Source of the DNA: Candidatus Zemynaea palustris
Lineage (GTDB): Bacteria; Vulcanimicrobiota; Vulcanimicrobiia; Vulcanimicrobiales; Vulcanimicrobiaceae
Direction: 5' to 3'
DNA length: 64,000 bases
Assembly: GCA_003134695.1 (NCBI GenBank)
Contig: PLCB01000012.1
Span: forward strand, 62,001-126,000
Made by a program: the position numbers and the translations under genes. Shown here piece after piece: positions 1 to 64,000 of the stretch (the stretch's first letter is position 1; each line of letters begins with the position of its first letter). Under the pieces are notes generated by a model. That model ran no database searches. It was not told the origin of the DNA and saw nothing but the letters and a program-made list of their open reading frames with translations.

Positions 1-1
1 T

Positions 2-424
2 GCCGCCGGAACCGACTCGAAGCTAACGTTCGTCCAGAACGGCGACGGTTCGTTGACTGCAACCAACGAGCTCTATTCAGGCGACTACGCCGCGGTGATA
101 ACGGCCGGCGGTTCAGCGCGAACGTTCACCGAACACTATGTCTTTGATTCTCAACGGCAACTCTGGAGCAATACCGACGCGTGGAACGGTCTTTACGAGT
201 TTGGCTTCGTCGGCACGGCGAACCCGTGGACGAGCGATCAATGGCAGATTACGGGGCGAGTTCACACGAGCAGGAGCCCCGGCGCGGGCACCCCCGAACG
301 TAAGACGTATACCTATATTGGGCCCAATGAATTTCAGCGTCGAATTACGACGGTCGGCCCCGGCCTAAGCGACAGCGTGTGCAAGCGGGTTGACGCCATC
401 GCACCGAAGGCTACACCGAGTTAA
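2..424 (+). CDS. C-terminal part of a hypothetical protein (cut by window edge)
   Basis: The frame is open from the first complete codon at position 2 to TAA at 422-424, so the start lies outside the window; an internal TTG at 53 is not needed as a start. About 140 residues are visible. They are rich in Gly, Thr and aromatic residues (QWQITGRV, RKTYTYIGPNEFQRRI), with the alternating pattern of a beta-barrel or lipocalin-like fold such as DUF1579-type proteins. I do not recognise a specific family and no catalytic motif is visible. The gene is followed by a decayed regulator fragment, not by an operon partner. Confidence 0.6.
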   Translation, partial: AAGTDSKLTFVQNGDGSLTATNELYSGDYAAVITAGGSARTFTEHYVFDSQRQLWSNTDAWNGLYEFGFVGTANPWTSDQWQITGRVHTSRSPGAGTPERKTYTYIGPNEFQRRITTVGPGLSDSVCKRVDAIAPKATPS

Positions 425-485
425 CGTAACCAAACTCGTTACTTGATTGAGCGTGAAGCCACGGGAAGGCGCGAGAGGCGGCCGA

Positions 486-653
486 ATGCTATCGTTCGTG
501 TTGCGGATCCATTTGCTCGGCCGGCCGCGACTGGAGTGGGGCGGCGAGCCGATTCCTTTCTCCGCGCGCCCCAAAGTCTTGCCGCTCTTGGGCTTCCTGC
601 TGCTTCATTCGGCTGCGCCGACGCATCTGCACACGGCAAGGTCGTTACTCTGA
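486..653 (+). pseudogene. N-terminal remnant of a SARP/AfsR-type transcriptional activator
   Basis: From ATG 486 the frame reads LRIHLLGRPRLEWGGEPI and continues FSARPKVLPLLGFLLLH. This is the standard opening of the winged-helix domain of BTAD/SARP activators (first strand LxLLGxPxLEWGG, then the helix where the Lys/Arg-LLAYLLLH motif sits). After about 40 residues the similarity stops and the frame ends at TGA 651-653. No HTH recognition helix or BTAD domain follows in any frame before 772, so this is a truncated remnant. An intact member of the same superfamily is at 59884-61218; nothing shows that the fragment derives from it. Confidence 0.6.
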
Positions 654-772
654 CGGGCGAGGCTGCCGAGCACGCGGCCGGCCTCTAGCCGGTCCGGCCA
701 AGTGCTTTCACGCTATTCCCTCCATCGCAAGGCGAAGGGACTCCGTTGCCCGCCGCCTCGGCCGCGCCCTCC

Positions 773-925
773 CTACGCTTGCGTTGCGTTGGCGACGATC
801 ATTTCGCGCGGCGCGCGCATCCCATGATTCTCGTCGCCGTGAACGTCGGCGGCGGCGACCAACGAGTCTTCGTCGTCGCCGGTGATGACTTTCCCGCAAA
901 GCGGGCAGGTGACTTGTAACGCCAT
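773..925 (-). CDS. DUF1059-like small zinc-binding protein
   Basis: This 50-residue protein starts at ATG 925-923. It begins MALQVTCPLCGKVITGDDED and continues with a His-containing segment (AADVHGDENHG), matching the small DUF1059 type: a CxxC pair, an acidic 'D-D-E-D-S-L' turn and a distal H-x5-H, probably a single metal site. The longer frame that runs on upstream to 1816 overlaps the MarR and YceI genes and is not credible. The gene is divergent from the MarR gene with only 57 bases between them, so the two could share a control region. Function of the family is unknown. Confidence 0.6.
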   Translation of the reverse strand: MALQVTCPLCGKVITGDDEDSLVAAADVHGDENHGMRAPREMIVANATQA

Positions 926-982
926 GCTCGTTGTTCTCCTTCGACGCTTGCAGGCTTTTGCAAAGCGGCGCTCCAACCTGCC

Positions 983-1510
983 GTGCGCATGAGACGCGGA
1001 GACGCAAGCGGCGACGGGCTCGTCGGCTGGCCGGAGAGCCACTTCAACGGATACAAGAAGCGCTTCGCGGAGTTCGACGGCGCAGCGCTGCGAGCGCTGC
1101 TCACGCTGCGGGCTGCCGCCCAGCAGGTCGAGAACGCGCTCGGCGCCTGGTTTGCTGAAAGCGGGTTGACGCCGCAAAAATTCGGTGTCCTGATGCTCCT
1201 CTTCGCCGAAGACAAGCCGATCGCGCTTTCGAACTTGCGCCGCTTCCTCAACACGACGCAGGCAAATGTAACGGGGCTCATCGCGGGACTCGAACGCGAC
1301 GGCCTGATCGATCGCCGCGCGAGCGCCGACGATCAGCGCGTCTCCTATGTGAGCGTCTCGCGCGCGGGGAAGCGCATCTTGCGGACCACACTGCCGGGGT
1401 ATTTCGCCTTGAGCCGGGAGGCGCTCCGCGGGCTGAATCAAGCGGAAAAGAAGACGTTCATCGCATTGCTGGCGCGGGTCGCGCGCGGGTTTGCGCCGAT
1501 CGCCGATTAG
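983..1510 (+). CDS. MarR-family transcriptional regulator
   Basis: 175 residues from GTG 983; ATG 989 is an equally possible start. The layout is that of MarR: an N-terminal dimerisation helix (residues ~25-60), a winged HTH with LSNLRRFLNTTQANVTGLIAGLE as recognition region (~80-105), and a wing with the family signature D-R-R-x5-D-Q-R (DRRASADDQR, ~110-120). A C-terminal dimer helix ends the protein. It ends 4 bases inside the 3' end of the convergent YceI gene. MarR proteins repress neighbouring stress or efflux genes and release DNA on ligand binding or thiol oxidation; the ligand cannot be told from sequence. Confidence 0.9.
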   Translation: MRMRRGDASGDGLVGWPESHFNGYKKRFAEFDGAALRALLTLRAAAQQVENALGAWFAESGLTPQKFGVLMLLFAEDKPIALSNLRRFLNTTQANVTGLIAGLERDGLIDRRASADDQRVSYVSVSRAGKRILRTTLPGYFALSREALRGLNQAEKKTFIALLARVARGFAPIAD

Positions 1511-2100
1511 CCGGCTGCCGCGACGGCCTCGACTTCGATGGTGATCGCAACCTCGGTTCCAGCGATCAGCGATGCGCCGCTTTGCGACATGAGCGTCAGG
1601 CCGAAGTCGCGGCGGTCGATCTTCGTCGTCACCTCGTAGCCGACGTGCCGGTGGCCGCGCCCGTCGGTGGTCGTCCCGAGTGTTTTCGCCGCGAGCGTCA
1701 CGCTCTTGGTGACGCCGTGAAGCGTGAGGTTGCCGACGACCGTGAAAGCGTCCGGCGTCCCGCTGATCTGCGTGCTGACGAACGTGATCGCCGGAAAATT
1801 CGCGACGTCGAACCAATCCTTCCCGCGCAGATCGGCATCACGTTTGTCGTTGCCGGTATTCAGCTTGGCCGCGTCGAGCGTCGCATCGATCGACTCCGGT
1901 AAGGTCGAGCCCTCTGCCGTCTGAATCGTGGCCTGCTGGATCGGAATCGTTCCCTTGACGTTGGTGACGATCAGATGGCGAACCGTGAATTCAGCGTTCG
2001 AATGTCCGGGATCGACCCTCCAGGTCGCTCCCGTCGCACCCAGCGAGGGTGCGGCGGAGAAGATCATCGTGCCTAGCAAGAGTGCGAAATGGCGGGTCAT
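1507..2100 (-). CDS. YceI-family periplasmic lipid-binding protein
   Basis: 197 residues from ATG 2100. Residues 1-22 form a Sec signal peptide ending in SLGATG. The mature part has the YceI signature WRVDPGHSNAEFTVRHLIVTNVKG at its start, then the repeated beta-strand pattern ('DADLRGKDWFDVANFPAITFVS', 'GNLTLHGVTKSVTL') and a terminal IDRRDFGLT motif. YceI proteins are lipocalin-like barrels that bind polyisoprenoid or other long lipids, commonly in the periplasm. The gene is convergent with the MarR gene. No cytochrome b561 partner, which often accompanies YceI, is seen nearby. Confidence 0.95.
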   Translation of the reverse strand: MTRHFALLLGTMIFSAAPSLGATGATWRVDPGHSNAEFTVRHLIVTNVKGTIPIQQATIQTAEGSTLPESIDATLDAAKLNTGNDKRDADLRGKDWFDVANFPAITFVSTQISGTPDAFTVVGNLTLHGVTKSVTLAAKTLGTTTDGRGHRHVGYEVTTKIDRRDFGLTLMSQSGASLIAGTEVAITIEVEAVAAAG

Positions 2101-2200
2101 GATGCTACCTCCGGTCGGCAGCGTAACTCTTAGACTCCGCCCGTGGTTTCAGGGGCGGGACGCTCCGCGCTCGGGGGAGAACCGAAGGCAGCTCACCGAT

Positions 2201-2271
2201 GCGGGTGTGATGTAATGGTAGCCTGTGACCTTCCCAAGGTCGACGCGCGGGTTCGATTCCCGCCACCCGCT
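2201..2271 (+). tRNA. tRNA-Gly (anticodon CCC)
   Basis: Acceptor stem GCGGGTG pairs with CACCCGC at 2264-2270, discriminator T2271. The anticodon stem encloses the loop TTCCCAA, giving CCC, and the T arm GCGGG-TTCGATT-CCCGC is perfect. CCA is not encoded. It is followed after 6 bases by tRNA-Cys, so the two probably form one transcript. Confidence 0.95.
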
Positions 2272-2277
2272 CGCCAA

Positions 2278-2349
2278 GGCGACGTAGCCAAGTGGTAAGG
2301 CGGAGCTCTGCAAAAGCTCTATTCCCCAGTTCGAATCTGGGCGTCGCCT
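2278..2349 (+). tRNA. tRNA-Cys (anticodon GCA)
   Basis: Acceptor stem GGCGACG pairs with CGTCGCC at 2342-2348, discriminator T2349. The anticodon stem GAGCT/AGCTC encloses CTGCAAA, giving GCA. The T arm CCCAG-TTCGAAT-CTGGG is perfect and CCA is not encoded. The next protein gene begins 21 bases downstream. Confidence 0.95.
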
Positions 2350-2370
2350 CATTTGTTCCCTCTCAATTCA

Positions 2371-3747
2371 ATGCTCGATCGGTACGACACGCCTCAAGAG
2401 TTCTCGAACGTGCGCGGGGCGTTATTGCTCGGCGTTCTGTTGCTCTTGACCCTCGTCTCGTTCGCGCTGATCTCGTTGCACATCTACTCGCAGCTCGATC
2501 GCACTCGCCAGGTCGGGCGCGCCTTGGTCGCTGCCGAGCGACAGCTGAGCGGAGTTCTGCAGGCTCAGATCGACGAGGAGACGGGCCTGCACGGCTTTGT
2601 CGCGACGCGAGACCACTTCTTTCTCGAACCCTATGATGAGGCGGCTCGTCGCTTCGACGGGCTACTCCGAACGTTCGACGGCTTGACGCGGCAACTCCGG
2701 GACCAAGACATCGACGTGGCGAGTGCCGACGTGCGCGCTCTTCATCGCCGCTGGGAACTCGAAGTCGCCCATCCGCTGATAGCAAACCCGCGTCGGGCCG
2801 ACGCCGCTCGGCGCCTGCGGCTCGGCAAGGAGCTCATCGACCGGGTGCGCGCCGACGCCAGCCGCATGAACGACTTCTTGCAGCAGCGTTCGGCGGTCGT
2901 TCAGGTCGACGTGCAGCACAGCATCGACACGACGCTGGGCAGTGCGATCGGTCTGATCGTCGTTTTCGGTTCGCTCGGATTCATCTTCGTATTCTCTCGC
3001 GCTCGGCTTCGGGCTCGAATCGCGCGTGGACGTGCGATCGTCGGTGCACTACAGCGTGCGTACTTGAGCGGCATCGATACCTTTGAAGGCGCGCGCGTCG
3101 GAGCGGCCTATAAGTCGGCGACGCGCTACGCCGGCGTCGGTGGTGATCTCTTCGACGTACTCCGGCTCGACCGAGCGCGGGCGCTGGTCATCCTGGCTGA
3201 CGTCAGTGGGAAGGGCGTCGAAGCCGCGGTCAATACGGCACTCGTCAAGTACTCGATCCGAACGCTGGCCTTCGACGACGAAGACCCCGCCACGATCCTC
3301 GGGGCCTTCAACGAGATCTTCATGAGGACGATCAAGGACCCGAGCCTGTTCGTCGCGGTCTTCGTGGGCGTCGTCGACGCGGCTGCGATGCGCGTCGCTT
3401 ACGGGAGCGCCGGAATCGCCGGCGCGTTTCTGCGGCGTTTCGACGAGGTGAAGCAGTTCGAGCTGACGGGTCCCGTGATCGGGCTCGACCGCTCGATGAC
3501 GTTTGAGACTCGCACGGTCGATCTAAGAACCGGAGACTTGCTGGTCTTCGCAACGGACGGGCTGAGCGAGGCGCGCAACCGGCGGGGCGAGATCCTCGGC
3601 ACCGAAGGCGCGATCGAATTCTTGCGCGCCACGCCCACCGAACCGCAGCGCTGCGCCGACGCGCTTGCCGAGGCGGTTCGCCGGCGCACGAGCCGGCGAC
3701 TGCGCGACGACCTCGCGGTGCTCGCGATCGCCGTCGACGGCGTCTAG
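2371..3747 (+). CDS. Membrane SpoIIE-type PP2C phosphatase with CHASE3 sensor
   Basis: ATG 2371 is preferred to the in-frame TTG 2353, which nearly abuts the tRNA. The 458-residue protein has an N-terminal transmembrane helix (LLGVLLLLTLVSFALISLHI). A CHASE3-type extracytoplasmic helical domain follows, with the motif EETGLHGFVATRDHFFLEPY, then a second membrane helix (GSAIGLIVVFGSLGFIFVFS). The cytoplasmic C-terminal half is a SpoIIE/RsbU PP2C phosphatase: GVGGDLFDVLRLD and LADVSGKGVEAA carry metal-binding Asp residues, and LVFATDGLSEARN and LRDDLAVLAIAV the others. Such proteins dephosphorylate anti-anti-sigma factors in partner-switching pathways, but no kinase or antagonist gene is adjacent. 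It abuts hisF with no spacer. Confidence 0.9.
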   Translation: MLDRYDTPQEFSNVRGALLLGVLLLLTLVSFALISLHIYSQLDRTRQVGRALVAAERQLSGVLQAQIDEETGLHGFVATRDHFFLEPYDEAARRFDGLLRTFDGLTRQLRDQDIDVASADVRALHRRWELEVAHPLIANPRRADAARRLRLGKELIDRVRADASRMNDFLQQRSAVVQVDVQHSIDTTLGSAIGLIVVFGSLGFIFVFSRARLRARIARGRAIVGALQRAYLSGIDTFEGARVGAAYKSATRYAGVGGDLFDVLRLDRARALVILADVSGKGVEAAVNTALVKYSIRTLAFDDEDPATILGAFNEIFMRTIKDPSLFVAVFVGVVDAAAMRVAYGSAGIAGAFLRRFDEVKQFELTGPVIGLDRSMTFETRTVDLRTGDLLVFATDGLSEARNRRGEILGTEGAIEFLRATPTEPQRCADALAEAVRRRTSRRLRDDLAVLAIAVDGV

Positions 3748-4539
3748 ATGCTGGCGCGACGGATCATTCCGTGCCTCGACGTGAGGGCGGGGCGCGTCGT
3801 GAAGGGCGTGCGTTTCGTCGAGTTGAGCGACGCCGGCGATCCGGTCGAACTCGCACGCGTCTATGAAGCGCGAGGCGCCGACGAACTGGTGTTCCTCGAC
3901 ATCACCGCGACGGTCGAAGGCCGCAAAGCGATGCGCGACGTGGTGAGCGCGGTCGCCGCCGAACTGACGATTCCGTTCGCCGTCGGCGGCGGCGTCAACG
4001 GTGTCGAAGACGTGCGCGATCTATTGCGTGCCGGTTGCGACAAGGTATCGCTCAACAGTGCCGCGATTCGAGCGCCGGAGATCTTACGCGCGGCCGCCGA
4101 CGATTTCGGTAGTCAGTGCATCGTCTTGGCGATCGATGCGCGCCGGGACGTCGCAGGCGACCGATGGGAAGTCGTCATCGACGGCGGACGGACACCAACC
4201 GGCCGCGACGCCGTTGCATGGGCGGTCGAAGGCGCGCGCCTCGGCGCCGGCGAGATTCTGCTGACGAGCATCGATCGCGACGGAACGAAGAGCGGATTCG
4301 ATCTCGAATTGACCGGTGCGGTCCGCTGCGCCGTTGACGTTCCCGTGATTGCATCGGGTGGCGCCGGCTCGATCGACCACTTCGCCGAGGTTTTCCAACG
4401 CGTCGAGGCCGACGCCGCGCTGGCCGCGTCGCTGTTTCACTACGGCGAACTCGACCTCGGCGTCCTCAAAGCGGCTTTGGCTGCACGCGGAATACCAATC
4501 CGCCCAGCCGAACCAATGGCTCGCGAGGCAGTGCACTGA
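3748..4539 (+). CDS. hisF: Imidazole glycerol phosphate synthase, cyclase subunit HisF
   Basis: 263 residues starting directly after the stop of the preceding gene. HisF with HisH converts PRFAR and glutamine-derived ammonia to imidazole glycerol phosphate and AICAR. The TIM-barrel signature is complete: [20 protein letters not shown] with the catalytic Asp of CLDV near residue 11, [26 protein letters not shown], the second catalytic Asp in [13 protein letters not shown], and the phosphate loops ASGGAGS and [11 protein letters not shown]. Its stop is immediately followed by the ATG of hisIE (TGAATG), so they are co-translated. The other his genes, including hisH, are not in the window. Confidence 0.97.
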
Positions 4540-5166
4540 ATGCGAGTCGATGAATTAGGGTGGGGTGCCGACGGGTTGCTCCCGGTGGTCGTGCAAGACG
4601 CACGCACGGGGGCGGTGCTGACGCTCGCCTACGCAAATCGCGAGGCGCTCGAGCGAACGCTGGCGGAACGAACGACGCATCTCTTCAGCCGCTCGCGCGA
4701 CGTGCTGTGGCGCAAGGGCGAGACGTCGGGCAACGTGCAGTCGGTGGTCGGCGTCGACTACGACTGCGACGCCGACGCGCTTTTGTACCGCGTCGTCCCG
4801 AGCGGACCCGCGTGCCATACCGGAACGCCGTCGTGCTTCTCGGATCGTTTGCTCGGCGGAGAGCCGCAAGCCGCGCCGGGTGCGTTCGCGCGCGCGGTCG
4901 CACACTTGCGCGAGACGATCGAGGCGCGCCGCTCGGCGTCGCCCGAAACGAGTTACACGGCGAAACTTCTCGCCGGCGGCGTCGATCGAATCGGCAAGAA
5001 GATCGGCGAAGAGGCGACCGAGGTCGTCATCGCCGCTAAGAACGGCTCGCGCGACGAATTACGTTGGGAAGCCGCCGATCTACTCTACCACCTCTTCGTC
5101 TTGCTGGCCGAACGCGACATCGACCTCGATGAGGTCGGCGAGGAACTCTTACGGCGGGCGAAATAG
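4540..5166 (+). CDS. hisI: Bifunctional phosphoribosyl-AMP cyclohydrolase / phosphoribosyl-ATP pyrophosphatase
   Basis: 208 residues, a HisIE fusion catalysing steps two and three of histidine synthesis. The N-terminal PRA-CH domain (~1-110) shows VQDARTGAVLTLAYANREAL, the LWRKGETSGNVQ motif, the metal-binding VDYDCDADALL and CHTGTPSCF. The C-terminal PRA-PH domain (~118-208) shows SYTAKLLAGGVDRIGKKIGEEATEVVIAAK and the metal-binding WEAADLLYHLFVLL helix. It follows hisF without a gap. The start of recG overlaps or lies 20 bases after its stop, depending on which recG start is used. Confidence 0.97.
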   Translation: MRVDELGWGADGLLPVVVQDARTGAVLTLAYANREALERTLAERTTHLFSRSRDVLWRKGETSGNVQSVVGVDYDCDADALLYRVVPSGPACHTGTPSCFSDRLLGGEPQAAPGAFARAVAHLRETIEARRSASPETSYTAKLLAGGVDRIGKKIGEEATEVVIAAKNGSRDELRWEAADLLYHLFVLLAERDIDLDEVGEELLRRAK

Positions 5167-5186
5167 CCGGGGGCACGCCGCGCTCG

Positions 5187-7265
5187 TTGCTCGATCTGCG
5201 CGGCGTCGGTCCGGAACTTGCGCGCCGCCTCGGGGCGCTGGACATTCGCACGCCGCGCGATCTGGCGGCGACCTATCCGCGCGATTATAAGGATTGGCGC
5301 CGTCCGGCGCCGATCGCGGAGATCGTGCGCGGTGCGCTGGCTCGCTACGGCCGCCCGCAAGAACCCGAGTCGAGCGAAGAGATCACGGTCGCTCGGATCG
5401 TTCGCGTCAACGAGTTCCGCGCCCGCATCCCGATCGTCAGCGCCGATGTCGAAGATGCCACGGGCAAACTCAAGGCGACCTGGTTCGGCCGGCATCGCTT
5501 CGCCGGGAGGCTCCACCCCGGCGACCGCATCTTCATCTATGGACGGGCGCAGGCGAAGCGCACGCGCGGCGCGGTCGGCGTCGAGCTGAACGTTCTGCAA
5601 CACCGTTCCCTCGCCGAAGATGAAGAGTACGAAGGCGCGATCGTCCCCGTCTACCGTGCTACCAAGGACCTTTCGTCGCGCACGATCGCGACGATCGTCG
5701 AGCGCAATCTCGGCGCGCTCGAGACGTTCGTGCGGGACGTTCTACCGCCGGCGCTTCTCAAGAAGCATCGCTTCGGTCCCTTGCGCCAAGCCTGGCGGGA
5801 ACTGCACCGTCCCACGACGCCGGAAGGCGCGGCGGCCGCCCGCGAACGCGTCGTCTACGAAGAGTTTTTCGGCATCGCGCTAGCCGCGGCACTCAAGCGG
5901 GCGCGACGGATAGCCGAAGGCGGTGCGCTGCGCCTCGAAGCGCCGCCCGGATTGCTCGACGAATTCGAACGCGAGGTCGGGTTGCGCCTGACCGGCGCGC
6001 AACGGCGCGTGATCGAGCAGCTTTGGAACGACATGGCGCGGCCCGCGGCGATGAATCGGCTTTTGCAAGGCGACGTCGGTAGCGGCAAGACGCTCGTCGC
6101 CGCAGCCGCGATCGTGCTCGCCGCGCGCAACGGCGTGCAAAGCGCGCTGATGGCCCCGACCGAGATCCTTGCCGCGCAGCACGCGCACAAGTTGGCACCG
6201 CTCTTGCTGCCGTTCGGCATCCGGGTCGACGCGCTGTTCGGCAGCCTCGGCGCACGCGATCGCGAACGGACTCGAGCGCGCCTGGCAAGCGGCGAATGCG
6301 ATCTCGCCATCGGCACGCACGCCCTGATCGTCGAAGGCGTCGAATTCGCAAACTTGGGACTCGCGGTCATCGACGAGCAACACCGTTTCGGCGTCGCGCA
6401 ACGCGCTGCGCTGCGCTCGAAGAGCCGCGCGCCGCACACGCTGCACATGACGGCGACGCCGATTCCGCGGACGCTCGCGCAAACGAAATATGCCGATCTC
6501 GACCTCTCGGTGATCGACGAGATGCCGCCGGGCCGAACGCCGGTCGAGACGTACGTGCTGCGCGAGAGCCGCAAGTCGCTGGCGTACGATTTCGTCCGCA
6601 AGCACGTCGCGCGCGGGCGCCAAGCCTTCGTCGTCGCGCCGGCCATCGATGAATCCGAGGCGGCGCTGACCAGCGCGATCGCCGAGCTCGACGTGTTGCG
6701 CCGCGACGTCTTCCCCGATTTGCGCGTCGCCTTGGTGCACGGACGGATGCCGTGGCGTGAAAAGGAGGCCGTGATGGAACGCTTCGTCCGGGGTGAGGTC
6801 GACGTTCTGACCGCGACGACGGTCGTCGAAGTCGGGGTCGACATCCCGAACGCCTCGGTGATGGTCATCCTCGACGCGCATCGCTACGGCCTCGCGCAAC
6901 TCCATCAGTTGCGCGGCCGCGTCGGGCGCGGCGCCGCGCGATCGTACTGCCTCGTGATCTCGCCCGATGAGCAAGGCGACGTCGAGCGGCTTCAAGTTCT
7001 CGCCGAGACGAACGACGGCTTCAAGATCGCCGAAGAAGATCTGCGTTTGCGCGGCGAGGGCGAGTTTGCCGGAACGCTTCAAGCCGGCGGCAGCGGCGGC
7101 TTGCTCGGCAGCGTCGTCGGCGACTTCGCGCTCTACATGCGCGCCAAGGCGGACGCCGACGCGCTGGTCGGGGCCGATCCGAACCTTGCTCGGCCGGAGC
7201 ATCGAGCGCTGCGCGAGATCCTGGACGAGGAAGCGACGGCGCGTGCGATGCTGGTCAGCTCCTGA
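5187..7265 (+). CDS. recG: ATP-dependent DNA helicase RecG
   Basis: 692 residues from TTG 5187. RecG reverses stalled replication forks and migrates Holliday junctions. The N-terminal wedge region starts LLDLRGVGPELARRLGALDI and is followed by an OB-fold. The helicase core has Walker A GDVGSGKT (~residue 295), MAPTEILAAQH, the DEQH box in VIDEQHRFG (~396), MTATPIPRT, and the C-terminal helicase motifs VHGRMPWREKE, TTVVEVGVDIPNAS and QLRGRVGRG. The TRG-type tail DLRLRGEGEFAGTLQAGG is present. The frame is open upstream into hisIE, so the true start may be a little earlier; no ATG is available. Its TGA overlaps the next ATG (TGATG). Confidence 0.96.
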   Translation: MLDLRGVGPELARRLGALDIRTPRDLAATYPRDYKDWRRPAPIAEIVRGALARYGRPQEPESSEEITVARIVRVNEFRARIPIVSADVEDATGKLKATWFGRHRFAGRLHPGDRIFIYGRAQAKRTRGAVGVELNVLQHRSLAEDEEYEGAIVPVYRATKDLSSRTIATIVERNLGALETFVRDVLPPALLKKHRFGPLRQAWRELHRPTTPEGAAAARERVVYEEFFGIALAAALKRARRIAEGGALRLEAPPGLLDEFEREVGLRLTGAQRRVIEQLWNDMARPAAMNRLLQGDVGSGKTLVAAAAIVLAARNGVQSALMAPTEILAAQHAHKLAPLLLPFGIRVDALFGSLGARDRERTRARLASGECDLAIGTHALIVEGVEFANLGLAVIDEQHRFGVAQRAALRSKSRAPHTLHMTATPIPRTLAQTKYADLDLSVIDEMPPGRTPVETYVLRESRKSLAYDFVRKHVARGRQAFVVAPAIDESEAALTSAIAELDVLRRDVFPDLRVALVHGRMPWREKEAVMERFVRGEVDVLTATTVVEVGVDIPNASVMVILDAHRYGLAQLHQLRGRVGRGAARSYCLVISPDEQGDVERLQVLAETNDGFKIAEEDLRLRGEGEFAGTLQAGGSGGLLGSVVGDFALYMRAKADADALVGADPNLARPEHRALREILDEEATARAMLVSS

Positions 7266-7981
7266 TGAAGATCGCGGTGGGACTGGACTTCGATCGCACG
7301 CTCGGTGTCGACAACAAGTTGGAACGTGTCGTCGGCGTCGATATCGCCGAGCACTTGGCGCAAACGCGCGGCGTGCCGTTCGATCGCGACGCCGCCGGGA
7401 AGATCTTCGATGAAGCGCTCGCGGCGACGCGGCTCGCCGGGATGCCGATCGAAACCGCGATCGAGGGAGCACTCTTGCGCGCTGCGGGCCCCGGCCCGGA
7501 AAACGAGGACGAAGTCGGGCGCTTTCGCGACCAGGTCATCGAACGCGCGCCGGAATTCGTCCGGCCGCTGCCCGGCGCCAAAGAGATGTTGTCCGCACTC
7601 GACGCGCTCGGCGTGCGTTATGCGATCCTCACCAACGGCTGGAGTCCCTTTCAAGAGGAGAAGGCACGCCTGATTGGATTTCGCGCGCCGGTCTACGTAA
7701 GCGAGCGCATCGGGATGCGGAAACCCGACCGCGACGCGTTCGCACTGCTGGGCCGCCAATTCGAGCTGTCGCTCGATGCGATTTGGTATCTGGGCAACGA
7801 CGCGCTGGTCGATTGCGCCGGCGCGCGCGCCGCGGGTTTGGTGGCCGTATGGTTCGACTGGGAGAACCGGACCTATCCGGCCGGCGTCGAGCCGCCGAAT
7901 CACGTGATCCACGCGCTCGACGAGTTTCCGCCGTTGGTTCAAGGGCAGCTCACGGGGGCGGCGAAGCCGTCGGCGCAATGA
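7265..7981 (+). CDS. HAD-superfamily hydrolase
   Basis: 238 residues translationally coupled to recG (TGATG). Motif I is DFDRT (GLDFDRTLGVDN, nucleophile Asp9), motif II is the T of AILTNGWSP, motif III the K of GMRKPDRDAF, and motif IV WYLGNDALVDCAGARAAG. A helical cap of subclass I lies between motifs I and II. This is the phosphoglycolate phosphatase-like branch of HAD enzymes. The substrate cannot be inferred. Its stop overlaps the rsmD start (ATGA). Confidence 0.9.
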   Translation: MKIAVGLDFDRTLGVDNKLERVVGVDIAEHLAQTRGVPFDRDAAGKIFDEALAATRLAGMPIETAIEGALLRAAGPGPENEDEVGRFRDQVIERAPEFVRPLPGAKEMLSALDALGVRYAILTNGWSPFQEEKARLIGFRAPVYVSERIGMRKPDRDAFALLGRQFELSLDAIWYLGNDALVDCAGARAAGLVAVWFDWENRTYPAGVEPPNHVIHALDEFPPLVQGQLTGAAKPSAQ

Positions 7982-8520
7982 GAATCAGCGGCGGCGCGCT
8001 GCGCAACCGCCCCGTCCCCGCCCCGCGCGGGATGGCGACGCGGCCGACGCCCGGGAAGGTCAAGGAGGCGCTGTTCTCGATCGTCGGCGAGCGCATCGAC
8101 GGCGCACGCGTCCTCGACCTCTACGCCGGCAGCGGCGCCGTCGGTTTCGAGGCACTTTCACGCGGCGCGGCGCACGTTACTTTCGTGGAGATCCACGCAC
8201 CTACGGCTGCCGCGATCAAGCAAACCGCCGAACGACTCGGCGTCGGCAAGTCGGTCAGCGTCATGTGCGCCCCGGCTGAGGCGGCCGCGAAACGTGTCGC
8301 CGGCCGTTTTGATTTCGTATATGCCGATCCGCCGTACGCCGTCCCGCCGCCCCACCTGACCTTCGGCGTCCTGCGGACGCGTGGCGCGATCGACGCCAAG
8401 AGCGTCGTCGTCTACGAGCATCGCGACGGCGGCCCGGCGTTCACGAGCCTGGGTTTTGCGACGCTGCGCGAGGCGCGCTACGGGGAAACCGTGTTGCAGT
8501 TTTTGCTGGCGCAACCGTGA
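7978..8520 (+). CDS. rsmD: 16S rRNA (guanine966-N2)-methyltransferase RsmD
   Basis: 180 residues from ATG 7978, which overlaps the previous stop by 4 bases; the longer open frame to 7783 lies inside the HAD gene. RsmD methylates G966 of 16S rRNA with S-adenosylmethionine. The sequence opens MRISGGALRNRPVPAP, has the SAM-binding motif VLDLYAGSGAVGFEALSRGA and the catalytic DPPY in FVYADPPYAVPPP. The rsmD-coaD neighbourhood is conserved in many bacteria. Its stop overlaps the GTG of coaD (GTGA). Confidence 0.95.
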   Translation: MRISGGALRNRPVPAPRGMATRPTPGKVKEALFSIVGERIDGARVLDLYAGSGAVGFEALSRGAAHVTFVEIHAPTAAAIKQTAERLGVGKSVSVMCAPAEAAAKRVAGRFDFVYADPPYAVPPPHLTFGVLRTRGAIDAKSVVVYEHRDGGPAFTSLGFATLREARYGETVLQFLLAQP

Positions 8521-9026
8521 ACGGTCCCATCGGCCGCGTGCATGCGATCTACCCCGGCTCGTTCGATCCGCCGACTAACGGCCACCTCGACGTCATCGCG
8601 CGCGCCGCGACGATCTTTCCGCTGGTGACGGTGGCCGTGGTGGTCAACCCGCAAAAGCGCGATCCGTTCTTCAACCTCGATGAGCGGGAGGAGATGCTAC
8701 GCCGTTGTACCACCGAGTACGGCAACGTTCGCGTCGCCCACTTTCGCGGGCTGCTGGCCGAGTTCGTCAAGAGCGCCGACGCGGACGTGATCGTCAAGGG
8801 CCTGCGAGTCGTCTCCGATTTCGAGAGTGAAATGGCCTTTGCGCATATGAACCGCGCGCTGTCCAACGTCGACACGATGTTCCTGATGTCCGACTCGGCC
8901 TACTCGTTCGTCAGCTCGAGCTTGATCAAAGAAGTCTATCTGCAAGGCGGCGACGTAAGCAAGTACGTCCCGCCGACCGTCCTCGAATTCATGGAAGCCA
9001 AACGCCACGTCACCGGGAGGAAATGA
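8517..9026 (+). CDS. coaD: Phosphopantetheine adenylyltransferase
   Basis: 169 residues from GTG 8517. CoaD transfers AMP from ATP to 4'-phosphopantetheine in coenzyme A synthesis. The nucleotidyltransferase motif T/H-x-G-H is in IYPGSFDPPTNGHLDVIARA. Other conserved blocks are VVNPQKRDPFFNLDEREEML, LAEFVKSADADVIVKGLRVVSDFESEMAFAHMN and the C-terminal SSSLIKEV, close to the usual SSSxVRE. Length is typical of the family. A GGAGG Shine-Dalgarno for the next gene lies inside its 3' end. Confidence 0.97.
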   Translation: MNGPIGRVHAIYPGSFDPPTNGHLDVIARAATIFPLVTVAVVVNPQKRDPFFNLDEREEMLRRCTTEYGNVRVAHFRGLLAEFVKSADADVIVKGLRVVSDFESEMAFAHMNRALSNVDTMFLMSDSAYSFVSSSLIKEVYLQGGDVSKYVPPTVLEFMEAKRHVTGRK

Positions 9027-9580
9027 CCTTGTCGATCTATCGTGTCATCGATAAACTCGAGACCTACGTCCGTGAAGGAACGTGGTTGCCGTTCGGGATG
9101 CGCATTCTGAGCCAAGAGCGGCTGGTCGAGTACATCGAAAAGCTGCGCGCGACACTTCCCGACGAGGTCGGTCGCGCGAAAGTCATCTCGAACAACAAAG
9201 ACCGTGTGATTCGCGACGCTCAGGAGAAGGCACAGCAAATCGTCACCGAAGCGGCGAGCGCGCAAGCGGTACTCGTCGATCAGACCGATATCGCGCGGCA
9301 GGCGCGGACGACCGCCGAGGTCGTGCTCAAAGAAGCCGAGGAGCGCGCGCGCAAGATACGCGAGGGCGCCGACGCGTATGCCAAACAACTGCTCGGCGAG
9401 CTTGAAGCGCGCCTCGCCGGCGCGCTCGGTTCGGTGCGCAAGGGGCAAGATGCGTTGACGCCGCGATCCGCGGCACCCGCGGCGGAGCCGCTGGCCGAAG
9501 CGGCGGCGAAGAGCAAACGGGCCGCTTTCGACGCGCAGACGGAGACGGCGCAACTCGAGTCGGTCGAAGTCGCCAAGTAG
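9023..9580 (+). CDS. Coiled-coil protein of unknown function (coaD operon)
   Basis: 185 residues, ATG overlapping the coaD stop, with a strong GGAGG 5 bases upstream. Residues ~20-130 are a long charged helix (IVTEAASAQAVLVDQTDIARQARTTAEVVLKEAEERARKI). The C-terminal ~50 residues are Ala/Glu-rich and probably disordered. A short hydrophobic start (MTLSIYRVIDKLETYV) is not membrane-spanning. The composition resembles DivIVA-like or ATP synthase b-subunit-like helices seen beside coaD in some phyla. No catalytic residues are visible, so a structural or cell-division role is only a guess. Confidence 0.75.
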   Translation: MTLSIYRVIDKLETYVREGTWLPFGMRILSQERLVEYIEKLRATLPDEVGRAKVISNNKDRVIRDAQEKAQQIVTEAASAQAVLVDQTDIARQARTTAEVVLKEAEERARKIREGADAYAKQLLGELEARLAGALGSVRKGQDALTPRSAAPAAEPLAEAAAKSKRAAFDAQTETAQLESVEVAK

Positions 9581-9608
9581 TTAGGCGGTTAGAGGCCAAC
9601 TGACGAAG

Positions 9609-10613
9609 ATGGTCGGGCGTTGGGCGCTTGCGCTCGCGGTCGCGAGCGGGTTGGGCGTCGTCGCGTTGGCGACGGTTCCGACGCCCTATTGGATTATCGC
9701 GCCCGGCGCGGCTGTCGATTTGAGTCGGACGATCGCGGTCGAAGGATACGCGCCGTCCAGCGATCGGTTCTATCTCACGGACGTGACGGTCACGCGCGCA
9801 TCGGCATTGATGCTCGCCGCGCGCGTTCTTCCCGGCGTCCGCATCGTTCCTCAAGAGGCGCTCGTGCCCGAAGGCCAGAGCTCGCGCCAATACGATCGTC
9901 TCCTGGTCGACTCGATGTCGCAAAGTCAAGGCGTCGCGGCGCTCGTCGCCGAGCGCGCCGCGGGTTTTCGAGTCCGCGATCCCGCGCAGAGCGTCGTCGT
10001 TCGCGAGATCGTGAAAGGTTCGAAGGTTCGCGGGCGTCTCGACGTCGGCGACGCGCTCCTCAGCGTCGCCGGTCGCCGCGTCTTGGATTCGGGCGATGTC
10101 GCGCGCATCGTCGGAAGACTGCGCGCCGGGGCGCGCGTGGAGGTCGTCGTGCGGCGTGGCAACCGCCTGGTCAGGATGACTGTCCCGACGATCGCGACGC
10201 AGGCTGGGACGCGCTTCGGGATTCGAGTCTCGCGTCTGATGCAGAAACCGGACCTTCCGGTGCCGGTGCGCTACTCGCTCGGCAACATCGCCGGCAGTTC
10301 GGGCGGGCTCATGTTCGCGCTGCAAATCTACGGCGCGTTGGATACCAGCCACCACGGTCGCGGCGTCGTCGTCGCCGGAACCGGCGTCCTCTCACCGGAC
10401 GGCACGGTCCGGCCGATCGAAGGTACGCTGCAAAAGTTGATCTCCGCCAAGCGCGCCGGGGCGCGCGTCTTCCTGGTTCCGCGCGAGAATTACGCCGACG
10501 TGGCCAACGAGCGGGAGATTCGCATCGTCCCGGTCGGCTCGTTCCGCGAAGCCCTGGCGGCGCTCAAGAGTTTAGACCGGAGGGGCCTGCACGTTGTGAG
10601 CCTGCGCCTCTAG
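9609..10613 (+). CDS. Membrane-anchored PDZ/Lon-type (S16) serine protease, YlbL family
   Basis: 334 residues. One N-terminal membrane helix (~5-30, ALALAVASGLGVVALATV) precedes an extracytoplasmic region. A PDZ domain lies at ~125-195 (VVREIVKGSKVRGRLDVGDALLSV). The C-terminal Lon-type catalytic domain has the Ser of GSSGGLMFAL (S231) and the Lys of EGTLQKLISAKRAGARVFLVP (K276), matching the Ser-Lys dyad of the S16 family. YlbL-type proteases degrade membrane or secreted substrates. The 3' end overlaps the convergent DUF2249-Crp gene by 42 bases. Confidence 0.9.
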   Translation: MVGRWALALAVASGLGVVALATVPTPYWIIAPGAAVDLSRTIAVEGYAPSSDRFYLTDVTVTRASALMLAARVLPGVRIVPQEALVPEGQSSRQYDRLLVDSMSQSQGVAALVAERAAGFRVRDPAQSVVVREIVKGSKVRGRLDVGDALLSVAGRRVLDSGDVARIVGRLRAGARVEVVVRRGNRLVRMTVPTIATQAGTRFGIRVSRLMQKPDLPVPVRYSLGNIAGSSGGLMFALQIYGALDTSHHGRGVVVAGTGVLSPDGTVRPIEGTLQKLISAKRAGARVFLVPRENYADVANEREIRIVPVGSFREALAALKSLDRRGLHVVSLRL

Positions 10614-11519
10614 GCGTTCGCGGTCGAGGGCGCGTACGCGGCCGCGTTCGAGTTCGACGGCGCCGGAATTCTTGAGTCGCAAGAGCGCGCGCGCGGCCAT
10701 GTCTCGGACGGTTCCGGCGGCCGCGGCGATTTGCGCCTGGGAGAGGTTTTCGACGCCGGGCAGACCGCGCGCCATCCCGGTCGTTGCCGGCGCGTAGGAA
10801 AGAAGAAACTTTGCGATCCGCTGCAAGACGTGGGCGAAGGCGAGGTCGGCGATCGTATCGACCGAGCGGCGGCGCGCCTGCGACGAGTCGCTCAAGAAAC
10901 CGATGGCGAGCTCGCCGTCGTTGTGCAGGGCCTTCAGCACGGCTTCTTGGGGCAAGAGCACGAGCGTGCAGTCGGTCAGCGCCTCCGCGCGCGTCGTCGC
11001 CCCACCGCCGTCAAAGGTCCCGGTTTCGTTAAGCGAGTCGTGCGCGACGCGCTCGCCGAGCGAGTGCGCCTTGCCATCGGCTGAAAGCAGTGTGAGCACG
11101 ACCTTGCCCGTCCGTACGAAGGCCAGGTACGGCCACATCTCGCCTTCATCGAAGATCGTGTCGTTCTGCTTGTAGCGACGCTCGCTCGCCGTCTCCGCCA
11201 GGTCGCGCACGGTTTGCGCGCGTGCGTTGGCGAACGCCGTGCTGTGCGAGAGAAACGTTGCGACGTCGGCCTGTTCGTCGATGCGCTCGATGCGAATCGT
11301 CCAGTGTCCGGTTCCTAGGTTGCGTGCATCCCACGAAAACCGGCCGGAGCGATGTTGCAAGAATTCGTTGCGCAGCGCACGCGGGTCGCTCTCATCGGGG
11401 AGTTCGAGGATACCGCCCAACTGCAGCTTGTCGAACGCTTCGAGGATGATCATGCTGCGATTGGTGCTGGGCAGCGCGCGGCTATCGAGCACGATTGCCG
11501 GCACGCGATTCGTCGCCAT
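10572..11519 (-). CDS. Crp/Fnr-family regulator with N-terminal DUF2249 domain
   Basis: ATG 11519 gives 315 residues; the frame upstream is Arg/Pro-rich and not convincing. Residues ~8-80 match DUF2249 (IVLDSRALPSTNRSMIILEAF, then FSWDARNLGTGHWTIRIERI). Residues ~90-205 form a cyclic-nucleotide-binding beta-barrel (DTIFDEGEMWPYLAFVRTGKV), and ~240-305 a Crp-type winged HTH (LSQAQIAAAAGTVRDMAARALLRLKNSG). DUF2249 is known mostly from genes linked to nitrate or nitric oxide metabolism, often near hemerythrin-like or denitrification genes. The N-terminal position on a Crp protein is unusual. No FNR-type cysteine cluster is present. Its 3' end overlaps the protease gene by 42 bases. Confidence 0.88.
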   Translation of the reverse strand: MATNRVPAIVLDSRALPSTNRSMIILEAFDKLQLGGILELPDESDPRALRNEFLQHRSGRFSWDARNLGTGHWTIRIERIDEQADVATFLSHSTAFANARAQTVRDLAETASERRYKQNDTIFDEGEMWPYLAFVRTGKVVLTLLSADGKAHSLGERVAHDSLNETGTFDGGGATTRAEALTDCTLVLLPQEAVLKALHNDGELAIGFLSDSSQARRRSVDTIADLAFAHVLQRIAKFLLSYAPATTGMARGLPGVENLSQAQIAAAAGTVRDMAARALLRLKNSGAVELERGRVRALDRERLEAQAHNVQAPPV

Positions 11520-11587
11520 CGGACGCCTTTTTGGCGCGCGAGGCGGCCCGCGCCTCCCACGCGCCCGCAAACGCCGTAGCGGGCGCT

Positions 11588-12373
11588 CTAAGTTCCGGTA
11601 AAGTTGGCCGGGCGTTTTTCGAGGAACGCCCGGGTGCCTTCTTTGAAATCCTCGGTGTCGATCAGCGTGCCGAAATGCAGCGATTCGACGTCGAGCGCCG
11701 AGCGCGTCGTTAGGTCAAGACCTTCGTCGATCGCGCGCTTTGCCGCACTAACCGCGAGCGGTCCCTTCGAAGCGATGACGCCCGCGATTCGTTTCGCCTC
11801 GGTCAGTAGTTCGGCGGGAGCGACGACTTTTTCGACGAGCCCGCAGCGATGCGCTTCGCGCGCGTCGATCGGCTCGCCCGAGAGGCAGAGATACATCGCC
11901 ATTCCGCGGCCGACGAGCCGTGCGGTGCGCTGCGTCCCGCCGTATCCCGGCATCAAGCCGAGATTCACTTCGGGCTGGCCGAACTTCGCGTTCTCGCTCG
12001 CGATGCGGATGTCGCAGGCCAGCGCGAGCTCGCAGCCGCCACCGAGCGCGAAGCCGTTCACCGCCGCGATCACCGGCGTGCGCATTCGCTCGATTTCGAG
12101 CGTCAATGCTTGACCGTGGCGCGCGAGCTCGACGCCCCGTGTCGCGTTCGGCAATTGATTCAATTCGCCGATGTCGGCGCCGGCGGCGAATGCGCGCTCG
12201 CCGGCACCGGTGAGGACGATGGCTCGAACTGCAGTGTCGGCGTCGAGTTGCGCCAGCAAGCCGCGTAGTTCGGCAACCATTCGCCCGTTGAGCGCGTTGA
12301 GAACTTTGGGACGATTCAGCGTGACAACGGCGACCGGGCCGTCGCGTTCGCTCGTTAAGGTTTCATAGTCCAC
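11588..12373 (-). CDS. Enoyl-CoA hydratase (crotonase family)
   Basis: 261 residues from ATG 12373. The oxyanion-hole segments AFAAGADIGEL and AVNGFALGGGCELALACDIRIAS are complete. Both catalytic glutamates of true hydratases are in place, one in GGGCELALACD and one in FGQPEVNLGLMPGYGGTQR. It therefore probably hydrates trans-2-enoyl-CoA, for example crotonyl-CoA, rather than being a catalytically different crotonase. The C-terminal trimerisation helix FKEGTRAFLEKRPANFTG is typical. No other beta-oxidation gene is adjacent. It is divergent from phoU. Confidence 0.93.
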   Translation of the reverse strand: MDYETLTSERDGPVAVVTLNRPKVLNALNGRMVAELRGLLAQLDADTAVRAIVLTGAGERAFAAGADIGELNQLPNATRGVELARHGQALTLEIERMRTPVIAAVNGFALGGGCELALACDIRIASENAKFGQPEVNLGLMPGYGGTQRTARLVGRGMAMYLCLSGEPIDAREAHRCGLVEKVVAPAELLTEAKRIAGVIASKGPLAVSAAKRAIDEGLDLTTRSALDVESLHFGTLIDTEDFKEGTRAFLEKRPANFTGT

Positions 12374-12465
12374 GGCCCGTCGCTTCCGGGGACAAGAAGG
12401 CCGTCCCTCGCTCCGGTCGGAGTGCGTCGCAGGTCGCGCACGCGGAAAGGCAAAGTCTAAGTGTC

Positions 12466-13101
12466 ATGCGCGCCGCTTATCACGAACAGCTCGAGGCAGC
12501 CCGGATCGATGTCGTACGTCTCGGCGCACTTGCCGCTGAAGCCGTTCAGCATGCGGTGACGGCGCTCGAAAAGCGCGACACCGATCTCGCTGCGCGCGTG
12601 ATCGCGGGCGACGACGAGATCGACGACTTGCGGCGGAAGATCGAGGCCGCGTGCATTCAACTGATCTGGAAGCAGCAGCCGGTCGCCGGGGAGTTGCGGC
12701 AGATCGCGGCGATGCTGCAGATCGTCGTCGATCTCGAGCGCATCGGCGACTACGCGGTCGACATCGCGAAGCACTCGATCAAACTCGCCGACGTGTCGCT
12801 GCGTCCGGCGCGCGTCGAGATCGGGCGGATGGCCGCGATCGCAAACGAGATGCTGCGTGACGTGATGCGCGCCTACACTGAAGGCGACGCCGCGTCGGCG
12901 GAAGCCGTCATCGCGCGCGATGACGAACTCGACAAACTCTATCATCGTGGGATCGAGGCGCTGCAAGACGAGATGCAACAGGATTCCGGCGTCGTGCTGG
13001 CCGGGACGCTGATGCTGTTCGTCCTGGCCGAATTGGAACGCCTAGGTGACCGGGCGCAAAATATCGCTTGGCACACGAAAGAAATGCTCGGAAGGGTATA
13101 A
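12466..13101 (+). CDS. phoU: Phosphate transport regulator PhoU
   Basis: 211 residues, two repeated three-helix PhoU bundles. The metal-binding motifs E/DxxxD are visible: ARVIAGDDEIDDLRRKIE and VVDLERIGDYAVDIAKH in repeat one, VIARDDELDKLYHRGIE and LAELERLGDRAQNIAWH in repeat two. PhoU modulates Pst phosphate uptake and PhoR/PhoB signalling. No pst or pho genes are in the window. The next gene starts 9 bases after its stop. Confidence 0.95.
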   Translation: MRAAYHEQLEAARIDVVRLGALAAEAVQHAVTALEKRDTDLAARVIAGDDEIDDLRRKIEAACIQLIWKQQPVAGELRQIAAMLQIVVDLERIGDYAVDIAKHSIKLADVSLRPARVEIGRMAAIANEMLRDVMRAYTEGDAASAEAVIARDDELDKLYHRGIEALQDEMQQDSGVVLAGTLMLFVLAELERLGDRAQNIAWHTKEMLGRV

Positions 13102-13110
13102 GAGCTTATC

Positions 13111-13605
13111 ATGCTGCGTAAAATCGTCGTCGTCTGCCTCACGCTTGTCTGCTGGACTGGGCTAGCGCCGAGTGGCGTCAGTGCCGCCGACAGGGCCTAC
13201 ACGATCCTTATCGACGGACGGCCCATGACCGAGAATCCGAAAGACACGGGCGGGCTTTTTCACGACGGCGTCGTGTTCGTCGACGTCGTCGAGCTCACCC
13301 GAGCCTACAACGGACTCGTGACGTTCGCCGACGCCGGCCGCACGATGACGATCTCGATCGGGAAACGAACGGCGACCTTCACCAAAGGACGCCCGTTCGC
13401 GGTGGTCAACGGTGGGGCCGTCAAACTTTCCGGCCCGCCCTTCATCTCTGAAGGCGACTTTTACGTGCCGATCACGGCGTTCGCGAGATTGACTCGTTCG
13501 AAGGTCACGATCGACCAGCCGCCACTCACGGCGAACCTGATCACGCCCGGCTCCTCGGCGACTTCGACCTTCGCGACGCCGAAGGTCCGAAGCTCTGGGC
13601 GGTAA
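13111..13605 (+). CDS. Secreted protein with copper-amine-oxidase N-terminal-like domain
   Basis: 164 residues. Residues 1-25 are a Sec signal peptide (KIVVVCLTLVCWTGLAPSGVSA). The rest matches the small beta-rich domain used as a stalk in many Gram-positive and Terrabacteria surface proteins and named after copper amine oxidase N-termini. It shows YTILIDGRPMTENPKDTGGLFHDG and VFVDVVELTRAYNGLVTF, then 'SEGDFYVPITAFARLT'. No copper site or catalytic module is attached. It overlaps the proposed CTG start of the aminotransferase by 11 bases. Confidence 0.8.
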   Translation: MLRKIVVVCLTLVCWTGLAPSGVSAADRAYTILIDGRPMTENPKDTGGLFHDGVVFVDVVELTRAYNGLVTFADAGRTMTISIGKRTATFTKGRPFAVVNGGAVKLSGPPFISEGDFYVPITAFARLTRSKVTIDQPPLTANLITPGSSATSTFATPKVRSSGR

Positions 13606-14740
13606 TCCGCCGCTTCCGCGTGAGGCGTTCGCTCACGCGCGTGACCTCGTCTATCTCAATCACGCCGCGGCAGGGCTCTTGCCGCGCCGCACGTCCGACC
13701 GTCTTACCGCACTGGTAAGGGCGCAGGCCGAACGCGGCGTCAACGGCGTCTACGAGGTCGAGCGGCGCATCCCGGAGATTCGCGAACGCGTGGGGCGTTT
13801 CGTCGGTGCGCGCCCCGAGGAGATCGCGTTCCTGCGCAACACCGGGGACGGTGCGAACGTGATCGCACGCGGTCTGGAGTGGCGGCCGGGCGACGAAATC
13901 CTACTCTGCGACAATGAGTTCGGCTCGAACGTGATGCCGTGGGTCGCTCTGCGCGAATACGGCGTGGTGCTGCGGTTCATTCGTACGCCGCACGAGAGGA
14001 TGACACCGGAGCGGTTACGAGCGACGCTGACCGCGCGCACGCGCGTCGTCGCGGTCTCCTGGGTGAGCTTCCTCGACGGCTATCGCCACGATCTTCCCGC
14101 TCTGGCAGAGACGGCGCACGCCGGCGGCGCACTCTTTTGCGTCGATGCGATGCAAGCGCTCGGCGCGTTTTCCATCGACGTGAAGTCGGCCGGGATCGAT
14201 GCGCTGTACGCGGGGGCGGCAAAATGGTTGCTGGCGATCCCCGGCGTCAGCTTCCTCTATATTGACGCGGCGCTGACCGACCGATTGGCGGTTCGGTGGC
14301 GCGGTTGGAAGGACGTCGAGGACATGTGGAACTTTCTCGACTACGATCAGGCCTTCGCGCCCGGCGCGGCACGCTTCGAGGGCGGGACCCAAAACTTTCT
14401 CGGGATGGCAGCGCTCGAGACGTCGATCGACGTCCTCGACGAAGCCGGCGTCGACCGGATTTCGGCGCACGTCCTCGCGTTGACCGACCATCTCGTCGAG
14501 GGCCTGCGGCGCATCGGCGCCGAGATCGACAGCGAGCGCCGTCCGAGCGTCTCGTCGGGGATCGTGACGTTTCGAATCCCCGGCGCCGATCCGATCGAAC
14601 TCGGCCGCCGCCTCGGTCGCGCGAACATCGTGACGACCTACCGGCAGAACGGGATTCGGGTCTCGCCCCACGGCCACAACACGGTCGCCGACATGGATGC
14701 GCTGCTCGCCGGGCTCGTCGCCGTCGGATCGGACTGCTAG
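13595..14740 (+). CDS. PLP-dependent aminotransferase class V (cysteine desulfurase-like)
   Basis: The family's conserved opening, here ARDLVYLNHAAAGLLPRR, is encoded upstream of TTG 13679, and no in-frame ATG, GTG or TTG exists between the TGA at 13538 and that TTG. The likely start is CTG 13595, preceded by GAAGG at 13581-13585, giving 381 residues. PLP-domain features: NTGDGANVIARGL (phosphate loop), VSWVSFLDGYRHDLPAL, FCVDAMQALGAF with the Asp that binds the pyridine N, and the Schiff-base Lys in YAGAAKWLLAIPG. The last points to the isopenicillin-N-epimerase/Csd-like branch. The C-terminus has RVSPHGHNTVADMDALL. No Cys loop for desulfurase activity is obvious, so the substrate is open. 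Confidence 0.88.
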   Translation: MGGNPPLPREAFAHARDLVYLNHAAAGLLPRRTSDRLTALVRAQAERGVNGVYEVERRIPEIRERVGRFVGARPEEIAFLRNTGDGANVIARGLEWRPGDEILLCDNEFGSNVMPWVALREYGVVLRFIRTPHERMTPERLRATLTARTRVVAVSWVSFLDGYRHDLPALAETAHAGGALFCVDAMQALGAFSIDVKSAGIDALYAGAAKWLLAIPGVSFLYIDAALTDRLAVRWRGWKDVEDMWNFLDYDQAFAPGAARFEGGTQNFLGMAALETSIDVLDEAGVDRISAHVLALTDHLVEGLRRIGAEIDSERRPSVSSGIVTFRIPGADPIELGRRLGRANIVTTYRQNGIRVSPHGHNTVADMDALLAGLVAVGSDC

Positions 14741-16167
14741 TAGCCACCCTCGCGGACTGCGCAGGGACCCATGATCGCGTCGGCCATGCCGTGGATCAGG
14801 CGCTTGTCGGCCGGGGCGACCGTCGCCAAGATGCCGCCTAACTTGACGGTGTCGCCGGCGACGAAGTAGTACGGGCACAGGCGTACGCGACCGTCGAGAA
14901 TCGCGATGTCGTCACTCTTGGTATCGTAGTAGGGAACCTTGACGCGCTTCCCTTTGTGAAAGCGTTGCAGAATGTAGGGCGTTCGGTTAAACGAGGCGAG
15001 GCCGTCGCGCAGGACTTTTTCCCACTCCTCGCGCGGCAAGTCGTTGGCGACCTTCACGCCGCGCGATCCCCACGCGAGTTCAGAGAACCCCGACGGTTTG
15101 ACCACGTAATCACGCTCGCTCTTGCCGAGTGGGACGAGTTGCATCCAATCGTTGACCGGCTCGCCGGCGGCCGTGAGGTCGTGGATCGCTGCTTGCGGCG
15201 GGAGGGTCCGCGGATCGAGCACCCAGGTGCGCGGGAAGAGCGTCATCAGCCGTCCGTACACCTCGTCGCCCAGTTCGGTTTTCCACAACTTTGCCAGCAG
15301 CGGATGCTGGAACAATGCGTAGCACATCTTCTCTTCGAGGTGCGCCTTGAGCGGCGGCGTGATCTTGACGCGCCGGTGGCTCGCCGCGTAGACGATCAGA
15401 TCGGATTTCGCAACGTTGAGCAGATCGAACAGTTCGAAGTTGCGATAGAGGATGTCGAGCTTCCGTTCTTCGCCGCCGGGCAGTCGCAGGAACAGCGCTT
15501 CCTCGGTGAAGACGACGTCCTCGGGCCGGCAAACGAGTGCTTCGCCGAAGCCGCGCGCGCGCATCGCATCCGAGAGCCACGTCAGTTCCGCGCGATAATT
15601 GTTCGATTCTTGCGAGACGACGATCGCCGCGGTCGGACGTTCGGCGCCCGACGTCGCAGCCAGCATCGACGCGAGTCCCGACGGCATCCCGTCGACGCCG
15701 CCGATGGTTTCGTAGCCGAGCGCGTCGTACGCTTCCGCCATCGCGCCGACGAAGCCCATGCCGCCGGGGACGCTGTCGAGTTCCGACGCCGAGAACCCGG
15801 CCTCGGTGAGAATGAGGTCGGGCCGCATCACGCCGGGGATGTCGGCCTTGAAGCGGTTCTGCCGGCCGAGTCGCACGACCCAATCCGGTTTGCCGCGATC
15901 GAGATAGTCGGCGATGAAGGCCGGCGCGGTGCCGCGCGCGCTCCGCTGATAGAGCGAAGCGAGCGTGCGATAGAAGGCCAGAAGATCGGATCCGAGACGC
16001 TCGATCGCCGTCAGGGTCGCCGGCGAGAGCCAGAATGGTTCGGGGGAGAGACGCCAGGCGACCCGGTTCTCTGCAACCCCGACGCCGCCGAAAAGGCCGG
16101 CGGGCATGCGTTCGTTGAGGAAGCGCGCGGCGTCGCGCGCGGAGCGGTTGGGCGCGGTGGTGCGCAT
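14737..16167 (-). CDS. ATP-grasp-like protein of unknown function (glutathionylspermidine-synthase-like)
   Basis: 476 residues from ATG 16167; the 25 upstream codons lack family character. The protein has no signal peptide. Regions that look like an ATP-grasp or circularly permuted ATP-grasp ligase are DLILTEAGFSASELDSVPGG, the block YVVKPSGFSELAWGSRGVKV (a Lys and Gly-rich loop expected to bind ATP), and RVRLCPYYFVAGDTVKLGG. I recognise no exact family and see no partner peptidase or amidotransferase. Its stop lies at the end of the convergent aminotransferase gene (4-base overlap). Confidence 0.6.
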   Translation of the reverse strand: MRTTAPNRSARDAARFLNERMPAGLFGGVGVAENRVAWRLSPEPFWLSPATLTAIERLGSDLLAFYRTLASLYQRSARGTAPAFIADYLDRGKPDWVVRLGRQNRFKADIPGVMRPDLILTEAGFSASELDSVPGGMGFVGAMAEAYDALGYETIGGVDGMPSGLASMLAATSGAERPTAAIVVSQESNNYRAELTWLSDAMRARGFGEALVCRPEDVVFTEEALFLRLPGGEERKLDILYRNFELFDLLNVAKSDLIVYAASHRRVKITPPLKAHLEEKMCYALFQHPLLAKLWKTELGDEVYGRLMTLFPRTWVLDPRTLPPQAAIHDLTAAGEPVNDWMQLVPLGKSERDYVVKPSGFSELAWGSRGVKVANDLPREEWEKVLRDGLASFNRTPYILQRFHKGKRVKVPYYDTKSDDIAILDGRVRLCPYYFVAGDTVKLGGILATVAPADKRLIHGMADAIMGPCAVREGGY

Positions 16168-16287
16168 CAACAGCCCTCGGGTATCTTCGCGTTCGAGAAC
16201 GCAATGTAGCGACGCCGCATGCTCAGCATTCCTACCCCCCAAACTCTCGGGCGCCCCCTTGGGTTGCGCGACGCGCGGGGAGGCGAG

Positions 16288-16683
16288 CTACTTGAGCGCT
16301 TTGGCTCCGGGGATCAGCAGGGCGTGCTCGAGGCGGATCGTTCCGGGCCGGTAGCCGATCGTCAGGTGAAGTGTGCCGCCGATGCCGAGCTTATCGAGCG
16401 GAACGTCGTCGAGCGTTCGCGAGAGTTCGGTGCCTGCCAAGAAGTCGAGGGTCACGTCGCGGTTGAAGGATGCGCCGCGCGACGAAAGCGACTCGGTAAT
16501 CGTTACGAGGAATCGACGGCCGTCGGCTGCCCGCTTCGGTTCGGCTTCCGGGATGCACAACGCAACGGTAACCGGCCGGTCGTCGATGCTGAAGACGTCG
16601 TTGGAACAGATGCTGGGGGGCGGGCTCGGCGCCGCCGATACCAGGGTGGTGGCCAGCGCCAAAACAGCGATCGGGGCAATCAT
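16288..16683 (-). CDS. Secreted hypothetical protein
   Basis: 131 residues with a Sec signal peptide (MIAPIAVLALATTLVSAAPS). The mature part of about 112 residues contains two Cys (ICSNDVFSI and VALCIPEAE), which could form a disulphide, and alternating beta-strand segments (FLVTITESL, LHLTIGYRPGTIRLEHALL). No domain is recognised. It faces away from the HAD gene at 16804 across a 120-base intergenic region. Confidence 0.6.
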   Translation of the reverse strand: MIAPIAVLALATTLVSAAPSPPPSICSNDVFSIDDRPVTVALCIPEAEPKRAADGRRFLVTITESLSSRGASFNRDVTLDFLAGTELSRTLDDVPLDKLGIGGTLHLTIGYRPGTIRLEHALLIPGAKALK

Positions 16684-16803
16684 CTCGTCCTCTATAACTC
16701 GACAAATCCCCCGGACGTTCCGTTTTGGCAGAGCCGAACGGCGCAGCGTGCCGCGCTTTGAAAAGGAGCGGCCCCTGAGAAACGATAACGTGGCCCGTCG
16801 CCG

Positions 16804-17616
16804 ATGCGCATCGATCTGATCGCCCTCGACCTCGACGGTACGCTACTTGATCCCGAGGAGCAGATCTCGCCACGCAATCGGACGGCGATTCGGCGAGCGC
16901 TCGATGCCGGCGTTCGCGTGGTGCTGGTCACGGGACGTGGCGCCGACTTGCCGATCAAGATCTCGAAAGATCTCAATCTGAATCTTCCGGTCATCTGCTG
17001 CCACGGCGCGCTAACCAAAGATTTCGGCGCCAATCGGACCCTGACGCATTTGCCGCTCCAGCTACAGTACGCCAAGCCGATGGTCGAATACGCCGAGCGG
17101 CACGGCTTGTCGCTGGCGATCTACCTCGAAGAGTTTTTCTGGCGGCTCGAAGGGTCGCGCGTTTACATGGACGACATGATCGGGCCGGGCTGGAAAGAAG
17201 CGAAAACCTTTGAGGACGTGCTGCACTCGGCACCGACCTTCGTGCGCTTTCTCGGCGAAGAGTCGGTCGAAACGATGCGGCGCGAATTCGGCGACTGGCC
17301 GCTCAATTTTCACTACGAGACGTGGGGCGAGTTCGTCGAGTGCGCGGTTCTCAATCGCGATGCAAGCAAGAAGCACGCGCTCGCGCGCCTCTGCGCCGAC
17401 TTCCAGATTACCCCCGAACGCGTCCTGGCCGTCGGCGATTCGCGCAACGACGTCCCGATGCTACGCTGGGCCGGCGTCGGCGTGGCGATGGGCAACGCGC
17501 TCGCGGAAGTCAAAGAAAACGTTCGCTACGTCACCGCTTCAAACGACGATGACGGCGTCGCGCTCGCGATCGAGCGTTTCGTCATCGGATCGCAAGCGGC
17601 GAAGCGTCCGGCGTAA
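16804..17616 (+). CDS. Cof-type HAD-IIB phosphatase
   Basis: 270 residues. Motif I is LIALDLDGTLLD (nucleophile Asp9), motif II VVLVTGRG, motif III includes the Lys of ASKKHALARL, and motif IV VLAVGDSRNDVPMLRWAG, followed by GVAMGNALAEVKENVRYVT. This is the classical Cof/YkrA arrangement with an alpha/beta cap in the middle. Such enzymes dephosphorylate sugar phosphates, flavin precursors or similar metabolites. It is followed after 8 bases by moaD but has no evident part in cofactor synthesis. Confidence 0.93.
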   Translation: MRIDLIALDLDGTLLDPEEQISPRNRTAIRRALDAGVRVVLVTGRGADLPIKISKDLNLNLPVICCHGALTKDFGANRTLTHLPLQLQYAKPMVEYAERHGLSLAIYLEEFFWRLEGSRVYMDDMIGPGWKEAKTFEDVLHSAPTFVRFLGEESVETMRREFGDWPLNFHYETWGEFVECAVLNRDASKKHALARLCADFQITPERVLAVGDSRNDVPMLRWAGVGVAMGNALAEVKENVRYVTASNDDDGVALAIERFVIGSQAAKRPA

Positions 17617-17624
17617 CCTCGTCC

Positions 17625-17870
17625 GTGCGCGTTCGCATCTTGGCCTTCGCCGGTGTTCGCGAGATCGTCGGTGCCGCCCAGCGGACCGTCGAGGTCCCCG
17701 CCGGCGCGACGGCCGGTCGCGTGTGGGACGATTTGGCGCGCGAGTTCCCAAGGCTGAGTGAGATCGCGCGTTCGACACGTCTTGCCCGGAACGGCGCGCT
17801 CGTCGAACGCGACGCCGCCTTACAGGACGGCGACGAACTCGCGGTCATGCCGCCCTTCGGCGGAGGCTAG
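17625..17870 (+). CDS. moaD: Molybdopterin synthase small subunit MoaD
   Basis: 81 residues from GTG 17625. The ubiquitin-like fold ends in the essential diglycine (MPPFGGG), which is adenylated by MoeB and then thiocarboxylated. Conserved strands are VRILAFAGVREIVG and LARNGALVERDAALQDGDELAVMPP. It is followed by moaE after 24 bases, and moeB lies two genes on, so the cluster supplies sulphur for molybdopterin. Molybdopterin is needed by NarG encoded at 54665-58309. Confidence 0.95.
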   Translation: MRVRILAFAGVREIVGAAQRTVEVPAGATAGRVWDDLAREFPRLSEIARSTRLARNGALVERDAALQDGDELAVMPPFGGG

Positions 17871-17894
17871 CGGGCGCGCCCTGAAGAGGGAGGC

Positions 17895-18320
17895 GTGAAA
17901 TACGAGATCACGCGCGAACCGCTCGCACTCGAGTCCCTGATCGAGGCCGTTCGCACCGACGCCTGCGGCGCCGTCGTGGCCTTTCTCGGCGTGGTACGCG
18001 AGCTCGGCGACGGCGATCAGCCGGTCGACGGGCTCTCGTACGAGGCCTATCCCGCGATGGCGCTGCCCGAGATGCGAGCCATCGGTGAAGAGGCGTCGCA
18101 CAAGTTCGGCGAGGCACGCCTCGCGATCGCCCATCGCATCGGCGACCTTCGGCTTGGCGAGGCGAGCGTCGCCGTCGCGGTTGCCGCGCCGCATCGCGGC
18201 GTCGCCTTCGACGCGTGCGAGTACGCGATCGACCAACTCAAAGAGCGCGTCCCAATTTGGAAGAAGGAGCATTTTCGCAGTGGTGAGGCGCGCTGGCGGC
18301 CGAACGCGCCGCGCCCGTGA
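17895..18320 (+). CDS. moaE: Molybdopterin synthase catalytic subunit MoaE
   Basis: 141 residues from GTG 17895 with GGGAGG just upstream. MoaE with MoaD-COSH converts cyclic pyranopterin monophosphate to molybdopterin. The family core is present: ACGAVVAFLGVVRELGDGD, LSYEAYPAMALPEMRAIG, IAHRIGDLRLGEASVAVAVAAPHRGVAFDACEYAIDQLKERVPIWKKEHF, with the catalytic Lys residues of WKKEHF. The stop overlaps the GTG of the following hydrolase by 4 bases. Confidence 0.96.
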   Translation: MKYEITREPLALESLIEAVRTDACGAVVAFLGVVRELGDGDQPVDGLSYEAYPAMALPEMRAIGEEASHKFGEARLAIAHRIGDLRLGEASVAVAVAAPHRGVAFDACEYAIDQLKERVPIWKKEHFRSGEARWRPNAPRP

Positions 18321-19033
18321 AACTCGATCTTCTGCGACTCGAGACGCCGGAGGGAGGGAGCATCGCGGCACTCGATTACGAGCCGCGCCGTCCACGCGGA
18401 ATCGGACTGGTCGTCGGTCACGGCTACTCGAGTTCGAAACACAATCTCGACGCGATGTGCAGTTTCTTGGCGAGCCATGGCTTCCACGTCGTGAGCGTCG
18501 ACTTCCCGGGACACAAACTCGGCGCGAGCGGCGGACGGCTCGATTCGCCTGAAGATCTTACCGACGCGTTCGATGCGGCGATGCGTTTCGTGCGCGAACG
18601 CTACGTCCCCCACGTTTACGCGATCGGCCACAGCATGGGGGCGGCGACGGCGCTGCGGGCCTGCGCCGCCGATCCCGCCGTCGCGGGCGTCGTCTCGATC
18701 GCGACCGGATGGGGCAGGCCTTCGGCGCTCAGCGCGCTCACCGGTATCGGAGCCGATCTGCGTTCGGCGTACGTCGACGGTCTTTCGCTGCCCGAGTTGG
18801 TCGAGCAGACGGAACCGTTGCTGGAAGCGGCACTGCCGCTCTTGGCGGGTCGTCCCGCACTCTATGTCGCGGCGACGCGCGACATGATGGTCTCGTTGCG
18901 CAGTGTCGAAGAGTTGTTCGAACGTGCGCCGGAGCCAAAGCAGTTCGTGAAGATCGACAGCGACCACACCTATGCCGGCGAGAACGCGCGCGCCGCGATC
19001 GTCGCGTGGCTCGGCGAACGGCACCCACGATGA
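18317..19033 (+). CDS. Alpha/beta hydrolase
   Basis: 238 residues from GTG 18317. The fold is clear: oxyanion segment VVGHGYSSSKHNLD, nucleophile elbow GHSMG in YAIGHSMGAATALRACA, a candidate acid Asp in YVAATRDMMVSL, and the catalytic His in IDSDHTYAGENARAAI. This resembles monoacylglycerol-lipase or serine aminopeptidase S33-like enzymes. It is translationally coupled at both ends to moaE and moeB although it has no known role in molybdopterin synthesis. Confidence 0.9.
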   Translation: MKLDLLRLETPEGGSIAALDYEPRRPRGIGLVVGHGYSSSKHNLDAMCSFLASHGFHVVSVDFPGHKLGASGGRLDSPEDLTDAFDAAMRFVRERYVPHVYAIGHSMGAATALRACAADPAVAGVVSIATGWGRPSALSALTGIGADLRSAYVDGLSLPELVEQTEPLLEAALPLLAGRPALYVAATRDMMVSLRSVEELFERAPEPKQFVKIDSDHTYAGENARAAIVAWLGERHPR

Positions 19034-20163
19034 ACGCCGAAAAGCGCTCGCTGGCCGGACGGCGCGAACTGCGGCGGTACAGCCGTCACCTCTTGATTCC
19101 CGAGGTCGGGCTCGCAGGTCAGGAAAAGCTGGCGCGAGCTCGCGTTTTGGTAGTCGGCGCGGGCGGTCTCGGGACGCCGGTGCTGCAATACCTCGCCGCG
19201 GCCGGCGTCGGGCGTATCGGCATCTGCGACGACGACGTCGTCGACGAAACGAACCTGCAGCGTCAGGTGATCTACGCCGACGCCGACGTCGGACGAAAAA
19301 AGGCCGTCGCCGCAGCGGAGCGCGTCGTCGCCCTGAATCCGCACGTCGCGGTCGATCCCATCTCGCACCGGCTCGATGTTTCGAACGCGCGCGAACTCGT
19401 TCGGCTCTACGACGTCGTCGTCGACGCGACCGATTCGTTCGGAGCGCGTTATCTCGTCAACGACGCCTGTCGTCTCGAAAGCAAACCCGACGTCTACGGT
19501 TCGATCTTTCGATTCGACGGACAAGTCTCGGTGTTCGTGCCGGGCGGCCCGTGCTATCGGTGCGTCTTCCCGGAGCCGCCGCCGGAGGGTACGGTGCCGA
19601 CCTGCGCCGAGGGCGGAGTTCTCGGCGTGCTCGCCGGTTTGGTCGGCACATGGCAGGCGAACGAAGCGCTCAAGTTGATTCTCGGTATCGGTCGTACGCT
19701 CGCGGGACGCTTGCTCATCGTCGACGCGTTCGACGCGCGGGTCCGCGAGTTCGCGCTCGCGGAAGATCCGGATTGTCCGCTGCACGGGACGCATCCGAGC
19801 ATCGTCGACGTGACGGAAGTCGTTCCGCGCCCGCAGGCACCGCTCGTCGTGCCGGAGATCGAACCGCGCGAACTCGATGAGTTCTTGGAAGCGACGCCGG
19901 ACGCACAACTCCTCGACGTCCGCGAGCCACACGAAGCCGTGCTGGGCGCACCGCCGAGCGCAATCGCCGTCCCCGCGACGCAACTCGAAGCGCGCATGCA
20001 CGAGTTGGACAGCGCGAAAACCTACGTGGTGGCGTGCCGTGTCGGCGCAAAATCGCGCTGGGCGGCGCAGCGCTTGCACGACGCCGGCTTCCGCCGGCTC
20101 TATCACCTGCGTGGCGGCCTGCTGGCCTACGCCGTCACGCACGAAGAGTTTGAGGTCTTTTAG
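19030..20163 (+). CDS. moeB: MoeB-type adenylyltransferase fused to a rhodanese domain
   Basis: ATG 19030 overlaps the previous stop; 377 residues. The E1-like domain (~1-265) opens with RRYSRHLLIPEVGLAGQEKL and the nucleotide loop GAGGLGTPVLQYLAAAGVG, then DDDVVDETNLQRQVIY and VDATDSFGARYLVNDAC. Zinc ligands are C175/C178 (GPCYRC), but the second usual CxxC is replaced by C249-P-L-H252. A C-terminal rhodanese domain (~275-377) has an active-site loop CRVGAKS (C336). The protein should adenylate MoaD and could also deliver sulphur, or serve ThiS or another carrier. Its stop overlaps the queG start by one base. Confidence 0.93.
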   Translation: MNAEKRSLAGRRELRRYSRHLLIPEVGLAGQEKLARARVLVVGAGGLGTPVLQYLAAAGVGRIGICDDDVVDETNLQRQVIYADADVGRKKAVAAAERVVALNPHVAVDPISHRLDVSNARELVRLYDVVVDATDSFGARYLVNDACRLESKPDVYGSIFRFDGQVSVFVPGGPCYRCVFPEPPPEGTVPTCAEGGVLGVLAGLVGTWQANEALKLILGIGRTLAGRLLIVDAFDARVREFALAEDPDCPLHGTHPSIVDVTEVVPRPQAPLVVPEIEPRELDEFLEATPDAQLLDVREPHEAVLGAPPSAIAVPATQLEARMHELDSAKTYVVACRVGAKSRWAAQRLHDAGFRRLYHLRGGLLAYAVTHEEFEVF

Positions 20164-21347
20164 TGTCGGTGCACAGTGCTTACGCCGTAGCCTGTGGCCG
20201 CGGCGAACTGGTAACGCCGGCGGCGCTCAAGGAACGTGTCGTCGTTGCGGCGCGCGAAGCGGGTGCGGGCGCGGTCGCGATCGCTTCGGCCGAAGACGAC
20301 GTGCGAGCGCACCAGCGTTTCGCCGCCTCCATCGCGCGCGACGATCTGGCGACGTGGCCGTACGACGACGCGTATGCCGAACGGGCTGCGTCACCGGCCG
20401 CGTTGCTGCCGGGCGCCAAGAGCGTCGTCTGCGTCGCGATTCCGTATGCGATCGACGCTCCGAAAGAGCGCGTGCCGCTGAGCGGACGGGTCTCCAACTA
20501 TGCGTGGGCGACCGACTATCACCGTTACGCGCGGCCGATCTTACAACGGATCGCGAGCGTCCTCGACGACGCGGCCGGCGAACCCGCGACACGCCTCGTT
20601 TGCGACACCGCACCACTGGCCGAGCGCGCGTTCGCCGAGCGCGCCGGCCTCGGCTGGGTCGGCAAGCACACGAATCTCATCGCGCCTGGTCTTGGGTCGT
20701 ACGTCTTCCTCGGTGAGATCGTCACGACGCTCGAACTTCCGCCGGACTCGCCGTCGAAGAAGACGTGCGGCGCGTGCACGCGCTGCATCGACGTCTGTCC
20801 GACCCGCGCGCTGCGCGGCGATTACACGATCGACGCGACGCGCTGCATCTCGGACCTCACCCAACGTACCGATGCGATTCCGCGCGCACTTCGGCCGCTG
20901 GTCGGCGATTGGGTCTTGGGTTGCGATCTCTGCCAGGAAATTTGCCCGCCGACGCGGCGCGCGAGCCCACGCGTCGACGCTGCGTTTGCGGCGCCGCACG
21001 CCAACAACGCGTTCCCGGATCTGCTCGCGCTCTTGCGCTTGCGCGGCGGCGAATACAAGCGCCGTTTCCGGCCGACGGCGATGGGTTGGCGCGGCGCCGC
21101 GCTGCTACGCCGCAACGCTGCGGTCGCACTCGGGAACGCGCTCGACCGCGCTACGGTTCCAGCACTCGAGCAATCGCTCGTCGGCGACGCGAGCGAGCTG
21201 GTTCGCGAGCACGTCGCCTGGGCGCTCGGACGCATCGGCTCGCCGCGGGCGTATGCGAGCCTCAAAGCGCAAAGCGAACGTGAGACTTCGTTAGCCGTGC
21301 GTGAGGAAATCTCGTCGGCGCTGGGTTTTTTGGCAACCCCGGCCTAA
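20163..21347 (+). CDS. queG: Epoxyqueuosine reductase QueG
   Basis: 394 residues from GTG 20163. QueG performs the last step of queuosine synthesis in tRNA using cobalamin and two [4Fe-4S] clusters. Seen here: SNYAWATDYHRYARPILQRI, the catalytic Asp region CDTAPLAERAFAERAGLGWVGKHTNLI, cluster motifs CGACTRCIDVCPTRAL and CDLCQEICP, and a C-terminal HEAT-like repeat (LVGDASELVREHVAWALGRIGS). The N-terminal ~20 residues before PAALKERVV are probably dispensable. It overlaps moeB by one base, which is shared transcription rather than shared function. Confidence 0.96.
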   Translation: MSVHSAYAVACGRGELVTPAALKERVVVAAREAGAGAVAIASAEDDVRAHQRFAASIARDDLATWPYDDAYAERAASPAALLPGAKSVVCVAIPYAIDAPKERVPLSGRVSNYAWATDYHRYARPILQRIASVLDDAAGEPATRLVCDTAPLAERAFAERAGLGWVGKHTNLIAPGLGSYVFLGEIVTTLELPPDSPSKKTCGACTRCIDVCPTRALRGDYTIDATRCISDLTQRTDAIPRALRPLVGDWVLGCDLCQEICPPTRRASPRVDAAFAAPHANNAFPDLLALLRLRGGEYKRRFRPTAMGWRGAALLRRNAAVALGNALDRATVPALEQSLVGDASELVREHVAWALGRIGSPRAYASLKAQSERETSLAVREEISSALGFLATPA

Positions 21348-21384
21348 CCCGAAGCGTTCTAGCACCGGAGGTTCCCGCTTCGAC

Positions 21385-22062
21385 ATGAAGTCCTTGATCG
21401 CAATCCTGGCAACGACGGCGCTCGGCTTCAGCCTCGCCGCCGGCGCATCGCTCGCTGAGACGGCCGCCCCGACGGGTGCTGTGGTCACGAATCCGGCGGT
21501 GCCGAATGCCGGCGATCTGTATCGCAGAATGCTCGCGATCAACGCGAAGCTCAGGACCTATACCGCCAACGTGACGCTTGACATCAAGATGACGAGCTTT
21601 CCGTATTTGAGCCCCGAGCTCACGGGAACCGCGTACTACAAGCATCCGGACAAGCGAGCGGTCGTGTTCGACACCGTCCCGGTCCTCGCCGAACAGGCGA
21701 AGAAGGTCTACCCGAGGGTCGAAGAGCCCGTCGATTGGCCGAAAGTGTACACGATCACGCCGCTCTCCGACGAATCCGGCCTCACCACGTTTCGCCTCAT
21801 TCCGAAGAAGAACGGGCGCGTCGAGCATCTCGACGTCAAGATCGATGACGCGAACGCGACCGTCGACGGCTACACCTGGACGTACAAGGACGGCGGCTTC
21901 GTTACGTTCGAGCAGACCTTCAAGACGATCGAGGGCAACTATCTCCCCGAAAAATTGAGCGGCCGCGTCGAATTGCCGTCGTACAAGGCGAACATCACAT
22001 CGGCTCTCTCGAACTACAAGTTGAACGTCGCGATCGCCGACTCGGTCTTCGAAGAGAAGTAA
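21385..22062 (+). CDS. Secreted LolA-like outer-membrane lipoprotein carrier-type protein
   Basis: 225 residues from ATG 21385, which gives a clean signal peptide (MKSLIAILATTALGFSLAAG); the longer frame overlaps the 3' end of queG. The mature part begins with the helix DLYRRMLAINAKLRTYTANVTL, then LTGTAYYKHPDKRAVVFDTVPVLAEQA and a VEHLDVKIDDANATVDGYTWTYKDGGFVTFEQTF segment. This is the concave beta-sheet pattern of the LolA/LolB-like or DUF-type lipoprotein sorting family. There is no lipobox. A GC-rich hairpin follows at 22163-22193. Confidence 0.7.
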   Translation: MKSLIAILATTALGFSLAAGASLAETAAPTGAVVTNPAVPNAGDLYRRMLAINAKLRTYTANVTLDIKMTSFPYLSPELTGTAYYKHPDKRAVVFDTVPVLAEQAKKVYPRVEEPVDWPKVYTITPLSDESGLTTFRLIPKKNGRVEHLDVKIDDANATVDGYTWTYKDGGFVTFEQTFKTIEGNYLPEKLSGRVELPSYKANITSALSNYKLNVAIADSVFEEK

Positions 22063-22162
22063 CGGCGCAGCACCGGCCTGCTGAGCGACGAGGCCGATGC
22101 AGCCGTTTGCAAGCTTCGATCGGCGCAGCATACCCATGTACCCGGCCTGCAACAACTTAGTA

Positions 22163-22193
22163 GGGGGAGGGTCCGATGTCGAGCCCCTCCCCC
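22163..22193. terminator. Strong GC hairpin downstream of the LolA-like gene
   Basis: GGGGGAGGG (22163-22171) pairs with CCCTCCCCC (22185-22193), nine uninterrupted G-C/A-T pairs with a 13-base loop. There is no T tract on either strand, so it is at best a non-canonical terminator or an mRNA stabilising stem. It separates the LolA-like gene from the ECF sigma promoter. Confidence 0.5.
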
Positions 22194-22215
22194 AAAGCAA
22201 AAGAAAATCTCAGGC

Positions 22216-22242
22216 TGTCACAAGACGGGTATGCTAGACGTT
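22216..22242 (+). promoter_or_regulatory. Candidate ECF sigma promoter (TGTCACA-N16-CGTT)
   Basis: TGTCACA at 22216-22222 is separated by exactly 16 bases from CGTT at 22239-22242, 38 bases before the GTG of the ECF sigma gene. The two boxes resemble the TGTCACA-N16-CGTC promoter recognised by the ECF41 group. The sigma factor here lacks the SnoaL-like C-terminal domain of that group, so the match suggests autoregulation but does not prove it. Confidence 0.45.
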
Positions 22243-22280
22243 AAGGGAGCAAACGGCTGCAATCGTCCCAGGAGCGGTTC

Positions 22281-22802
22281 GTGGAAAACGTCTACGTACT
22301 CGGAATCGATCGGACCCTCGACGCGGAGGCGCGAGTCGAGCGGCTGGTCCACGAGCACGAGGCGAAGCTGGCGCGCTACCTGCGCCGCTTCATCAACGAT
22401 CGCGAGGTTGCGCTCGACCTGACCCAGGATGTCTTTTTCGCCGCCTTCCGGATGCTGCGCACCGACCCGAACCGGCCGCTCACCGCCGGCTGGCTCTACA
22501 AGACGGCGACCAACCACGCGATTTCGTTGCTGCGCCGGCAGAAGCGGCGCGGCCCGACGGTCCCACTCGAAGACGCCGGCAGCGCGTTCCGCCTCGACGA
22601 GCGCTGCGCAGAATCTCTCGATCTGCAGAAAGCGCTCGGCGCGCTTCCGCACGAGCAACTCGCCTGCGTGATGCTGACGACGTACGCCGGCTACTCGTCG
22701 GCCGAAGCCGGCCTCATTCTCGGGCTTAGCGCCGACGCCGTTCGGCAACGCGTCTGCCGCGCGATGCGCTCGATGCGGACCGCGCTCGGGGTAACGGCCT
22801 AA
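22281..22802 (+). CDS. ECF-type RNA polymerase sigma factor
   Basis: 173 residues from GTG 22281. Region 2 is AKLARYLRRFINDREVALDLTQDVFFAAFRML with the D-L-T-Q-D-V-F signature, followed by LYKTATNHAISLLRR. Region 4 is ALGALPHEQLACVMLTTYAGYSSAEAGLILGLSADAVRQRVCRAMRSM, an HTH for the -35 element. It overlaps the downstream anti-sigma gene by one base, the standard sigma/anti-sigma arrangement. A matching ECF-type promoter lies at 22216-22242. Confidence 0.93.
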   Translation: MENVYVLGIDRTLDAEARVERLVHEHEAKLARYLRRFINDREVALDLTQDVFFAAFRMLRTDPNRPLTAGWLYKTATNHAISLLRRQKRRGPTVPLEDAGSAFRLDERCAESLDLQKALGALPHEQLACVMLTTYAGYSSAEAGLILGLSADAVRQRVCRAMRSMRTALGVTA

Positions 22803-23476
22803 TGCGCGCCCACGATCGCTACGAAGCACTGGCCGGCGCGCTCCTCTTGGATGAGGCGACCGCCGGCGAGCGGGCCGAATTTGCGGCGCACGCCGAAGAG
22901 TGCGCGACCTGCCACGCCGACGCCGTTTCGTTCGGCGTTCCGCTTCGCGAATTCGTCGAAGCCGCGAGCGAGCATGAAACGTGGCGGCCCTCGCTCGCCG
23001 GCGACGTCCGTGCGCGCATTGCCGAATCGCGCCAGAAGCGAGCGCGTTTCGCACTCGGCACGCTCGGTTATGCCGTCGCGGCCTCGCTTGTCGTCAACGT
23101 CGCCTTCGTGACCGGCTTCGCCGGACGCGCGATCGATGCGTTGCGCGTGGCGCCTGATTTCCGCTACGCGACGACACAGCCGATCACGCTCGAGCATCGC
23201 CCGCCGGCCGCCGCCGAACCCGCACCCGCGATGGTGACGATCGAGCGTGTCGCGCGTCGGACCGCTCACGTTCGCGACGAACGGCCCCGACAGAAAATGA
23301 AGACTGGGGGAACCGCCGGCAGCCGCCCGGCGAGCGACGTGATCGCGGGGCTCGCGATTTGGAATGATGAGCAGTCGGCCGCGCGCGACGTGGCGCAGAT
23401 CGAGCGACGCTGCGAAAGCGCGGTGGACGCCGTCTTCACCCACGAGGAGCCCTGTCCGCCGCCCGAACCTCGCTAA
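22802..23476 (+). CDS. Membrane anti-sigma factor with zinc-finger (ASD) motif
   Basis: 224 residues overlapping the sigma gene by one base. The N-terminal anti-sigma domain has HxxxCxxC in FAAHAEECATCHADAVSFG, the zinc-binding ASD motif that holds the sigma factor. A single transmembrane helix follows (ALGTLGYAVAASLVVNVAFVTGFAG, ~83-107), then an extracytoplasmic Pro/Ala/Arg-rich domain of about 115 residues with two Cys near the C-terminus. Release of the sigma factor would depend on an envelope or redox signal. The cytochrome c gene downstream is a plausible regulon member by position only. Confidence 0.88.
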   Translation: MRAHDRYEALAGALLLDEATAGERAEFAAHAEECATCHADAVSFGVPLREFVEAASEHETWRPSLAGDVRARIAESRQKRARFALGTLGYAVAASLVVNVAFVTGFAGRAIDALRVAPDFRYATTQPITLEHRPPAAAEPAPAMVTIERVARRTAHVRDERPRQKMKTGGTAGSRPASDVIAGLAIWNDEQSAARDVAQIERRCESAVDAVFTHEEPCPPPEPR

Positions 23477-23540
23477 CGGCGCTTCGGGGGACCACGTTTC
23501 CGGGTAGCAGAAGGGGCGAAACGCGGAGGGTTCTCCTGAG

Positions 23541-23924
23541 ATGTTGCGTCCCAATCGTGTTCTTTCGTTTGTCCTGTCGCTTGCGATCGCGGGCGTGCTG
23601 GTCGCCGCGTGCAGCAAGGGATCTTCGAATTCCAATCAGGGTGCCAACATGATGGCGACCTCCGCCGGAAACTCGATGATGATGGCGATGGGCGACGCCG
23701 CGCACGGCAAGAAGCTCTTCACCCAAAACTGTGCGAGTTGCCACGGCCCCACGGGGCGGGAAGGCGGTGTCGGACCGAGCCTTAAGAATGAGAGGTCGCG
23801 CAAGAACAACAGCCAGACGATGGCGTGGATCAAAGATCCGCAGCCGCCGATGCCCAAACTCTATCCCGTAACGCTCAGCGACAAGGACGTTGCCGACGTC
23901 GCGGCTTTCGTTCAGTCGCTTTAG
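23541..23924 (+). CDS. Lipoprotein c-type cytochrome
   Basis: 127 residues. A lipoprotein signal peptide ends at LVAAC (Cys near 24), followed by a Ser/Asn/Met-rich linker. A single class I cytochrome c domain has haem motif CASCH in LFTQNCASCHGPTGREGGVGPSL. The distal Met ligand is probably in PPMPKLYPVTLSDKDVADVAAFVQSL. As a membrane-tethered monohaem cytochrome it could shuttle electrons to the caa3 oxidase or NarI-linked pathway. A candidate Shine-Dalgarno (GGAGGG) lies upstream. Confidence 0.92.
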   Translation: MLRPNRVLSFVLSLAIAGVLVAACSKGSSNSNQGANMMATSAGNSMMMAMGDAAHGKKLFTQNCASCHGPTGREGGVGPSLKNERSRKNNSQTMAWIKDPQPPMPKLYPVTLSDKDVADVAAFVQSL

Positions 23925-23957
23925 CAGCGCGGCGGGTTCTTCCGAGGATCCCTCGAC

Positions 23958-25397
23958 ATCGCGCGGTCGCTCTTCCTCTTTTCGCGTGACCTCCGCGTCG
24001 GCGATCACGCCGGCCTAGCCGAGGCGGCTCGGCACGGTCAGATCGTGCCGGCCCTCGTCTTCGATCCGGCGATGCGCGAGCGGATCGCGCAGTCGACGCG
24101 CCGAGCCGCCTTCTATTGCGGCGCCGTCGCTTCGCTCGAGAGCGCGCTCAAGCATCACGGAACGCGCCTCGTCGTCCGGCGCGGACCGTTGATTTCGACG
24201 GCGCGTGCACTGGCACGCGAAGTCGGCGCCGAAACCGTGATCTGGTCGACGGCTTACGACGCCGCGAGCGTCGCACGCGAACGTCAGCTTCAGTCGGCCT
24301 TCGAAGAAGCGGGCTTGCGCGCGATCGCCGTTCACGATGCGCCGACCGTTCCACCGGAGGAGACCGCCGCCGTGCGCAGCGACGAAGGCGGCGCCGGCTA
24401 TCGCGCGCTTGCGCCCTACATCGCTGCGTGGGAAGAGACGCGCCGGGCGCCCGTTAAGGGAACGATTCGCTTCGAGCGCGACACGTTTCCGTCGGATGCG
24501 CCGCCGACGCCCGTCGAATTCGGCGCGGCGCCGCTCGCCGAGGAGCCGTCGGAGACGCGTGCGCTGGCGGCGCTCGACGCGTTCTTGGCTGGACCGGCGC
24601 TGCAATATCGCACGGCGCGCAACATCCCGGCCGACGAGTCGACGTCACACCTCTCCGCCGATCTCTCGTTCGGCACGATCGGCGCGCGCACGGTGGTCGC
24701 GCGCATCGACGCGCGCCTGCGCGACGCGTTCTTGCTATCGGAGGAGCGGTTATCGCTCGAAACGTTCCGGCGCGCGCTCGCGCAACGCGACTTTTTCCTG
24801 CAGCTTGCCTGGTTTTTCGAATCGCGTCCCGACGAGCCGTTGCAGCCGAAGATGCGCCATTTTCCGGTTGCCGAACGACACCCGGCGCTCGAGGCCTGGC
24901 GCGAGGGATGCACCGGCTATCCGCTCGTCGACGCCGGTATCCGCCAGCTCCGCGCGACGGGTTGGATGCACCCGCGCGTGCGGCTCGTCGCCGCGTCGTT
25001 CTTGTGCTTCGACCTCGGCGTCGATTGGCGCGTCGGACGCGACGCCTGGGAACGTGACTTGGTGGAAGACGATCCGGCGCTGGCCAATGGCAATTGGCAG
25101 TGGGTCGCGGGCGTCGGCGCCGACCTCGCGCAATTTCCGCGCATCTACAATCCGCGCAAGCAGGCGCGGGCTTTCGATTCGCGCGGAACGTACGTGCGCC
25201 GTTGGATTCCGGAACTGGCGACGGTCCCCGATGCGGATCTCGCCGACCCCAGTTCCGCCGGGCGGCAAGCGCAAATCGCGTTGCCGCTCTTCGATGGAAC
25301 CGCGTATCCCGCGCCCGTCGTCGATCACGAAGGTGCCGCTCGCGAATTCTTGCGGCGTTACGTCGAGTTCGTCAGTACCCCGACTTGGCGCGGTTAG
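23958..25397 (+). CDS. phr: Deoxyribodipyrimidine photolyase / cryptochrome family
   Basis: The conserved N-terminus RSLFLFSRDLRVGDHAGLAEA is encoded upstream of GTG 24045, but no ATG, GTG or TTG occurs in frame after the TAG at 23922. The best candidate is ATC 23958, with GAGG at 23944-23947; the start is therefore unusual or an indel is present. From there the protein is about 479 residues. The antenna-binding Rossmann domain is followed by the FAD domain with LSADLSFGTIGARTV, RDFFLQLAWFF, the W/N-rich GNWQWVAGVGADLAQFPRIYNP and KQARAFDSRGTYVRRWIPEL. These fit class I CPD photolyases, which use light to repair cyclobutane dimers. It is convergent with the B-box gene. Confidence 0.92.
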   Translation: MARSLFLFSRDLRVGDHAGLAEAARHGQIVPALVFDPAMRERIAQSTRRAAFYCGAVASLESALKHHGTRLVVRRGPLISTARALAREVGAETVIWSTAYDAASVARERQLQSAFEEAGLRAIAVHDAPTVPPEETAAVRSDEGGAGYRALAPYIAAWEETRRAPVKGTIRFERDTFPSDAPPTPVEFGAAPLAEEPSETRALAALDAFLAGPALQYRTARNIPADESTSHLSADLSFGTIGARTVVARIDARLRDAFLLSEERLSLETFRRALAQRDFFLQLAWFFESRPDEPLQPKMRHFPVAERHPALEAWREGCTGYPLVDAGIRQLRATGWMHPRVRLVAASFLCFDLGVDWRVGRDAWERDLVEDDPALANGNWQWVAGVGADLAQFPRIYNPRKQARAFDSRGTYVRRWIPELATVPDADLADPSSAGRQAQIALPLFDGTAYPAPVVDHEGAAREFLRRYVEFVSTPTWRG

Positions 25398-25406
25398 AGA
25401 CGGCCC

Positions 25407-25994
25407 TCAGGCGGCGCGGGACGTTTGGCCGTGCGCTTCGCGTTCGTCGAGCCAATCGCTGACGATCGGGACGCGGACGTCGTCGCCGCTCCAGAGCTTG
25501 AAGCCGTACACGACCGATGCGACCAGCCACACCGGGAGAATCATCGCGATCAGCGGCAATGCCGAGAGTCCGATGAGCGGGATATGCGCGACCGCTGCGA
25601 GGGCGAAGTACAGGCCCGCCGAACCAAAATTGAAGGCGAGCGCCTGCACCGCCTGACGGTAAACGGCCGGCGACTTGCGCGACCCGAGCAGCGAGAGCGC
25701 GGCGAGCGGCCAGAGCGGATAGCCGAGGGCGAGCATCGCGCGCATCTCCGGCGAGACGGTGGCGAGGGCCCCGGCCGGGACGGTGCGCCGCGGCGGCGGA
25801 GGCAGAGGGCCCGGATGGGACGGGCCGACGGCGCCCGTCAGCTTGCGGCTTGCGGCCACGCGGGCTTTCATTCGCTCGTCGAGGCGACAGCTCGGGCAAA
25901 GTCCCTGGGAGTCGCGGCATGTCGCGCAGATCGTCTTCGAGCACTCTCGACAGGCGGCGACCGACGGGACGGCGGTGTGAAAATAACAGTCCAC
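25407..25994 (-). CDS. B-box zinc-finger membrane protein
   Basis: 195 residues from GTG 25994. The N-terminal 40 residues carry a B-box-like zinc finger: CYFHTAVPSVAACRECSKTICATC and CPSC. A Pro-rich linker follows (SHPGPLPPPPRRTVPAG). The C-terminal half holds about three hydrophobic segments (YPLWPLAALSLL, SAGLYFALAAVAHIPLIGLSALPLIAMILPVWLVASVVYGF), like a DUF4870/Tic20-type membrane module. Function unknown. It lies 9 bases from the end of the photolyase gene and is divergent from the ABC exporter. Confidence 0.75.
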   Translation of the reverse strand: MDCYFHTAVPSVAACRECSKTICATCRDSQGLCPSCRLDERMKARVAASRKLTGAVGPSHPGPLPPPPRRTVPAGALATVSPEMRAMLALGYPLWPLAALSLLGSRKSPAVYRQAVQALAFNFGSAGLYFALAAVAHIPLIGLSALPLIAMILPVWLVASVVYGFKLWSGDDVRVPIVSDWLDEREAHGQTSRAA

Positions 25995-26041
25995 GGTGAA
26001 TCCCCCGATTCCGGCGAACGACGGTTACGTGGCGATGTACC

Positions 26042-27826
26042 GTGGGGCCGGAAGGAAGGTTTCGGATCCTAGATAGCAAGCTGGACGCGGGCCGGCGCGA
26101 GACGCTGCGCCGGCTGTTGCGCGAGGCTCGGCCGTATATTCCGCAGCTCGCGGTTGCAATGGCGCTCGGGGTGATCGCGGGCCTCGGCCCGCTCTCGCTG
26201 ACCCAGGCGTTCAAAGTCTTCGGAGACTTCTTGAAGGATCCGGCCCAAGCGCATCTTGCGGCCCTGGGATGGATCGTCGTCGCCGTTTTTCTGCTCAACG
26301 TCGCCGCGAATCTCGCCTCGTACGGACAAAACTACTTGACCGCTTGGAGCGGGCAGCAGCTCGTGGCCAATCTGCGCGTTCGGATGTTCGCACGCATCAT
26401 GCATCTGCCGCTGGGCGACTTCGATAGGTGGCGACCGGGCGAATTGCTGGCGCGCTTCACCAACGATCTACAGTTGATGACCGAGGCGATCAGCAACTCG
26501 CTTCCGATGCTCGTGCAATTTTCGGTCACGTTCGTGGGCGCGCTTGCGATCATGTTCTACCGCGACTGGCTGCTGACGCTGTTCCTGATTGCGTTCGCAC
26601 CGTTCGTGAATTACGCCGTCTCGTTCTTCACGCGCCTGATCACAGGCGGCGCGAAGCGCGCGCAGGAGCGAATCGCCGATCTGACCGCGAATCTCTCGGA
26701 GGTCCTGCAGGGCGAACGGGTCGTCAAAGCATTCGGGCGAGAAGGCTATGAGGTCGGCCGCTTCCGGGAGGGCAACGACCGCTACTTCGGCGCTTACATG
26801 AAGCTGACGCAGTTCGCGCAGACGCAGACCCCGGTCGTCGCGACGATCATCCTCATCGCCTTCGTGACGATCTTCGTTTTCCTGGGGCGGGAAGTGATCG
26901 TTCACCGTATCGGGATCGGCGAGTTCTTGGCGTTCGGGACGGCGGTCGCGCTGGCGATGAATCCCATCAACCGGTTTGCCAGCCTGATCGGCGATCTCAC
27001 GCGCGCGCTCGTCGGTGCCGAGCGCGTCTTTCATATTCTCGATTTGCCGATTGAGCGGGCCGACGAACCGGATGCGATCGCGCCGTCGTCCATCGCCGGC
27101 GCATTGCGCTTCGAGCACGTCACCTTCAGGTACGAATCCGACACGCCGCCGGTGTTGCGCGACCTTTCGGCGGACATCGAGGCGGGAGAAGTCGTCGCAC
27201 TCGTTGGGCCGTCCGGCGCGGGGAAGACGACGATCGTCAACCTCGTGCCGCGCTTTTTCGAACCGCAGTCGGGCCGGATTACGCTCGACGGCGTCGATCT
27301 CGGCCGCATCCGGCTGCAGAGCCTGCGCGCGGCGATCGGGATCGTCCCGCAAGAGCCTCTGTTGTTCAGCGGGACGATCGGGGACAACATCCGCTACGGC
27401 AAACTGGACGCCACTCAGGCCGAGATCGAAATGGCCGCTCGCGAGGCCCACGCCGACGAGTTCATCGTGCAGCTTCCGCGCGGCTACGATACGACCGTCG
27501 GCGAACGCGGCATCCGCCTCTCCGGCGGACAGCGCCAGCGCATCTCGATCGCGCGGGCCATTTTACGCGACCCGCGCATCCTGATCCTCGACGAGGCGAC
27601 GAGCTCGCTCGACAGCCACTCGGAGCGTCTGATCGAAGAAGCGCTCGATCAACTCTTGACCGGTCGCACGACCTTGATCATCGCGCATCGACTGAGCACG
27701 ATCCGGCGCGCCCACAAGATTTTTTACATCGACGGTGGGCGCATCGTCGAAGTCGGAACGCACCAAGATCTGCTCGCGCGCGGCGGACGCTACGCCGCGC
27801 TGCACGCCGCCCAGTTCGCCCGGTAA
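26042..27826 (+). CDS. MsbA-like ABC exporter (fused membrane and ATPase domains)
   Basis: 594 residues from GTG 26042. An N-terminal type 1 exporter membrane domain has six helices with the family elements WSGQQLVANLRVRMFARIMHLPLGDFDRWRPGELLAR and LSEVLQGERVVKAFGRE. The ATPase domain has Walker A GPSGAGKTT (~389-397), a Q-loop in GIVPQEPLLFSG, signature LSGGQRQR (~493), Walker B LILDEATSSLDS (~514-525) and H-loop IAHRLST. It probably acts as a homodimer, flipping lipid or exporting a lipophilic substrate; lipid A flippase (MsbA) is one possibility in a diderm. Confidence 0.93.
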   Translation: MGPEGRFRILDSKLDAGRRETLRRLLREARPYIPQLAVAMALGVIAGLGPLSLTQAFKVFGDFLKDPAQAHLAALGWIVVAVFLLNVAANLASYGQNYLTAWSGQQLVANLRVRMFARIMHLPLGDFDRWRPGELLARFTNDLQLMTEAISNSLPMLVQFSVTFVGALAIMFYRDWLLTLFLIAFAPFVNYAVSFFTRLITGGAKRAQERIADLTANLSEVLQGERVVKAFGREGYEVGRFREGNDRYFGAYMKLTQFAQTQTPVVATIILIAFVTIFVFLGREVIVHRIGIGEFLAFGTAVALAMNPINRFASLIGDLTRALVGAERVFHILDLPIERADEPDAIAPSSIAGALRFEHVTFRYESDTPPVLRDLSADIEAGEVVALVGPSGAGKTTIVNLVPRFFEPQSGRITLDGVDLGRIRLQSLRAAIGIVPQEPLLFSGTIGDNIRYGKLDATQAEIEMAAREAHADEFIVQLPRGYDTTVGERGIRLSGGQRQRISIARAILRDPRILILDEATSSLDSHSERLIEEALDQLLTGRTTLIIAHRLSTIRRAHKIFYIDGGRIVEVGTHQDLLARGGRYAALHAAQFAR

Positions 27827-28008
27827 GCGTTCGGCCGGCCCGGGAGTGGGCGCCAAACGGCCCGCAGGAGCCCATCGCAGGCCCTAATAACAGAGGGACG
27901 GCGTGGGCTAGGTGGCGCTCGGTTGACAGGCTGAACTTCCTAGCGATCCCGCACGGGGTGCGAACAGCGTCACGCGAAGGCATCCTTCATTAGAAGCGAC
28001 GGAGCGCC

Positions 28009-28209
28009 ATGCTGGTACTGACCCGGAAACCTAACCAAGCGATCGTCATCGGAGACGACGTTCGCGTCGTTGTGGTCTCGGTCGACCGCGACCAAGTGCG
28101 GCTCGGTATCGAGGCACCACGCGAGATCAGCGTCCATCGCGCCGAGGTCTACGAAGAGATCAAGCGCGGCGAACGCCGTCCCAAGAAAGCGACCGTCAAC
28201 GGCGCCTGA
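28009..28209 (+). CDS. csrA: Carbon storage regulator CsrA
   Basis: 66 residues. The sequence [51 protein letters not shown] is a complete CsrA, including the RNA-binding L4 and R44-equivalent residues. It binds GGA motifs in mRNA leaders and represses translation. GGAG lies 6-9 bases before the ATG. A TTGACA at 27923-27928 could be a -35 but no good -10 follows. No fliW or flagellar gene is near. Its 3' end overlaps the convergent Hint-protein gene by 14 bases. Confidence 0.97.
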
Positions 28210-29263
28210 GCGCGATCGCAGGCCGATGCCGCAGCCTGGCGGCGAGGCTCGCGTCGATCAATGCGACAGACCCGTGCGTTTTGGCCCTCGCCGCTGCGAG
28301 CCGGTTTTGCACATCGAAGTCTGCGGTAACGATGCCGTTCGCCGCGAGCAGATGTTGGTCGAGCGGCCGCTTCGCGTTTTCGAAGCGAAGATTGTAGACG
28401 GCGCGCGTCGCGTCGCCGGTCCGGCGTTCCCACACCGTCACTTCGTGGTAGACGCCGTCTTCGCCCAGCAGCTCGTCGCGCGCCGTCACATTCGCGGCGG
28501 CGACTAAACCTCGCCGCGTCAGAACCGGATGCTGCGCCGTGAAGAGCGCCGCGGAGTCCCCGAAGCCGAGACGGTACATCTGTTCGTCCGCCTGTGTGCC
28601 CCAAATGACTGCGGCGACTCTTAAGCGCGCCCCGGTTAGCGGATCGGCGACCACGTCACCCACGACCACGTTCTTGATCGGGACGAGTTCACCGGAGGAG
28701 AGCCGCACCGGGACGTCTTGATCGAGGCACGACACGAAACGATCTTGATGAAAGGTCGTGGTCTTGGTGATCGGTGTGAGGGTCACGAGAGGCATCGTGT
28801 TCGACTCGACGTTGGTTTCGGCGTGCCGGTTCACGACGGTGCTGGTGAGCGCTCCGTCGATGCTAAAATTCGTCGATTCTTGCAGAGCCCAGTTGCGCCC
28901 CGAAACGATCGAGTCGAGCCGAAGCGTGCAATCCGGTGCGTTGTAGTGGTCGATGACGACGTGCGGAGTCACCGCAAAATGCTTGAGCGTATCGTTCGCC
29001 AGCTTCACGGGGACTGCCGGAGATGGCGGCGCGACGTACGATCCGTCCGAGGTGACCCGCCCGCCTGCCGGGATGTGCAGGTCGAGTTTGACACTCGCCG
29101 AGTCGGCTTGGATGTCGCGATCGTGGACGGTGATCTGAATCGTCGCCGTCAAGGCTTGTCCCGCGTGGTAGGGGCATGCAGCCGGTTTCGCGGCCGGTGC
29201 TCCGGCGAAGCCGGCCGAACTCGTCAAGAGGCAGGCGCCAAGCGCAAAGGCGAGTCGGTTCAT
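28196..29263 (-). CDS. Secreted protein with C-terminal Hint (intein/hedgehog-type) domain
   Basis: 355 residues, ATG 29263 with GGAGG seven bases upstream. A Sec signal peptide covers residues 1-20. Residues ~30-165 form a beta-rich domain I do not recognise. The Hint domain runs ~178-320: nucleophile block [21 protein letters not shown] with Cys179, the B-block [11 protein letters not shown] with Thr242 and His245, and the C-terminal strand pair [27 protein letters not shown]. The terminal His-Asn needed for protein splicing is not present, and about 35 residues follow. Self-cleavage or ester transfer at Cys179 is possible. The gene is divergent from rpsB and overlaps csrA at its 3' end. 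Confidence 0.82.
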
Positions 29264-29323
29264 TTGAAAACCTCCGCTGTTTCGGGGGACGGGCGAGCGT
29301 CCGGAAACGTTCGCCTCGCGTCT

Positions 29324-29353
29324 TTGGCCGGGCCTTGCGGCCCATGGTATACT
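29324..29353 (+). promoter_or_regulatory. Sigma-70-type promoter for rpsB
   Basis: TTGGCC (29324-29329) and TATACT (29348-29353) are separated by 18 bases, about 105 bases before the rpsB GTG. The -10 matches the consensus at five of six positions. Confidence 0.6.
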
Positions 29354-29372
29354 CTGCGACGGTTGTCTATTT

Positions 29373-29444
29373 CACCCCGCACGGAGGTGGGGTGCGATGG
29401 TCCCGACAGGCGCGAGCGGCAAGGCGGCGGCGAGCGTGGGACCA
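29373..29444 (+). ncRNA. Structured 5' leader of rpsB (possible S2 autoregulatory site)
   Basis: Two perfect stems fill the leader. CACCCC (29373-29378) pairs with GGGGTG (29389-29394) around a 10-base loop. TGGTCCC (29398-29404) pairs with GGGACCA (29438-29444) around a 33-base purine-rich, G-rich interior that can fold further. The second stem ends 14 bases before the GTG start. Ribosomal protein operons are commonly repressed by binding of their own product to such leaders, and rpsB leaders of this kind are known in several phyla. Confidence 0.5.
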
Positions 29445-29458
29445 GAAAGGTTCAGTTC

Positions 29459-30268
29459 GTGGCATCGGTTATCTCCATGAAAGCGCTCCTCGAGGCCGGC
29501 GTGCACTTCGGTCATCAGACCCGCCGCTGGAACCCGAAGATGAAGCCCTACATCTTCCAGGAGCGCAACGGCATCTACATCATCGATCTGCAGAAGACCG
29601 TGCTGATGCTGCGCGAGGTCTACGCCGCCGTCAAACAGATGTCGCGCGACGGCAAAGTGATTCTGTACGTCGGCACCAAGAAGCAGGCGCAAGAGGTCGT
29701 TAAGGAAGAGGCGGAGCGCGCCGGGACGTATTACGTCAACGAGCGCTGGCTGGGCGGGACGCTCACCAACTTCTCGACCATCCAGAAGCGTATCACTCGC
29801 CTGCGCGAACTCGAGGGGATGAAGCAGCAAGGCAACTTCGACATGCTCCCCAAGAAAGAGGTCGCAAGACTCAGCGACGAGCTCGAGAAGCTCGAGCGCT
29901 TTCTGGGCGGCATCAAAGACATGCATCGGCTGCCCGACGCCGTCTTCATCGTCGATCCGAAGAAGGAACGGATCGCGGTGCTCGAGGCGCGCAAGTTGAA
30001 GATTCCGATTATCGCCGTGATCGACACGAATTGCGATCCCGACGAGATCGACTATCCGATTCCCGGCAACGACGACGCGATTCGCGCCGTCAAGTTAATG
30101 GTCTCGAAGATCTCCGACGCGATCATCGAGGGTCGCACCGAAGCCGAGAGCGGCCAATTCGAAGAGGGCGAATACGACGCCAGCGCCTACGCCGCGGAGC
30201 CGATGCCGACAGAACTCCCCGAAGAGCCGCCGGCTGCCGAAGAGACGGCAGACGAGGTTACGGCGTGA
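29459..30268 (+). CDS. rpsB: 30S ribosomal protein S2
   Basis: 269 residues from GTG 29459; the longer open frame upstream overlaps the leader and the Hint gene. The start [28 protein letters not shown] is the canonical S2 opening, followed by [40 protein letters not shown] and [14 protein letters not shown]. An acidic C-terminal tail ([15 protein letters not shown]) of about 30 residues extends beyond the core. Its stop overlaps the GTG of tsf (GTGA). Confidence 0.97.
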
Positions 30269-30864
30269 GCTATAAGCCGAGCGCTGAGGAGATCAAGCGG
30301 CTGCGAGACGACACCGGTGCGGGCATGTTGGACTGCCGCGCCGCGCTTCAGCACGCCGGCGGCTCCTACGACGCGGCGAAGAAGAACCTGGTCGATCAGG
30401 GGATGTCGCGCGCCGCCAAAAAGGCCGAACGAGCGGCGAACGAAGGGCTGATCGACTCATACATTCACGTCGGCGGGAAGATCGGGGTGTTGGTCGAGGT
30501 CAACTGTGAAACCGACTTCGTCGCTCGCAGCGATCGCTTCAAGTCGATGGTGCGCGACCTCGCGATGCACATTGCGGCGATGCCGGTGCACTACGTCTCG
30601 CGCGAAGCGGTCCCGGCCGGCGAACTCGAGGCGGTTCGCGCCGAGCTGGGCAAGACGGTTCCGGAAGGCAAGCCGCCGAACGTCGTCGAGAAGATCGTCG
30701 AAGGCAAGCTCAACAAATGGTTCGAGGAGAACGTGCTGCTGGACATGCCGTTTATCAAGAACGACGAACAGACCGTGGGGGAGTTGATCGGCTCCGTCGT
30801 CGGAGTGCTCGGTGAAAAGATTCAGGTCCGCCGCTTTGCGAAATTCGCGCTCGGCGAGGGTTAA
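30265..30864 (+). CDS. tsf: Elongation factor Ts
   Basis: 199 residues from GTG 30265. EF-Ts recycles EF-Tu by releasing GDP. The N-terminal UBA-like domain has [21 protein letters not shown], and the core has the nucleotide-exchange motif [15 protein letters not shown]. It is the short form of about 200 residues seen in Thermus, cyanobacteria and Chloroflexi, without the duplicated core of the E. coli protein. It is coupled to rpsB and followed 6 bases later by pyrH. Confidence 0.96.
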
Positions 30865-30870
30865 GGCGTC

Positions 30871-31614
30871 GTGACGCCGGCGTACCGGCGGATTCTGCTC
30901 AAACTCTCCGGCGAAGCGTTCTTGGGCCGTGAGAGCTCGGTCGATTTAGATACCACCAATACGATGGCCGAAGAGATCGCGCAAGCGGTGCGCTGTGAGG
31001 TCTCGGTGGCGGTCGTCGTCGGCGGCGGCAACATCTGGCGCGGAAAAGCGCACGAGGCCGCCGGGATGGACCGTGCGACCGCCGACTACATGGGGATGTT
31101 GGCGACGGTGATCAACGCCCTCGCGCTGCAAGACGCGCTCGAGCGGCTCGGCTTCCCGTCACGCGTCCAGACCGCGATCCAGATGCAGCAGATCGCCGAG
31201 CCGTACATCCGGCGCCGCGCGATCCGGCATTTGGAGAAGGGCCGCGTCGTCATCTTCGCGGCCGGCACCGGCAACCCGTACTTCACGACCGACACGACGG
31301 CGGCGCTGCGCGCGGTCGAGATCGGCGCCGAGGCGATTCTGAAGGCGACGAAGGTCGACGGCATCTACACCGCCGATCCGAAGCTCGACAAGACGGCGAC
31401 GCGTTTCGATCGCCTCGACTACCTTGAAGTGCTGCAACGCGGCTTGCAGGTGATGGATTCGACGGCGCTCGCACTCTGCATGGATAACGGTCTCCCGATC
31501 GTGGTTTTCGACATGAACGTCGCCGGCAACATCCGGAGGGTCGTGATGGGCGAGCCGATCGGGACGATGGTGGCCAACGCGGCACGCGGCGAGGCCAGAC
31601 TGGTGACGCCCTAG
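30871..31614 (+). CDS. pyrH: UMP kinase
   Basis: 247 residues from GTG 30871. The amino-acid-kinase fold shows [14 protein letters not shown] at the start, [11 protein letters not shown], the UMP-binding region [25 protein letters not shown], and [23 protein letters not shown] plus [18 protein letters not shown] kinase makes UDP for pyrimidine nucleotide supply. It sits in the conserved order rpsB-tsf-pyrH-frr. Confidence 0.97.
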
Positions 31615-31655
31615 CAAGCAATCTGTTAGCGCCTATCGTATTTTAAGGAAGGCAC

Positions 31656-32219
31656 ATGGCGACGCTCGACGAGATCTACAAGCACACCGAAGAGAAGATG
31701 CAGAAGGCCCTCGAGGCGACGCGTGGCGAGTTCGTCGGCATCCGCACCGGTCGCGCCTCGATCGGCTTGGTCGACCGCTTGCACGTGGAGGCTTACGGGA
31801 CGTCGGTCCCGCTCAAGCAGGTCGCCTCGGTGAGCACCCCCGACCCGCGCACGCTGCAGATCTCGGCCTTCGACCGCACCACGGTCGGCGCCATCAAGAA
31901 AGCGATCGAGACGAGCGATCTGGGCTTGACGCCCAACGTCGACGGCCAGCACGTCCGGCTTTCGATCCCGCCGCTCACCGAGGAACGCCGCAAAGACCTC
32001 GTCAAGGTCGTTCACAAGAAAGCGGAAGAGGGCAAGATCGCGATCCGCAACATCCGCCACAAGAGCATCGATGAGATCAAGACGCTGCACAAAGACCACA
32101 GGGTGACCGACGATGAGAACAAACGCGCCGGCGAGCACGTGCAGAAAACCACCGACAAGTACATCAAAGAAGTCGACACCCTGACTGCCCACAAAGAAAA
32201 AGAGATCATGGAGGTCTAG
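31656..32219 (+). CDS. frr: Ribosome recycling factor
   Basis: 187 residues with AAGGAAGG nine bases upstream of ATG 31656. The three-helix-bundle signature is complete: MQKALEATRGEFVGIRTGRAS, VPLKQVASVSTPDPRTLQI and LVKVVHKKAEEGKIAIRNIRHKSIDEIK, ending in the helix YIKEVDTLTAHKEKEIMEV. RRF with EF-G splits post-termination ribosomes. It ends the rpsB operon; the next gene begins 3 bases later and may be read through. Confidence 0.97.
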   Translation: MATLDEIYKHTEEKMQKALEATRGEFVGIRTGRASIGLVDRLHVEAYGTSVPLKQVASVSTPDPRTLQISAFDRTTVGAIKKAIETSDLGLTPNVDGQHVRLSIPPLTEERRKDLVKVVHKKAEEGKIAIRNIRHKSIDEIKTLHKDHRVTDDENKRAGEHVQKTTDKYIKEVDTLTAHKEKEIMEV

Positions 32220-32222
32220 GCC

Positions 32223-33704
32223 ATGACGATCAAGAGACTTACTGCCGGTGCCGTGGTGGCGCTACTGCTCGTAGTCGGCGCACTATTCGTCGTTCGCTCT
32301 GTGCCGAGCAGCGCCGACGCGAAGATGGCGAACTTTCAACACGTTATCGTGATCGTTCAGGAGAACCGGACTCCCGACAACCTCTTCCAGGGCCTGTGCG
32401 CGCCGCCGTTCGGCTCCGCGAGTCGCTGCAGTGCGAAACCGGGCCCCGCGCAGTACGACATCCAGCAGAGCAATTGGCTGGACAAGACCTCGCCGGGCGG
32501 AACCATACAGCCGACGCTCATCCCGTTGAACAACAAATACGATCTGAGCCATGCGCATTCGGGCTGGTCCGCCGAGTGCGACGCTGACAGCAGCGGGGCT
32601 TGCCGGATGGACGGCGCCGCGGGCGTGATGTGCGGGCCGCCCGCAAATTGCGCGCCGCATCCTCAATTCAGAATCGTCGACAATTCGGGCGGCTTGGTGA
32701 ATCCGTACCTCCAACTTGCGACGCAATACGGCTGGGCAAACGAGATGTTTCAAACCAACCAGGGGCCGAGTTTTCCCGCCCATCAATTCCTCTTCGGCGG
32801 AACGTCGGCGCCGAGCGCGGCCGACGATGCGAAAGGCATCTTTGCGTCGTCGAACATGGTGGGGAAGGGGATCGGCGGCCTCGGCAAGATCGCGGGTTGT
32901 ACCGCGCGGAAAAAGACCCGCGTCAAGCTGATCGATCCGAGCGGGCAAGAGACCCGCAGCATCTATCCGTGTTTCGAGCACCAGACGATGGGCGATGTCT
33001 TCCCGAGTGCCGTAACGTGGAGGTATTACAGCCCCAAGCCCGGCTCGATCTGGACGGCTCCCAACGCGATCAAGCACATCTGTCAGTCCACCGGCCCGGG
33101 TGGGAAGTGCGTCGGAGCGGCGTGGACGCAGCACCTCGATTTCGGACCGAGCGACGTGCTGAACGATATCGGCGCGTGTAATCTCAGGTCGGTCAGCTGG
33201 GTGATCCCGACCGGTGCGAACTCCGATCACGCGAACGTGAACGACGGAGGCGGACCCTCGTGGGTCGCCTCGATCGTGAACGCGGCCGGCACCAGCACGA
33301 AGTGCGACAACGGAAACGGCTACTGGAAGAATACGGCGATCATCATCACGTGGGACGATTGGGGCGGCTGGTACGATCACGTCGCTCCGCCGATCTTGCC
33401 GGCGCCGCAGGGCGGCTACCAGCTCGGTTTTCGGGTTCCGCTGATCGTCGTCTCGGCCTACACGCCGAAGAATTACGTCAACAACGGTCGCCACGACTTC
33501 GGCAGCGTCCTGAGATTCGTCGAGCACAATTTCGGCATCGGGGAAGGCACGCTGAATTTCGCGGACGCGCGTGCGAAGACGGACCTCGTCGGATTCTTCA
33601 AAATGGACGCGAAGCCACGCAAGTTCCAAAACATCGGCTCTCCGAAGAATGCCGACTACTTTCTGAATGACAAGCGGCGCGCGTCCGACCCTGACGACCA
33701 ATAG
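32223..33704 (+). CDS. Secreted phosphoesterase (phospholipase C / acid phosphatase family)
   Basis: 493 residues. An N-terminal signal sequence or anchor (GAVVALLLVVGALFVVRSV) is followed by the phosphoesterase family opening HVIVIVQENRTPDNLFQGL, in which the Glu-Asn residues bind metal. Further blocks are NQGPSFPAHQFLFGGTSAP, IITWDDWGGWYDHVAPP and GFRVPLIVVSAYTPKNYV followed by DFGSVLRFVEHNF. These match the alkaline-phosphatase-like PLC/AcpA group, which hydrolyses phospholipid head groups or phosphomonoesters outside the cytoplasm. Several Cys pairs suggest disulphides. It starts 3 bases after frr, but its role is unrelated. Confidence 0.92.
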   Translation: MTIKRLTAGAVVALLLVVGALFVVRSVPSSADAKMANFQHVIVIVQENRTPDNLFQGLCAPPFGSASRCSAKPGPAQYDIQQSNWLDKTSPGGTIQPTLIPLNNKYDLSHAHSGWSAECDADSSGACRMDGAAGVMCGPPANCAPHPQFRIVDNSGGLVNPYLQLATQYGWANEMFQTNQGPSFPAHQFLFGGTSAPSAADDAKGIFASSNMVGKGIGGLGKIAGCTARKKTRVKLIDPSGQETRSIYPCFEHQTMGDVFPSAVTWRYYSPKPGSIWTAPNAIKHICQSTGPGGKCVGAAWTQHLDFGPSDVLNDIGACNLRSVSWVIPTGANSDHANVNDGGGPSWVASIVNAAGTSTKCDNGNGYWKNTAIIITWDDWGGWYDHVAPPILPAPQGGYQLGFRVPLIVVSAYTPKNYVNNGRHDFGSVLRFVEHNFGIGEGTLNFADARAKTDLVGFFKMDAKPRKFQNIGSPKNADYFLNDKRRASDPDDQ

Positions 33705-33710
33705 CAGACC

Positions 33711-33736
33711 GAATCCCGGCGGCGACGCCGGGATTC
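33711..33736. terminator. Bidirectional terminator-like hairpin
   Basis: GAATCCCGGC (33711-33720) pairs perfectly with GCCGGGATTC (33727-33736) around a six-base loop. It lies between the ends of the convergent phosphoesterase and TRAP-binding-protein genes. The T tract is weak (GTGTCTTGTG on the plus strand). Confidence 0.65.
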
Positions 33737-33763
33737 GTGTCTTGTGCGAGCGTTGCCGCTACG

Positions 33764-34765
33764 TCAGCCGAGCTTGCCGGAATAAGACTCGAGAATCGAC
33801 CAAGCTTGGTCGCCGAACTGGCTCTTCCAACTCTTGTAGAAGTCGCCCAGCTTCGCGCGCATGCTGTTGCGATCCGGAACGTTAACGGTCATCCCTTGCG
33901 ACTTCAACTTTCCGAGCAGGCTGTCGTTGTAGGCTACGACCTGCGCGCGCATTCGCAAGCCGTAGACTCGGGCGTTCCGGCTGACGATCGCCTTGAGGTC
34001 GCTCGGCAGTGAGCTCCAGAAATCGCCGTTGGTGAGCAGCCAGTAGGCGCCCCACATGTGTGCCGTCAGGCTCAGATACTTCTGCACCTCATACATCCGC
34101 GCGAACTCGATGTTGAGCAGCGGATTCTCCTGACCGTCGACGATATGAGTCTGCAGCGCCGGATAGAGTTCGCTGAAGTTGATCGGCGTCGGCGCGGCTC
34201 CCAGGGCTTTGAACAAGTCGATGTAGAGATTGCCGGGCGGCGTCCGGATGCGGAAGCCGGCGAAGTCGCCGGCGTTGCTGATGGGATGCGTGCTCGAGGT
34301 GACCATCCGCATCCCGTTCTCCCAGATAATCTCGAAGGCGTACATCCCCTTCGCCGCGATCTCGTTCCGGACGTACGCGCCGAGCTTCCCGTCGAAAGCC
34401 TGGAAAGCGTTGTTCGAGTCCTTGAACGCGAAACCGATGCTGGCGATGGCGGCAACGGGGACGACCGAGGCCAGGATTGCCCCGTCGAGCGTCATGCACT
34501 GCAGTGCGCCGGTGCGAAGCTGGGTGAGCATCGCCGTGTCGCCGCCCAGTTGGTTGTTCGGGAACGTGGTAATGTCGAGACGTCCGTTGGAGTCCTTACG
34601 AACCGCGTCCCAGAGGTCTTTCATCGCAACGCTGAGGGGGTGGTCGACGGGCTGATTCGTTCCGGCCTTTCCGGTAAAGTCAGCCGCCTTCGCCGGAGCC
34701 TTGATCACCGCGATCGAGGCGAGTGCGGCAGACGACGATGCAATAAACGCTCCGCGTGAAGTCAC
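33764..34765 (-). CDS. TRAP transporter substrate-binding protein (DctP family)
   Basis: 333 residues from ATG 34765. A Tat/Sec-like leader (residues 1-27) begins MTSRGAF and ends in AKAAD. The mature protein has the DctP elements HPLSVAMKDLWDAVRKDSNGRLDITTFPNNQLGGDTAMLTQLRTGAL, then FAGFRIRTPPGNLYIDLFKALGAAPTPINFSELYPALQTHIVDGQENPL. The Arg of FRIRTP normally binds the substrate carboxylate. No dctQ or dctM membrane subunit is encoded nearby, so it is an orphan binding protein or works with a distant permease. Confidence 0.93.
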   Translation of the reverse strand: MTSRGAFIASSSAALASIAVIKAPAKAADFTGKAGTNQPVDHPLSVAMKDLWDAVRKDSNGRLDITTFPNNQLGGDTAMLTQLRTGALQCMTLDGAILASVVPVAAIASIGFAFKDSNNAFQAFDGKLGAYVRNEIAAKGMYAFEIIWENGMRMVTSSTHPISNAGDFAGFRIRTPPGNLYIDLFKALGAAPTPINFSELYPALQTHIVDGQENPLLNIEFARMYEVQKYLSLTAHMWGAYWLLTNGDFWSSLPSDLKAIVSRNARVYGLRMRAQVVAYNDSLLGKLKSQGMTVNVPDRNSMRAKLGDFYKSWKSQFGDQAWSILESYSGKLG

Positions 34766-34981
34766 GACGATACATCCTCCAGGTTCTTGGGTTCGATGGT
34801 CTGGTCTAGTGACGGTGCCTGCGGCGATTCCTTCGAAGGTCGTTTCGGTGGCCGAAAAAGTTCACGGAGTCGCGCCGACACGGCTTCGCTCGCGGTGCGT
34901 GTGAGCGCCGAACACTGGACGGCAAAATGCACGCGAGCGGACGAGCGCAGGGTTTTAGGTATCGATCGGTAAGCGGAGCGC

Positions 34982-35215
34982 ATGGAGGATGCACAAAAAG
35001 CGGCTCGTCCAACGACGGCAACGCTGACCCCGGGCGCAGCTGATGCTCTCGATTCAATCAACCTTATTTTGAGAGGCGTTGGCTATCGCGTCAAAACAGC
35101 GGCCCTCGTCGAAGCGGCCCTTGTCGAGCTCAATGATCTGATGTCGGAGCCCGGCAAGGCCATTGAGATCGTTCGACGCCGCGTCCCGCCACACTCGGTC
35201 GTGTTTCCGCCCTGA
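34982..35215 (+). CDS. Small hypothetical protein
   Basis: 77 residues from ATG 34982, with GCGGAG just upstream. The region LTPGAADALDSINLILRGVGYRVKTAALVEAALVELNDLM looks like a small helix-turn-helix or ribbon-helix-helix-type unit; no family is recognised. Upstream, 34766-34981 holds no convincing gene and is the shared upstream region of this gene and the TRAP binding protein. It opens a run of small orphan genes up to 38.8 kb. Confidence 0.5.
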   Translation: MEDAQKAARPTTATLTPGAADALDSINLILRGVGYRVKTAALVEAALVELNDLMSEPGKAIEIVRRRVPPHSVVFPP

Positions 35216-35237
35216 CGAGATCCGGGTCGCCGGCTTC

Positions 35238-35447
35238 TTAACTTGGGGCGTTTGCGGCTAACTCAGCAAGCGTATCGGCACATGCAAGAAAGATTACGAT
35301 GCGCGGGTACTTGCGCATCATATAATCCTTCAAGATGGTTGCGTCGCGCCGCCCATTCTCTTCCATGACGCCGCTCGCTTCCTTTTGAAACTCATCAAGC
35401 AACGGCGACAGCTTGCGCGCGATCTCGCCAAGACGTGTGTCACTCAT
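35238..35447 (-). CDS. Small hypothetical protein
   Basis: 69 residues from ATG 35447. It is mostly helical and charged (MSDTRLGEIARKLSPLLDEF, then KEASGVMEENGRRDATILKD) with a hydrophobic segment PRIVIFLACADTLAELAA. No signal peptide or known motif is visible. The reverse orientation relative to its neighbours and its codon use fit a real small gene, but support is limited. Confidence 0.45.
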   Translation of the reverse strand: MSDTRLGEIARKLSPLLDEFQKEASGVMEENGRRDATILKDYMMRKYPRIVIFLACADTLAELAANAPS

Positions 35448-35609
35448 CCTTAGCCTCCAATTAGTAACCGGCCGACGTTGCCGTCTGGTGCGGAACCCTG
35501 CCAGGAAATATGCACTTTCTGGAGCCGGCGGCCCTTCGTGCGAGGACGCCCCCGACCGGAAAGCGTAGGTCTTTGCAGCGGCGGACGACTGCGCCAGTAG
35601 GGAACTTTT

Positions 35610-35840
35610 GTGAGACGCCTTAGCGATGAGGAGATCATCGGGCTTTATGTCCCGCGCGGACTAAGCCTTCCCATTGCCGAGGGCGAGCAGATTCACTGCG
35701 CTCGCTTGCGTTGCGTGCGCGTCGATCGTACGCCGGGAGCGCGTGCTTACAGGTGGGCGCCGCGGCAGGCGCAACGTACAGCCATCGAACTTTGCCCACG
35801 CTGTCATCGTGAGCTTGCGACGATCATTTCGGGCGGCTAA
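35610..35840 (+). CDS. Small hypothetical protein with Cys pairs
   Basis: 76 residues from GTG 35610. It starts MRRLSDEEIIGLYVPRGLSLP and ends CPRCHRELATIISGG; with an earlier C-x4-C (CARLRC) this could form a zinc-binding site. No family is recognised. The interval 35448-35609 upstream has no convincing gene. Confidence 0.45.
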   Translation: MRRLSDEEIIGLYVPRGLSLPIAEGEQIHCARLRCVRVDRTPGARAYRWAPRQAQRTAIELCPRCHRELATIISGG

Positions 35841-35876
35841 GAGACACGATCGCCGCGCTCGTGGCCGACATAAACG

Positions 35877-36041
35877 TCAGTGTGCGGCGGTCGTTTTGGC
35901 CGAGAGAAGCGCGATGAGGAACGACAAAATGGCTATGAGCGCCAATGGAAGACGTGCGCCGCTCCACTCCTTTCGTATACCGCAGAGGAAAGTAGCGAGG
36001 CATGCAAAGGCAAAAACAAACGTAAAAAGCGTTGTGATCAT
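35877..36041 (-). CDS. Small membrane protein with two transmembrane helices
   Basis: A 54-residue frame from ATG 36041 to TGA at 35877. GGGAG lies 9-13 bases upstream of the ATG, an excellent ribosome site. The sequence has two hydrophobic helices, LFTFVFAFACLATFLCGI (~5-22) and LPLALIAILSFLIALLSA (~31-48), joined by a short positively charged loop (RKEWSGAR), so both termini should be on the same side. The plus-strand frames here are low quality. No homologous family is recognised; it is typical of short membrane proteins missed by length cut-offs. Confidence 0.65.
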   Translation of the reverse strand: MITTLFTFVFAFACLATFLCGIRKEWSGARLPLALIAILSFLIALLSAKTTAAH

Positions 36042-36167
36042 ACGACGTACTCCCGTTGCATGGAGGTCGGGAACGCGGGCAGCTTACCTCTGGTAGAACT
36101 ACACCGCAAGGAGAGTTTACCCTGGGCCAGGCTTATCGGGAAGGCATGTGGTACAGCAGTAAAGCGC

Positions 36168-36515
36168 ATGGAACATACTAAGGCTCGAGCCATTACAGAC
36201 CCGATTGTAGCGGAACAGAGTCATGTCGACGGCCCCAATGCGACCACCGAACCGAGCGCCGTCGGCTCCGCTCGCTACCCTGCGGGTGCGAAGGGTATTC
36301 TCACGCCGGAAGGACTGCGGCAAGCGTGCGGCCACGTGTGGCGTGACTCGAACTCGATCATTATGCTCGGGGCCGACATTCTGAACTCAGAGCCGGTCTC
36401 GTACGACGACAAACAGGCTCTCATGGCATTGAAGCGGCACATCGCAGCAGCGGGGCCGCGTGCGTTCGTGGAAGACGTTCTCCCTAAGCTCGGGTTCGGA
36501 CCCGGTCGCGACTGA
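36168..36515 (+). CDS. Hypothetical protein
   Basis: 115 residues from ATG 36168; the longer frame to 35880 is Lys/Arg/Cys-rich, antisense to the small membrane protein and unconvincing. The visible C-terminal domain reads GILTPEGLRQACGHVWRDSNSIIMLGADILNSEP, then 'DDKQALMALKRHIAAAGPRAFVEDVLPKLGFGPGRD', likely helical. No family is recognised. The 49-residue Cys-rich gene follows 8 bases after its stop. Confidence 0.5.
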   Translation: MEHTKARAITDPIVAEQSHVDGPNATTEPSAVGSARYPAGAKGILTPEGLRQACGHVWRDSNSIIMLGADILNSEPVSYDDKQALMALKRHIAAAGPRAFVEDVLPKLGFGPGRD

Positions 36516-36523
36516 GCGGTTCG

Positions 36524-36673
36524 GTGGAACAACAGACGCTAAAGCAGCAAGAGCAAGACGTGGACGTCAACGACAAAGTCACTTGTACCAAGTGCGGCAA
36601 AGAGGCCGTTCCGTTGCACCGAGGCTGCCGGCTCTGCGAAGACTGCTGCGACTGCCGGCCGTTGGGTACCTAG
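36524..36673 (+). CDS. Small Cys-rich zinc-ribbon protein
   Basis: 49 residues from GTG 36524. After a Gln/Asp-rich N-terminus it reads CTKCGKEAVPLHRGCRLC and then EDCCDCRPLGT: C-x2-C, C-x2-C, C-C-x-C plus one His, enough to bind one or two zinc ions. It lies 8 bases after the preceding gene, probably in the same transcript, and its last 4 bases overlap the 3' end of the convergent M15-like gene. Confidence 0.55.
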   Translation: MEQQTLKQQEQDVDVNDKVTCTKCGKEAVPLHRGCRLCEDCCDCRPLGT

Positions 36674-37659
36674 CCGAAGCGCAGCAGCGAGTTGATTTCA
36701 AGGTACCCGCCGTCGTCAGCGAGATCGAAATGCATCATAGCGCCGTTCTCCGAGGAACCGTCGGCGCTTATTCCAAAATCACAAGCGCCCCAGCGCAGAC
36801 CCTCATCGCATAAGGCCGTCACAATCTCCCTGCGCAGGTTTAAGAACCCGCGCGCCGGATTGCGCGTTTGCGCGGGACTGGGGCTTGGGCTACCGATGAC
36901 CATGGGAATCCGGACCTGCTCGTAGTCGCGCAACATCCGCAGATACTGCGCGCGGGAAGCATTTAACCAATCTGGGTGACTTGTTCGGAAATCTTGAGAA
37001 CTGAGCAACCCCTCAAGTTGCGCGAGAGCATGATCGATGCTAAGGCGTTCCCCTTCCGGGATTATCGCTAGCAGCTCATCATCTGAGACTTCATCCGAAT
37101 TTTCGATCGCGACACGCGATATTTCTGTTAGCTGAGAATTGACAGCGCAGCTCAAATAGTTCACGAGAGCATTCGAGACTGCGTTGAACCGGTTCCATAC
37201 GGACTGCGTCGGCTCGTTCGGTTGACGACCGCTCACGTCAGCCGCCGCAGCTGGCGGCGTCATAAATTGCATCGCTCGGTCGTAGACGGCAAGGGCGCGA
37301 TTGCGCATACCGACGAGGCCGGCGTCGCCGGGTTGGCCGCCCGCCACGAGTCCGCTGCGCGTTACGATATATGGGTTAGCAGCCACGTTGATGTCTATGG
37401 CGGCGCCCGCGGAGTGGTGACCGGCGTTCGGCCGCCAACACTCATGAGGTTCCGTGATCGCGCTCCACTGCGAAAATGATGCGTTCCCGCGCCCGGTTGA
37501 CGGGTCGAGTCGCTGATCTGGCGCAAACGCATTGAAAATAGTTTGGACGGCGTCGTCGGCTGCTCGCAGCCGCGCTTGCATCTCAGGATTTACGCCATGC
37601 GTGGAACCGGATCCACACGGTTGACCGAGGAAGGTCGTAGCGATGAAAAACGAAGGCAT
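36670..37659 (-). CDS. Putative M15-type D-Ala-D-Ala carboxypeptidase-like protein
   Basis: 329 residues from ATG 37659, with GGGAG about 7 bases upstream; nine earlier codons are less likely. The motif HSAGAAIDI in PNAGHHSAGAAIDINVAANP fits HxxGxAxD of M15/VanY zinc peptidases, and MMHFDLADDGGY near the C-terminus fits the final zinc-binding His motif. Between them is a long insertion of about 190 mostly helical residues, far larger than in typical VanY proteins. There is no clear signal peptide. It may cleave peptidoglycan stem peptides, as a hydrolase or effector-like enzyme. Confidence 0.65.
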   Translation of the reverse strand: MPSFFIATTFLGQPCGSGSTHGVNPEMQARLRAADDAVQTIFNAFAPDQRLDPSTGRGNASFSQWSAITEPHECWRPNAGHHSAGAAIDINVAANPYIVTRSGLVAGGQPGDAGLVGMRNRALAVYDRAMQFMTPPAAAADVSGRQPNEPTQSVWNRFNAVSNALVNYLSCAVNSQLTEISRVAIENSDEVSDDELLAIIPEGERLSIDHALAQLEGLLSSQDFRTSHPDWLNASRAQYLRMLRDYEQVRIPMVIGSPSPSPAQTRNPARGFLNLRREIVTALCDEGLRWGACDFGISADGSSENGAMMHFDLADDGGYLEINSLLRFG

Positions 37660-37731
37660 ATGATTACTCCCGCACGGCGACCACATTTGCGAATTGAGTC
37701 CGTCGACCTCGCCGCAGAACCGTGGACGGGC

Positions 37732-37760
37732 TTGGCAACAAGGCTGGTTTAGGGTAGACT
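37732..37760 (+). promoter_or_regulatory. Sigma-70-type promoter upstream of the truncated haemoglobin
   Basis: TTGGCA (37732-37737) and TAGACT (37755-37760) are separated by 17 bases, about 80 bases before ATG 37842. Both boxes match consensus at four of six positions with optimal spacing. Confidence 0.55.
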
Positions 37761-37841
37761 TTCTTTACGACTTGGTCTCTTCGGCTGTAACCAAAGCGAG
37801 ACTGAGCCGTCGCAGGTTCAAAGGTCCTAAAGATTGTTGCG

Positions 37842-38237
37842 ATGCAAGCTGAAGAAAAACCGTCATTGTATGAGCGATTAGGCGGCGCCTGGAAGATTGC
37901 GATCTTCATAGATGACTTTATCGACCGGATCCTGGTCGATCCGAGATTGGAAGCCAATCCGCGCGTCAAAGAAGCGAGTCAGCGCATTTCGAAGGCTGGT
38001 TTCAAGTACCTTGTAACCGAGATGACATGCTGGGCGACCGGTGGACCGCAGACATATACCGGTCGGTCGATGGGCGACTCGCACAAGCACCTCATGATTA
38101 CCGAAGGTGAATGGCGATCATTCATGGATGACTTTCAGCAAACGCTGGATAAGTGCAACGTGCGTAAGCCGGAGCAGCAAGAGTTGATCGCGCTTCTCGA
38201 AAGCTCGAAGGCAGCGATCGTCGTCTCGCAAGGCTAG
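37842..38237 (+). CDS. Group I truncated haemoglobin
   Basis: 131 residues. The 2-over-2 globin signature is visible: SLYERLGGAWKIAIFIDDFIDRILVDPRLEANP, the CD/E region, and GGPQTYTGRSMGDSHKHLMITEGEW, where H81 aligns with the proximal haem ligand. Tyr10 sits in the pre-A/A region. Truncated globins bind O2 and detoxify NO. In a cell that reduces nitrate this could dispose of NO arising from nitrite. It has its own promoter and no co-transcribed partner. Confidence 0.9.
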   Translation: MQAEEKPSLYERLGGAWKIAIFIDDFIDRILVDPRLEANPRVKEASQRISKAGFKYLVTEMTCWATGGPQTYTGRSMGDSHKHLMITEGEWRSFMDDFQQTLDKCNVRKPEQQELIALLESSKAAIVVSQG

Positions 38238-38259
38238 TCTCCCGTTGGCGTCTTGCCCG

Positions 38260-38502
38260 TTATCCCTTCCCGCACGCGGCGTAGTGCTCCAGCGCCTTGC
38301 CTATGAGCTCCCATTCGGCCGCATTCAAGTCCACAGCTCGCTCGATTGAAGCAGGCGCCTCGGACATCAGCGCATCTGCGTAGGCGGGAGATTTATCGGC
38401 CGGCGGTCTGCCGGCCTCATCTACTTTGGAAGGATCGATCCGACTGGTCTTGATCCGTTGTGCAAGCTCAGCCGCGGAATCGCGATTACTCGTTGCAGTC
38501 AT
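38260..38502 (-). CDS. Small hypothetical protein
   Basis: 80 residues from ATG 38502, with GGAGG upstream. It is charged and Ala-rich (SAAELAQRIKTSRIDPSKVDE), ending with a possible helix AAEWELIGKALEHYAACGKG. No membrane segment or family is recognised. It is convergent with the globin gene. Confidence 0.5.
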   Translation of the reverse strand: MTATSNRDSAAELAQRIKTSRIDPSKVDEAGRPPADKSPAYADALMSEAPASIERAVDLNAAEWELIGKALEHYAACGKG

Positions 38503-38615
38503 TGTGCCTCCTCCGATCAGTTGAGCGGCGTGCCGTACACCTAATGTTCTCGCTTAGCGACCGATTGAAACGTGCACGTCTGCCCGCGCTCAAGAAGAAT
38601 GGCCGAACGGGCGCT

Positions 38616-38683
38616 TTCAGGGCAGGGGAACAAGCCGCACGGTGCCCGCCCTGAACCGGCAGGAACGGCTTGCTAACGTTAGC
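38616..38683. repeat. Inverted repeat and palindrome in the 38.5-38.8 kb intergenic region
   Basis: TTCAGGGC (38616-38623) pairs with GCCCTGAA (38648-38655) around a 24-base loop, and the 12-base perfect palindrome GCTAACGTTAGC lies at 38672-38683. The rest of 38503-38785 holds no convincing gene. The palindrome could be an operator for the small membrane protein gene at 38786; nothing else supports a function. Confidence 0.4.
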
Positions 38684-38785
38684 GATTTGGACCCAACGAG
38701 GAGGGGATGCTCACCCTTCCAGGGCGTATCTTCACGGTAGGTTCGAAAAGGATGCTTGTGGCGAGTTCTTACTTTGAGGAGGCGT

Positions 38786-38962
38786 ATGGGTAGCCGGGGG
38801 CAGATGATAGGGCTTACGGCGGTGCTTGGTGCTGCGCTCGGCGCAGGTGTCGGTTACGGCCTCGGAAACGTTGTAGTCGGCCTGATCTACGGCGTGCTGG
38901 TCGGCCTCGCGGTCGGAGCGGTGCTCGATCGACGAATTCGGCGGAGACCGCCCGTCGGCTGA
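38786..38962 (+). CDS. Small glycine-zipper membrane protein
   Basis: 58 residues from ATG 38786, preceded by a perfect GAGGAGG Shine-Dalgarno at 38776-38782. Two hydrophobic segments rich in small residues, IGLTAVLGAALGAGVGYGLG and NVVVGLIYGVLVGLAVGAVL, have the GxxxG spacing of glycine zippers, followed by a basic tail DRRIRRRPP. It is probably an inner-membrane or pore-like small protein. It lies upstream of the cytochrome oxidase control region but is separated from it. Confidence 0.65.
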   Translation: MGSRGQMIGLTAVLGAALGAGVGYGLGNVVVGLIYGVLVGLAVGAVLDRRIRRRPPVG

Positions 38963-38978
38963 GGGACATCTCGATCCC

Positions 38979-39042
38979 GCGGAACCAAGACGGAACCGGG
39001 CGGGACTAGGTTTGTCGGGTGGGCCCGGGCATCATTTTGGTC
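38979..39042 (+). promoter_or_regulatory. Cytochrome oxidase operon promoter element with SARP-type heptamer repeats
   Basis: CGGAACC occurs at 38980-38986 and again at 38991-38997, separated by AAGA, giving an 11-base period. Nine bases later TAGGTT (39007-39012) could serve as a -10 box. Bases 38979-39013 are identical at 32 of 35 positions to the minus-strand element at 59859-59825 before the nitrate operon. TTTTGGTC follows at 39035-39042 (21 bases after the element; 22 at the other site). SARP activators bind heptamer direct repeats with 11-base periodicity in place of a -35 box. The coxB start is 35 bases further on. Confidence 0.7.
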
Positions 39043-39077
39043 GCGATAGTCATGGCGTACGAGCGGGGAGATAGACT

Positions 39078-40181
39078 TTGTTTCAGAGCCCGAGCGTAGT
39101 TCGTTTCAAGGGGCTCGGACCCGGCTTCTGGCCGGTGACCATCGTGCTGGCGCTGCTCAGCATCGCCAACGCGTGGTACTTCCTCTACGGGAATATCGAC
39201 TGGATCATGCCGGGCGCGTCGCAGCCCGTGGCCGACCGCGCTTCCGACATCGACGGACTCTTCAAGTTCATGGCGGTGTCCAGCGGCGCGATCATGATTT
39301 TCGTCGCGGGGTACGTGATCTATTTCGCCATCGCCTTCCGCGCTCGCCCGACCGATTCGCCGGACACGATCGGCGTCCAAATTCACGACTCGCCGAAGCT
39401 CGAGCTGTGGTGGACGGTGCTCCCGGCGCTGCTGCTGATTCTCCTTACGGCGCTCAGCATCAATGTCTGGTACAAGATCTATTTCGGCACCAAAGCACCC
39501 GCCCTGACGATGGAAGTCATCGGCCATCAGTTCTATTTCGAATTCCGCTACCCCGGCCTGAAGACGTCGGTATTTTCGAAGACCGAGCCGATGCATCTGC
39601 CGGTCGGTGTGCCGGTGCGGCTCCTGATCACCTCGACCGACGTGATCCACCAGTTCTGGGTACCGGAGATTCGGCTCAAGTCGGCCGGCGTGCCGGGGCT
39701 CGTGCAGAGCCTCAACTTCACCCCGCTGCGGACCGGAACGTACGACATCGCCTGCGCCGAGTTTTGCGGCGCCGACCACAGCCTGATGCGCGGCAAGCTC
39801 GTGATCGAGCCCGTCGCCACCTTCAACAAGTGGCTCGACAGCGAGAATAAAACCGCGGCGGCCGGCGGCGGCGCGATCAACCTAGCAGGCGGGAGCGCCG
39901 GCACGGGCAAAACGCTGTTTGCGCAAAAGTGCGCCGCGTGCCACAACAACCCGCCGACGCCATTCGACCAGAAGCTCGTCGGCCCCGGACTGCTTCATAT
40001 CACCGACGACCCGGCGCACCCAACCCTGGTTACCGGCAAGACCCCGACCCCCGAGCACATCGCCGAGATCCTGCAGAACGGTTTCACCGGACCGATCGGC
40101 ACGATGCCCAACCGTCAAGCCAACGGACTCTCGGACAAAGACATCGCCAACGCCGTCGCTTACCTCACCAGCCTCAAGTAG
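39078..40181 (+). CDS. coxB: Cytochrome c oxidase subunit II with fused cytochrome c (caa3 type)
   Basis: 367 residues from TTG 39078, preceded by GGGGAG. Two membrane helices (~20-38, ~68-88) with a further hydrophobic segment at 110-132 (ELWWTVLPALLLILLTALSINV). The CuA domain has H191 (VIHQFWVPEIRL) and C226, E228, C230, H234, M237 in CAEFCGADHSLM. A C-terminal cytochrome c domain has CAACH at 285-289. Electrons therefore enter through the fused cytochrome to CuA and then to subunit I. It is the first gene of coxBACD plus one small gene. Confidence 0.97.
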   Translation: MFQSPSVVRFKGLGPGFWPVTIVLALLSIANAWYFLYGNIDWIMPGASQPVADRASDIDGLFKFMAVSSGAIMIFVAGYVIYFAIAFRARPTDSPDTIGVQIHDSPKLELWWTVLPALLLILLTALSINVWYKIYFGTKAPALTMEVIGHQFYFEFRYPGLKTSVFSKTEPMHLPVGVPVRLLITSTDVIHQFWVPEIRLKSAGVPGLVQSLNFTPLRTGTYDIACAEFCGADHSLMRGKLVIEPVATFNKWLDSENKTAAAGGGAINLAGGSAGTGKTLFAQKCAACHNNPPTPFDQKLVGPGLLHITDDPAHPTLVTGKTPTPEHIAEILQNGFTGPIGTMPNRQANGLSDKDIANAVAYLTSLK

Positions 40182-40211
40182 CCTCAGCCCCCACGTAAGG
40201 GAGATCGCAGT

Positions 40212-41942
40212 ATGCAAGCCGGAACGAGTACGACGCACGAAGCCCACGACGCTCACGATCACATCCATCCGCCACCGGAAGGGTTCGTTCGAAAGTACGT
40301 CTTTTCGCTCGACCACAAGGTGATCGGGTTCCAATACTTCTTCACCGGTTTGCTGATCATGTTCATCGCCGGGTCGTTTGCGGAACTCGTCCGCCTGCAG
40401 TTGACCGATCCCAACGGCGCGATCATGAGCCATACCGCCTACAACGAGATGTTCTCGATGCACGGCACGGCGATGGTTTGGCTGGTGCTGATTCCGCTCG
40501 TGACCGGAGCGCTCGGCAACTTCGTGATGCCGCTCCAGATCGGCGCGCGCGACGTCGCCTTTCCCTGGCTCAACATGGCGAGCTTTTGGATCTTGCCCGT
40601 CGCGGCCTTGATACTCTTCAGTTCAATGCTGTGGGGCGGCCCGCATGCCGGCTGGACCGAATATCCGCCGATCTCGTTGGCGGATGGAACGGCTGGCGCG
40701 CTCTGGTGCCTCGCGATCTTCACGATTGGGATCAGCTCGACGATGACCGGGCTCAACTTCATGGTCACGATCATGAAGATGCGCGCCCCCGGGATGACCT
40801 GGACCCGCATGCCGCTGTTCATCTGGGCCACGTTTGCGACCGCGCTGATGAACATGGTTGCGACCGTCGCGCTTTCAGTGGCCGTGGGCGCGCTCTTCCT
40901 CGAGCACGTGTTCAGCGTGCCCTTCTTTGACCCGGCCCGCGGGGGCAGCGTGGTCCTGTACCAGCACATGTTCTGGTTTTACTCGCATCCGGCGGTCTAC
41001 ATCTTCATCATACCGGCGTTCGGCGTCGTCTCGGAAGTGCTCCCGACTTTCGCCCGCAAACCGATCTTCGGCTACAAGATGATCGCGTTTTCGTCGATGG
41101 CGATCTCGATCTTGGCGTTTACGGTCTGGATGCACCACATGTTCCCGAGCGGCATCGCTCCCTGGCTGCAGCTGCCGTTCATGATTTTGACGTACGCGAT
41201 CGGCATCCCGACGGGAATCAAGATTTTCTCGTGGATGGCGACGATCTGGGGCGGCCGGATCCACTTCACGAGTTCCATGCTCTACGCGCTCGGCTTCCTG
41301 ATCACGTTCACCTTCGGCGGGCTCAGCGGCATCTTCTTGGCCTCGGTCCCAGTCGATCTTCACATGCACGGCACCGTTTTCGTCGTCGGACACTTCCACT
41401 ACGTGGTCGCCGGCGGCGCGGTGATGGGCTTCCTCGCCGCCGTCCCCTACTGGTACCCGAAGGCCACCGGCCGGATGCTGAACGAACGGCTCGCGCAGCT
41501 CGGCTTCTGGTTGTTCTTCATCGGCCTCAACGGGACGTTCTTGCCGATGCACTGGCTCGGACTCGAAGGTATGCCGCGTCGGACCGCGACCTATGCGGGC
41601 TTCGCTAAGGCCTTTCCGGATGCGGTGTTCTGGAATCAATTCGAGACGGCGTTCTCATTCCTGATGGCTGCTGCGATCGGGCTGCTGGCGTTCAACGTCA
41701 TTTGGAGCCTGCGCCACGGGACGCTCGCCGGAATCAACCCCTGGGGCGCGCGCACGCTCGAGTGGACGATCAGCTCGCCCCCGCCGTACTACAACTTCAA
41801 GAAGATCCCGCAGGTGTTCGACCGCCCGTACAACTTCGACCAACCCTTGCCGTATCGCAATACCGACAACGAACTCGACGAGTTCCCTGAGTTCGGTAGG
41901 GTCCTCATGCCGATCCCACAGCCCGTCGGCGCCGGAGCGTAG
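40212..41942 (+). CDS. coxA: Cytochrome c oxidase subunit I (A2-type haem-copper oxidase)
   Basis: 576 residues with 12 or more membrane helices. Low-spin haem ligand His is in MFSMHGTAMVW. The CuB/Tyr loop reads WFYSHPAVYIFIIPAFG: YSHPAVY in place of GHPEVY marks the A2 subfamily, in which the proton-channel Glu is replaced by the Tyr-Ser pair. The CuB histidines continue in WMHHMF, and HGTVFVVGHFHYVVAGG carries the high-spin haem ligand and second haem a ligand. It is the catalytic O2-reducing subunit in the cytoplasmic membrane. Confidence 0.98.
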   Translation: MQAGTSTTHEAHDAHDHIHPPPEGFVRKYVFSLDHKVIGFQYFFTGLLIMFIAGSFAELVRLQLTDPNGAIMSHTAYNEMFSMHGTAMVWLVLIPLVTGALGNFVMPLQIGARDVAFPWLNMASFWILPVAALILFSSMLWGGPHAGWTEYPPISLADGTAGALWCLAIFTIGISSTMTGLNFMVTIMKMRAPGMTWTRMPLFIWATFATALMNMVATVALSVAVGALFLEHVFSVPFFDPARGGSVVLYQHMFWFYSHPAVYIFIIPAFGVVSEVLPTFARKPIFGYKMIAFSSMAISILAFTVWMHHMFPSGIAPWLQLPFMILTYAIGIPTGIKIFSWMATIWGGRIHFTSSMLYALGFLITFTFGGLSGIFLASVPVDLHMHGTVFVVGHFHYVVAGGAVMGFLAAVPYWYPKATGRMLNERLAQLGFWLFFIGLNGTFLPMHWLGLEGMPRRTATYAGFAKAFPDAVFWNQFETAFSFLMAAAIGLLAFNVIWSLRHGTLAGINPWGARTLEWTISSPPPYYNFKKIPQVFDRPYNFDQPLPYRNTDNELDEFPEFGRVLMPIPQPVGAGA

Positions 41943-41945
41943 CGG

Positions 41946-42581
41946 ATGGCGGCTGCGGCGGCCCAGCACCTCAGCGGGCACGATGCGATTGCTGCCCGCT
42001 ATCGCGACGTCGACCCCGTCTATGGCGAAACGCGCGACATCAGGCTGCTGGGGTTCGTCTTCTTCCTGCTCAGCGACTGCATCCTGTTCTCGTCGTTCAT
42101 CTTTGCGTACGTGTATCTGCGCATCTCCGCGCCGGCCTGGCCGCCCTTCCTGGGCGGCCATCAGCTCCCATGGTTCGACACGAGCTTCGCGGCGATGAAC
42201 TCGATCGTGCTGTTCGGCTCAGGGGTGACGATGCACTTCGCCCTCGAGAACTGGAAGCACCTCAACAAAGCGAAGTTCAACGGATGGCTGATCGCGACGA
42301 TCGTGCTGGGCATCGGCTTCCTGCTCGGTCAAGCGCACGAATACTCGGTCGTGGGCATCTCCTGGACAGGTACCACGATGGGTGCGTCGTTCTTCACCTT
42401 GACCGGGATGCACGGGTTTCACGTCTTCGCCGGCGTCTGCTACCTGACCATATTGGGCCTACAGGCGAATCGCGGCACGTACACCGGCTCCAAGTATTTC
42501 GGGTTGACGGCGGGGACGCTTTACTGGCACTTCGTCGACGTGATCTGGGTCTTTCTATTTTTCCTATTCTATATATGGTGA
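41946..42581 (+). CDS. coxC: Cytochrome c oxidase subunit III
   Basis: 211 residues, starting 3 bases after coxA. Five hydrophobic helices include LGFVFFLLSDCILFSSFIFAYVYL and TGMHGFHVFAGVCYLTILG, ending in the conserved GTLYWHFVDVIWVFLFFLFYIW. The opening lacks the two extra N-terminal helices of mitochondrial subunit III, as in quinol-oxidase-like or caa3 forms. Its stop touches the start of coxD. Confidence 0.96.
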   Translation: MAAAAAQHLSGHDAIAARYRDVDPVYGETRDIRLLGFVFFLLSDCILFSSFIFAYVYLRISAPAWPPFLGGHQLPWFDTSFAAMNSIVLFGSGVTMHFALENWKHLNKAKFNGWLIATIVLGIGFLLGQAHEYSVVGISWTGTTMGASFFTLTGMHGFHVFAGVCYLTILGLQANRGTYTGSKYFGLTAGTLYWHFVDVIWVFLFFLFYIW

Positions 42582-42584
42582 GTG

Positions 42585-42785
42585 ATGAACGAAGCAGTCA
42601 TTGAAAGAGGCATCGCGCTCGTGGGCGCGATCCTCGTCGGGGTCACGGCGATCGTTCAACTGAGGAACGATTGGGCGGCGCACGGGCTCGACGCCGGCCT
42701 CACCAAGGTCTTACTCGGGCTGATGGCGCTCGGCTGCGTGCTGGCGTTGCTGGCCGCGGTCAATGTCTTGGGAGTACGTACATGA
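42585..42785 (+). CDS. coxD: Small membrane subunit of caa3 oxidase (subunit IV-like)
   Basis: 66 residues from ATG 42585 (GTG 42582 is the alternative). Two membrane helices, IALVGAILVGVTAIVQL and GLMALGCVLALLAAVNVLG, are joined by a short polar loop. Position after coxC and size agree with the small subunit IV that aids assembly of caa3 oxidases, though sequence similarity in this class is low. It overlaps the next gene by 4 bases. Confidence 0.75.
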   Translation: MNEAVIERGIALVGAILVGVTAIVQLRNDWAAHGLDAGLTKVLLGLMALGCVLALLAAVNVLGVRT

Positions 42786-42994
42786 GTCACGATGCGCATA
42801 CCACGGCCAACGGTCACCCACCGCTCCTCCCGGCGACGACCGAAATCTCGGCGGGCGTTAAGTTCTTGGTGCTCTTGGGGGTCCTGGCCTCGATCATGCA
42901 GGGCTCGTTCGTGGTTTCGGCCTCGGCCTTCGGGCGCGTTTGGCCCGCGGCCGACTCGGCGAAGGTCCAGCTGCCCCCCGCCACGCTCAAGTAG
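42782..42994 (+). CDS. Small single-helix membrane protein in the cox operon
   Basis: 70 residues from ATG 42782, overlapping coxD by 4 bases. A polar N-terminus (MSHDAHTTANGHPPLLPATTE) with three His precedes one membrane helix (GVKFLVLLGVLASIMQGSFVVSASAFGRVW) and a short tail. I recognise no family. Strict coupling to coxD implies a role in oxidase assembly or as an extra small subunit. It is convergent with the gene at 42995, with no bases between them. Confidence 0.6.
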   Translation: MSHDAHTTANGHPPLLPATTEISAGVKFLVLLGVLASIMQGSFVVSASAFGRVWPAADSAKVQLPPATLK

Positions 42995-43576
42995 TTAACG
43001 AAAGCGCGAGGCGCGGCGCTCCGAGTCCTGCGCGATCCCGACTCCGAAGGGAGCGATTTCGGCGGGGAGGACGCCGGTGGGACGGCCGTCGATCTTGTGG
43101 ATGCCACCGTGCCGGCTGAACTCGACCAGCACGGGCCACAGTTCGCGTTTTCCGATCGACCTCGGCCACTCGCGCAGCGGCCATTCGCCGAGCGTCTTCC
43201 GGTCGGCGCCGAGAACGGCGACGTAATATTCCGGCTGCGCCGTCGGCGAAGCGCGGTACCGGATGTAGCCATCGACGGTGTAGATCGGCGCGAACGTCTC
43301 GAGCACCGCGTGCGCGGACGGCACGATCAACGCGATCGAGTACGCCAAGAAAGCGATCGCGGCGAAAGCGAAGATCGGCGCGAGCATGAGCGCGATCTCC
43401 TGTTGTCGCAACAGCAGGCCGATCGGCAAAAGCGCGAAGAACACCGCGACGATCAACGGCTCGATCGCGATGGTCAAGCGTCCTAAGAATCCACGCAGCA
43501 CGACGCGGCGCTCGGCGCGAGTCCAGGCTCGCCAGGCGACGTCCGAGGGGTGCCACTCCCGCTGATGGCGGCCCAT
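42995..43576 (-). CDS. Membrane protein of unknown function
   Basis: 193 residues from ATG 43576; earlier codons are Arg-rich and unlikely. Two adjacent membrane helices, LTIAIEPLIVAVFFALLPIGLLL and LMLAPIFAFAAIAFLAYSIALIV, are followed by a soluble domain of about 110 residues (FAPIYTVDGYIRYRASPTAQPEYYVAVLGADRKTLGEWP) with beta-strand character. No family is recognised. It is divergent from the SCO gene, so a role at the membrane near the oxidase is possible but unproven. Confidence 0.6.
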   Translation of the reverse strand: MGRHQREWHPSDVAWRAWTRAERRVVLRGFLGRLTIAIEPLIVAVFFALLPIGLLLRQQEIALMLAPIFAFAAIAFLAYSIALIVPSAHAVLETFAPIYTVDGYIRYRASPTAQPEYYVAVLGADRKTLGEWPLREWPRSIGKRELWPVLVEFSRHGGIHKIDGRPTGVLPAEIAPFGVGIAQDSERRASRFR

Positions 43577-43675
43577 ATATGTCCGCCGTCGCTTCCAAGT
43601 CGTGCGGGGGCGCTCCTCTCCTGGGCAGTCCCCGGCGGTAGTTCGAAGCGCGGCCGCGAAACCTCCTGACGAACG

Positions 43676-44680
43676 ATGAACCGGCGCCTTATTCAACTTA
43701 CGCTGTGCAGCCTACTCTTGGCGGCCGTGCTTCGGTTCGGAGCCGCCTCGGCTCATCCGGAGCGCGTCAAGGGCGTGGTCCTCACCGTCCTGGCCGAGCG
43801 CCGCGAAGCCGTCGTGCGCCTCGATGCCTCCGGTTCAAAGCCCGCGTTGACGACGCTGTTCCGGCTCTCGCCGAAGATCGACGCCGCTTCGTTACACGAA
43901 GGCGAGCGCATCGTCGCGGGCGTCGAACAGGTTCCCGACGGCTTGCTGCTCGACAACGTTCGCGTCGTCCCCGCGACGCCGCCGCGGAGCGTCTTGCGGA
44001 GCGTCCACCAGCTACAGGTCGGCGACCAAATGCCGGCGACCCGATTCGTCGACCAATTCGGGCGCGGGTTCGACTTCGCCGACTTCCGCGGCAAGTCGGT
44101 CGTCCTCGCCTTCATCTACACCCGTTGCCGCGACCCCAAAGAGTGTCCGCTGATCTCGAGCAACTTCCACGTGCTGCAGACCCGCTTTGCGAACGGCCCC
44201 TACCATTTGGTCGAGATGACGCTCGATCCGAACTTCGACCGGCCAGCCGTCCTCGCTCGCTACGGTGCACTTTTCGGTGCCGACGGCGCGCACTGGACGC
44301 TTGGCACCGGCGACCCCGGCAGCGTGCTCGACTTCGCCTTGCGGTTTGGTCTGGATCCGTTTGCCGATCCGCGCGTCGGGCTGATCCACACCGAACGCAC
44401 GGTGCTCGTCGATCCCAACGGGAAGATCGTCGATTTCATGGATCAAGCCGGTTGGAATGCCGCCGACGTCATCGCGCGACTGCAAGCGGCCGAATCGCAC
44501 TCCTCCAACGTGCTCGCGCGCCTGGATTTCGAACTCTCGAAAGTCGCCGTCGCCGTTTGCGGTGACAGGGTCGCGGGTTTCTCCGGCTTGGAAGATCTCG
44601 CGATCGTCCTAGTCATCTTCGGCGCCGGCGGTTGGTTCTTGCAGCGCGTGGCGCGCAAGATCTTCGCCGAACAGATTTGA
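43676..44680 (+). CDS. SCO1/SenC-like copper chaperone with extra N-terminal and C-terminal parts
   Basis: 334 residues. A signal peptide (~1-26) precedes a small beta domain (VKGVVLTVLAERREAVVRLD, ~30-100) like the CusF-type insertion seen in some SCO proteins. The thioredoxin-fold SCO domain follows with the copper motif in FIYTRCRDPKECPLISSNF, where the Cys residues are five apart rather than the classical three. The distal His is in GLIHTERTVLVDPNGKIVDF. A C-terminal membrane helix (LEDLAIVLVIFGAGGWFLQRV) anchors it. SCO proteins insert copper into CuA of the subunit II encoded nearby. Confidence 0.88.
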   Translation: MNRRLIQLTLCSLLLAAVLRFGAASAHPERVKGVVLTVLAERREAVVRLDASGSKPALTTLFRLSPKIDAASLHEGERIVAGVEQVPDGLLLDNVRVVPATPPRSVLRSVHQLQVGDQMPATRFVDQFGRGFDFADFRGKSVVLAFIYTRCRDPKECPLISSNFHVLQTRFANGPYHLVEMTLDPNFDRPAVLARYGALFGADGAHWTLGTGDPGSVLDFALRFGLDPFADPRVGLIHTERTVLVDPNGKIVDFMDQAGWNAADVIARLQAAESHSSNVLARLDFELSKVAVAVCGDRVAGFSGLEDLAIVLVIFGAGGWFLQRVARKIFAEQI

Positions 44681-44799
44681 GCGGCCATGGCCGCCATCGT
44701 CGGCGCGGGTGTGCCGGAGAGCGGCAATCCGTCGCCGAAGGCTTAACTAGCTCAGGCGGTGCCGGCTCAGCGATTTCACCGGGTGCTCGGGAGACATAC

Positions 44800-45096
44800 A
44801 TGAACGACGACGACAAGACCATTTCTCGCGGCGGAATGATCCAAAAATTGGCCCTCGCGCCGATCGCGATCGGCGCTCTTGTGGCGCTCCGGGCGGAGGC
44901 TGACGCAGCCGCCTCGGTCGATCAAAAGACCGCCGCCTACCAGACCCACCCCAGCGGCAGCAAGAAGTGCTCGGGTTGCTCGCTCTTCATTCCGGCCAAG
45001 ACCAACCCGATGAAGTCTCCCGGGACTTGCAAGCTCGTGAAGGGATCGATCCAGCCCAACGGCTACTGCAAGTTCTTTTCGGCCAAGGCGCACTGA
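44800..45096 (+). CDS. High-potential iron-sulphur protein (HiPIP)
   Basis: 98 residues from ATG 44800. A leader of about 38 residues has a hydrophobic stretch (IQKLALAPIAIGALVAL) preceded by SRGG, weakly Tat-like. The mature part has the four cluster cysteines C57, C60, C77 and C90 in KKCSGCSLFIP, GTCKLV and GYCKFF, the HiPIP order for one [4Fe-4S] cluster of high potential. HiPIPs deliver electrons from bc1-type complexes to terminal oxidases. Here it lies downstream of caa3 and SCO genes and could donate to the oxidase. Confidence 0.93.
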   Translation: MNDDDKTISRGGMIQKLALAPIAIGALVALRAEADAAASVDQKTAAYQTHPSGSKKCSGCSLFIPAKTNPMKSPGTCKLVKGSIQPNGYCKFFSAKAH

Positions 45097-45100
45097 GGAA

Positions 45101-45137
45101 ACCCTGCCGCTCCCCTAGCGGGGACGTGGAGCAGGGT
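45101..45137 (+). terminator. Terminator-like hairpin after HiPIP
   Basis: ACCCTGC (45101-45107) pairs with GCAGGGT (45131-45137), and the interior CTCC/GGAG and CCCC/GGGG segments extend the stem. No T run follows. It lies 5 bases after the HiPIP stop. Confidence 0.55.
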
Positions 45138-45196
45138 CGTTCAGGGGAGGGCGTTGTGGGATACGCTCCATCGGCCCTTCGCAACGCTTAGGCGGC

Positions 45197-45262
45197 CCCG
45201 GAACCGGTTCCGGGACATCAAAACCACTCCCTGGAGTACCACCGGCTCCTCGGTCCCGGAAC
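45197..45262. repeat. 18-base perfect palindrome with an alternative downstream pairing partner
   Basis: CCCGGAACCGGTTCCGGG at 45197-45214 is perfectly self-complementary. Its right half GTTCCGGGA (45207-45215) can instead pair with TCCCGGAAC at 45254-45262, giving a mutually exclusive larger hairpin. The region 45138-45310 carries no gene and separates two convergent genes. Confidence 0.5.
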
Positions 45263-45310
45263 GAACGGGGTTCGCCGACAGGCGAGGCCAGGCTCCGCCG
45301 GGCCGGGGCG

Positions 45311-45502
45311 CTATTTGCGAGTGTCTTTTGGGCTGGCCGGCGCCTCTCGTGCGGCCTTGTTGATAGCAAGCTCATCGGCCGACGGATAGGTGGACCATCC
45401 GCCACGGTTCCAACGACCGTCGGTAAAATAGCTGCCCGCAGTCTTCCCGTTGGCGGGCTTGGTGAAGACGTCCTGATCGGGGCTGGGTTTGTCGGAAGGC
45501 AC
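45311..45502 (-). CDS. Small hypothetical protein
   Basis: 63 residues from GTG 45502, with AGGAG seven bases upstream; the longer frame to 45568 has Arg/His-rich low-quality codons. The sequence is hydrophilic and mentions no known motif (PSPDQDVFTKPANGKTAGSY, WNRGGWSTYPSADELAINKA). It is followed downstream by the palindrome region. Region 45503-45678 upstream holds no convincing gene. Confidence 0.5.
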   Translation of the reverse strand: MPSDKPSPDQDVFTKPANGKTAGSYFTDGRWNRGGWSTYPSADELAINKAAREAPASPKDTRK

Positions 45503-45678
45503 GATGTGACTCCTGTCGTGAGGGCGCTGGTGGGGTGCTGGAGTACAGCGGCTCGATGATGCCATCATTATACATGCGGTGTGGCTACCCTACCTCGTCC
45601 GCCTTGAGTTTCGACCTTCTTCGAACAAGCGTTCGCTGTAGCGGGGTTCGCGGCAAACGCGCGCCGAATAGTGGCGCA

Positions 45679-45993
45679 ATGGCTAGCCAAGACGAGGTGC
45701 GTGAAGCGCTCCGAGAGGTTCAGGACCCGGAACTCATGATGAGCATGGTCGATCTCGGGCTCATCTACCGGATCGACGTCGCCGGCGAACACGACGAGGA
45801 CGTGACCGTCACGATGACCTTCACGTCGCCGATGTGTCCGGTCGGCCCTCAGTTCAAGAAGTCGGTCGAGGATAAGGTCATGTCGGTCGAAGGCGTCAAG
45901 TCGGTGAAGGTGGAGATCACCTTCATTCCGCCGTGGGACCCTCGAATCATGGCCAGCGAAGACGCGAAATTCGATCTCGGGATCTGGTTCTAG
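45679..45993 (+). CDS. MIP18/DUF59 (SufT/PaaD-like) iron-sulphur assembly protein
   Basis: 104 residues from ATG 45679. The DUF59 motif is complete: EALREVQDPELMMSMVDLGLIYRIDV, then VTMTFTSPMCPVGPQFKKSVEDKV with the conserved Cys, and a C-terminal PPWDPRIMASEDAKFDLGIW. These proteins help mature Fe-S clusters, often acting beside suf genes; none is in the window. It may serve NarG/NarH or MoaA. It overlaps the convergent PPOX gene by 4 bases. Confidence 0.92.
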   Translation: MASQDEVREALREVQDPELMMSMVDLGLIYRIDVAGEHDEDVTVTMTFTSPMCPVGPQFKKSVEDKVMSVEGVKSVKVEITFIPPWDPRIMASEDAKFDLGIWF

Positions 45994-46469
45994 CGAACCC
46001 GCAACAATTCTACGATCGCGTCGGCACCGAGGTCGTGTGCGGAGGCGAAACCCAAAACGAGACGGCCGCTTACGGGCTCGAGCGAGATCGCTTGAAAATC
46101 GGGCAACGCCCGTAACGTGCGCACGGTCGCGCCATGACGAGACTCGAGCGCCGACCAGATGGCGCTGGCTCGCGCGGATCCGGGCGCGTTTGTCTGCGCT
46201 GTTACGCCGATGGTGAAGCGAGCTCGCGCGTATGCGTCGGGCTGCTCGGCGTCGTCGTCGACCAAGAGTAACGACGCAGGCCGACGCGCCAAGAGGTTGG
46301 CTGTGTGCGCGGCAAGCCGGCTCACCACTACGCCGAAAGCGCCGTCCACGGACGCGAACGGCACGTAGCTTACGGACGGAATCCCGCTCTGATCGACGGT
46401 GCCGAGCGCGAGCCACCGTTTCGCTGAAATAAGGCGACCTGCCTCCGGTCGTGGGTCCTCGCCGTCCAT
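45990..46469 (-). CDS. Pyridoxamine-phosphate-oxidase-like FMN protein (HugZ-like)
   Basis: 159 residues from ATG 46469. The split-barrel fold shows KRWLALGTVDQSGIPSVSYVPFASVDGAFGVVVSRLAAHTANLLARRPASLLL, matching the FMN-binding region of pyridoxamine oxidase and HugZ haem-degrading proteins. The C-terminal part RALPDFQAISLEPVSGRLVLGFASAHDLGA fits the same family. It shares one base with the stop of the upstream gene at 46469, so the two are co-transcribed. Substrate (flavin, haem or F420-linked) is unknown. Confidence 0.85.
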   Translation of the reverse strand: MDGEDPRPEAGRLISAKRWLALGTVDQSGIPSVSYVPFASVDGAFGVVVSRLAAHTANLLARRPASLLLVDDDAEQPDAYARARFTIGVTAQTNAPGSARASAIWSALESRHGATVRTLRALPDFQAISLEPVSGRLVLGFASAHDLGADAIVELLRVR

Positions 46470-46840
46470 TACTGTTTAACCGTTTGAAATCTTCCCGATG
46501 CGTCCGGCCGGAAAATGGGCGGCCCGGTAAAGGCCAGACGGCGCATCCAAAGCAACCTGTACCAAAAAGCGGGGTCGAAGATCGGTGCTCGCGACTCGTC
46601 CGCCGTCGACACCATCGCATAAAGTTCGTAGGTCGCGTTTGGTTTTAGGATCAGTTGCAAGGCGGTGTACCCGCCGCTGGAGGGGCCGACGCGCGCCTCT
46701 TCGATCTGGGAGTGACGAATACGTAGGATGACATCGTTGCCCGGCTCGAGCGACAGTTCGATTCCGACAGCCGGAATCTGCCCCATTTGCCGGGCAAAAT
46801 CATCGGTGACATAACCGATCAACGATTGTCCCGAGTTCAT
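46469..46840 (-). CDS. Hypothetical protein co-transcribed with the PPOX-like gene
   Basis: 123 residues from ATG 46840; a further 17 codons upstream are possible. Beta-rich: ELSLEPGNDVILRIRHSQIEEARVGPSSGGYTALQLILKPNATYELYAMV, with a C-terminal helix and IFDPAFWYRLLWMRRLAF. No motif is recognised. Its TAA overlaps the ATG of the next gene by one base, so both products are probably made together. It is divergent from the DUF2321 gene. Confidence 0.6.
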   Translation of the reverse strand: MNSGQSLIGYVTDDFARQMGQIPAVGIELSLEPGNDVILRIRHSQIEEARVGPSSGGYTALQLILKPNATYELYAMVSTADESRAPIFDPAFWYRLLWMRRLAFTGPPIFRPDASGRFQTVKQ

Positions 46841-46889
46841 GACCTCGTCGTCCTTTCGTGGCTCGGAATCAAGAGTATGTATCGGCGGC

Positions 46890-47453
46890 ATGGGGACTAC
46901 CTACGTTCGCCGAAAAGATGCATTCGTGTTCGGAAAAGAACCGATCGAGCTGCCGTCGTTGTCCGCGCAACGAAGAGGGCCGAGCGCCGCCGTCTGCGCG
47001 AGTGGTCACGTTTTCTCGTGGCTCGTCGACCCAGCCGTCGTGGAGAAATATTGTGCGAAGTGCGGCGATCCCATCCTCATCGCATGTCCGACTTGTGACG
47101 CCACACTTCCCGCCGATGAAGGGATGCTCCAGTGGGTGCCGTTTTATGGAAATTGCATGTCCTGCGGACGAGCCTATCCTTGGAAAGCGGCTGAAATTGC
47201 GCGAGCGAAGCGGACTCTCGCGGAGCAAGGGGAAACCGAAAATTGGAGCGATGCGATCAAAGCCCGCGCGGACGAGTTAGTGGACGATATCGCCGCCGAC
47301 CGTGCGACCGCATCGGGTGTTGCGGCCGCCCTCGAGTGGCTTGCTCTGCGCGGCGGCGAAGATGCGACCGCGACGATCCTCGACGCCGTCGAACGACTCG
47401 CCAGCGCGACCCTCAAACAGGCTCTGCGTCCGACCTTTCCGGGACTTTTTTAG
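46890..47453 (+). CDS. DUF2321-type zinc-binding protein
   Basis: 187 residues from ATG 46890 (17 earlier codons are poor). The family layout is seen: ASGHVFSWLVDPAVVEKYCAKCGDPILIACPTCDATLPADE, then YGNCMSCGRAYPWKAAEIARA. Three C-x2-C pairs form two zinc knuckles. The C-terminal ~80 residues are helical (IARAKRTLAEQGETENWSDAIK and later). Function is unknown. It overlaps the 3' end of the convergent small gene by 4 bases. Confidence 0.85.
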   Translation: MGTTYVRRKDAFVFGKEPIELPSLSAQRRGPSAAVCASGHVFSWLVDPAVVEKYCAKCGDPILIACPTCDATLPADEGMLQWVPFYGNCMSCGRAYPWKAAEIARAKRTLAEQGETENWSDAIKARADELVDDIAADRATASGVAAALEWLALRGGEDATATILDAVERLASATLKQALRPTFPGLF

Positions 47454-47755
47454 CCCGAATATTCTTCGCCGTTGGCACGGAAGATGTCCGCAATCAAGAC
47501 CGGTGCCTTGGGAAACATCGACGTCGTAACGATCAGCATCACGGCGTCGCTGTTCACGCCATGTTCGGTATTGAATGCTTCAACGGCCTTTTGGGCCGCG
47601 CCGTAATCGGTACCGTAGTCCCAATCGGTAGCGGAGAATCCAGGCTCATACGCTTTGACGAAAGCTGGATAAAAATGACGTTCTCCATCCGCATGAGGTC
47701 TCGTCAAGTTCTCCGTGATAAGAAGGCAAGCCGGCTTGCCGTCGATCATGTGCAC
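47450..47755 (-). CDS. Hypothetical protein next to monothiol glutaredoxin
   Basis: 101 residues from GTG 47755, with AAGGAG upstream (ATG 47749 also possible). Features are the opening IDGKPACLLITENL, a central EPGFSATDWDYGTDYGAAQKAV and a C-terminal MLIVTTSMFPKAPVLIADIF. No family is recognised. It begins 19 bases after the glutaredoxin gene and is probably its operon partner. Confidence 0.65.
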   Translation of the reverse strand: MHMIDGKPACLLITENLTRPHADGERHFYPAFVKAYEPGFSATDWDYGTDYGAAQKAVEAFNTEHGVNSDAVMLIVTTSMFPKAPVLIADIFRANGEEYSG

Positions 47756-47774
47756 GTCCGGAATTTCTCCTTAG

Positions 47775-48134
47775 CTAGTGCAAGTGAACGATGGGTGCCG
47801 GTTCCACCTTGCCCGCGAAGGCTTCTGCTAAGACCGTCTTCAGTTCACCGTTTTCAGCCATTGGTTCGAGGATATCAGTGTCGCCATAAAATTTGCCGGC
47901 GATAAAAACCTTCGGCAAGGTCGCCCATTTGGTAACCTGCGACAGTTCTTCGCGCTTGGGGACGTTGTCGAGGACGTCGATTACTTCGAACGGATAACCA
48001 AAACGGTTGAAGAACTCGATCGTCTCTAGCGTGAAGCCACAAAGCGGCATGTCCTTCGTCCCCTTACCATATACGAGGATCGTATTAGCGGCGACTTCGC
48101 GCTCGATTTCCTGACGGATGGCCTCGTTCGGCAT
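47775..48134 (-). CDS. Monothiol glutaredoxin (Grx4/CGFS family)
   Basis: 119 residues from ATG 48134. The family core is clear: AIRQEIEREVAANTILVYGKGTKDMPLCGFT, with active-site C32 in CGFT instead of the usual CGFS, then FEVIDVLDNVPKREEL, KWATLPKVFIAGKFYGDTDIL and a GSH-binding GELKTVLAEAF. Grx4-type proteins carry [2Fe-2S] clusters and pass them to other Fe-S proteins. Serine to threonine in the motif is a conservative change. It is followed by the small gene at 47450. Confidence 0.93.
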   Translation of the reverse strand: MPNEAIRQEIEREVAANTILVYGKGTKDMPLCGFTLETIEFFNRFGYPFEVIDVLDNVPKREELSQVTKWATLPKVFIAGKFYGDTDILEPMAENGELKTVLAEAFAGKVEPAPIVHLH

Positions 48135-48191
48135 TGCGTTCCTCCCAAAATGTGCGTGCGAAATGTGAAATACGGCGCGCCGGGAGCGCCA

Positions 48192-48755
48192 TCAGCCCCC
48201 GCGCGTAGGGGCAAAGACGATAAAACGAATGAGGCGCTTGACGTTCAGCAACACATCCAAGGCGTTCGAGGCTTGCGAAAATTCGCCGAGTGCTTCGAAG
48301 GCTTGGGCTTGGCTCCTCCACGCTTGCGCGAGGATAATCTGCCGCTGAAGCGCTCCAATTTCGTCGAGTTCTTCTGTTCGCCGCACCGCCTCTTTCAATC
48401 TCGCTATTGCTCCATCGTAGTTGTGCATCCTGCAGAGAAGCATCCCGTACTTGAGAAACGCTTCAACCGCATCTTGAGTCGTCATTTGCGCAGATGCGAC
48501 GATCTCGAGTGCCTCGGCCCGGATGAACTCCGCTTCCGCCAATGCGTCCGTACTCTCAAGTATTCCAGCATACTGGGAAAGCAGCCGAAGAAGGGTCAAC
48601 GGGGCCGCAGACAGTGAGCGCGCGGCGTTCACCTCGCGACGGATCAAGTCGACGGCTGCACGACCTTCGCCGAGCGCGACCAGTGCCTCGGCCAGGGAAT
48701 AAACGTCTTCGCGGTGTGCGGCCGGATCCTCATGATTAAGCACGCCGTCGTTCAT
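48192..48755 (-). CDS. TPR-like helical repeat protein
   Basis: 187 residues from ATG 48755. Degenerate tetratricopeptide helices recur (SLAEALVALGEGRAAVDLIRRE, EAEFIRAEALEIVASAQMTTQDAVEAFLKYGMLLCRMHNYDGAIARLKEAVRRTEEL, AQAFEALGEFSQASNALD). No catalytic motif is present. It could be a scaffold for partner binding. It is separated from the moaA end by a hairpin. Confidence 0.7.
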   Translation of the reverse strand: MNDGVLNHEDPAAHREDVYSLAEALVALGEGRAAVDLIRREVNAARSLSAAPLTLLRLLSQYAGILESTDALAEAEFIRAEALEIVASAQMTTQDAVEAFLKYGMLLCRMHNYDGAIARLKEAVRRTEELDEIGALQRQIILAQAWRSQAQAFEALGEFSQASNALDVLLNVKRLIRFIVFAPTRGG

Positions 48756-48771
48756 GTAGAGTGCCGCCGAT

Positions 48772-48792
48772 TAGGAGCCCGGCAGGCTCCTA
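48772..48792 (-). terminator. Hairpin terminator at the end of the nitrate operon (after moaA)
   Basis: TAGGAGCC (48772-48779) pairs perfectly with GGCTCCTA (48785-48792) around CGGCA. The stem includes the moaA stop codon and is flanked by direct repeats of GCCGCCGA. No T tract follows on the minus strand. Confidence 0.6.
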
Positions 48793-49824
48793 GCCGCCGA
48801 TTTCGGAGAAGGCGCGCATGCGGCTTGATTGCTCGCCGAGGCGCAGGTGATGGCGCTCGGGTTTGATGAGCATACTGCCGCGAAAGATCTCCATGAGGTC
48901 ATCGCGCGATGCGCCTGCTCGCACCGGCGTGCGCAAGTCGATGTGTTGGTCGCCGAAGAGACAGAGGCGCAGGCGACCGTCAGCGGAAAGGCGCACACGG
49001 TTGCAGCGCTCGCAGTAGTCGTGCGAGAGCGGGCTGATGACCCCAACGGCCCCGCGGGCGCCGCGAAACGCGAAGTATCGGGCGGGGCCATTCCCTTGCG
49101 GGCCGTCCACCGGGACGAGTTCGCCGATCTCACCGATGCGCGCGAGCATCTCGTCGGCGGAAACGTAGGCGTCGCGCTGCAGGTCGAGGTTGTCTTCGAC
49201 CGGCATCAGTTCGATGAAGCGAACGAAGATTGCGCGTTCGCGCGTCAGGGCCGCCAACTTGGCCAGTTCGTCATCGTTGCGGCCACGCATCACCACGCAG
49301 TTGATCTTCAACGGCTCGAGACCGGCCCGGAGCGCCGCGTCGATTCCGGCCAGAACGCGGTCGAGACCGGGTCGTCGCGCGATTGCGAAGAACCGGTCTT
49401 CGCGTAAAGTGTCGAGCGAGATGTTGACGCGACGTAAGCCCGCGTCAACCAGCGCGTCGACCTGGTCTGCGAGCATCATCCCGTTCGTGGACAACGCGAT
49501 GTCGTCGATACCGGGGATCGCGGCGAGCATCCGCACCAACTTCGGCAGGTCGCGCCGGATGAGCGGCTCGCCCCCCGTCAGCCGGATACTGCGTACGCCG
49601 ATCGCGGCGCCGGCTTCCACGATTCGTTCGATCTCTTCAAAGGTCAGAATCTCGGCCTTTTGAATCCAGGGCAGACCTTCTTCGGGCATGCAATAGACGC
49701 AGCGCAGGTTGCACCGGTCGGTAACCGAGATCCGCAAATAGGTGATCGGCCGCCGGAATTGATCCATCAGGGGAGGGAGCGTCCCCGGTACGGCCGCGAT
49801 GAGATCGATCGTGTCTAGCGCCAT
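48790..49824 (-). CDS. moaA: GTP 3',8-cyclase MoaA (molybdenum cofactor synthesis)
   Basis: 344 residues from ATG 49824. This radical-SAM enzyme starts molybdopterin synthesis from GTP. The N-terminal cluster motif is CNLRCVYC (C38, C42, C45) in ISVTDRCNLRCVYCMPEEG, with LTGGEPLIRRDL and the C-terminal second cluster in CERCNRVRLSADGRLRLC. The C-terminal Gly-Gly needed for activity is present (EIGG). It is the last gene of the nitrate operon, 54 bases after the FNT gene, so cofactor supply is tied to nitrate reductase expression. Confidence 0.96.
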   Translation of the reverse strand: MALDTIDLIAAVPGTLPPLMDQFRRPITYLRISVTDRCNLRCVYCMPEEGLPWIQKAEILTFEEIERIVEAGAAIGVRSIRLTGGEPLIRRDLPKLVRMLAAIPGIDDIALSTNGMMLADQVDALVDAGLRRVNISLDTLREDRFFAIARRPGLDRVLAGIDAALRAGLEPLKINCVVMRGRNDDELAKLAALTRERAIFVRFIELMPVEDNLDLQRDAYVSADEMLARIGEIGELVPVDGPQGNGPARYFAFRGARGAVGVISPLSHDYCERCNRVRLSADGRLRLCLFGDQHIDLRTPVRAGASRDDLMEIFRGSMLIKPERHHLRLGEQSSRMRAFSEIGG

Positions 49825-49878
49825 GAACTACCCTTCGCCGGCGATGCCCTGCCGTCCGTCACCGGAGCCTGCATAACG

Positions 49879-50799
49879 TCATGCAGTGCGCGCGCGGTAG
49901 GTCCACCCGAGCGCCGCAGCCGTGAAGAGGAAGCCGCCGGCGAAGTTTCCGAGGGTCACCGGGAGTTCGTTTCCGATCCAAAAGTCGCTCTGGGTGATCG
50001 GCGCGCCGAACATCATGGCAGCCGGAATGATGAACATGTTGACGACCATGTGCTCGTAGCCCATCGCAAAGAACATGTAGATCGGGACGAACGTTGCGAT
50101 GACCTTACCGATCGCCGACCGGGACGTGTAGGGCAGGACGACGCCCAAGGTCACCATCCAATTGCAGAGCATCGCCTTCATGAAGGCCGCGATGGCTCCG
50201 GCCATGCCGAACTGTTCGTAGTGGATGGTCTTGAGCAATCCAATCTTGATTGTGATGGCGCCGATGCCGGTGGGATCCGGCGCCGCCACAACCGGGGCCG
50301 GCGCTGGGGCCGGCGCCGCTAGGGCCGCCGCAGCCGGGGCCGCCGCCACCGGGGGCGGGGGAACCGGAACGTGGACCTGGCCCATCATCGTGACCCCGGC
50401 CCACATAATGTATACGTACGCTACGGAGCCGACCAAGTTCCCAGCCCAAACCACGATCCAAGCGCGCAGCAGCTGCCCGAACGACATGCGCCGGTGAAGA
50501 AATGCCAGCGGCACGAGCGCGAAGTAGCCCGTAATCAAGTCGACTTTGGTAAGGTTGATGATGATGAATCCGACCGGAAAGAGCAGCCCGGCGATGGCCG
50601 TCGGAACCCCCTGCGCGAATGCCAAGAAGCAGATGCTCGTGGCAAAGGCGAGCAAGGCGCCGCCGAGCATGCCCCGTACGAAGATATCTCCCACCCCGAG
50701 GTCTGCCTTCGAGGCTCCGGTGGAGATCATCGTCTGGACCATCACGGCAGGCTCGATGTAATCCACGACCGGCGTGTCGGCTACAAGGGATTGGCTCAT
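49879..50799 (-). CDS. Formate/nitrite transporter (FNT) family channel with Pro/Ala insertion
   Basis: 306 residues from ATG 50799. The six-helix FNT fold is seen, including FVRGMLGGALLAFATSICFLAF, FPVGFIIINLTKVDLITGYFALVPLAF, and FMKAMLCNWMVTLGVVLPY. Residues ~145-177 form an unusual low-complexity insertion of Pro, Ala and Val (VPPPPVAAAPAAAALAAPAP and on) between helices. FNT channels carry formate, nitrite or similar monovalent anions. Next to narGHJI it most likely exports nitrite or imports nitrate/nitrite. No NarK-type transporter is in the window. Confidence 0.9.
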   Translation of the reverse strand: MSQSLVADTPVVDYIEPAVMVQTMISTGASKADLGVGDIFVRGMLGGALLAFATSICFLAFAQGVPTAIAGLLFPVGFIIINLTKVDLITGYFALVPLAFLHRRMSFGQLLRAWIVVWAGNLVGSVAYVYIMWAGVTMMGQVHVPVPPPPVAAAPAAAALAAPAPAPAPVVAAPDPTGIGAITIKIGLLKTIHYEQFGMAGAIAAFMKAMLCNWMVTLGVVLPYTSRSAIGKVIATFVPIYMFFAMGYEHMVVNMFIIPAAMMFGAPITQSDFWIGNELPVTLGNFAGGFLFTAAALGWTYRARTA

Positions 50800-50842
50800 G
50801 AAAAGAACCTCCGGCTAGATAGCGAGGTGAGTATTCTTTATA

Positions 50843-51406
50843 CTACGGTATCTTTGGCACAACGCTCGCGGGGGCAGGCTCCCCCACCGAAACCGTCTCA
50901 CTGCCTGCTGCCTTCAAGGGTTCCTCGGCAAGAAGCCGCGAGATGACGAAACCCCGCCACAGGAAAAAAAGGATCGCGATCGTCGTCGATGCTTCCGCGA
51001 CGCCCTCGATGTATGCAAGCGATTTCGCGCGCAGAAGCATTGCGAGAACGGAAAGCGCCAAGGCCGGCGGCATTCGTGCTCTCAGGAGCGATTGAAGCGA
51101 CAGCACGCACAGCGTGTCGACTGCGACGCCTGCCGGAGTGAAGCTGAGATAGCGAAAGCATAGCTCGCCGACCGCCGCGCCCAGGCACGGCAAGATGACG
51201 ATTGACCGCAGATTTGCCGACTTGCCCAACGGGTCTCGGAAAATGAGGTAGATGACGACCGCGAACGGCGGCAGCACGAGAAATTCCGTTACGCGGTTCT
51301 GAAGGCGGCTCTGCGTCGCGGTCAAAACTGCGAGCAACGCGGGGACTGCCACGAACGAGCTTATCTGGCACCATCGCTCCAAGCGAGCATTCGAGGGAGC
51401 GATCAC
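50843..51406 (-). CDS. HPP-family-like integral membrane protein
   Basis: 187 residues from ATG 51406. About four hydrophobic helices: VAVPALLAVLTA, TEFLVLPPFAVVIYLIF, IVILPCLGAAVGELCFRYL and AVDTLCVLSLQSLLRA. The order of P-P-F-A after helix two and a MPPALALSVLAML segment resembles the HPP family. HPP members transport nitrite in plant chloroplasts, and bacterial members sit beside nitrate genes, so a nitrite role is plausible. It lies between the small gene and the FNT gene in the operon. Confidence 0.6.
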   Translation of the reverse strand: MIAPSNARLERWCQISSFVAVPALLAVLTATQSRLQNRVTEFLVLPPFAVVIYLIFRDPLGKSANLRSIVILPCLGAAVGELCFRYLSFTPAGVAVDTLCVLSLQSLLRARMPPALALSVLAMLLRAKSLAYIEGVAEASTTIAILFFLWRGFVISRLLAEEPLKAAGSETVSVGEPAPASVVPKIP

Positions 51407-51428
51407 GCCGCGGGCGCAACTTGCTGCA

Positions 51429-51641
51429 TCAATTGCCGCCGCCTTCGGCGCCCGTTTCCTTGTCGCGCTCAGGGTCGTCGGAGGTGTCGCCTCCGCCCTG
51501 CAGCGGCTTCGGTTTTTCGCCGTCCCCTGATCGGAGCTTACCGTCTTTTTCCTCAGAGGTGACGTTGCCGGTCGTTACCTGTTCGCACGACGGCGTACTC
51601 AGTTCGGGCCAAATTGGAGTCGGCGGAGCGAGCGTTTGCAT
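51429..51641 (-). CDS. Small hydrophilic protein in the nitrate operon
   Basis: 70 residues from ATG 51641, with AAGG nearby. It is hydrophilic with no predicted helix or motif (VTSEEKDGKLRSGDGEKPKP) and a Gly-rich end (GAEGGGN). It lies between narI and the HPP gene with small gaps and no alternative frame. Probably a disordered peptide; it may not be conserved. Confidence 0.4.
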   Translation of the reverse strand: MQTLAPPTPIWPELSTPSCEQVTTGNVTSEEKDGKLRSGDGEKPKPLQGGGDTSDDPERDKETGAEGGGN

Positions 51642-51692
51642 AGCGCACCTTCAGAAGGAAGTGGTGATACAAGAATTCCGGTAGCCGCGCGT

Positions 51693-52430
51693 TTACCCGC
51701 GCCGCAAGTAAGGCACGTCGGGTCCGATACTCGCAACGCCGACCGGCGCGTCGTACTGCACGTCTCGCTTCCGATTCCAGATGACGACCTGGTACGGTCT
51801 GAACAGGTACGGAAGCGGGAGCGTCACGACATGCACCAAGCGCGTGAACGGGAAGAGGGCGAGGATCACGAACGCGTTCAACATGTGGAGCTTGACCGGT
51901 AGCGGCATGGCCGTGACGTACTGGATCTGCGGGTTGAAGACGACGAGCGACTGCAGCCAGGGAACCGAGGTGTGCAGATACCATTCGGAGCCCCAACGGT
52001 AGAAGAACGCAATCCAGAACCCCATCACCACCTGGAACGCTAGCGCGGCGAGCAACACCCAATCCATGGCCGAGGTCACGCTCTGCGCGCGCGCATTGCT
52101 GAGCCGCCGGACGATAAGTATCAGCAGCCCGAGCGTGGCCATGACCGCCAACGCCAGCCCGGTGACTTCCAGCACGTAAAGGCGTGTTTGGTCGGCGATG
52201 AGCGCCGCCCAACCCGTGGGAAAGAGAAACCCCAGTATATGAGCGCTCAATATCAGAATGATCCCGTAATGCCACATCGTCGATCCCCAGAACGCCATCC
52301 GGTTCTCCAAGAACTGTGACGATTGGCTCGAGAAAGAGAACCGATCGTTGAAGTAGCGGTACAGTCCGACGATGACGCATACCGCGATAGCGATGTAGGG
52401 GAAAACTGCCCACAGGAACACGTTTGACAT
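51693..52430 (-). CDS. narI: Respiratory nitrate reductase gamma subunit (cytochrome b)
   Basis: 245 residues from ATG 52430. Five membrane helices carry haem b histidines H54 and H64 (MWHYGIILILSAHILGF) and H182 and H200 (LPVKLHMLNAF, FPFTRLVHVVTLPLPYLF). These match the E. coli NarI ligands His56/66/187/205. NarI takes electrons from quinol at the outer face and passes them to NarH. The C-terminal tail RPYQVVIWNRK is cytoplasmic. It is transcribed after narJ with 37 bases between them. Confidence 0.96.
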   Translation of the reverse strand: MSNVFLWAVFPYIAIAVCVIVGLYRYFNDRFSFSSQSSQFLENRMAFWGSTMWHYGIILILSAHILGFLFPTGWAALIADQTRLYVLEVTGLALAVMATLGLLILIVRRLSNARAQSVTSAMDWVLLAALAFQVVMGFWIAFFYRWGSEWYLHTSVPWLQSLVVFNPQIQYVTAMPLPVKLHMLNAFVILALFPFTRLVHVVTLPLPYLFRPYQVVIWNRKRDVQYDAPVGVASIGPDVPYLRRG

Positions 52431-52467
52431 GGTATTCCTCCGCTCGTTTTGCGAGCTCGAGAGTATG

Positions 52468-53127
52468 TTACGAAATCAAGAGCGCCGGATCGGGTAGGGG
52501 TATAGGTTGAACTTCGCTGGGCATACCGTAGCGTGCTTGCAAGACCAACCGCAGCGCATGCAGCACGTGACGATAATCGTTGCCCGTGTCGAAAACCTCC
52601 GGCGCGACCTCGCCCTCGTCGACCAGCCGCTGCCCGATCCCCGGGATGGTTTCGACCACCGGCTCCGATCCCGGTGCGACGGTCATTGGCTCGAGCGTCG
52701 GAAGCAAGGCTTCCTGAACGATTTCCCGCGTCAGCTCGGCGTCGGCACACAGCGACATGAAGCGCAGAAGCACCGCTATATGATCCGGTAATTCGACTCC
52801 CGGATCGAAACCATGTTCCCGGAATCGGTCCTGGAGCTCGAGCATAAAAGCGCTGCGCTTATAGGCTTCGCCGAACATGTGGTAGCCGACGTACGGGTGG
52901 CACGACGCATTCAAGTCGAAGGTGGAGGTGAAGATCTCCTCCACCGTATTGTGAGGCGTTCGCTCGGCGAAGGCTGCAAACTCCCCAAGGAGCGCCGCCG
53001 CCTCCGCACTCTCCGGCGCGATCAGCGTTCGGCAGTCGCGCGCCGTCTGCGCCACCCCGGGACGCGGATACTCGAGCAGTTCTGCGAACAACCCGAGAAC
53101 CCGCGACTCGTTGGTAGTGCTTTTCAC
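52468..53127 (-). CDS. narJ: Nitrate reductase assembly chaperone NarJ
   Basis: 219 residues from GTG 53127, which overlaps neither narH nor a longer convincing frame. The TorD/NarJ-like fold shows LGLFAELLEYPRPGV and the active-site-like motif HPYVGYHMFGEAYKRSAFMLEL (FDLNASCHPYVGYHMFGE). The end matches DYRHVLHALRLVLQARY. NarJ inserts the Mo-bis-MGD cofactor into NarG before membrane docking. It is 2 bases from narH. Confidence 0.93.
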   Translation of the reverse strand: MKSTTNESRVLGLFAELLEYPRPGVAQTARDCRTLIAPESAEAAALLGEFAAFAERTPHNTVEEIFTSTFDLNASCHPYVGYHMFGEAYKRSAFMLELQDRFREHGFDPGVELPDHIAVLLRFMSLCADAELTREIVQEALLPTLEPMTVAPGSEPVVETIPGIGQRLVDEGEVAPEVFDTGNDYRHVLHALRLVLQARYGMPSEVQPIPLPDPALLIS

Positions 53128-53129
53128 AG

Positions 53130-54632
53130 CTAAAATCTCCGCGCCGGCGCCTCGCGGTAACCGAACCCGGCGGCCGGTTTGTGCGTGTACGGATCGAGGC
53201 TCTGTTCGATCGCTTCTTCGCGCGCCATCGCCGGGATGACGAACCGTTCTTCCATCGTAGGCAGCGACGTCAGGTTGAAGATCGCCTCGCATTCCTCGGG
53301 CGTGGTCTTTCCGATGGCGAGAGCCTGCTGCACTTCCTCCGCGGTAATGTCTTTCACACGCTGCGCCCGCTTGTACAAGCGCACCGCGATGTTCTTGCGA
53401 TAGACCTCTTTGATGATTTCCTCGTTTCCTGCCGAGAACAAGCTCGCCATGTAGCGGACTGGTATGCGGGCTTTCTCGAGCGAATTGAGCATCTGTCCCA
53501 TGCCTTCGACGGCGGAGCTGTCGTAAATGCCGTCCTTCATCTTTCCGAGCACGGGCAGCATCGGCGGCACGTAGAACAGCTGCGGCAGGGTCCGGAACTC
53601 CGGATGCAGCGGCAGCGCGGTTCCCCACTTCTTGACGAACTTGTACGTTGGCGAATTCTGCGCTGCGCTGATCTGCTGGGTCGTGATGCCGTTCGCTTGG
53701 GCAGCGGCAATGATCAGCGGATCGAACGGGTCCTGGATGATGTCCCGCTGGGCTTGTACCAGGTTGGCCTCGTCCGCCAATGCCGTTTCCTGGATGCGAT
53801 CGGCGTCGTACAGAAGCAGACCCAAATACCGAATGCGGCCCACGCACGAGTGGAAGCAGGCTGGTGCCTGTCCCGTTTCCAAGCGCGGATAGCACAAGAT
53901 GCACTTTTCCGATTTGCCGGTCGACCAGTTGTAATAGGTCTTCTTGTAGGGGCAACCCGAGACGCACATCCGCCAGGCGCGGCACTTTTCCTGACTGATC
54001 AGGACGATGCCGTCCTCGCCGCGCTTGTAGATCGCACCGGAGGGGCACGCACCGACGCAGCTCGGATTGAGGCAATGGTTGCAGATGCGCGGCAGGTAGA
54101 AAAAGACGAGCCGCTCGACTTCGTTGAGCTGTTCGCGCTCGTGGTCGGTCAGCTTCTCCAGATTTACGTCGTTGCTGGCGTATATCGGCGAGCCGCCAAG
54201 ATCGTCGTCCCAGTTCGGTCCCGCCTCGATGTCCATCGGCTTGCCGGTAATCAGGGAGATGGGACGTGCGGTCGGCTGATCGTCGCCTTCCGGCGCGTTG
54301 AAAAGCTCGTCGTACTGATACGTCCAGGGCTCGTAATAGTCGTCGATCGTCGGCAAGTTCGGATTGAAGAAGATGTTGCCGAGTCCTTCGGTCCGGCCTT
54401 GCAAGCGCAGGCGCAGCTTGTCGCCGTCCTTTACCCAGCCGCCTTTATACTTCTCTTGGTCTTCCCACGTAGTCGGATAGCCCGTCCCGGGCTTCGTCTC
54501 CACGTTGTTCCACCACATGTACTCGGTGCCCTTACGGTCGGTCCAGATGTTCTTACAGGCGATACTGCAAGTGTGGCACCCGATGCACTTGTCGAGATGG
54601 AACACCATTGATACTTGTGCGCGTATGTCCAT
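53130..54632 (-). CDS. narH: Respiratory nitrate reductase beta subunit (Fe-S)
   Basis: 500 residues from ATG 54632. Four cluster motifs are present: C16-x2-C19-x2-C22-x3-C26 (KCIGCHTCSIACKN), C184/C187/C192/C196, C217-x2-W220-x2-C223-x3-C227 (KCRAWRMCVSGCPYKK) and C244/C247/C259/C263. Tryptophan in place of the second Cys of the third motif marks the [3Fe-4S] centre, as in E. coli NarH. NarH carries electrons from NarI haem to NarG. It follows narG after 32 bases. Confidence 0.97.
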   Translation of the reverse strand: MDIRAQVSMVFHLDKCIGCHTCSIACKNIWTDRKGTEYMWWNNVETKPGTGYPTTWEDQEKYKGGWVKDGDKLRLRLQGRTEGLGNIFFNPNLPTIDDYYEPWTYQYDELFNAPEGDDQPTARPISLITGKPMDIEAGPNWDDDLGGSPIYASNDVNLEKLTDHEREQLNEVERLVFFYLPRICNHCLNPSCVGACPSGAIYKRGEDGIVLISQEKCRAWRMCVSGCPYKKTYYNWSTGKSEKCILCYPRLETGQAPACFHSCVGRIRYLGLLLYDADRIQETALADEANLVQAQRDIIQDPFDPLIIAAAQANGITTQQISAAQNSPTYKFVKKWGTALPLHPEFRTLPQLFYVPPMLPVLGKMKDGIYDSSAVEGMGQMLNSLEKARIPVRYMASLFSAGNEEIIKEVYRKNIAVRLYKRAQRVKDITAEEVQQALAIGKTTPEECEAIFNLTSLPTMEERFVIPAMAREEAIEQSLDPYTHKPAAGFGYREAPARRF

Positions 54633-54664
54633 GTCATAAACTCCTTACGATCGACACGATCGCG

Positions 54665-57600
54665 TTACCACTCTAGCTTTTCGAGCGCACGCACGACGGC
54701 GTGCGAGTCGCGGGTCATGATGCCGATGGGGCCCCAGTAGTTGAAACCGTACGTGAACTGCCCATAGCCGCCGGCGAGTTGAAGCGGATTTATGCGCGTG
54801 CGGGTCAGACTGTTGTGTCCGCCGGCGCGCCGTCCGCCGCGGACCTGTGATTTCGGCATCGAGATCGTGCGCTCCGGCGCGTGATAGATCATGCAGGTTC
54901 CGGGCTGCACGCGCGCACTGACGGCCGCGCGCGTCACCATCACCCCGTTGTCGTTATAGACTTCGACCCATTGGTTGTCGACAATGCCGATTCGGGCCGC
55001 GTCCTTGTCGTTGATCCAGCACGGCTCGATCCCGCGCGACAGCGTCAGCATGCGCAGGTTGTCGTAGTAGGTCGAGTGGATGTGCCACTTGCCGTGCGGC
55101 GTGATGTAGTTGAGGATGAGGCTCTTGTCGTCCACCGGGCTCAGCCGGATGTCGCCCGTCTTGTGCGGATCGAGTTTGGGCTTGTAGGACGCGAAGTGCT
55201 CGCCGAAATCGATGTACCACGGATGATCGATGTATAGCTGCTCGCGTCCGGTCACCGTGCGGAAAGGAATCAAGTTGTCGATATTCATGGTCCAAGCCGA
55301 GTAGGCTCGACCATTGTTAGTTTCCCCGGACCAGCACGGGCTGGTGAGCAAGCGCCTCGTTTGCCTGGTGAGGTCGAAAAAGGTCATGCGCACGCCGCGG
55401 GTATCTTCCGCCAGCTTGGTAAGCGGTAGACCGGTGACCTCCGACTCATGCTCGAACGCGGTGTGGCTCACCTCCCCGTTCGTTTCGGGTGAAAAGTGGA
55501 GGATCGTGTTGCAGGCGTCGAGCGCGTCCTCGAGGCTCGGATATTTCTGTCCGTTCCACTCCACGCAGCGCATGTGGCGCGGGTCGGGCGAGACGGCCAC
55601 CGGATTCTGGAGGAGCTCATCGTAGAACTTTTCGGTGTGGATCTGGACGCCGTTGGCACTCATGCCGTCGGTCCGAGCGCCCGGCCCGAGCGTAATGTAC
55701 CTATTGTAGACGTTGGCGTAGTCTCGCGTTACCACGCGCAGGTGGGGCATCGTCTTGCCGGGGATCGCTTCGCACTCGTTTGCCGTCCAGTCGAGCACCT
55801 GGGGCTGAGCGATCTCGTCGGGCGTGTCGTGCATGAGCGGGAACGCGACCAGATCCTTCACCGGTTCGGGGAAGGCCAGCGGCGCCATGTCGCTGACTGC
55901 CTTGGCGAACGCCTTGAAGACGTCCCAATCGCTTCTCGATTCCCAGACCGGCGGCACCGCCGCGCCGAGCACGTGGATAAACGAATGAAGATCGGTCGAA
56001 TTGAGATCGTTCTTCTCGTACCACATCGCCGTTGGCAGGACGATGTCCGAGTACAGGGCCGAGGTGTCCATGCGGAAGTTGATGTCGATGACCAAGTCCA
56101 TCTTGCCGCGCGGCGCCGGCTCTCGGAAAATCACCTTCTTCGTCTTGCCTTGGGCGCGCTCTTCGGCGATCGCGTTGTCGTGCGTCCCCAAATAGTGACG
56201 GAGGAAGAACTCGTGACCCTTCGCGCTCGACATGATTGCGTTGCCGCGCCAGATGATCCACAGACGCGGCCAATTCTCCTCGGCGTCCGGGTCGTCCACG
56301 GAAAACTTCAGTTTGCCCGATTTTAGCTGGTCGACGGCGCTCTTGATGATCGCTTGATCGTCCTTCGCGCCGGCGGCCTGCGCCTCACGTACGAAATCCA
56401 GCGGGTTGCGATCGAACTGCGGATAGTGCGGCATCCAGCCGCGAGTAACGGCGTCGCGCTCGATGTCCATGGCATGGCCTTTGGCGAACTTCGCGTTGGG
56501 CGGTACCGCCGCGTACTCGGTGAAATCTCCCTCGTAACGCCACTGGCTGCTATTGACGTAGTGCCAGGTCGGCGACTGCTGCCTGCGGGGCGGCTTCGTC
56601 CAGTCCAGTGCAAACGCGATGGTGGCCCAAGGAGCCTGCGGCGCGAGCTTCTCCTGGCCGACGTAGTGATTCATGCCGCCGCCGTTGACCCCGCAACAGC
56701 CCGTGAAAAGCATGGCGTTGATCGGGCCTCGGTACGCGAGGCCGTTGCTGTACCAGTGATTGAGGCTCGCGCCGGTGATGCACATCGACCGGCCCCCGGT
56801 CAGCTCTGCGTTCCTCGCGAACTCACGCGCAAAGCGCGTCACCGTCTCGCGGCCGATCCCGGTGTATTGCTCCTGCCAAGCCGGCGTGAACGGTCCCAGG
56901 TCGTCGAAGCTCTTCGCGTAGTCCCCCGGCAAGCCGCGGTCGACGCCGTAGTGAGCCATATACAAATCGAAGACGGTTGCCACCGGGACGCGCCCCTTGG
57001 CGGTTTCCACGTAACGGACCGGAACGCCCCGCAACATTTGTTGCTTGGAAGCGAACTCGTAGAACCCAACCTTGAGCACTTCGTCGTGCTTATCGAGGAA
57101 ACTCAACACCGGATCGATCTTGCTATCGTCGAGTCCGTCCTCCAATTTCAGGTTCCACTTGCCCTTTTCGCCCCAGCGGAAGCCAACCGTGCCTTTGGGC
57201 ATCTTCGGCGCACCGGATTGCTGATCCATCATCAGCATTTTCCACTCGCCGTTCTCCACGCCGGCGTAATGGGCCAGCCGATTGGCCCGCAAGAGTTGAC
57301 CCGCCGTATACCCGTTAGTGGCGTCGCCCGATAGTTCTACGAGCATCGGGGCGTCGGTGTATTGCTTCACATATTTGTCGAAGTACGGGACCTTCCGATC
57401 GTGGTGGAACTCTTTGAGGATGACATGATTGACCGCCATCCAGAGCGCCGTGTCCTGGCCGGCCTTGACCGGTATCCACATATCGGAGAATTTGGCGACC
57501 TGCGAGAAATCCGGCGAGATCACCACGAACTTGGAGCCGTTGGTCCGCGCTTCGGATATGAAATGCACGTCGGGCGTACGCGTCATGTTGAGGTTCGCCG

Positions 57601-58309
57601 CGATCGAGACGATGTAGTTCGAATTGTACCAGTCGGCGCTCTCGCAGACGTCGGTCTGATCGCCCCACACTTCGGGAAACGCGTTCGGCAGGTCGGCGTA
57701 CCAATCGTAAAAACTCATGTTGACGGCGCCGATCAACTGCAAGAAGCGCGAGCCCCCGGCGTACGACACGAACGACATCGCTGGAATCGGCGCGAAGCCG
57801 AAGATGCGGTCCGGGCCCCACTTTTTCGCGGTGTACAGCGTCGATGCCGCGACGAGCTCCAGCACTTCGTTCCACGTCGTGCGGCGGAAACCGCCCTTGC
57901 CGCGGGCGCGCTGCCAGCGCTTCCGCTTTTGCTCGTCTTGCACGAGCGAGCCCCAGGCCTCAACCGGGTTGGAATGTTGAGCTTTGGCCTTACGCCAAAA
58001 ATCGAGAAGCGGGCCGCGGATGTACGGGTATTTGACGCGGATCGGACTGTAGACATACCACGAAGCCGAGATGCCCCGCTGGCAGCCACGCGGCTCGTAC
58101 GGCGGCAGCCCTTTCTCCAGCAGCGGATAGTCCGTCTGCTGCATCTCCCACGTGACGATGCCGTCCTTGACGTAAACTGCCCACGAGCAGCCGCCGGTGC
58201 AATTGACGCCGTGCGTGCTGCGCACGACCGTATCGTGCTGCCAGCGATTGCGGTAAAACTCTTCCCAGCGGCGGGATTTCGGGTCGACCAGGTCTTGAAT
58301 CCATCCCAT
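54665..58309 (-). CDS. narG: Respiratory nitrate reductase alpha subunit (Mo-bis-MGD)
   Basis: 1214 residues from ATG 58309. The [4Fe-4S] site is H33-x3-C37-x3-C41...C76 ([17 protein letters not shown]), His-ligated as in membrane nitrate reductases. The Mo ligand Asp is D226 in [11 protein letters not shown]. Other blocks are [47 protein letters not shown] and [38 protein letters not shown]. No Tat signal is visible ([20 protein letters not shown]), so the active site faces the cytoplasm. It follows the dihaem cytochrome after 3 bases. Confidence 0.98.
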
Positions 58310-58312
58310 CCG

Positions 58313-59236
58313 TTACGACCTCCGAGCGTATTTACGATAGAAGAGCATGTTGGCGCGTTCGACCAGGGGCTTGCGAACGCCGAGCAGACGCCGCCGCCAG
58401 TAGACCGCTGCGATCAAGATCAGAATGATTAAGGCAAGCCCGCCCATCAGAGTGAGCTTCCCGATGGCATCCAGGGGACGCTCGGCAACCGCGCCTTCTT
58501 TGATGAATGCGGCCAGATTCGCGATCTCTTGCGGCGTCAGAGGGTTCTTCGTCCACACCGCACTCATCGTCGGAGTCGGTACGCTCGCCAGAAAGGACTC
58601 AAGTCCGGCGGTACCACCATATTTGCGGTAGGCGTCGGTTAGGTCGGGCCCGAGCGTACCGCCGCCCAAGGCACCGATCCCGGAAATACTGTGGCAGGCC
58701 ATGCAGGCTGGGCCGCCGTTGTGGAGGCGGACGCCGCCGACGAAGATTTCCCGGCCTACGGCCGCATCGCCCGGCGGCAGCGCCGCGACCGGGACGACTG
58801 CGCCCTTTGCGGTCTTGGCTACGCTCCCGGATTGCTGGGCGACATAGGCCAGCACCGCATTGACGTCGGCTGAAGAGAGCCCAAGATCGGGCATCTGCAG
58901 AGGATATTGTTTGACAAGCTTCGTCGCCGTCGGATCGCCTGAATTGATCAGGGCGCTCGGCGCGGCAACCCATTTTGCGAGCCACGCGGGATCTTGGATG
59001 GTCGTGATGCCTTTGAGGTCTGGGCCGACACTCTTGCCTTTTCCGATCGTGTGGCAAGCGGCGCATTTCGTAGCAAAAATCGTACTGCCGTCGTCAGCTC
59101 GCGCGGCTGCCGTCGCGGACACCTGGATCAGCGCAAATGCTGCTGCCGCCAGAAAATATGCGAGCGAGACACGCCCGAAGGGAATTCGCGCAGACCATGG
59201 TCTGCTGCAATAGCCTGAGGACTGATCACCTGTCAT
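58313..59236 (-). CDS. Membrane-bound dihaem cytochrome c of the nitrate operon (NarC-like)
   Basis: 307 residues from ATG 59236, with GGAGAGGAGG upstream; the longer frame is unlikely. A signal peptide (~20-47) precedes two cytochrome c domains: C58-A-A-C61-H62 and C178-M-A-C181-H182. A C-terminal helix (TLMGGLALIILILIAAVYW) anchors it to the membrane. Thermus nar operons also start with a cytochrome gene (narC) that links NarI to periplasmic electron flow. Its 3' end lies 3 bases before narG. It probably assists or adds a periplasmic outlet to the reductase. Confidence 0.9.
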   Translation of the reverse strand: MTGDQSSGYCSRPWSARIPFGRVSLAYFLAAAAFALIQVSATAAARADDGSTIFATKCAACHTIGKGKSVGPDLKGITTIQDPAWLAKWVAAPSALINSGDPTATKLVKQYPLQMPDLGLSSADVNAVLAYVAQQSGSVAKTAKGAVVPVAALPPGDAAVGREIFVGGVRLHNGGPACMACHSISGIGALGGGTLGPDLTDAYRKYGGTAGLESFLASVPTPTMSAVWTKNPLTPQEIANLAAFIKEGAVAERPLDAIGKLTLMGGLALIILILIAAVYWRRRLLGVRKPLVERANMLFYRKYARRS

Positions 59237-59273
59237 CGTGCCTCCTCTCCCCGACAATAAAGTGTGGACTAGG

Positions 59274-59765
59274 TCAGCCGCGATATTGCACGATTTGTTG
59301 TGCAACCGCCGCATCGAAAATCTCTTCAGAACGCACGACGTGATCGGCCCGCCGGCGGTGACGATCCGCCCAGGGCTTCCACTCGCCTTCTCCTGCGACG
59401 AACCACGAGTCGTCGATGCGGCGCAACTCAATTCCGGCAGACGTCGATTCGACGACGACCGTCGAAGGCCGGAGCCTTCGTGCGGCTGCCATCCCAAGCG
59501 CCAATCCGCTGCGAACGGCGGCGCGATGTACCGTCACCCAGACGACGCAACGGGCGCCGGCGTCCAGCAATTTTCCGGTATCCCGCCGGTGCTCTGCTTC
59601 TTCGCCGGGCCGGAACGTGAGAACGCGAGTTTCACACGGCTTTTCGCGAACGCTCACTTTCAGCGCGACCGTTGGGGCGTGGGCGGCGTGCTGTCTAATG
59701 AGGCGCGCCGCCAGCGTCGTCTTGCCGACGTTCGATGCGCTGCCACCCACGACCACGATTTCCAT
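59274..59765 (-). CDS. P-loop protein, MobB-like (possible MGD synthesis)
   Basis: 163 residues from ATG 59765. It opens MEIVVVGGSASNVGKTTLAA, a Walker A P-loop (G7-x6-GK15-T16) in a SIMIBI-type NTPase. Further residues, VALKVSVREKPCETRVLTFR and VVWVTVHRAAVRSGLALGMA, fit no sharper family. In E. coli, MobB assists attachment of GMP to molybdopterin. Here it is the first gene of the nitrate operon, suggesting help in making Mo-bis-MGD for NarG. It could instead be a different small GTPase. Confidence 0.6.
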   Translation of the reverse strand: MEIVVVGGSASNVGKTTLAARLIRQHAAHAPTVALKVSVREKPCETRVLTFRPGEEAEHRRDTGKLLDAGARCVVWVTVHRAAVRSGLALGMAAARRLRPSTVVVESTSAGIELRRIDDSWFVAGEGEWKPWADRHRRRADHVVRSEEIFDAAVAQQIVQYRG

Positions 59766-59794
59766 ATAGATGCCTAACGCGCCCGAACTGCCGG

Positions 59795-59859
59795 GACCAA
59801 AACGAAGCACGATCCCATGGCCCTAAAGCTAGCCCCGCCCGGTTCCGTTTTGGTTCCGC
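59795..59859 (-). promoter_or_regulatory. Nitrate operon promoter element with SARP-type heptamer repeats
   Basis: On the minus strand, CGGAACC occurs at 59858-59852 and 59847-59841, separated by AAAA. Nine bases later TAGCTT (59831-59826) could be the -10 box. The 35 bases 59859-59825 match the cox element at 38979-39013 at 32 positions, in the same orientation to their operons. TTTTGGTC follows at 59802-59795, 22 bases after the element, and the MobB-like ATG is 29 bases further. Region 59766-59883 holds no gene. Confidence 0.7.
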
Positions 59860-59883
59860 GAAACCGCGTTCGCGGACTCTTCG

Positions 59884-61218
59884 TCAGACCGTGAGGCGAC
59901 CCAGGATGCTGCGGTACAGAGCTTCGGTTTCTATGAGGGGAGCCACGTCGAACTCTTCCCTCAGTGCTTGGCGGCACGCCTCGTACTGGCGTAGTGCCTG
60001 GGTGCGTCTCCCGCAGCGGCAGAGCACGTCCATGAGATCGCGGTGCACGTCTTCCAAGCAGGGATCGAGCTCCAGCATGCGGCGATAGCAGCGGATCGTC
60101 GCGTCGTAATCGCCGTCGCTGCGCAGCAGACGAGCACTCGCAAGCAGCACGTCGAACAGCCTCTCTCTCAGCTGTCTGCGCCGCCTCACGCACCAGTCGC
60201 TGTATGGCTCGTCCTCGAGGTAGTCTCCACGGTACATCTCTGCCGCGACTCGCAAGGCAACTAAGGCCTCTCTCCAGCGGCCCCGGCGTTCGAAATCAAG
60301 ACCTTCTTGGGCCATAGCCTCGAACTCCAATGCGTCGAGCCTATGAAAGGAAGCCGGATTGAAGGCGTATCCGTTCGGCTGCGTCGAGATGAATGACCCC
60401 TCGGTCTTTCCGTTCTCCGCTTCGCCCAACCCACGGCGGAGGTAGTGTGCAGCGACCTGCAAGAGCTTGACGGCGTCTTTAGGCGCATCGGAAGGCCAAA
60501 GCAGCTCGATCAGTTCGTCTCGTAGGACGACCCTGCCATAGTTCGTCAGGAGAATCTTGAGCAGCGTTACCGCACGCCTTCGGGCGAAAGAGTCGATGCT
60601 CAGGCGGGTCCTGCCCCTCCGAGCCTCAAAGCGACCGAGAACGCTTAGGTCAAGCCGCCGCTCATCAGTAGAGGGAACCTCATCGGCGACGTGCACTGCA
60701 CGCCCGGCGCTATCACCGCCGCCCTGCCGCTCGAGAATCAGAGCCAGTCGCTCCGCGTCCCGAGAAAGCGTCAAGGAATGAGAGAGGAGAGCTTCCGAGC
60801 CACGTCGCCACGCAACGTCGAGGCTACCTACCGGACGTTCCGGTCCCGGTACCGGAACGCAGAGAAAGCAACGAAAGCCCAGGTCCTTCACGTGCTCGCG
60901 GAGGAAGCGCTCGTCACTCGACGCGTCGGTAGTTCTTAGCGGCCGCCCCTGCTGCACCACAAGACCCGGATAACCTTGTCCCTCCTCAAAGCGCGTAATC
61001 TGCTTGAATGCCTCGGCGTGCGGACCGCGAAAGCCCGCCAGCGAAACGCCGGAAGCGCCGTCCTCGCGTAGAAAGATCTCGGCGACCTCGGCGCCGGTCG
61101 TGGTCAGCGCCGCATCGAGAACGTCATCGATGGCCCAGGCGCGGGTTTCGTCGTCTCCCGCTTTCGCTCGGAACTCGCCGTCGACGCCGGCTAGCTCTCT
61201 TCTTGTCAAAAGGATCAC
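59884..61218 (-). CDS. GAF-BTAD (SARP-type) transcriptional activator
   Basis: GTG 61218 with GAGG eight bases upstream gives 444 residues; a TTG at 61344 would add 42 Arg-rich residues. A GAF domain spans ~25-165 (IDDVLDAALTTTGAEVAEIFLRED; GLVVQQGRPLRTTDASSDERFL; GFRCFLCVPVPGPERPVGSLDV, with C117 and C120 close together). A winged HTH of OmpR/SARP type follows (~188-285; LSVLGRFEARRGRTRLSIDSF, then LLKILLTNYGRVVLRDELIELLWPSD). The BTAD helical domain occupies ~295-440 (RRMLELDPCLEDVHRDLMDVLCRCGRRTQALRQYEAC). SARP proteins activate transcription from heptamer repeats. Beside the nitrate operon it is a likely regulator of it. Confidence 0.9.
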   Translation of the reverse strand: MILLTRRELAGVDGEFRAKAGDDETRAWAIDDVLDAALTTTGAEVAEIFLREDGASGVSLAGFRGPHAEAFKQITRFEEGQGYPGLVVQQGRPLRTTDASSDERFLREHVKDLGFRCFLCVPVPGPERPVGSLDVAWRRGSEALLSHSLTLSRDAERLALILERQGGGDSAGRAVHVADEVPSTDERRLDLSVLGRFEARRGRTRLSIDSFARRRAVTLLKILLTNYGRVVLRDELIELLWPSDAPKDAVKLLQVAAHYLRRGLGEAENGKTEGSFISTQPNGYAFNPASFHRLDALEFEAMAQEGLDFERRGRWREALVALRVAAEMYRGDYLEDEPYSDWCVRRRRQLRERLFDVLLASARLLRSDGDYDATIRCYRRMLELDPCLEDVHRDLMDVLCRCGRRTQALRQYEACRQALREEFDVAPLIETEALYRSILGRLTV

Positions 61219-61367
61219 GAGCCGAGCCTCAAGTGAAAGGCCGCGACAAAGAGGATCGCGGCGAAACTGCCTCTGATGCTCTGTGCGGCGTTCGAGGGCA
61301 AACAACTCTCCTGCAGGCGGGCGAGACGACACCGGGAGGTGCAAAGCGATTCTCGTCGGAGCGGCGG

Positions 61368-61709
61368 CTAAGTTCCTTCCCAGAGGAGATTTACCGGGAT
61401 CTGAGGATCGGGGGTGGGACGCTCGCTATGAACCGGGTGCAGCCTCCCAGAAAGGTAGTTCCGAATCCCGTTCTGACTATCTTCCGGTACGGTCGCCCAT
61501 GTGACGAACAGGTTTGGTTGCCTTAGGATCGGCTCGAATTGGCGCGCCCATTTCAGGTTCTTTGCGATGCCGCCTTGCCCGATGTACACGACGTGTTCTA
61601 CAGATCCTGACCAGATGAGGAGGATTCCGGACGCATTGGCGTCCGGTAACACGACGGTTTCGAACGCGCACCATGTATCACGGGCGCACTTCCTCCACTG
61701 GAGTTGCAC
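61368..61709 (-). CDS. Hypothetical protein with GIY-YIG-like pattern
   Basis: 113 residues from GTG or TTG near 61709. SGILLIWSGSVEHVVYIGQGGIAKNLKWARQF resembles the GIY-YIG opening (G-I-L...V-Y-I-G-Q-G-x-I), and the end LHPVHSERPTPDPQIPVNLLW also occurs in such proteins. The catalytic Arg/Glu residues are not clearly identifiable, so nuclease activity is uncertain. It lies 150 bases upstream of the regulator gene on the same strand. Confidence 0.55.
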   Translation of the reverse strand: MQLQWRKCARDTWCAFETVVLPDANASGILLIWSGSVEHVVYIGQGGIAKNLKWARQFEPILRQPNLFVTWATVPEDSQNGIRNYLSGRLHPVHSERPTPDPQIPVNLLWEGT

Positions 61710-61742
61710 GCTACCGCTTCGCCCGTACGGACGACAAGGCGT

Positions 61743-62267
61743 TCATTCCGATCTTTCGATGATATCGTCGAGCGCGATCACGCCGGGGTCAGACGCCGGG
61801 AGTTCTTGCCGCGATTGGAGAGCTTTGGAAATGCGACTGCGATCGCGCGCATCTACTCGGGATCGCAAAAAGAGGGGTCTTTCGTGATCCGGCTCCGGGG
61901 GCGAGTTCATACGAAATAGTACTGTATCGCCTTCGATGTGAGCCGGTCCCGCGAGACCGGGGTTACGATATTGAGGGCCGGCACCTTCCCATCTAAACCA
62001 TGCCGTCAGAAACCAGCGATGGTCGGCACGATTCAAATTCCACTCTACGCCCGGATAGAACGTACGAAACACCGGGGTTGCCGCTCGGGCCGCCACGATC
62101 TTATTGAGCTGAATGCGCCAGCTCAAGCGTCCCCATTCGGGCGGATACCCGTCGACAGTTTGAAAAAAGCGCGTCGGCACGCCGCTCTCGAGTTCGACCC
62201 CATCGACGAGGACCGGTTGATCGCCGGGCCCCTGCCAAAAGCCAGGCGGCGCATCTTTGGGCTGCAT
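61743..62267 (-). CDS. Hypothetical protein
   Basis: 174 residues from ATG 62267; eleven earlier codons are possible but lack a usable ribosome site. It is rich in Trp and Pro (FFQTVDGYPPEWGRLSWRIQ, FYPGVEWNLNRADHRWFLTAWFRWEG) with no membrane segment or signal peptide. No family is recognised. It begins a minus-strand group with the GIY-YIG-like gene and the regulator. Confidence 0.55.
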   Translation of the reverse strand: MQPKDAPPGFWQGPGDQPVLVDGVELESGVPTRFFQTVDGYPPEWGRLSWRIQLNKIVAARAATPVFRTFYPGVEWNLNRADHRWFLTAWFRWEGAGPQYRNPGLAGPAHIEGDTVLFRMNSPPEPDHERPLFLRSRVDARDRSRISKALQSRQELPASDPGVIALDDIIERSE

Positions 62268-62398
62268 GGAACACCGTCCAACTTTCACGGCGAACGCCAC
62301 CTCCGCTTCTCGAGTTTTAGCTTGTCTTGACGTGCGTTTCCCGCCTTTTATCTTTAATATATGGAAGAGGGCCGAGTTCGATTCGCGAACGAGCGAGC

Positions 62399-63457
62399 AT
62401 GATCGTCGTCATCGGCTCCGGTTTGGTCGGACTTTCCGTCGCTTACGAACTTGCCAAACGCGGCGCCGAGGTCCGTGTCGTTGAAGCGTACGATTCCGCG
62501 GCATCCGCCTCATGGGCGGGCGCCGGCAGGCTTGCCCCGTTCACCGATTCGGAGGGCGGGGACGAGCAAGAGGATTTCTTGGCATCCGCGCTCGGCTTGT
62601 ACCAAGTCTTCGTCAAGGAGTTGCACAAGCGCACCGGGATCGACCCGTGCCTGCGCATCGACGGCATCATCGAGGTCGCGCAGGATGAGTTTGCAGTAGT
62701 CCGCTTACGCGATCGGGCCGCCTCGCTCGTGGCGCGCGGGATCCACGCGCATTGGCTTGAACCGGACGAAGTGCGCCGGCTCGAACCCTCGCTTGGACCG
62801 GCGACCCTCGGTGCTTCGCTCATCGAAGACGAGGGACAAATCGACAGCCGGGAGCTCGGACGCGCTCTCCGCGCGGCCTGCGTCGATGTCGGCGTACAGC
62901 TCGAAGAGCAAACCGGCCCCGTCGCGCTCGAGGCGGACGCACGGCGCGTTCTCGGCGTACGGGCCGGCGAGAATTTCGTGGCTGCAGAGAGCGTGGTCAA
63001 TGCAGCCGGCGCATGGGCCGGTGAGCTGCGGGGGGTACCGCCGCACGTTCGCATTTCGATCGTTCCGGTAAAGGGTCAGTTGCTCACTTTGGCGATGCCT
63101 CACCGCCTGGTTACGCGTCTCGTCTCGGTTCCAGGGGCTTACGTGATTCCGCGCACTGACGGAACCTTATTGATCGGCGAGACCGTCGAGGAGGCGGGAT
63201 TCGATGTCCAGGTCGATCCGGCTGCAACGCAGCGCCTGCGCGACGCTGCGGTGCGCGCGATGCCCGCGCTCGGCGACCTTGCGATCAGCGAGACATGGGC
63301 CGGGTTAAGACCTCGCTCGCCCAACGGCCGACCGTTCATCGGAGCAACCGCGCTTGAGGGCTACTTTGTCGCGGCAGGCCACTATCGCAATGCAATCTTG
63401 CTTGCACCGGCGACGGCACTCGCCGTTGCCAACCTGATCGAGGGGAAAACTTCTTGA
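62399..63457 (+). CDS. FAD-dependent oxidoreductase, glycine-oxidase (ThiO)-like
   Basis: 352 residues from ATG 62399. The dinucleotide-binding start is MIVVIGSGLVGLSVAYELAKRGAEVRVVEAYDSAASASWAG, giving GxGxxG and the acidic Glu binding FAD ribose. The DAO-family core follows, with AAGAWAGELRGVPPHVRISIVPVKGQLL and the C-terminal ETWAGLRPRSPNGRPFIGATALEGYFVAAGHYRNAILLAPATA. This order fits ThiO, which makes the glycine imine for thiazole synthesis, or a related D-amino-acid oxidase. No thiamine genes are near. Its 3' end is 40 bases before the peroxiredoxin gene, which could remove the H2O2 it makes. Confidence 0.9.
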   Translation: MIVVIGSGLVGLSVAYELAKRGAEVRVVEAYDSAASASWAGAGRLAPFTDSEGGDEQEDFLASALGLYQVFVKELHKRTGIDPCLRIDGIIEVAQDEFAVVRLRDRAASLVARGIHAHWLEPDEVRRLEPSLGPATLGASLIEDEGQIDSRELGRALRAACVDVGVQLEEQTGPVALEADARRVLGVRAGENFVAAESVVNAAGAWAGELRGVPPHVRISIVPVKGQLLTLAMPHRLVTRLVSVPGAYVIPRTDGTLLIGETVEEAGFDVQVDPAATQRLRDAAVRAMPALGDLAISETWAGLRPRSPNGRPFIGATALEGYFVAAGHYRNAILLAPATALAVANLIEGKTS

Positions 63458-63497
63458 GGTGTAGCAGTAACGAGCAGTATCCTCACTTTTCCGGCTT

Positions 63498-63971
63498 ATG
63501 ACCATGAGGAAGAATACGAACCGCATGCTTGAACCAGGCGCGACCATGCCGTTGTTGACCGTTCGCGACGATACCGGAGCTGAGATTTCCACTGAAGATC
63601 TGCTCGGCACGCAGCTCGTGCTCTACTTCTACCCGAAGGACGACACTTGGGGTTGTACCAAAGAAGCGACACAGTTTCGCGAAGTGTACGAACACTTCCG
63701 CCGCAAGGGCACCGAGCTCGTCGGCGTCAGCCGTGATTCCGTCGAGTCGCATCGTCTATTTAAAGAAAAATATCTGATTCCGTTCCGGCTCCTGGCAGAC
63801 ATGGAATCGCAACTCTGCGACGCATTTGGAGTTATCGTCGCCGAGAATGTCTACGGCAAGAACGCCATACAACGCTCGACGTTTCTCTTCGATCCGAGAG
63901 GAAAACTCATCCGCGTTTGGCCGAAAGTCACGGTGATGGGCCATGCCGACGAGGTCTTAAAAGCACTTTAA
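63498..63971 (+). CDS. bcp: Peroxiredoxin of the BCP/PrxQ family
   Basis: 157 residues from ATG 63498; ATG 63525 (MLEPGATMPLL) is another possible start. The peroxidatic Cys is in LYFYPKDDTWGCTKEATQFRE, with Trp in place of the usual Pro before Gly-Cys-Thr. VGVSRDSVESHRLFKEKYLIPFRLLAD and the RSTFLFDPRGKLIRVWPKV strand fit BCP. The second Cys usually five residues further on is replaced by Thr/Gln, so it is probably a 1-Cys type. Prx reduces H2O2 or organic peroxides. The last 29 bases of the window hold no gene. Confidence 0.93.
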   Translation: MTMRKNTNRMLEPGATMPLLTVRDDTGAEISTEDLLGTQLVLYFYPKDDTWGCTKEATQFREVYEHFRRKGTELVGVSRDSVESHRLFKEKYLIPFRLLADMESQLCDAFGVIVAENVYGKNAIQRSTFLFDPRGKLIRVWPKVTVMGHADEVLKAL

Positions 63972-64000
63972 TGACGGGCGAAAACAGTTTGCCGATAAGC

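Follow-up and report, generated by a model that had tools for sequence, protein, structure and literature searches.

Most of what is known of SARPs comes from the antibiotic clusters of actinomycetes. SARP promoters follow a simple rule, with 11-bp repeats of which the 3' repeat lies about 8 bp from the -10 element (PMC10936776). A respiratory relative is DnrS of Thermus thermophilus, encoded in the dnrST-nar locus, which combines an N-terminal GAF domain with a C-terminal BTAD (PMC5748679, PMC6282519, PMC7694296). DnrS is required for nar transcription (PMC5748679); an oxygen-dependent conformation has been reported for it, its DNA binding could not be assayed, and DnrT acts as a repressor of complex III when nitrate is respired (PMC7694296).

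A regulator of similar architecture is encoded beside a nitrate reductase operon in the window, the 64,000-nucleotide stretch of DNA analyzed here. The features on which the comparison rests are the following:

59884..61218, minus strand: GAF-SARP regulator of 444 aa, with GAF at about residues 24-165, an OmpR-type DNA-binding domain at about 189-290 and BTAD at 294-439
59841..59858, minus strand: predicted nar operator CGGAACC-AAAA-CGGAACC, an 11-bp direct repeat (exact match), present at nar in 6/6 regulator-bearing genomes of the order
59826..59831, minus strand: presumed nar -10 element TAGCTT, 9 bp past the second heptamer
59274..59765, minus strand: mobB-like gene (molybdopterin cofactor) at the head of the nar unit, assigned from its inspected translation
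58313..59248, minus strand: c-type cytochrome gene in a NarC-like position, assigned by inspection and position, start codon uncertain
51693..58309, minus strand: narG (54665-58309), narH (53130-54632), narJ (about 52468-53127) and narI (51693-52430), predicted target operon
38980..38997, plus strand: predicted cytochrome oxidase operator CGGAACC-AAGA-CGGAACC (exact match)
39007..39012, plus strand: presumed cox -10 element TAGGTT, 9 bp past the second heptamer
39078..42581, plus strand: coxB (with a cytochrome c domain), coxA and subunit III (the last from its translation by inspection), a caa3-type oxidase operon and predicted target

The regulator ORF is intact, and its GTG start aligns with the ATG start of an 87%-identical orthologue in genome G102. 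Pfam matches to GAF_2, Trans_reg_C (PF00486) and BTAD (PF03704) are all above the cut-offs and place a DNA-binding domain followed by BTAD, the domain order that defines a SARP. The protein shares the winged-helix superfamily with PhoB/OmpR response regulators but lies outside that class: its Pfam matches include no receiver domain, and it has a BTAD instead. An AlphaFold model (mean pLDDT 84.8) finds its nearest solved structures in the AfsR-RNAP transcription complexes and EmbR. EmbR of Mycobacterium tuberculosis (PDB 2FEZ, 2FF4) has the SARP core fold in common with the window protein but differs in its C-terminal FHA domain and its targets. The recognition helix region reads KDAVKLLQVAAHYLRRGL. 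In the 2.7-Mb Eremiobacterota host genome, BTAD matches number one in the window, which is this regulator, and two elsewhere. The first-pass annotation had described it as the only intact SARP-type protein in the window, encoded less than 30 bases from the nitrate element; the single BTAD match and the 25 bp between its stop codon and the nar repeats bear this out. A second SARP-like protein of the genome (L022 1282-2316, minus strand, contig C21) carries a DNA-binding domain, a BTAD and a C-terminal LuxR HTH.

The regulator gene lies upstream of, and co-directional with, the mobB-like, cytochrome c and narGHJI genes. Genes resembling moaA and a formate/nitrite transporter were also seen by inspection near narI (window 48790-50799, minus strand), consistent with a nitrate-respiration island. 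As in Thermus DnrS, an N-terminal GAF and a C-terminal BTAD are encoded by a gene adjoining a cytochrome c-narGHJI operon. A respiratory GAF-SARP had been put forward as a distinct use of the family; this does not hold, Thermus DnrS being already a GAF-BTAD activator of nar. The two systems nevertheless differ in several respects. Neither the Cys-rich PAS nor the Cys-rich second GAF of DnrS is found in the window protein, which has another recognition helix and a predicted regulon that includes a terminal oxidase. A Crp/Fnr gene follows dnrS in Thermus, while no Crp-family dnrT partner was recognized by inspection among the neighbouring ORFs of the window and on to C12:136000. Clear operator pairs are present here, unlike the Thermus promoter, where no matching repeats were found in the nar-dnr intergenic region; at Pnar/Pdnr of two T. 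thermophilus plasmids no 11-bp heptamer pair was found.

The sequence CGGAACC-N4-CGGAACC occurs exactly twice in the window, and each copy is followed by 9 bp and then TAGSTT. The 7-4-7 spacing and the 9 bases to TAGSTT that had been proposed for both elements are thus exact at the nar and coxBA promoters; the cox pair lies 81 bp upstream of coxB. At both promoters 11-bp direct repeats occupy the -35 position, the 3' repeat lying 8-9 bp from the -10, as in AfsR and the Streptomyces SARPs (PMC10936776), with which the regulator also shares the OmpR-type domain and BTAD. It differs from them in sensing through an N-terminal GAF, in its respiratory targets, in a host outside Actinomycetota and in its heptamer, CGGAACC rather than the AfsR-type CGTT(T/C)ATCG. 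Other nar promoters of the order carry similar TA-N3-T hexamers at the same 9-bp distance. The core pair GGAACCN5GGAACC was found twice in the window and in none of 100 dinucleotide-preserving shuffles. Single CGGAACC heptamers are not enriched there (20 found versus 14.9 expected); the information resides in the spaced pair.

In the whole 2.7-Mb genome there are four exact matches to GGAACCN5GGAACC: one at nar, one at cox and two in an array upstream of a NarK-family gene (C12:127477-127504), 1.5 kb beyond the window end. The narK array as a whole (L007 1480-1528, C12:127466-127514) comprises 4-5 GGAACC-type 11-bp units, inverted relative to the gene. Such inverted arrays, seen at narK in G000 and G102 (narK1) and, with TGTAAG units, upstream of coxBA in G150, are an exception that does not fit the simple SARP geometry. 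The nar and narK sites aside, no site with up to one mismatch lies within 6 kb that could mark the regulator's own promoter.

The reading that best fits these observations, to which we give a probability of roughly 85%, casts the protein as a one-component respiratory SARP of the DnrS type that activates nar, the caa3 oxidase operon and probably narK under control of a GAF signal. Two protomers, bound next to each other on the heptamer pair, would take the place of a -35 box and recruit RNA polymerase to a promoter with only a -10 element (TAGSTT). The regulator would be controlled by a signal that its N-terminal GAF detects. With one factor activating both operons, nitrate respiration and oxygen respiration would be wired together. 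A single factor at an aerobic and an anaerobic operon also invites an opposing role, in which binding of the regulator at both sites leads to repression of cox (or nar), so that the oxidase is off when nitrate respiration is on, and the repression of complex III by Thermus DnrT offers a precedent (PMC7694296). This alternative appears unlikely, since the cox and nar sites are identical in geometry (9 bp to the -10, no -35) and occupy the SARP activating position.

The distribution of the sites within the order supports the GAF-SARP as their reader. A search of 103 genomes found a close orthologue in six (G000, G102, G095, G048, G054 and G003), and orthologue, narG and nar-promoter repeats coincide in these same 6/103 genomes, with the G102 contig breaking off just short of narG, where the cytochrome c gene ends. 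All six carry a pair between the regulator and nar, even G095, where the regulator gene is in the opposite orientation and the pair still lies upstream of nar. Because the genomes are related, chance estimates that treat the six as independent are too strong. In the 97 regulator-free relatives, GGAACCN5GGAACC averages 0.31 per genome. Additional pairs in G048 (C246, C333 and C362) were set aside as background-like; nar, narK and cox genes are all missing from those contigs. All four regulator-bearing genomes with a related coxB (G000, G102, G095 and G048) have cox sites, and none of the 25 regulator-free genomes with a coxB upstream region available has one, although most of these control coxB genes, at only about 50% identity, may encode part of another oxidase; the one close control is G051 (67%). 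The orthologue in G003 has a PAS-like region (a weak Pfam match) in place of GAF, yet its DNA-binding domain and the GGAACC operator are both retained, indicating that the operator follows the DNA-binding domain.

Genes encoding GAF/PAS-BTAD proteins also lie beside nar or nitrate reductase genes in Chloroflexota (L140), a Thermaerobacter record (L141), Planctomycetota (L142), a gammaproteobacterial MAG (L143), Thermus and Deinococcus, and in G140, which belongs to the same phylum as the window genome. Several of these genomes carry a second operator type, TGTAAG-N5-TGTAAG. The only match in the L142 genome is the nar promoter, and the three in the L143 genome are at nar, a coxII-coxI oxidase and coxBA (inverted). 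The same pair precedes cytochrome c-narG in G140 and an oxidase in G110, and a one-mismatch pair lies ahead of the oxidase beside the regulator in G185, a relative of the L143 genome. Four Deinococcus plasmids have TGTTAR-N4-TTGTAAG-type pairs ahead of a narK gene as well as the nitrate operon.

At nar, narK and oxidase promoters across phyla, HYLRR-type recognition helices (general form LL[KQ]VxxHYLRRGL) pair with GGAACC and xRLH-type helices (xRLHxxxxxLR) with TGTAAG. The association, over 7 GGAACC and 8 TGTAAG cases, has a Fisher P of 1.6e-4, which is only a guide because the cases are not independent. The AfsR helix contacts bases through T88 and R92 (PMC10936776); in a sequence alignment that matches SRLRK to HYLRR, the R92 position becomes Y in the GGAACC class and A, V, S or F in the TGTAAG class. 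When the rule was checked on L141, which has an HYLRR-type helix, the sole exact GGAACC pair of that genome was found 9 bp before TACATT and upstream of a NarK-family transporter. A point against the rule is that the HYLRR-type protein of L140 faces a degenerate nar pair (GGAAGC/GGAATC), which is no more than suggestive since it is one of seven such pairs in its genome. Taken together, the cases point to an apparent recognition code linking helix to operator.

The main competing identity for the reader is an OmpR/PhoB-type response regulator, or another factor encoded elsewhere, with the GAF-BTAD gene merely sharing the island. PhoB-, PhoP- and OmpR-type response regulators also use 11-bp direct repeats near -35. 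AfsR and PhoP share the afsS site (PMC10972967), and the second SARP-like protein offers a candidate within the genome itself. This explanation is nonetheless quite improbable. None of the 103 genomes has nar or cox sites without also having the GAF/PAS-BTAD gene, the operator becomes TGTAAG where the recognition helix changes, and no other regulator was recognized among the genes common to the nar neighbourhoods. The second SARP-like protein has a different helix, LRVTLHALRRAL, and its gene adjoins ABC transporter genes. Co-occurrence, which could have tied the repeats to another regulator, thus ties them to the GAF/PAS-BTAD gene. The prediction that the GAF-BTAD protein reads CGGAACC, first made from the window alone, draws strong support from the genome-wide specificity and conserved placement of the sites, from co-occurrence and from helix/operator co-variation; judged from these sequence comparisons, the regulator very probably reads the paired heptamers at the nar and oxidase promoters.

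The first-pass annotation proposed that a Cys-x-x-Cys in the GAF domain senses redox state or NO. Both cysteines, C117 and C120, are indeed present in the window protein and in its congener G102; the sensing role is not supported and appears very improbable. At the family level it was rejected: outside the genus of the window genome C117 is replaced by Y, S and Y in G095, G048 and G054, it is absent in all the other phyla, and C120 is variable. The conserved Cys clusters of the DnrS-like proteins of other phyla sit instead in a second GAF and in an N-terminal PAS (in Thermus, CAHLVQGKDPFGRPLCARCPAL); the domain comparison finds neither a Cys-rich PAS nor a second GAF in the window protein. Such clusters were seen in Thermus DnrS (L195 8662-10467) and in the homologues L140-L142 and L229. 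Within the order the second GAF is missing from these proteins, and a PAS-like region is kept in G003 alone. For DnrS, the PAS and second-GAF clusters are better candidates than GAF1 for the oxygen sensor and form a candidate iron-sulfur or redox site. In GAF1, the conserved positions E47, G80, G82, G85, D102 and R107 suggest a ligand pocket, and a small ligand (nitrate, nitrite or other) is a more likely signal there than a CxxC redox switch.

All three of nar, cox and narK fall inside about 27 kb here, and they form a cluster in G095 as well, so the regulator and its sites may have moved as one island. That the pairs are chance or neutral, functionless DNA conserved in a recently transferred island, a view that this proximity would allow, is extremely improbable, given their absence from the shuffles, the survival of the pair and its 9-bp spacing while the regulator orthologues diverged to 44-88% identity, the position of the cox pair, which precedes a small ORF in G095 but follows it in G000, and the recurrence of the same architecture with a different sequence in unrelated phyla.

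Taken across genomes, the DnrS-like GAF/PAS-SARPs probably form a cross-phylum class of respiratory one-component regulators with two operator specificities (GGAACC/HYLRR and TGTAAG/xRLH), which would jointly switch terminal oxidases, nitrate reductase and nitrate transporters through promoters of the SARP type. The class would extend over Eremiobacterota, Planctomycetota, Gammaproteobacteria, Deinococcota and a Thermaerobacter-like lineage. The pairs suggest that one factor governs nitrate reductase and terminal oxidases in several phyla. The literature searched does not give a DnrS binding site; the pairs described here predict the DNA site of the DnrS type and give a concrete predicted operator, promoter geometry and recognition-helix code for such regulators. 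In that literature the operators, the recognition code, the terminal-oxidase link and the spread across phyla appear to be new.

TGTAAG pairs are not specific to DnrS-like proteins, being present in some Eremiobacterota without a DnrS-like gene. In L246 and L248-L252, from such genomes, TGTAAG-N5-TGTAAG pairs are kept between divergent ATPase and LuxR-type genes and probably serve another regulator as operators. G107, a 7.4-Mb genome belonging to the same phylum, has five loci with TGTAAG tandem arrays (L235, L255, L257-L260), one of them beside another BTAD gene.

A further element, TTTTGGTCSCG, is common to both window promoters, about 38 nt past the repeats (59792-59802, minus strand, and 39035-39045, plus strand). 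It is present in G102 too and weak or absent in more distant orthologues. Its reverse complement, CGSGACCAAAA, is near one operator unit in inverted orientation, and the element is possibly a third, inverted half-site in the leader.
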